This document shows, piece after piece, positions 1 through 20,676 of a DNA stretch of 20,676 nucleotides. Numbering within the stretch: position 1 is the stretch's first letter; every line of letters starts with the position of its first letter. The translations under genes and the position numbers were made by a program. The stretch comes from a virus. Location of the stretch: IMG/VR virus record IMGVR_UViG_3300008448_000829, positions 1 to 20,676 of that record. One strand, written 5' to 3'. A model generated the notes under the pieces. The model was not told the DNA's origin, did no database searches, and saw only the letters and a program-made list of their open reading frames with translations.

Positions 1-495
1 AATTATACTGATGAGGAGTTGATATTTGCAGCACTAAACCACGATCTAGGTAAGATTGGTACTCAGGAAGCTGAGCAGTACTTACCTAATGATTCTGAGT
101 GGCATAGAAAAAACATAGGTAAATTATACAAATATAATCCAGCTAATGCTTTTTTACCAGTACCTGAGCGTAGTCTATTCTTACTGCAGGAGTTAGGTAT
201 TTCGGTTTCACTTAATGAGTATCTTGGTATTCGCTTGCATGATGGATTGTACGACGATGCAAATAAACCATTTTTTATATCACACACAAAAGAGTCTAAA
301 CTCCGGACCAATCTACCAATCATACTACATCATGCAGACCATATGGCTGCAAGGATAGAATTTGAAATATGGGATAGAAACGAAGGTTCTCAGCAAAAAA
401 CACCAGCAACAAAATCAAAACCTAGGTTAGTAGATAGCTTATCCTCAGAACAAAAAGAAGACTTACAAGGTATCTTCAATAAACTTTTTGAATAA
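1..495 (+). CDS. HD-domain hydrolase-like protein, 5'-truncated
   Basis: The frame is open from the first base of the window. A TTG at 19 could be read as a start, but the upstream codons (N-Y-T-D-E-E) continue the same helix in frame, so the gene most likely begins outside the window. The visible part carries the motif ALNHDLGKIG, a typical HD metal-binding signature, and a later histidine cluster (HHADHMAAR) that could supply further ligands. HD-family proteins are metal-dependent phosphohydrolases, often acting on nucleotides. The substrate here cannot be told. The C-terminal 40 residues are polar and rich in K, S and Q, probably a flexible tail. The stop TAA shares its last base with the ATG of the next gene (TAATG), which suggests translational coupling. 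The HD fold is fairly sure; the role in the phage is unknown. Confidence 0.7.
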   Translation, partial: NYTDEELIFAALNHDLGKIGTQEAEQYLPNDSEWHRKNIGKLYKYNPANAFLPVPERSLFLLQELGISVSLNEYLGIRLHDGLYDDANKPFFISHTKESKLRTNLPIILHHADHMAARIEFEIWDRNEGSQQKTPATKSKPRLVDSLSSEQKEDLQGIFNKLFE

Positions 496-800
496 TGATA
501 ACATTTATAATAGTATTATTAATAATATTACTTGGAATTACTACATATTTAGCGTATATTAATTATACAAAGTATAATCGTGCAGTTAAGTATGCAGAAG
601 CTTATGTACAATTTATATCGGCAGTATATATAAAAATTTTGGAAATTAATTACAAAATGAAAGAAATTGATCATAGAGGTTCGTTTCAAGCTGATGATGA
701 AGTTGGGTATACGTTTAACGCATTAAAAGAGTGTACTGACGATATACGTAATTTTATGTCGAAATATGTCAACACAGAAGAAAAGAAAACCGAGAACTAG
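495..800 (+). CDS. small membrane-anchored protein of unknown function
   Basis: This is a 101-residue protein. Residues 2-22 are strongly hydrophobic (ITFIIVLLIILLGITTYLAY) and form one clear transmembrane segment or uncleaved anchor. A charged, helical, probably cytoplasmic part of about 75 residues follows. There is no obvious signal-peptidase site, so it is likely an N-in, single-pass inner-membrane protein of the infected cell. The start ATG overlaps the stop of the HD gene, and the 3' end overlaps the sigma-factor gene by 35 bases. I do not recognise a named family. Small one-pass proteins of this layout are common between metabolic and late genes of T4-like phages. No function is assigned. 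Confidence 0.7.
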   Translation: MITFIIVLLIILLGITTYLAYINYTKYNRAVKYAEAYVQFISAVYIKILEINYKMKEIDHRGSFQADDEVGYTFNALKECTDDIRNFMSKYVNTEEKKTEN

Positions 801-1482
801 TAAGAAAAAAATGTATTTTGGTCCGGAAGTGGATCAAAGTATTATAAGGTATAATGAGAGTGAAGATAGTGATGAGCGTAGTCGAATATATGAACGAGAA
901 ATTAAGTATGCCTTAGATAAGTTAGTAGAAAATACGATCCATACCTACAAATTTTATTATACTGATAATCAGGAATTATCGACAATCCAACACGAGGCCG
1001 TTACCTTTCTAATAGAGAAGTTACCAAACTTTACTAAAGAGAAAGGTAAGGCCTTTAGTTATTTTTCTATTGTAGCTAAAAACTACTTTATTCTACAAAA
1101 TGAGAAAAATTTCAAAAAGCTAACACAGCATGATAAGATTGATGTGTATTCTGATTCCGCAAAGATGTCGATAGCGCCCTCTGATGACATTAATATGATT
1201 TCATTTATCACTGAGTTTGTCAATTACTGGGATAGTAATATTGATTTTTGTTATGAGAAGCGAGTAGATAGAAACATTGCTGCAGCAATTGTAGAATTGT
1301 TTAGAAGACGTGAAACTTTAGAGATATTTAATAAGAAGGCTCTTTATATCTACATAAGAGAAATGACTGATGCATCAACTCAACAAGTTACTCGAGTAGT
1401 TAAGTCTCTTAAAGAAAAGTATCGCAGAATGTATGAAGACTACGATAGATTAGGTTACATACCAAAGCAAATAGTATATTAA
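766..1482 (+). CDS. 55: late-transcription sigma factor, T4 gp55-like
   Basis: The 238-residue protein resembles the gp55 family of T4-like phages, divergent sigma-70 relatives that direct host RNA polymerase to late promoters. A basic N-terminus (KKRKPRTSKKK) is followed by YFGPEVDQSIIRYN and a helical part with KLVENTIHTYKFYY. The most diagnostic stretch is KGKAFSYFSIVAKNYFI, about residues 93-109, which matches sigma region 2. The C-terminus (VTRVVKSLKEKYRRMYED) looks like a helix-turn-helix or flap-binding element. The ATG at 766 lies inside the previous gene; the basic leader and family-like length support it, though an internal start at Met16 is possible. Sitting directly upstream of the structural genes fits control of their expression. 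In T4, gp55 acts with gp33 and the gp45 clamp; neither of those is seen here. Confidence 0.85.
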   Translation: MSTQKKRKPRTSKKKMYFGPEVDQSIIRYNESEDSDERSRIYEREIKYALDKLVENTIHTYKFYYTDNQELSTIQHEAVTFLIEKLPNFTKEKGKAFSYFSIVAKNYFILQNEKNFKKLTQHDKIDVYSDSAKMSIAPSDDINMISFITEFVNYWDSNIDFCYEKRVDRNIAAAIVELFRRRETLEIFNKKALYIYIREMTDASTQQVTRVVKSLKEKYRRMYEDYDRLGYIPKQIVY

Positions 1483-1733
1483 TGATTATCCAGTTTAGTA
1501 AAGAGCGACTATTAAAGTTCCTAGAGTGGGAAATTAAAGCCTGGGAAAATATTGGTGGTGGTCCGAATCTCGATGCTTATCATTTCGATGTCTCTACAGC
1601 TGATTACGAGAAATTAGAAAATGACGGCTACTTTGATAATATCGATGCTTGGATAGCCGGTGTTCGTATTCAAGCATTAAGGCAGTTAATATTAGAAATA
1701 CAAAATGCACCCGAGCCAATATCTAAATTTTAA
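1482..1733 (+). CDS. small protein of unknown function
   Basis: This is an 83-residue, mainly helical and mildly acidic protein with a tryptophan-rich N-terminal half (FLEWEIKAWENIGGG). It starts by TAATG overlap with the stop of the sigma-factor gene, so the two are probably co-translated. I do not recognise a family. Its position right after a gp55-like sigma factor makes a transcription role (for example a gp33-like co-activator) imaginable, but nothing in the residues shows this. A small virion protein is just as possible. The start is fixed by the overlap. Confidence 0.6.
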   Translation: MIIQFSKERLLKFLEWEIKAWENIGGGPNLDAYHFDVSTADYEKLENDGYFDNIDAWIAGVRIQALRQLILEIQNAPEPISKF

Positions 1734-1753
1734 ATATTAGATTATTTATTATC
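1734..1753 (+). promoter_or_regulatory. candidate promoter-like AT motif (TATTTATT)
   Basis: This 20-base gap contains TATTTAT at 1743-1749, four bases before the ATG at 1754. The same heptamer sits in the other two intergenic gaps of the window, at identical spacing in one of them. It could be a -10 element for the phage sigma factor, giving a leaderless or nearly leaderless transcript. It could also be read as AATAAATA on the minus strand, close to the T4 late consensus TATAAATA. There is no -35 and no Shine-Dalgarno sequence. Confidence 0.3.
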
Positions 1754-2098
1754 ATGGATAAGGATACAGTAATATTCGATGGCAAATCATTTGCTGATTT
1801 AATGAAAGATATCTACAATAATAGTAGAAAGAAGGATGAGCAAATAAAGGGACTTATTGACCAGCTCAAACCACTAATCAAAAACGTTAATGATGCAGCT
1901 GCAATGGTACCACTAATCAAAGAGTATTTAGAAGTCTCAGTAAAGAATGACGAACATCTTGTAAGATTAGCAGCTATTGTGCAGCGATTATTAGTTGCTG
2001 GTGATAAGGATGATAAAAATTCTGGTGGACTATCCGATGCTGAAAGAGCTCAGCTAATGCAAGAAGCTCAGGACCTATTAGATAAGCAAGCAGCATGA
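1754..2098 (+). CDS. small helical protein preceding the spike genes
   Basis: This 114-residue, almost entirely helical protein has FDGKSFADLMKDIYNNSRKK near its N-terminus, followed by LIDQLKPLIKNVNDAAAMVP and IKEYLEVSVKNDEHLVRLAA. The heptad-like spacing of hydrophobic residues suggests a helical bundle or short coiled coil. I have the impression of similar short proteins beside baseplate genes in marine T4-like phages, but I cannot name a function. A structural or assembly role is inferred from position alone. The gene ends in an ATGA overlap with the OB-fold hub gene, so the two are probably translationally coupled. It is one of the few genes with a real gap before it, so a promoter may start here. 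Confidence 0.65.
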   Translation: MDKDTVIFDGKSFADLMKDIYNNSRKKDEQIKGLIDQLKPLIKNVNDAAAMVPLIKEYLEVSVKNDEHLVRLAAIVQRLLVAGDKDDKNSGGLSDAERAQLMQEAQDLLDKQAA

Positions 2099-3126
2099 GT
2101 TTTTTTAAGAGTATTGGTGAGCATTTTACCGCTCCAAAAAATGTAAGATCACAATCTGATAATATATCAATTGTAGGTCCGTGTATTGTACTGGATGTAA
2201 TGTTAAGCGAAAAAGACGCTATACCAACAATATTCCCATACAATGGACCTGCAGATATTGGTAAAATAAGAATTAAGAAATTGGTAGTTTCCAATTCAAA
2301 GAAACCTGACGACGAAATAAAATTAACCGCATATCCCGCCGATCGAAAGATCATATCATACCCATTACCAGGTGAATTAGTTTTTGTATTTCTAGCAACC
2401 TCAAATGAAGTAAATGACGCTGGAAAATCTACTCGCCAGTTCTTTTATCAAACAAACATAACATTAAGTAATAGTATTACCTACAATTCACTGCCCAATG
2501 TTGGCGATAAAACAAAGACAAAAAACACAGCAGGATCAGATAATAGTACTGTAAGCAATTTTATAAATAACATACTGCAGAGATTTAATAAGAAATTAAA
2601 AAATAAAAGTAGTTATATTAAAGATAATGTAGATAGTAATAATGTCTTAGGTGTTATTGTAAAAGAGAGACCGCTACTACAACCTTACGAAGGAGATACA
2701 ATATATCAAGGTCGATTTGGACAATCAATAAGATTTGGAAGCACCACAAACAAGACTGATAATCCATGGTCAACAGAGGGATTGTCTGGAGCTCCAATTA
2801 TAGTACATAGAGTAACTGATAAATTAGATCAAAATAATCAACTATCATATACCACTGAGAATATAAATGATGATAATTCATCACTGTATATGTGCAGTAC
2901 ACAGAAAATTGATTTAAGACTTAGTTGCAGTACAAAAATGGATTCATGGAGAACTATATATAAGCTTAAAAAACAAACAGCTGACGCTGTTGCTGGAGCA
3001 AATATAGCTACAAACAAAGATGAAACTCAAATTTACCAAAAGGTGGTTGATGTGACTAAACCTATAACAGATGCATTTCCTAGTCAATCACAAACTTCTG
3101 AGACACAACCAACTCAACAGCAATAG
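2095..3126 (+). CDS. 5: baseplate hub protein, gp5-like OB-fold part
   Basis: This 343-residue protein resembles the N-terminal part of T4 gp5, the central hub and spike protein that sits on the tail tube. Residues about 20-135 are beta-rich, with GKIRIKKLVV, YPLPGELVFVF and FFYQTNITLSNS, the pattern of the gp5-type OB fold. A second block, about residues 190-280, holds ERPLLQPYEGDTIYQGRFGQ and IRFGSTT...NPWS, typical of the strand-rich connector in gp5-like proteins of environmental phages. The C-terminal tail is rich in S, T and Q (ETQPTQQQ). Unlike T4 gp5 (575 residues), it contains neither a lysozyme domain nor a beta-helix; these functions appear in the next two genes. It probably forms a trimer below the tail tube. 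The start overlaps the previous stop (ATGA). Confidence 0.75.
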   Translation: MSFFKSIGEHFTAPKNVRSQSDNISIVGPCIVLDVMLSEKDAIPTIFPYNGPADIGKIRIKKLVVSNSKKPDDEIKLTAYPADRKIISYPLPGELVFVFLATSNEVNDAGKSTRQFFYQTNITLSNSITYNSLPNVGDKTKTKNTAGSDNSTVSNFINNILQRFNKKLKNKSSYIKDNVDSNNVLGVIVKERPLLQPYEGDTIYQGRFGQSIRFGSTTNKTDNPWSTEGLSGAPIIVHRVTDKLDQNNQLSYTTENINDDNSSLYMCSTQKIDLRLSCSTKMDSWRTIYKLKKQTADAVAGANIATNKDETQIYQKVVDVTKPITDAFPSQSQTSETQPTQQQ

Positions 3127-3128
3127 AA

Positions 3129-4082
3129 ATGGCAGATTACACAACACCACCAACACTATCACCAAACGTACAGTCAAATATAAACTCACTACTATCTGTT
3201 ACTAAAGCAAATTATGACGCAATTGCTCGAAGCTTAATTAACAAAGCATTATCAGCTGCCCGTGTCACGTCTCCAAAAATAAGTGTAGATTCTGTGTATA
3301 AGTTGATAAAAGGAACAGTCAGGCCTATGACATCTCGTTGGGAGGGTGGATGGGGTAACCATCCAAATGATTCTGGTGGTGCAACAATGCGAGGAGTAAC
3401 TCTAGGTACATTTGTAGGTAGTTATGATGATATTTTTATAAACACGGGAATACAAGCTGTAAAGTCGGTAGCACAATCAGTAGATAATAATCTAAGAGGA
3501 TGGCGTAACGCAAATGGTAAAGGTGGTGCTGGTTTTGCAATAGCATCTCAAATGCTGTATCTCCTATTAAAAGATGAGGATGTAGCAGCTTTATGGACAA
3601 TATTATTTTACTGCTCATCACCAAATAGATATCCTATAGCAATATCAACAGAGGATCCGTATTTAGGTTTTATTTTATATGATATGTGTTGGGGATCCGG
3701 TGCTAGTGGTACGTGGGATTACAAGCGAATCGATCAATTATCGCGATCTTATGGATGGAATGGTGTTGCATCCTCTTTCCCCTCTTGGGCTGTATCTCTT
3801 GGTGATAGAACACCACAATTTGCTTTAGATTGTCTTAAATATAGTGTAGATCACATAATAAGAATATCAAAACCTGGCTCGAAAAATGCTGTTTTTCGTA
3901 AGGGCTGGCTTAATAGGTGTATTTTTGCACCCTTTTCACAGGTTGATGCACTGGTTATTATAAATGAGAATTTCAACTTAAATAAGAAGGGAATATATAA
4001 TTTTACGCAACCGGAAATCGATCACCTAGCCAGAAAGGCAGCAATTTATAAAACCCTCGAGTTAAACTTTCCTAATTTATAA
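3129..4082 (+). CDS. baseplate-associated muramidase, GH108-like
   Basis: This 317-residue protein contains WEGGWGNHPNDSGGATMRGV from residue 71. This matches the signature of glycoside hydrolase family 108 N-acetylmuramidases (EGG...D.GG.T..G), with Glu72 the probable catalytic residue. FILYDMCWGSGASG (about 181-194) and FRKGWLNR (about 256-263) match later conserved positions of the family. Residues 1-60 form an N-terminal helical extension with a T/P-rich start (MADYTTPPTLSP) and no signal peptide, which argues against a secreted endolysin. It lies two bases after the OB-fold hub gene and before a beta-helix gene. The most likely role is local cutting of peptidoglycan during injection, the job of the lysozyme domain inside T4 gp5. 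A lysis endolysin is less likely but not excluded. Confidence 0.8.
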   Translation: MADYTTPPTLSPNVQSNINSLLSVTKANYDAIARSLINKALSAARVTSPKISVDSVYKLIKGTVRPMTSRWEGGWGNHPNDSGGATMRGVTLGTFVGSYDDIFINTGIQAVKSVAQSVDNNLRGWRNANGKGGAGFAIASQMLYLLLKDEDVAALWTILFYCSSPNRYPIAISTEDPYLGFILYDMCWGSGASGTWDYKRIDQLSRSYGWNGVASSFPSWAVSLGDRTPQFALDCLKYSVDHIIRISKPGSKNAVFRKGWLNRCIFAPFSQVDALVIINENFNLNKKGIYNFTQPEIDHLARKAAIYKTLELNFPNL

Positions 4083-4084
4083 TA

Positions 4085-4978
4085 ATGGCTTTAAAGTTTA
4101 CTTACGAAGATATACTAAAAAAAGTCCAGAGTAATAAATCTCTGGATTACACTGGATCACCTACGGAATTTTCCGGAGAAGCAACACTGCAGATCCAGCA
4201 ACTAGAGCCTATTGATTTTCCAATGGATGATGTGACTTATGAGTCAACATTTACATCCACAAAGCAAGATATTACAAAGGTACTGTCAATAACACAGGAC
4301 TCGGTTGGATTCACAAACACATTCGCAAACGCACCACAAATCCTACTAAACTCGGATAGAGTTATTATAAACAGTAAACGGGACTACTTAATGTTATTTG
4401 GTGCTGCCGGAATAGCTATATCTTCCCAGAATCCGGTGAATATAGATTCGGATAGTAGTATAACAATAAATGCAACTGAGGGAATATATTTAGGAGTTCC
4501 AAATGCTGGGAAGGATTATGATTTTAATAATCAGAAAAAGCCTAAAACAAAAGGTGATCCTACAGAAAATCAAGCCTATGAACCGGTGGCATTGGGTATA
4601 AAACTAGCCAATATAATCGAAGATCTTTTAGTTGTTATTAAAAACGCAAGAATAGTAACACCGGTTGGATTAGCCTATTTTCGGGAAGATGCGCAATATG
4701 ATTTAGCGAATATACAAGCTAGATTACCTGAAATGCTTAGTAGTGTAGTTTTTGTGGATGGCGTAAGTCACGAAGCAACGGACCCAGCACCAAAGCCGCC
4801 AGCATCAATAACACAACCAGATACAACAATAACGGCACAAGTTAATGGTACGGTAGCACCAGCACAAGATCCAGCTACAGACGTGACCGGCACAACAACA
4901 ACAGCTCCACAAACATCAGCACAAGCAAGTGATAACTTAACACCATCAGGTCAATTAGGACAATTAGCAACACAATAA
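4085..4978 (+). CDS. tail spike protein with gp5C-like beta-helix
   Basis: This 297-residue protein has, in residues about 84-137, short alternating strands separated by turns: QILLNSDRVIINSKRD, LMLFGAAGIAISSQ, NPVNIDSDSSITINATEG, then IYLGVP. This resembles the triple-stranded beta-helix at the C-terminus of T4 gp5 (gp5C), the needle that pierces the outer membrane. A helical segment follows (KLANIIEDLLVVIKNA, about 173-188). The last 65 residues are low-complexity, rich in T, P, A and Q. Such proteins act as trimers. It begins two bases after the muramidase gene, so the order hub, lysozyme, needle is that of the domains of gp5. No metal-binding tip (PAAR) protein is seen nearby. The fold is inferred from the pattern, not from a search. 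Confidence 0.65.
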   Translation: MALKFTYEDILKKVQSNKSLDYTGSPTEFSGEATLQIQQLEPIDFPMDDVTYESTFTSTKQDITKVLSITQDSVGFTNTFANAPQILLNSDRVIINSKRDYLMLFGAAGIAISSQNPVNIDSDSSITINATEGIYLGVPNAGKDYDFNNQKKPKTKGDPTENQAYEPVALGIKLANIIEDLLVVIKNARIVTPVGLAYFREDAQYDLANIQARLPEMLSSVVFVDGVSHEATDPAPKPPASITQPDTTITAQVNGTVAPAQDPATDVTGTTTTAPQTSAQASDNLTPSGQLGQLATQ

Positions 4979-4979
4979 T

Positions 4980-5726
4980 ATGGCAGAAATTAGTGATTAC
5001 ACACAACCGATACAACCGGCAACTAGTATACCGAATCTAAATGCAGCAGATCTGCAGGTGCTATCAAACGACCTAAGTAATTCAATTACACAAGTCGGTA
5101 GCGCTTTAGTACACAAGAAGGTTTATGAAGCATACAAGCAAATGTCACTACAATTATTAACTGATAAAAATATATTATTGCAGATAGAGGAGAGTTTTAT
5201 TTCCAGGTACACACTAATTGACGAGCTTCGCGGATTAGTAAAGTATAAAAAAAAATATCCACAGTACGCAAAATTCCTAGATACATCCATTGCAATAGAT
5301 ACATTATACACAGATGAGAATTTCGAATCGTTTGTATCTTTTCTAGAGAACTTGAATAATAATGAGTTTGAACCAACATTAGGTGAACCTGTATCTATAC
5401 CACCACCAAATACAACAAGGCCGTCAAATCAACAAAATGTATCACAAGCGAATCAGGCAGTTAGATCGGTAACAGAAATATACCAAACTCCCAACAAATT
5501 AACACTAGATCCACGTAGATCGGGGCTATATGTTAAATTTGGTCCAACCCAAGCTATAAACGACACAACGCTCAGATGGATGTACCAGAATGCATACTCT
5601 TATGGTTTTGTATTTTATGGTCCCTACGATAAGAGCGTCTGGTTATATAGAAAAACACTTGTGAGCGATCAAAATTTATTCACAGAACAATCATTCCTTA
5701 ACAGTAGATTAAATTATCTAGCTTAA
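4980..5726 (+). CDS. baseplate protein with degenerate VanY/M15-like domain
   Basis: This 248-residue protein has a helical N-terminal half (about 20-130), a P/N/Q-rich linker (about 131-160) and a C-terminal domain (about 168-225). The last part carries SGLYVKF, then LRWMYQNAYSYGF and VWLYR, in the order and spacing of the D,D-carboxypeptidase VanY/M15B pattern HxxGLAxD ... WLxxNAxxYGF ... EPWHW. The expected zinc ligands appear lost: His to Arg179, Asp to Lys186, and the final His to Leu222; the catalytic Glu is also missing. If the fold is right, the protein binds rather than cuts, perhaps peptidoglycan stem peptides. Its place next to the muramidase and spike genes suits a wall-contact or baseplate role. 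It overlaps the next gene by TAATG. The family link rests on a short motif. Confidence 0.55.
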   Translation: MAEISDYTQPIQPATSIPNLNAADLQVLSNDLSNSITQVGSALVHKKVYEAYKQMSLQLLTDKNILLQIEESFISRYTLIDELRGLVKYKKKYPQYAKFLDTSIAIDTLYTDENFESFVSFLENLNNNEFEPTLGEPVSIPPPNTTRPSNQQNVSQANQAVRSVTEIYQTPNKLTLDPRRSGLYVKFGPTQAINDTTLRWMYQNAYSYGFVFYGPYDKSVWLYRKTLVSDQNLFTEQSFLNSRLNYLA

Positions 5727-8500
5727 TGCCGATTAACTTTGAAACAACTTTTGTACAGCCAGTACTAGCGGAACTAGATGCAGGAAAGATAACTAATGCA
5801 TCGGATTGGGCAAGAGTCATAACAAAGTATTACGTAGCAACAATTAAAACCGGTGCACCACAAGGCGTACCATTTACACTACCAGCACCAGCATTTTTAG
5901 GAGCACCTTATCCTATGGGAAATATTTTCTATAATACAATAGATGCAAAAAGTAGGTTAATGGAAAATATAATCAAAGCTTATTTTTTAACCGAAGAAAT
6001 AAAAATACAAAAGGGTGGTATAAAAGGATTGGCTCAAACTGTCAAACAATTGGCATTAAAAGCGAGGGTATTAAAATCTCAGATAAAATCACTCACACAA
6101 CAAATAAAGCAGGTAATAAAGGAATTAGAAGAATTACCAACGACATTAACTGAATTATATCAGAATATAACTGAAGAGATTACTAGTAAAAAAGAAGAGT
6201 TGCGACTACTAGTTGGTGCCATTGATAATTTTCAACTAGAATCAAATAGCATAGATGTTAGATCTTATTTTAGTAATGAATTATCACTAATTGAAGATAT
6301 AACAAACTTTGAATTTTCCTTCAATCTATCAACACTACAAAAGTTTACATCATTAACAAGTGGATTAGATACGAGACTAACACAAATTGAAGCGGTAACA
6401 TCAAGCAATCAAGCATTTAGAGCGTATATTCTTCAAACAATTACGAGGATAGCCAGAGATTTATTCGAACTTATAAACACAGCTGTATCACCGACCCAAT
6501 ACATAACTTTTTACCAACAGTTATCGGATACGAATTCCAGAGCTAGAATAATATATGAAAAACTTAAGCGGATAGAATATTTTGAAAAGAAATTAGAGCC
6601 AAAACTGCAAGATTTGCAAAAAAAAATAAAGGTTAAAACAGATCAGTTGGCTAATAGGGTTGAGACTCGAATAGATGAGTTAAAGAAAGATATTAAAAAA
6701 CGTGGTGAGGAGTTAGCGCAGAGAAAGGGTGATGGCAAAGCAACCATCTATAAAAATGCAAAAAAAACACTATCTGACTTCAAACAAAAATACAAAGAAC
6801 AACTAAAGAAAAATCGAGAAAATATAAAAAGATATACTAAGATAATAAAATTAGTTAATAAAGTAACTAATAAATCAATATCAATAGTTTTAGGAGTTAA
6901 TGCTGAGATACAAAAAATAAAACAACTACAAAGCAATCTACAAATAGACACTGAACAGAATAAATTACTGATACAAGAGTTTGCTAATAAAAACGGATTG
7001 AGTGAAATTGCCAATACCTTAACATTACTAGTTGTCGATTCTAAAATTGATGCGCAAATTATTATAGAGCAATTAAAAACAAGAACTGCAATTGGCGCAC
7101 AATACTACAATCAACTAATAACATTATATAATAATGATATACCTGACTTACTAGCAGAAATAAACAAAACCCCAAGACAGCAGAAAGCGATTGCAGAGGA
7201 AAGAGAAACATCATTCTTAACATTCTATAAGTTTTATGAATCGAGAGTGCAACCGGAATTAAATAAAATTAAAGATCTACTCAAACGCAAAGTAGATGAA
7301 ACAAAGAAGACTATTGATGAGCAGATAGATACAACTAAAAATGATATATCTGAGTTTGCAATAAATCTTATACCAGTTAAAAGTGATGTCGAGGATAAAA
7401 AAACAAAAAAATTAACAGTAGAGGAGAAGAGGAGATTGTTGGAAGATAAAAAAAAGAAACTTACTAAAATAAAAAAGCAAATAGCTTGTAGCAAACAATT
7501 ACTACAAGGTTCTACAGTACTATTAAAAAATATAGTTAGTGGAGAATATAGTTATTCGAGAAATGAAGTTGCTATAAACAAAATTGCTGACGGTTATTTT
7601 AATTTTAAATCGATAGATAAGAGTGGTAGCGAAATAGAAGCTCTACTGGAAAAAAAACAAACCTTTAAAAGAAGATCGCAGGATCTACTACTGGTGGATA
7701 ATTTGATACTAGCAATCAAAACATTAGTAAATGAAATTAAATCTGATCCGGAATTTTCTCAAAAATGGAAAGATCGAGTACTTGATAAAATAGAAGATAA
7801 TACAAAAATAACACTCTTTAAAAGTGTGGGTAATATATTGAGTGGATCTACATCCAATCCCAAGGACATAGCAAGTATAGGCAACGAACTCACATACGCA
7901 GCATTACAGGATTATAATACGATAAGAAATATTGCAACTATCGAACAACGATACACCCAAAAAACGTTGCAACTAATTAGTCGATTCGCACAATCCAAAA
8001 CGCAAGCAGGACTCTATTTTAAAGACCTCGAAAACAAGCTGCAGGGTGAAAAATCAATTGTGGTTTTTTTACTCAACCAAATAACAATAAAGCAACAAGG
8101 TGTTATAAACTATCTTAATGCATTTGTAGAAAATGCAAAGTTAGAAATCGCAAATAAGATTAACGAAAAAAAAACTAAGATAGAAGAACAAAATAAAGCG
8201 GCTTTAGATGCATTAAAAGAAAAAAAACTAAATGTAAAGGCCGGTATAATGAGTCTCACATTTAGCGTAGCAACAAGAGCTTTGTGGTCCGGAGGTACAT
8301 GGGTAGGACCGACTGGTACAATATTTACAGTGGCTAGTATTGGGCCATTTAAACCAATAAAAGCTCAAATTGAAGGTGGTGCAAGTGCGATGATTAGAGA
8401 AATAGCTCGAGGGTTCGAAACACAGCTAAAAATTTTAACTGGAACGTATGCGAACCCAACTGCAGGCATCACACCAATACCGTTCGTAGGATATCGATAA
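5726..8500 (+). CDS. long coiled-coil virion protein, possible tape measure
   Basis: This 924-residue protein is Lys/Glu/Gln-rich and mostly helical. Residues 1-75 form a compact head (FETTFVQPVLAELDAG, then PAPAFLGAPYPMGN). From about 85 to 835 long heptad-like stretches predict extended coiled coils, for example LKARVLKSQIKSLTQQIKQV, KRRLLEDKKKKLTKIKKQ and ANKINEKKTKIEEQNK. The last 85 residues change to a Gly-rich, hydrophobic region (LWSGGTWVGPTGTIF) ending in IPFVGYR. It could be the tape measure that sets tail length: about 750 helical residues at 1.5 angstrom each would span roughly 110 nm. It could instead be an extended baseplate protein. It lies between the spike genes and gp25, not right after tube and sheath genes, and lacks clear transmembrane helices, so the tape-measure role is uncertain. 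The start is fixed by TAATG. Confidence 0.6.
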   Translation: MPINFETTFVQPVLAELDAGKITNASDWARVITKYYVATIKTGAPQGVPFTLPAPAFLGAPYPMGNIFYNTIDAKSRLMENIIKAYFLTEEIKIQKGGIKGLAQTVKQLALKARVLKSQIKSLTQQIKQVIKELEELPTTLTELYQNITEEITSKKEELRLLVGAIDNFQLESNSIDVRSYFSNELSLIEDITNFEFSFNLSTLQKFTSLTSGLDTRLTQIEAVTSSNQAFRAYILQTITRIARDLFELINTAVSPTQYITFYQQLSDTNSRARIIYEKLKRIEYFEKKLEPKLQDLQKKIKVKTDQLANRVETRIDELKKDIKKRGEELAQRKGDGKATIYKNAKKTLSDFKQKYKEQLKKNRENIKRYTKIIKLVNKVTNKSISIVLGVNAEIQKIKQLQSNLQIDTEQNKLLIQEFANKNGLSEIANTLTLLVVDSKIDAQIIIEQLKTRTAIGAQYYNQLITLYNNDIPDLLAEINKTPRQQKAIAEERETSFLTFYKFYESRVQPELNKIKDLLKRKVDETKKTIDEQIDTTKNDISEFAINLIPVKSDVEDKKTKKLTVEEKRRLLEDKKKKLTKIKKQIACSKQLLQGSTVLLKNIVSGEYSYSRNEVAINKIADGYFNFKSIDKSGSEIEALLEKKQTFKRRSQDLLLVDNLILAIKTLVNEIKSDPEFSQKWKDRVLDKIEDNTKITLFKSVGNILSGSTSNPKDIASIGNELTYAALQDYNTIRNIATIEQRYTQKTLQLISRFAQSKTQAGLYFKDLENKLQGEKSIVVFLLNQITIKQQGVINYLNAFVENAKLEIANKINEKKTKIEEQNKAALDALKEKKLNVKAGIMSLTFSVATRALWSGGTWVGPTGTIFTVASIGPFKPIKAQIEGGASAMIREIARGFETQLKILTGTYANPTAGITPIPFVGYR

Positions 8501-8511
8501 TATTTATAATT
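8501..8511 (+). promoter_or_regulatory. candidate promoter-like AT motif (TATTTATA)
   Basis: This 11-base gap begins with TATTTATA at 8501-8508. The core TATTTAT ends four bases before the ATG at 8512, the same spacing as in the gap before 1754. Read on the minus strand it is exactly TATAAATA, the T4 late promoter core. Whether it works rightward, leftward (antisense) or not at all cannot be told from sequence. Confidence 0.3.
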
Positions 8512-8895
8512 ATGAAAGCACAAGAATTTGTAAAACTACTAAGAAAAGTAATTCGCGAAGAAGTAACAGCTGTTGTTGGTGAAGAGCTTCGCCGAGTACT
8601 TAATGAGGAAATTAGTTCACCAAAGCAACCCATTCGCGAACAAGCTAAACCAAAACAAAAAACAATGCAGCGAATGCAATATCAGAGAGAGTATCCACTA
8701 GTATCTATGGAAGATATATTTGCTGATACAAGAGCTAACATGGCTGGATTTGGTGAGGATCAAGTAGGACCTATAGTTGAAGAAACCTATAATCCAGAAT
8801 TACCAGTGTCTAGCGCGCAGACTATGACCTTGATAAAGGATTATAGTGCATTACTTAAGAGAGCTGATGAAATTGCTAATAATAGTAGAGGATAA
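8512..8895 (+). CDS. small helical protein upstream of gp25
   Basis: This is a 127-residue protein. The N-terminal 35 residues form a charged amphipathic helix (KLLRKVIREEVTAVVGEELR), followed by a polar linker rich in K, Q and P, then a short conserved-looking segment (YPLVSMEDIFADTR) and a final helix (LIKDYSALLKRADEIAN). The shape suggests an assembly or adaptor protein with a disordered middle. I do not recognise a named family. The gene is preceded by an 11-base gap with a promoter-like motif and ends by TAATG overlap with the gp25-like gene, implying coupled expression with the wedge genes. Confidence 0.65.
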   Translation: MKAQEFVKLLRKVIREEVTAVVGEELRRVLNEEISSPKQPIREQAKPKQKTMQRMQYQREYPLVSMEDIFADTRANMAGFGEDQVGPIVEETYNPELPVSSAQTMTLIKDYSALLKRADEIANNSRG

Positions 8896-9314
8896 TGGCA
8901 CAGCAAATCAGAGTCGATCCTATAGATCTAGAGCTAGACACAGCAATTGGTATTGATTTACCAGCAATTGAGTCTAATGGTTCATCTTTCAAACAAACAT
9001 ACCTAACAATAGATGCAGCATTTGCTAACGCAAAGAATTTATTACTCACAAATAAAGGTGAGCGTATAATGCACCCAGAGCTTGGTTGTGATTTAAGAAA
9101 GTCTATTTTTGAATTTAACGATGGTGTACTAACAACAAATATTGATTCTAAGATTAGATCACAATTTGAGTTTTGGCTTCCATACATATTTATAAATGAG
9201 TTAACAATTACACCATCACAAGATGAAAATTCGGTTTTTGTTAAACTTACAATAAGTTTGCAAGGTGATGAATTCAACACTAGAAGCATATCACTGCAGA
9301 TAAACACTAATTAA
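8895..9314 (+). CDS. 25: baseplate wedge protein, gp25-like
   Basis: This 139-residue protein has the size and layout of the gp25 family (gpW/lysozyme-like), a core wedge component that links the baseplate to the first sheath ring. The central motif NAKNLLLTNKGERIMHPELG (about 46-64) with LRKSIFE matches the family pattern, including the Gly-Glu-Arg turn. A beta-rich C-terminus follows (VFVKLTISLQ). In T4, gp25 sits with gp6 and gp53 and helps start sheath contraction; despite the family name it is not an enzyme. It is followed one base later by the gp6-like gene, the usual pairing in contractile tails. The start is one of the few with a G-rich upstream stretch (AGAGGATA), which is also coding sequence. 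Confidence 0.9.
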   Translation: MAQQIRVDPIDLELDTAIGIDLPAIESNGSSFKQTYLTIDAAFANAKNLLLTNKGERIMHPELGCDLRKSIFEFNDGVLTTNIDSKIRSQFEFWLPYIFINELTITPSQDENSVFVKLTISLQGDEFNTRSISLQINTN

Positions 9315-9315
9315 A

Positions 9316-11193
9316 ATGCCAACTAAAGACATAAAATACCTAGGTCGCGATTTTGATAGCTTTAAGCAGGGTCTGATTGAGTTTGCAAAAGTTTATTACC
9401 CAACAACTTATAACGACTTTAACGAAACATCACCAGGAATGATGTTTATTGAGATGGCAGCTTATGTTGGTGATGTACTAAATTACTATATTGATAGTCA
9501 ATTCAAAGAGAACTTAGTACTACATGCTCAGGAACGAAGAAATCTCCTCGATATAGCAAGTGCATTCGGTTATAAGCCAAAACTATCCATACCATCTATA
9601 GTCGACATTGACATATATCAACTATTACCAGCAGTGGGTATTGGCCAAAATGTTACAGCAGATACGACGTATGGTTTGATTATTGATCCTGGAATGCGTA
9701 TTAGATCTAGCGCTGGACAAATAGAATTTATAATTCCAGAAGGTGTTGATTTTTCGATTAATTCATACACTTCACCAAGAGAGATTTCTGTATATAGTGT
9801 AGATCAAACTACTGGTGCACCAAATTACTATCTTGCTAAAAAAACAGTAAAAGCAATCAGTGCTATAGAGCAAACCGCGACATACACAATCGGCACGGCT
9901 GAGAAATTTAAAAAAATACTAGTTACAGATAACAACCTGATAGCAATACAGAGTGTAGTCGATTCGGATGGTAACATATGGTATGAGGTACCATACTTAG
10001 CGCAAGATACTATATTTGAAAAAGTTACAAATACACAATTTAATGATCCTGACACAGCTGTATATTCAAGCGAGACACCATACTTACTAAAACTAAAAAA
10101 AGTATATCGTAGATTTATATCACGCATAAAAGAAAATGGAATAGAAATACAATTTGGTTCAGGAGTCACTACTACACCAGATGAAGAACTACTAGCTACA
10201 CCAGAGAATCTAGGACTAACACTACCAACTGGAAAGGTAGACATAGATGCACCTATAGATCCGGCAAGCCCATTATTTACAAGATCTTACGGTATTGCAC
10301 CAAGCAACACAACACTTACAGTTACATACTTGACTGGAGGTGGTGTATCTTCAAATGTACCATCAAATACAATTACAGAAATTACAAATGTAAATATACA
10401 AACAGCAAATCTACCAGCAGCTACATCAATATTAAATCAGCAAATAATAAATTCATTAGCTGTAAATAATCCTACTGCAGCAAGTGGTGGTAAAAGTGGT
10501 GAATCTATAGAAGAAATAAGACAAAATACACTAGCGCAATTTACGGCACAAAACCGTGCAGTGACTCGCGAAGATTATATTGTTCGAGCATATGCAATGC
10601 CTGCGGAATATGGCAGCGTTGCTAAGGTTTTCATATCACCAGATGAACAAAATAATATTGGAACATCAGACATAGGTGATACAGTAGCTAATCCGCTAGC
10701 GTTAAATATGTATGTTTTAGGTTATGATAACAACAAAAATATAGCAGTAGTTAATCGAGCTGTAAAAGAAAATTTAAAAGTTTATCTAGACTCATATCGA
10801 ATGTTAACAGATAGTATTAATATTCGCGATGCTTTCGTTGTTAATATTGGTGTGGACTTTGATATAATAACACTACCGTCATTTAATGCAAATGAAGTAT
10901 TGTTGAGGTGTGTTGATAGTATGAAAAGCTACTTTAACATCGATAAATGGCAGATAAATCAACCAATAAACATTAACGATGTGTATACCGAATTACTAAA
11001 AATAGAAGGTGTGCAAACAGTGACGAGGGTTGGTATATCGAATAAAAATGACTCGTACAATGGATATAGCAACATATCCTATGATATAGCGGGAGCTATT
11101 CGCAACGGTATAGTTTATCCTAGTTTAGATCCTTGTATTTTCGAAGTAAAATATCCAAACGTAGACATAAAAGGCAGAATAGCAACATTCTAA
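9316..11193 (+). CDS. 6: baseplate wedge protein gp6-like (baseplate J family)
   Basis: This 625-residue protein matches gp6/gpJ-type wedge proteins, which dimerise and join wedges into a ring around the hub. The N-terminus has YLGRDFDSFKQGLIEFAK, then SPGMMFIEMAAYVGDVLNYY and ERRNLLDIASAFGYKP, the conserved start of gp6-like proteins. The central baseplate-J region, near residues 389-430, has GGKSGESIEEIRQNTLAQF and NRAVTREDYIVRA. The C-terminal part (about 480-625) includes INQPININDVYTELLKIEGV, common to this family. The length is close to T4 gp6 (660 residues). With gp25 it would form the conserved core that turns host contact into sheath contraction. Confidence 0.92.
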   Translation: MPTKDIKYLGRDFDSFKQGLIEFAKVYYPTTYNDFNETSPGMMFIEMAAYVGDVLNYYIDSQFKENLVLHAQERRNLLDIASAFGYKPKLSIPSIVDIDIYQLLPAVGIGQNVTADTTYGLIIDPGMRIRSSAGQIEFIIPEGVDFSINSYTSPREISVYSVDQTTGAPNYYLAKKTVKAISAIEQTATYTIGTAEKFKKILVTDNNLIAIQSVVDSDGNIWYEVPYLAQDTIFEKVTNTQFNDPDTAVYSSETPYLLKLKKVYRRFISRIKENGIEIQFGSGVTTTPDEELLATPENLGLTLPTGKVDIDAPIDPASPLFTRSYGIAPSNTTLTVTYLTGGGVSSNVPSNTITEITNVNIQTANLPAATSILNQQIINSLAVNNPTAASGGKSGESIEEIRQNTLAQFTAQNRAVTREDYIVRAYAMPAEYGSVAKVFISPDEQNNIGTSDIGDTVANPLALNMYVLGYDNNKNIAVVNRAVKENLKVYLDSYRMLTDSINIRDAFVVNIGVDFDIITLPSFNANEVLLRCVDSMKSYFNIDKWQINQPININDVYTELLKIEGVQTVTRVGISNKNDSYNGYSNISYDIAGAIRNGIVYPSLDPCIFEVKYPNVDIKGRIATF

Positions 11194-11194
11194 T

Positions 11195-12295
11195 ATGATA
11201 ATTAGCTTTTATCCACAAAAAGACGCGACTATATACGAAAAGTATATAAATAAAAATACAGGACTTGATGCTATTCTTGATATTAGCAAGGTATCTGAGG
11301 GCACTAGTAAATATAATTCTAGAGCATTAATTAGGTTTGATCTAGCAACGCTTGCACAATACAGCAGTTCTGGATTAATTACATCGGCATCAGATGCAAA
11401 ATACTACTTGAAATTGTATGTCACAGAACCAGAGGAGATTCCCGTAGAATACACACTACAATGCTATGCGATTAGTCAAAGTTGGAATATGGGTAGTGGA
11501 AGATACGCAAACACGCCAGAAACTACAGATGGAGTTACTTGGAAATATAGAAGCGCGGTTTCAACATCAGGATTAAAGTGGACTACAGCGTCATATGCAG
11601 CTACAACAACCGGATCATATGCAACTATACCAGGTGGAGGTACATGGTTTACAGGCTCAGGAGCTACACAGTCGTTTAGTTATTCAACTGCAGATGTAGA
11701 GTTTGATGTGACTACAATAGTGCGAGATTGGTTAGCCTTAACAGTAGAAAATCAAGGGTTTATAATAAAAAAGACAGATGTAGCTGAACAAGATAGTAAT
11801 GTGTTTAAGAGCCTAAAATTCTTTAGTAGGGATAGCCATACAATATGGGTACCAAGATTGGAATTGAGATTTAATGATTATGAACACACAGCCAGCTACA
11901 GTAGTATTAATATAAACAACGAAAATTATATAAACATATCAAATATAAAAGACGCATACAACGAAAAGAGTAGAGTGACTTTTAGAATCGGAGCCAGACC
12001 CAGATTTCCTCAGATGACGTTTCAAACATCATCACTCTTTTTAAATAATTACCTAATACCATCGCAATCACAATACAGTATTGTAAAAGCAGACACAAAC
12101 GACATTATCGTACCGTTTGATACTGGCTTTACGAAAATATCAGCCGACAGCCAAGGTAGCTACTTTAAATACTATTTAGACGGATTACAACCAGAGCAAT
12201 ACTATAAAATTCTCATTAAAGTTGTAGATACTGCAGCTGGGTATGAAGAAATTTATGACAAAGATTGGATTTTTAAGGTTAATAAACAACAATGA
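11195..12295 (+). CDS. DNRLRE-domain tail/baseplate protein
   Basis: This 366-residue, beta-rich protein has in residues 1-225 the features of DNRLRE (disaggregatase-related) domains: an N-terminal FYPQKDATIYEKY, then NKNTGLDAILDI, the strand SRALIRFDL, and later VEFDVTTIVRDWL and NQGFIIKK. These modules occur in secreted and phage proteins and are thought to mediate adhesion or carbohydrate binding. Residues about 230-366 form a second beta domain of unknown type, ending in WIFKVNKQQ. It lies directly after gp6 and overlaps the next gene by ATGA, so it is probably a peripheral baseplate or fibre-attachment protein. No catalytic motif is visible. Confidence 0.7.
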   Translation: MIISFYPQKDATIYEKYINKNTGLDAILDISKVSEGTSKYNSRALIRFDLATLAQYSSSGLITSASDAKYYLKLYVTEPEEIPVEYTLQCYAISQSWNMGSGRYANTPETTDGVTWKYRSAVSTSGLKWTTASYAATTTGSYATIPGGGTWFTGSGATQSFSYSTADVEFDVTTIVRDWLALTVENQGFIIKKTDVAEQDSNVFKSLKFFSRDSHTIWVPRLELRFNDYEHTASYSSININNENYINISNIKDAYNEKSRVTFRIGARPRFPQMTFQTSSLFLNNYLIPSQSQYSIVKADTNDIIVPFDTGFTKISADSQGSYFKYYLDGLQPEQYYKILIKVVDTAAGYEEIYDKDWIFKVNKQQ

Positions 12296-14031
12296 GAGGT
12301 ATAGATGGAAATGTTATTATTGATTTAAGAGATGGAATAGATACACAGATCACATCACCTCTTACAAGCATAGCATTATCTACAACAAACGAAAACGATA
12401 CAAGATACACCCTCTTTCCAATAAACATAAACCAAACACCAATAATCGTATCGGGTATACTTAATGCCAGTGAGCCACCAATAAAATCGATTCAAGCTGC
12501 TAGTAGTGATCTAAGAATATTATATATTAATGCGGATAATATTGTTCGTATAGCTGCAAACGAGCGGATAGTATTGAAAATACAAGCAATCCAACCTAAT
12601 ATACCTAATGTTGAAAACGGTATACCACAAATAATACCACCAACACAAGGATTAATCTATACCTGGAAAAGGGATGGTAATGTATTAATCAACGATGGCG
12701 ATTATACAATTGTAAATAATACACTCACCATAAAAAATACTGATCCTACCCTATCTGGATTATATAGCTGTGATGTATCAAATGACATTGGCACAACTAG
12801 TTCGGAGGAAGTTGAGTTTGAAATTGTTGACATCGAAGCCGATCCATTCTTCTATCAAAATCACATAGAAAATCCTATAGCAGCTGATGATACTGATAGT
12901 TGGGTAAGCTCAATTGGCAATATAGAAGCTAAAAAATTAAGTAATACACCAACATATACATATAAAAAGGTCAACAACGTTAATAATTTTGGCTACACGG
13001 TTGATATGTTTTATCCTAGACCATATCAATTAAACTACTACGATATTAATAATTATGATATTAATAATCTAGTAACGAGAGGTGGTTATTTTACTCGTCC
13101 AAAACTCAATTATTATATTAATGGTGAAACAACTACAGTATCAGCTTACCAGGATATAGATTTAACCGACATACAAGATTACATTCAAAATACGATTTAC
13201 GGTGTACGAGGTGTGCGTGCGGTATTTAGCTGTTATATAGGAAATGCAGTATCTCGATTTAGGCACACTACAGGATTTTACAACCCCTATGCTAGATTAA
13301 ATGCTAAAAATTATCAACAAAACTCATCGCGATTGAGTCTCGATAATATGTCTAGAGCTGGATTGCCAGAGATAAATGAAAGTGCCGAAGTTGTAATTGA
13401 GGAATATAATGGGTATAATCAATTACCTATTAATTTATATAATCAAGATACAACAATAACAACAAGAGTGTCGAGAATAAGTTTATTAGATCCGTGGACT
13501 AAAGCGAAAAACGCAAATACAATAAATCAAGATGCATTTATTAGAGTATCGAATATACTTAATACCCTTTACGGTAGTGAAGATTTGAACAGATATACAC
13601 TAGGACAGTATGTAGAACACAATAAAGTTGTAATCAATAAATTAAATTTTGAAACAAATAAAATTCGAATTAGATTAAATTTTATATGTCGTGATCCTAG
13701 GTTAGTGGATGTGTTTGAAGAGTTTACATCAAGCACCGATGAATTATATGACGTTGTTTCATGGGAACCACCAACTACCGCATTCACTCCAGCACCCAAT
13801 AACATCCTTCAATTCGATGGAAATGCGTCAATGTTATTCCGGCTACAGCAAGATAAACCAAATGTACCTATTTTACGTCTTATGCCTAAAAACGGATTAT
13901 CCCGCACATTAATCACAGGATTGAATTTAAACTTAATTCCAATAACCGATCAAGATCGCGTTAATTATTATACAAATAACATTGGTAGCCCAATTAATAA
14001 CCAGCCAACGATAATTCCTAATCAGTTATAA
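12292..14031 (+). CDS. Ig-domain virion protein, first of a tandem pair
   Basis: This 579-residue protein contains an Ig-like domain at about 80-180, with the hallmark core IYTWKRDGN (Trp125) and LSGLYSCDVSNDIG. The usual first cysteine is absent, so no canonical disulfide can form. The region after it begins DPFFYQNHIENP and includes IDLTDIQDYIQNTIYGVRGV, AVFSCYIGNAVSRFR and, near the end, PILRLMPKNGLSRTLITG. The next gene shares the Ig domain and the region after it, so the two are paralogues. Ig-like domains on phage virions often give weak binding to cell-surface carbohydrates. A peripheral baseplate or tail protein is inferred. I do not recognise the C-terminal family. Confidence 0.7.
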   Translation: MRGIDGNVIIDLRDGIDTQITSPLTSIALSTTNENDTRYTLFPININQTPIIVSGILNASEPPIKSIQAASSDLRILYINADNIVRIAANERIVLKIQAIQPNIPNVENGIPQIIPPTQGLIYTWKRDGNVLINDGDYTIVNNTLTIKNTDPTLSGLYSCDVSNDIGTTSSEEVEFEIVDIEADPFFYQNHIENPIAADDTDSWVSSIGNIEAKKLSNTPTYTYKKVNNVNNFGYTVDMFYPRPYQLNYYDINNYDINNLVTRGGYFTRPKLNYYINGETTTVSAYQDIDLTDIQDYIQNTIYGVRGVRAVFSCYIGNAVSRFRHTTGFYNPYARLNAKNYQQNSSRLSLDNMSRAGLPEINESAEVVIEEYNGYNQLPINLYNQDTTITTRVSRISLLDPWTKAKNANTINQDAFIRVSNILNTLYGSEDLNRYTLGQYVEHNKVVINKLNFETNKIRIRLNFICRDPRLVDVFEEFTSSTDELYDVVSWEPPTTAFTPAPNNILQFDGNASMLFRLQQDKPNVPILRLMPKNGLSRTLITGLNLNLIPITDQDRVNYYTNNIGSPINNQPTIIPNQL

Positions 14032-14033
14032 TA

Positions 14034-16655
14034 ATGGAAAAAATTATTCGAACTCAACCAATTGGTCGGGATAAAGCCAATAGAAGTACAGATTACCAGC
14101 TGCTACCGGTTAATCCAACACCTCCAGCTATATTACAGCAACCTTTTGCGGGATTTACACAAACGAGTTGGAAAAATAATCAAGAGGAATATAAGGTTGC
14201 AACTCCAGTAGATGGTGTTATAAAAATGGTTGAGGGAACGGAGTTTAGTATAGTAGTCATAGCAGCAGATCCATCAAATTTACAGAATATTAATGATGAT
14301 AGTAATCTAAGATATGTTTGGAAAAGAGATGGTACACCTATATACGAAGTTAATTCACTAAATAATGATAAAGGAATTCGAGGTATAAATATATCCAAAC
14401 AAGCAAGTAAAAAAGAATTATCAGGCACATATACAGTAGAAATAACAAACAATTTTGGAACAACAACGTCAACCGATCTAGAAATTCAAATATTTAAGTA
14501 TGTTGAACATCCAATGTTATACACAAACTTGGTTGTTAATGGTAGTGGAGATGAGGGTTTAGATGGGTGGCAAACAGATACATCTATAAAGACAAGTGAC
14601 TACTTTACCACAGGCCTATTAGAAACAAGAAATTTAGGTAGCTTTAATGTGGATTTGACTAAACCACTAGAAGTAACATACCCGCAACAAGTATTTCGTT
14701 TTTCAAAAACGACCAATTGGTCTAGCCTACCTACAGTATTTAATAGAATAGTTAATAATGATAACATAAATGCTCCCGACTTTAAGTGGGCGAGAAGTAT
14801 TCCAGCGGCATTAGTATTAAACGAACGTAAAACAGAAACATCACTAGCAACATTTTTTCCAGATCCTAGCTGGATTGATACATACAATAGAAATAATACA
14901 GGTAATTTAACAATTCCACTACAGAGAGAGATTGAAAATTCAAATGCCTATTTCACAAGAGATAATATAAGATTTAGTAAATTCGGAGATAAGTCAGTAT
15001 CACGAGCAGTACAAACAATTGATTTAACAGATGCTGCAGATCTCATCGATGGAAATGTTTATGGAATAGATAGTGTTGTTGGTCAGTTTTTTGCTTACGT
15101 AGGTATTGGGTTATCTCGATATAAATTTAATATACCTTATGAATCAGGCAATACTCAAACTAATTGGTTTATTATAGATACGACGGTGTATGAAGATATA
15201 GGGGAAGATTTCGCAACAAGAGGACCAACCTCTATATTTTATCCGGAAGGAGGTGTAGACGAATCGAAGCCAATCGAACTAATACCAATAGCAGATGATA
15301 TAACTACTATAAATATCAGATATCTAGATGGTAACGATGATTTAATTTCTGAAAAAAATATAGATGGTCCGACAGCCGAAGATATATTCGCAGTAAAAGA
15401 AAAATTTTATATACCGAAGTTTTTGGAAACCCCAATGACAAAGGGTATTCCATATAGAGCAGCTGAAAGTTATGATTTATATGATATAGATGCAATTTAC
15501 AACGCAATGTCCGCGTTTCAGACAGCTGATTCGTGGACTTTGGCAAGTGGAGATGGAAGAGTGGATGCTAGGACAGATAAGTGGTATGATGAAATAAATA
15601 ATGATATATGGATTGCCGTCCTGGGAATATTATCGCAAAACCCAGATAATGCCGATAGTGATTATGACACAACAAAAGTTAGAGATACTGACTTCTATGA
15701 TTATTACTACAGAAGAGTCGCAGAGGAGGTAGCATTTGATAATAAAGATCAAGATGAAGATTCTAGAGCATCTAGCGATGCCAATTTAGATGCTGGAAAC
15801 ATATACTATTTTCAGTATATGATATTTGCCAACTTCAGAACCGCAGCAGAGTTTAATACTTGGCGATTTGATATGTTAGCAAATAACGATGGATATCAAC
15901 GTGATGATGATGGTGTATCTCAAAGAGATGCTTACAAAATACAACAGCGGTTTATCATATTTGAAAAATTTCTCCAACTCGCAGAACAAAATAAAACTCG
16001 AATCACAGATAATCTAAGATATAGAAACCCAATAAATATATACAATCAAACTTACACGAAAGTAGATAGAATAGGATATTTAATGGATCGCAATCTTAAG
16101 TGGATAAATGACAATCTTGAAAGTTCACAATATCCACTGAAATCCGATCCGGGAGCAGCTGCATTCTTTGCCATCAATGATAACAATACGATACCTAAAG
16201 GTACCCGAAAGGTGCAGCTATCCTTTGAGTTTAAACATACTTCAGAAATACAAGATGATCAATCACCAGAGATCAATAATTGGGATAAGCAGGAGTTATA
16301 TATTGATTTATTCGGCCAAGTCGGACAGGATAAAAATATAGGTTTGAAGTATGGAGAACCACGATGTGGTATCACTAGTATGAAATACGTATTATTTGCA
16401 AATAAATTAACAGTTAATACTAATTACAATAGCTATAATATACCACCAAAAAATGTTTGGTATACAGAAAAGGAAAAACTAAAGCAAAATATACACGACT
16501 CTACGCTAGATCTAGTTGTTAATATAACAACAGTGGATGGATTGCAGCCACTACCAGTAAGTCAGCCAGTTACACAGAATGAATTGAATACACCAACAGA
16601 ACCTGGAAGACCATCGACAACCGGCTTACAACAACAACAATCAGAAAGAAATTGA
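14034..16655 (+). CDS. Ig-domain virion protein, second of a tandem pair
   Basis: This 873-residue protein has an Ig-like domain at about 60-153, with LRYVWKRDG (Trp96) and ELSGTYTVEITNNFGTT, lacking both canonical cysteines. The following region matches its upstream neighbour: HPMLYTNLVVN against DPFFYQNHIEN, and IDLTDAADLIDGNVYGID plus FFAYVGIGLSRYK (about 325-365) against the same motifs there. It is about 300 residues longer. An acidic, helical stretch at roughly 465-660 (for example DTDFYDYYYRRVAEEVAFDN) has no counterpart in the first protein and looks like an insertion. The C-terminus is a Q/T/P-rich tail ending LQQQQSERN. It is probably a peripheral baseplate or tail component that forms a complex with, or replaces, the first Ig protein at a different site. 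Confidence 0.7.
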   Translation: MEKIIRTQPIGRDKANRSTDYQLLPVNPTPPAILQQPFAGFTQTSWKNNQEEYKVATPVDGVIKMVEGTEFSIVVIAADPSNLQNINDDSNLRYVWKRDGTPIYEVNSLNNDKGIRGINISKQASKKELSGTYTVEITNNFGTTTSTDLEIQIFKYVEHPMLYTNLVVNGSGDEGLDGWQTDTSIKTSDYFTTGLLETRNLGSFNVDLTKPLEVTYPQQVFRFSKTTNWSSLPTVFNRIVNNDNINAPDFKWARSIPAALVLNERKTETSLATFFPDPSWIDTYNRNNTGNLTIPLQREIENSNAYFTRDNIRFSKFGDKSVSRAVQTIDLTDAADLIDGNVYGIDSVVGQFFAYVGIGLSRYKFNIPYESGNTQTNWFIIDTTVYEDIGEDFATRGPTSIFYPEGGVDESKPIELIPIADDITTINIRYLDGNDDLISEKNIDGPTAEDIFAVKEKFYIPKFLETPMTKGIPYRAAESYDLYDIDAIYNAMSAFQTADSWTLASGDGRVDARTDKWYDEINNDIWIAVLGILSQNPDNADSDYDTTKVRDTDFYDYYYRRVAEEVAFDNKDQDEDSRASSDANLDAGNIYYFQYMIFANFRTAAEFNTWRFDMLANNDGYQRDDDGVSQRDAYKIQQRFIIFEKFLQLAEQNKTRITDNLRYRNPINIYNQTYTKVDRIGYLMDRNLKWINDNLESSQYPLKSDPGAAAFFAINDNNTIPKGTRKVQLSFEFKHTSEIQDDQSPEINNWDKQELYIDLFGQVGQDKNIGLKYGEPRCGITSMKYVLFANKLTVNTNYNSYNIPPKNVWYTEKEKLKQNIHDSTLDLVVNITTVDGLQPLPVSQPVTQNELNTPTEPGRPSTTGLQQQQSERN

Positions 16656-16674
16656 TATTTATATTTAAAAGACA
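16656..16674 (+). promoter_or_regulatory. candidate promoter-like AT motif (TATTTATA)
   Basis: This 19-base gap starts with TATTTATA at 16656-16663, right after the stop of the second Ig gene and 12 bases before the GTG start at 16675. It repeats the motif of the other two gaps. On the minus strand it reads TATAAATA, the T4 late core. An A-rich run (AAAAGACA) fills the space to the start codon, as is common upstream of starts in hosts that do not rely on Shine-Dalgarno pairing. Confidence 0.3.
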
Positions 16675-19600
16675 GTGGCACAACCAGTTAACATACCACC
16701 AACAATTACGTTAAATACCTCACCAACAAATCAATCCGTCCCGTTATTTGGTGCTCAATCTAATGTAAATACAAAATATCCAAACGACTGCGTACAGATC
16801 GATTTGTACAATATTAACTCGGTGTATCTGGAGTCAATAGCTCGAGGTACTGTCGCAAGCATACAAGGAACGCAAATTACATTAAACCCCGAACGAGATT
16901 TAGTAGACGCTAATTACATCTCCGGTAAATATAATATAACTTATCGATTTTTAAGAAATCAGTTAGGATCTAGTGACGCCCATAAATTAGCTATTCAAGA
17001 AATAAGCAATGATAGGTTAGAAATACGAGTTGTACCTTTTTTAACAAACGATTTATCAAATGTTAATTTTGTTAACTTTTTTGGATCGGGATTTTTTCAA
17101 CAACAAAAATCAGTAGTACTACCAAACCTATACATCTATACAAGCGCAATTGATAGAATAGGAGTTTTTGACTATATACAAGATAATTTAACTATTACTG
17201 AATCCCCATTTAGTATAATATTCAAATTATCAACACCACTACCAAATACAAGCGTAATAGGTGATTTATTATGGTTAAGCCAAGAGGTATCAGCTCCGGT
17301 AACAGATAATTTAATTATAATCCCACCCCAGCTAAAGAGAGTAACTAAGACTATAGCTGGACCAAACTTCGACGTTTTAGTAAAACAACGGGTCAATCAA
17401 CAGACCTCCTTTAAAAACTGGAATGACTTAATTACAACATCATCAGCAAACATTCAAAGTGTAGTTAATCGCATTCTAAGTGGATCAACAATAGAGGGAG
17501 TTCCATTAAACGTCGACTATAGAAAATTTGATAATTTTGTGTTTTTTGGATCGGCAACAGAACGATTATTAAATTTTAAATATAAGGTTCAATTATTAGA
17601 ATCTTATGACGCTAGAATAGCGCAACTCACAACCGATTTATCTGGATTAGCTAGTAGCAATTCTACTGGTTCGTTTTTTTATACAAAGAATGTTACGGAT
17701 GCAAGAAACAAAAAGGCTGCACTGCTAGGAGCTTTTGATGGATATGAGAAGTATTTGTATTATGCTTCACACTCATATGAAACGTCATCATATGGAGAAT
17801 TTTACCCCGCAACCTGGCCAAAACAAACAAGTCAGAAACCATATGCATTATACCATAGCACATCATCACAAGCAGAGGAGTGGTTTGATGGAATAATATC
17901 ATCTGCAAGCATATACGATTATAACAATGCAAATAATTTACAAAAGCTAATCCCTGAACACATACAGCTAGATTCATCGAATGAATCGTATGTTTTATTT
18001 GTTAATATGATTGGCCATTATTACGATTTAATATATGGATATATCAAAGAGTATACTAGGATATATGATCGAAATGAGGGTATCCTAGAAGGATTTAGTA
18101 AGGATCTAATATATGCAGTTTCTCAAAATTTAGGAATTGATTTTGAAAATGGTGCTGCTATAGAGGATTTATGGGAATATGCAATTGGAGTAGATCAAAC
18201 GGGAAGTTATATTAGTGGTTACCAAGTTAGTTCTGAGGATAGAGTAAAGGAAACTTGGAAGCGAGTACTGGCAAACCTACCATACCTAATAAAAACAAAA
18301 GGTACTGAAAGAAGTATTCGTGCATTGATTAATTGCTATGGTCTACCTGCTACGATATTAAGAATACGAGAATACGGTGGCCCAGAACCTGAATTCACTA
18401 CAAAGACCGATTTAAAATACGAAAGGTTTTTTTACGATTTATCAGTTGGCCAATCTAACGGATCTGATTTCTCAAAAATACAGACTCCATGGCGTGCAAC
18501 TATTGAGACAGGCCGGCGACCAGACGCAGTTCAGCTTAGATTTAAGATTCCGAAAGGAGATAGGAGAACACAAACAATAATGGAATCTGAAGCTCAATGG
18601 CAGCTTCGAGCATTTCCATCTGGATCTGGTGATTATATAGGCTTTTTCTTGAATGGTGGCGGTGCTGCATGGGCAACAGCGTCTGTATCATGCTCCGTGT
18701 TTGATGGTAATTATCATTCTGCAACTATTATGAGATTGGTAGAGAGTGATGTGTCATCAACAGATCAAACTTATAAATTAGTCGTAAAGAAAACAAACTA
18801 TCAAAAAGTAGTTCAAACCGCAACTGCAAGTTTCTTTGTGGAAGGTGCAACAAGTGCTTCATACAATATAAAATACACAGTAAATGGATTAATATCAATT
18901 CCAGCTGGTAATAGTACTCTTTTAGGTAGTGGAGATTATTTCACTGGGTCCGTACAGGAGTTAAGATATTGGGCAAAAGCTGTAGACGATAGTGTTCTTG
19001 ATAATCACGCACTAGCACCTACGAGCTTTGAAGGAGATCTTGATAGCGTATTTACTGGAACAACATCAAGCTTCTATAATCTAATTTATAGACAAACTTT
19101 CGGATCAGATAACATTAAATACGATCACGCACTTACCTCCAGTTTGTTCAGTAAACATCCAAATCAGAAAATAAATACATTAGCATCAAATGTAATAAAA
19201 TCCTCATCGTTTGCAAATTTCCTACCAAGCGCATCAACATACTACAATCCAGTAACAGAAGTACATTCCCTTGAGTGGCCAGATCTAGGTGGTAATAGAA
19301 GTGTATCAAATAAAATTCGAATTGAGCCAACAATTACGGTAGATAGTAGTTTATACAGAAATCATTCAATCCAACGATCATTAACTGATACGCAACCACC
19401 AGATAGTCCTAGACTTGGAGTTTACTTATCTCCACAAAACGAAATAAATCAAGATATAGCTGAGCAATTTGGTGGAATTAGCATCGATGATTATATCGGG
19501 GATCCTCAGGATGTATACCGAGAATATTATCCAGATCTAACAAATTTAAGTGATGAATACTTTAAAAAGTATGCGAAGCATAATTTATATAATAACTATA

Positions 19601-20676
19601 TACGAATTATACGCTATTACGATGCATCACTATTTCAACTAATAAAGAAACTTGCACCATACAGAGCTAATTTACAAACCGGATTAGTATTAGAGCCAAA
19701 TATACTAGAACGAAGTAAGTTTGCAACTAATAAACCAATTGTTGAAGATCTACTATTAACATCATCCTTAGACATACCAGAAGTATATACGGTTGCCGGA
19801 GCTGTACAAGATGCTGATGGAGACGAAAGAGACCAAAGTGATTATGTTTGGGAAACAGAAGTGGAATTACCATTTTTACAACCAACAGCAAGTTACGATT
19901 ATTTGGAAGGTGAATTTTCCGGATCAGCTGTAACTATACAAGCGTATCAAAACCAATACAATAATCAACAAGTAGAACAGCAGTTATTAAGTGATGAGAG
20001 GTTAGATGATACAATTGATTTAGGTATAAGTGGTTACGGACGAGATGTTAGAGTTGATGGCAGTCAGTATGAGTTCTATACTTGGAATAGAATACCAGGA
20101 CCAACACAATCTATATCAGCACCTATAAATAATTGGAATACTGTAAGTATAGCATCACCACCTAATCCTGCATCGCTATCATTCACCAATAATAAATGGT
20201 TATATGATAATAATGGTAATTCTTACACATCTGCAGCAAATTGTGTGCATTTATACAATCCTATACAACTACTACCTAACACCCCATACTTTATAAGAGT
20301 TGTTGTGGATACTGTAACTGGACCTATACGTATAGTATCGCGAAGAATAGACGTATCAACACTCGGTGGAAGTAGCTTTACTTCGACAACTATAACATCT
20401 CCAACAACTGCAATATTAAGCATACCATCACTTGCAACTAACCAGAGAATCGCACTTCAATTTGAACCGGTAACACCAGGATCATCAGCAACACTAACTA
20501 TATCAGAATTAAGTGTGTGGAATGCTCAATGGGAAGCTGAGAGTGGATTCCGATACCAATACGTACCAAGTGTACGCTACGACTACTCAGAAGGACTACA
20601 CCCAACAATATACGATAGTAGATTATCGGAATATCAACGAGTAATCAACAATAACTTACCGCCAGGTGTAGTAATA
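16675..20676 (+). CDS. giant LamG-containing virion protein, GTG start, 3'-truncated
   Basis: An uninterrupted frame of 1334 codons runs off the window. An in-frame TAA at 16666 leaves the GTG at 16675 as the only sensible start; the first in-frame ATG is more than 1 kb downstream. Visible blocks are an N-terminal region (1-500) of unknown fold; RVLANLPYLIKTKGTERSIR with INCYGLPATILRIREYGGPE (about 530-572), a strongly conserved-looking block; a LamG/concanavalin-type jelly roll (about 582-778) with DYIGFFLNGG and YFTGSVQELRYW; ISIDDYIGDPQDVYREYYPD (about 935); LFQLIKKLAPYRANLQTG with LEPNILERSK (about 985-1015); and a beta-rich domain (about 1135-1285) between GSQYEFYTW and FRYQYVPSVRYDYSE. 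It is probably a large baseplate-periphery or tail-fibre scaffold carrying glycan-binding modules. I recall similar blocks in large virion proteins of Bacteroidota phages, but could not check. Confidence 0.75.
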   Translation, partial: MAQPVNIPPTITLNTSPTNQSVPLFGAQSNVNTKYPNDCVQIDLYNINSVYLESIARGTVASIQGTQITLNPERDLVDANYISGKYNITYRFLRNQLGSSDAHKLAIQEISNDRLEIRVVPFLTNDLSNVNFVNFFGSGFFQQQKSVVLPNLYIYTSAIDRIGVFDYIQDNLTITESPFSIIFKLSTPLPNTSVIGDLLWLSQEVSAPVTDNLIIIPPQLKRVTKTIAGPNFDVLVKQRVNQQTSFKNWNDLITTSSANIQSVVNRILSGSTIEGVPLNVDYRKFDNFVFFGSATERLLNFKYKVQLLESYDARIAQLTTDLSGLASSNSTGSFFYTKNVTDARNKKAALLGAFDGYEKYLYYASHSYETSSYGEFYPATWPKQTSQKPYALYHSTSSQAEEWFDGIISSASIYDYNNANNLQKLIPEHIQLDSSNESYVLFVNMIGHYYDLIYGYIKEYTRIYDRNEGILEGFSKDLIYAVSQNLGIDFENGAAIEDLWEYAIGVDQTGSYISGYQVSSEDRVKETWKRVLANLPYLIKTKGTERSIRALINCYGLPATILRIREYGGPEPEFTTKTDLKYERFFYDLSVGQSNGSDFSKIQTPWRATIETGRRPDAVQLRFKIPKGDRRTQTIMESEAQWQLRAFPSGSGDYIGFFLNGGGAAWATASVSCSVFDGNYHSATIMRLVESDVSSTDQTYKLVVKKTNYQKVVQTATASFFVEGATSASYNIKYTVNGLISIPAGNSTLLGSGDYFTGSVQELRYWAKAVDDSVLDNHALAPTSFEGDLDSVFTGTTSSFYNLIYRQTFGSDNIKYDHALTSSLFSKHPNQKINTLASNVIKSSSFANFLPSASTYYNPVTEVHSLEWPDLGGNRSVSNKIRIEPTITVDSSLYRNHSIQRSLTDTQPPDSPRLGVYLSPQNEINQDIAEQFGGISIDDYIGDPQDVYREYYPDLTNLSDEYFKKYAKHNLYNNYIRIIRYYDASLFQLIKKLAPYRANLQTGLVLEPNILERSKFATNKPIVEDLLLTSSLDIPEVYTVAGAVQDADGDERDQSDYVWETEVELPFLQPTASYDYLEGEFSGSAVTIQAYQNQYNNQQVEQQLLSDERLDDTIDLGISGYGRDVRVDGSQYEFYTWNRIPGPTQSISAPINNWNTVSIASPPNPASLSFTNNKWLYDNNGNSYTSAANCVHLYNPIQLLPNTPYFIRVVVDTVTGPIRIVSRRIDVSTLGGSSFTSTTITSPTTAILSIPSLATNQRIALQFEPVTPGSSATLTISELSVWNAQWEAESGFRYQYVPSVRYDYSEGLHPTIYDSRLSEYQRVINNNLPPGVVI

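Follow-up and report, generated by a model that had tools for sequence, protein, structure and literature searches.

A phage spike-slot gene split in two, with a GH108-like muramidase gene between the halves

We found that three consecutive genes in a linear 20,676-base IMG/VR virus contig (a genome fragment, here called the window and analyzed at its full length) correspond to the two halves of a gene that is a single ORF in most relatives, with a gene for a GH108-like muramidase between them. Profile comparisons show that the two outer products, ORF 1 and ORF 3, share ancestry with the one-ORF protein that fills the spike slot of related phages. This division of a spike gene around an enzyme gene is real and recurs among distinct loci, and a single origin explains it most simply. 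A preliminary description of this DNA had presented the three genes as what appeared to be a T4 gp5 taken apart in domain order; their coordinates, order and two-base spacing were verified on the window (Table 1).

Table 1. Features of the spike locus and its neighbourhood in the window
Feature	Position	Strand	Size or match	Description
Gene 1 (ORF 1)	2095..3126	+	343 aa	N-terminal spike half, predicted OB-fold-like adapter
OB tail	2950..3120	+	ORF 1 residues 286-342	Candidate docking tag, core IYQKVVD
Gene 2 (ORF 2)	3129..4082	+	317 aa	GH108-like muramidase with ~62-residue N-terminal leader
GH108 motif region	3324..3416	+		RWEGGWGNHPNDSGGATMRGVT; predicted catalytic Glu72 at 3342-3344
Gene 3 (ORF 3)	4085..4978	+	297 aa	C-terminal spike half, predicted needle: short beta-helix-like stretch, two helices, Q/T/P tail
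Needle head	4085..4225	+	ORF 3 residues 1-47	Candidate docking tag, FTYEDILKKV ... EPIDFPM
Neighbour gene	4980..5726	+		Degenerate M15/VanY-like protein
gp25-like wedge gene	8895-9314	+	PHROG 261, E 2e-16	Marks the spike slot
gp6-like wedge gene	9316-11193	+	PHROGs 10646 and 6, E 2e-17	Marks the spike slot

Each of the three ORFs starts at its own ATG, with two bases between a stop and the next ATG at both junctions, and the low-complexity ends described for these proteins are present as well (Q/T/P-rich ends on ORFs 1 and 3, and MADYTTPPTLSP at the start of the muramidase). HMM sorting found the same OB-muramidase-needle order of three genes in 13 other distinct loci, which rules out both coincidence and faulty assembly as its source. 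The spike slot lies near the gp25 and gp6 baseplate wedge genes in the same order in the window and its relatives; the spike-gp25-gp6 order is that of P2 and Mu also, and in Vi01 gp5 adjoins gp25. The gene that follows ORF 3 probably encodes a baseplate part: homologues of its product, such as the one in locus L100, have an additional VanY domain that is intact (PF02557, E 3.5e-16) and that the product's family profile weakly re-matches. The split-spike claim is independent of this gene.

By tblastn, relatives were identified in Microcystis phage Mel-JY01, Flavobacterium phage immuto and the 484-kb uncultured phage LR756508, in all of which the spike slot is a single ORF of 378-503 aa. Its N-terminal part matches ORF 1 and its C-terminal part matches ORF 3, the latter by single-sequence search in Mel-JY01 and immuto and by profile in LR756508. 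The Mel-JY01 and immuto proteins (WWT39504 and YP_010114567, annotated as hypothetical) are full-length homologues of ORF 1 plus ORF 3 with the same neighbours, but unlike the window they are unsplit and lack a GH108 gene; the next gene in Mel-JY01 encodes a putative chitinase. Scans of viral contigs yielded about 90 distinct loci, which were classed by HMM. OB part and needle share one ORF, without a GH108 gene, in about 75 of these, and 14 distinct loci (window included) have OB part, muramidase and needle as three genes. Other arrangements comprise L108, with muramidase and needle fused (549 aa); L095, whose OB part is joined to a PF00959 lysozyme (residues 347-487, E 1e-8; the family of T4 gp5's own lysozyme) and whose separate needle gene carries a peptidase-like domain; L096, with OB part and needle separate and no muramidase; and L110, with OB part and needle in one ORF. 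L095 and L108 are represented by a single contig each. A Foldseek search of BFVD returned only uncultured-phage relatives, including A0A6J5MDN0 (E 2e-11), whose GH19 annotation suggests another enzyme-bearing member. No relatives of the needle were found in GTDB species genomes, which were searched for the host.

To guard against circularity, the profile used to place the two halves was built from one-ORF proteins alone. ORF 1 residues 22-291 cover positions 32-284 of this one-ORF spike profile (E 6e-54) and ORF 3 residues 76-258 cover positions 288-457 (E 5e-29), with no overlap between the two, and in all split loci the OB genes stop and the needle genes start around profile position 285. 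This non-overlapping tiling identifies ORF 1 and ORF 3 as two halves of one ancestral gene. An earlier HMM had matched ORF 1 at its end and ORF 3 at its start, as expected of a duplication at the junction, but it had been seeded with both; given the tiling of the one-ORF-only profile, the duplication was dropped. A maximum-likelihood tree built from two neighbouring genes, for which the root was assumed and recombination of the spike gene is possible, groups all 15 split rows in a single clade (support 100/100) that is nested among the one-ORF forms. The one-ORF locus L110 falls inside the split clade, and a tree excluding it was rejected (AU p 0.0036). L110 retains the split-type needle signature DYLMLFG and a split-type OB segment with the TWKT motif and has no needle head, which fits a re-fusion. 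As far as this tree and these signatures can tell, the simplest reading is one split followed by one re-fusion.

ORF 2 matches the Glyco_hydro_108 family (PF05838) with E 2e-7 and 31.8 bits, above the curated cut-off of 21.2, and carries the motif RWEGGW, bearing out its description as a GH108-like muramidase from a family other than that of the T4 gp5 lysozyme. It also matches PHROG 315, annotated as endolysin (E 4e-6), and PDB 2nr7 (E 8e-4). Similar to other GH108 muramidases, it has the EGG motif and a C-terminal GWLNR region; unlike them, it has an extra conserved N-terminal leader and a gene within a baseplate cluster. The predicted catalytic Glu is found in most homologues and is Asp in L003/L005, L004 and L108, and in L099 the motif is altered to WESSW with the muramidase gene retained. 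Despite the Glu-to-Asp change the gene is under purifying selection (dN/dS 0.145, L005 versus L004), as expected if the muramidase is a structural partner. Among the relatives sorted, the GH108 gene is confined to the split clade, and its position between the spike halves is constant in all 14 distinct loci. This constant position, the needle fusion in L108 and the purifying selection are indirect signs that point to the muramidase as a predicted component of the virion.

Neither ORF 1 nor ORF 3 has a significant match in Pfam, PHROGs or PDB sequences. The AF2 model of ORF 1 (mean pLDDT 72) has a confident beta core with blocks at pLDDT 85-94, and its best neighbours in the PDB, all non-significant (E 0.19 or worse), are mostly uS12-like ribosomal and DUF35-like proteins, which are OB folds. 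The OB label previously given to ORF 1 agrees with the kind of neighbours its model has but gains nothing from family searches, and the model hints weakly at a predicted OB fold. For ORF 3, the AF2 monomer (mean pLDDT 67, about 80-87 over residues 91-240) is an extended chain without intrachain strands followed by two helices, with no PDB match. Such a chain is what would be expected for one strand of an intertwined trimer, and because a gp5-like needle chain does not fold separately from forming its trimer (PMC4576200), the monomer model is a poor test. The beta-helix proposed for ORF 3 is compatible with the extended monomer but lacks a significant match in the three databases, and we consider a predicted beta-helix of about 60-75 residues at most. 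The HxH iron-tip motif is absent from the needle in the window, whereas a number of one-ORF relatives have forms like THPTGTGPSGPP. L004/L005 have two copies of the needle gene, which differ in their C-terminal enzyme-like domains, and no Pfam or PHROG match supplied a name for these; the muramidase that has Asp for Glu in these loci is thus accompanied by other enzyme-like domains on the needle genes.

Two terminal segments distinguish the loci with a free-standing muramidase. The OB tail HMM matches 13 of 13 distinct complete OB genes from such loci (E <= 7e-7) and the needle head HMM matches 14 of 14 distinct loci (E <= 2e-14). Neither matches L096, L108, L110 or any one-ORF spike, and in L095 the head HMM has no match and the tail HMM reaches E 0.06 only before the core; this correlation depends on four exceptions in three lineages, with HMMs trained on the positives. 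The OB gene of L099, incomplete at its start, ends at AWQKI and has no tail HMM score. Divergence alone cannot account for the missing head in L095 and L096, as their needle cores are 58-66% identical to that of the window. L096 is split yet has neither segment, so the segments track the free muramidase and not the division between OB part and needle. We infer from this distribution that the OB tail and needle head may hold the muramidase, as candidate docking tags.

Taken together, the three genes probably specify a central spike complex for a phage with a contractile tail, formed by the halves of a split spike and a docked muramidase. Within this scheme we infer the folds, the trimeric state, presence in the virion, docking, and the activity and timing of the enzyme. 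ORF 1 would be a trimeric OB-type adapter beneath the hub and ORF 3 a trimeric needle, while the ORF 2 muramidase would ride the needle and open the peptidoglycan once the outer membrane is pierced. The ancestral single-chain spike would have separated once in the lineage, as the muramidase gene came between its halves, and where T4 gp5 holds its lysozyme by covalent linkers, these phages would use non-covalent docking, for which the OB tail and needle head are the likeliest sites. For each of the junctions there are relatives that have it as a covalent fusion (OB-needle in most of them, muramidase-needle in L108, OB-lysozyme in L095), and this fusion of each neighbouring pair suggests that three separate proteins may build one needle. 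The mature T4 spike, (gp27-gp5*-gp5C)3, has nine chains of three types, gp5 being cleaved after Ser351 (PMC3004832), and is thus a precedent for a multi-chain spike. The putative docking of three chains is well motivated. More tentatively, a gp5-like needle might be assembled from three independently encoded chains, with the enzyme as an exchangeable cartridge that two short terminal tags clip in place between the adapter and the needle, the tags being lost when the enzyme is fused or lost and gene fission taking the place of T4's proteolytic maturation.

The probable reading, a split spike with a docked muramidase, has to be weighed against several others. One alternative accepts the split spike but makes the muramidase an ordinary late endolysin, encoded between the halves by accident; the enzyme would then be undocked and outside the virion. 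The endolysin annotation of the best PHROG match and a distant similarity of ORF 2 to lysin-like proteins of Bacteroidota phages both speak for this, but we consider it unlikely: an endolysin gene would not be expected to hold the same place in 14 of 14 distinct loci, to be fused to the needle in L108, to be accompanied by a needle head and OB tail only where it encodes a free chain, or to stay under purifying selection once the predicted catalytic Glu is gone. That same loss in L003/L005, L004 and L108, and the altered motif (WESSW) of L099, with the gene retained in each, could instead indicate a protein of muramidase fold that is mainly structural, a collar or clamp between OB part and needle in which catalysis is secondary and often lost. 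As the window and most relatives keep the EGG-type motif intact, this appears very unlikely.

Another concern is whether ORFs 1 and 3 belong to the central spike at all, or are some other baseplate or tail-tip pair in a slot beside gp25 and gp6 by coincidence. Against the central-spike reading, no solved spike matches them significantly, the needle stretch differs from T4 gp5C in being short and leading into helices, and no gp27-like hub gene was identified; 2,100-residue hub-like proteins sharing the L095 lysozyme domain are absent from the window's relatives aside from a weak partial match in immuto. On the other side stand the gene order shared with P2 and Mu and the gp5-gp25 adjacency of Vi01, the weak OB-like neighbours of the ORF 1 model, and the one-ORF relatives that bear or adjoin hydrolases, as spikes do, leaving a different pair quite unlikely. 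That frameshifting or readthrough joins the ORFs into a fused gp5-like protein is extremely unlikely: the three ORFs do lie in different frames, abutting or overlapping in many relatives, but each has its own ATG and a conserved N terminus, and the junction sequences differ among loci.

Few parts of contractile injection machines are as conserved as the spike, lysozyme and needle, and the way in which enzymes are loaded onto a spike is a design question still open for these machines and for type VI secretion alike. This one clade offers a natural experiment, with the same modules as one, two or three chains and, for each junction, a relative in which it is covalent. Should the OB tail and needle head dock the enzyme, they would be short, testable loading tags. 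A spike assignment is also gained for proteins annotated as hypothetical in Mel-JY01, in immuto and in many uncultured phages.

The resemblance to T4 gp5 lies in the order of OB part, lysozyme and needle and in the tie between lysozyme and spike. In L095, an OB-lysozyme gene followed by a needle gene reproduces the gp5*/gp5C boundary with PF00959 in both, the same division that T4 makes by Ser351 cleavage. However, T4 gp5 is one precursor cleaved at Ser351/Ala352 and the window has three genes; the T4 enzyme is PF00959 and that of the window GH108; and the window needle is far shorter than gp5C, without VxGxxxxx repeats. Instead of one OB-lysozyme-beta-helix polypeptide with a maturation cleavage, we found three ORFs with their own starts in 14 distinct loci. 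Gp5_OB (PF06714) had no match at E<=1 in the window or 9 related records, and PF00959 was absent from the window and the same 9 records and found among relatives in L095 only. With three defining features of T4 gp5 thus lacking, we do not claim membership of its family. Relatives of 51, 132, 160 and 190 kb have one spike copy each (the immuto match in two pieces), with no full gp5, PF06714 or PF00959. ORFs 1 and 3 have no significant sequence or fold match to gp5, gpV or VgrG. Direct links to solved spikes were sought with phmmer and hmmsearch against the PDB and with Foldseek, and gp5 homology with hhalign against gp5 of T4, cyanophage, Vi01, phiM9 and F207, with nothing significant; a profile-profile alignment with the gp5 OB family was in register, but with Prob 17% and P 0.0015.

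The idea of a deconstructed T4 gp5 holds in that the parts of a spike are now consecutive genes that follow the T4 domain order, but not as to its source, which is most simply a lysozyme-less OB-needle spike, given the widespread one-ORF form without lysozyme, the restriction of GH108 to the split clade and the lack of gp5 homology. The T4-like domain order, that of L095 included, looks like an independent assembly of the same layout. P2 gpV, Mu gp45, Milano gp27 and A-1(L) gp25 share an OB fold followed by a short needle, a slot near gp25/gp6 and the lack of a lysozyme. A-1(L) gp25 consists of an N-terminal helix, an OB fold, a beta-strand domain and a C-terminal loop (PMC10966104), and Milano gp27 is a lysozyme-less spike (PMC10811340); by analogy, the ancestral one-ORF form likely had the lysozyme-less OB-needle layout of these two. 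Unlike the window, such lysozyme-less spikes are one chain, and the A-1(L) hydrolases are on the hub and not between spike halves. We found no description of a three-gene spike in the open-access literature, which does not prove its absence. The complex encoded in the window would work like a gp5/gpV-class spike with an on-board muramidase.

The gene 3' of the one-ORF spike, in which the OB and needle parts share a single ORF, varies greatly between loci on related viral contigs (L006-L088). This slot is empty in some of them and in others holds one of several different genes, with products of up to 1,600 aa; it carries a putative chitinase in the Microcystis phage Mel-JY01 and Phage_lysozyme2 in L018, and it looks exchangeable. 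Where the needle gene itself is duplicated in tandem (L004 and L005), the two copies differ in their C-terminal enzyme-like domain, with LEGGY...SGETMFGIDR in one and an AWCNFF...HINIAY pattern in the other, and the adjoining muramidase has lost its predicted catalytic Glu.

Behind the needle of the window, metal-ligand positions of the M15/VanY-like product are substituted in the tabulated stretch, and the ORF looks, from its sequence, like a degenerate M15/VanY peptidase. At L100 (7869-9212), a degenerate VanY-like part precedes a second, intact VanY domain (PF02557, E 3.5e-16), an order also seen at other loci.

Coordinates of spike-associated and neighbouring features
Feature	Location	Basis
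Two small genes directly upstream of spike	window 766-1482; 1754-2098	
M15/VanY-like ORF after needle	window 4980-5726	DPRRSGLYVKFG...YGFVFYGPYDKSVWLY
924-aa coiled-coil-like protein	window 5726-8500	
Two adjoining large proteins	window 12292-14031; 14034-16655	
Tandem needle-gene copies	L004:10001-12946; L005:5925-8852	
~2,100-aa proteins	L200:157-6480; L202:106-6480; L203:148-6483	faint baseplate-hub match, PHROG 184, E 0.01

The ~2,100-aa hub-like proteins, found on contigs of up to 362 kb, carry at their C-terminus a PF00959-like lysozyme akin to the one in L095, a relative whose OB part is fused to the enzyme; in L199 an M15-like domain lies N-terminal to such a lysozyme.

Elsewhere in the window, phmmer links the second of the adjoining large proteins to homologues of its neighbour as well (E 9e-16); judging by sequence similarity, the pair probably arose when a gene for a structural component of the tail or baseplate was duplicated in tandem. 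The homologue of the coiled-coil-like protein in L097 (7819-10686) is split between two ORFs of 273 and 678 aa. The small upstream genes gave no convincing database match; nearly every relative, Mel-JY01 and the Flavobacterium phage immuto among them, keeps homologues of the two beside its spike gene.
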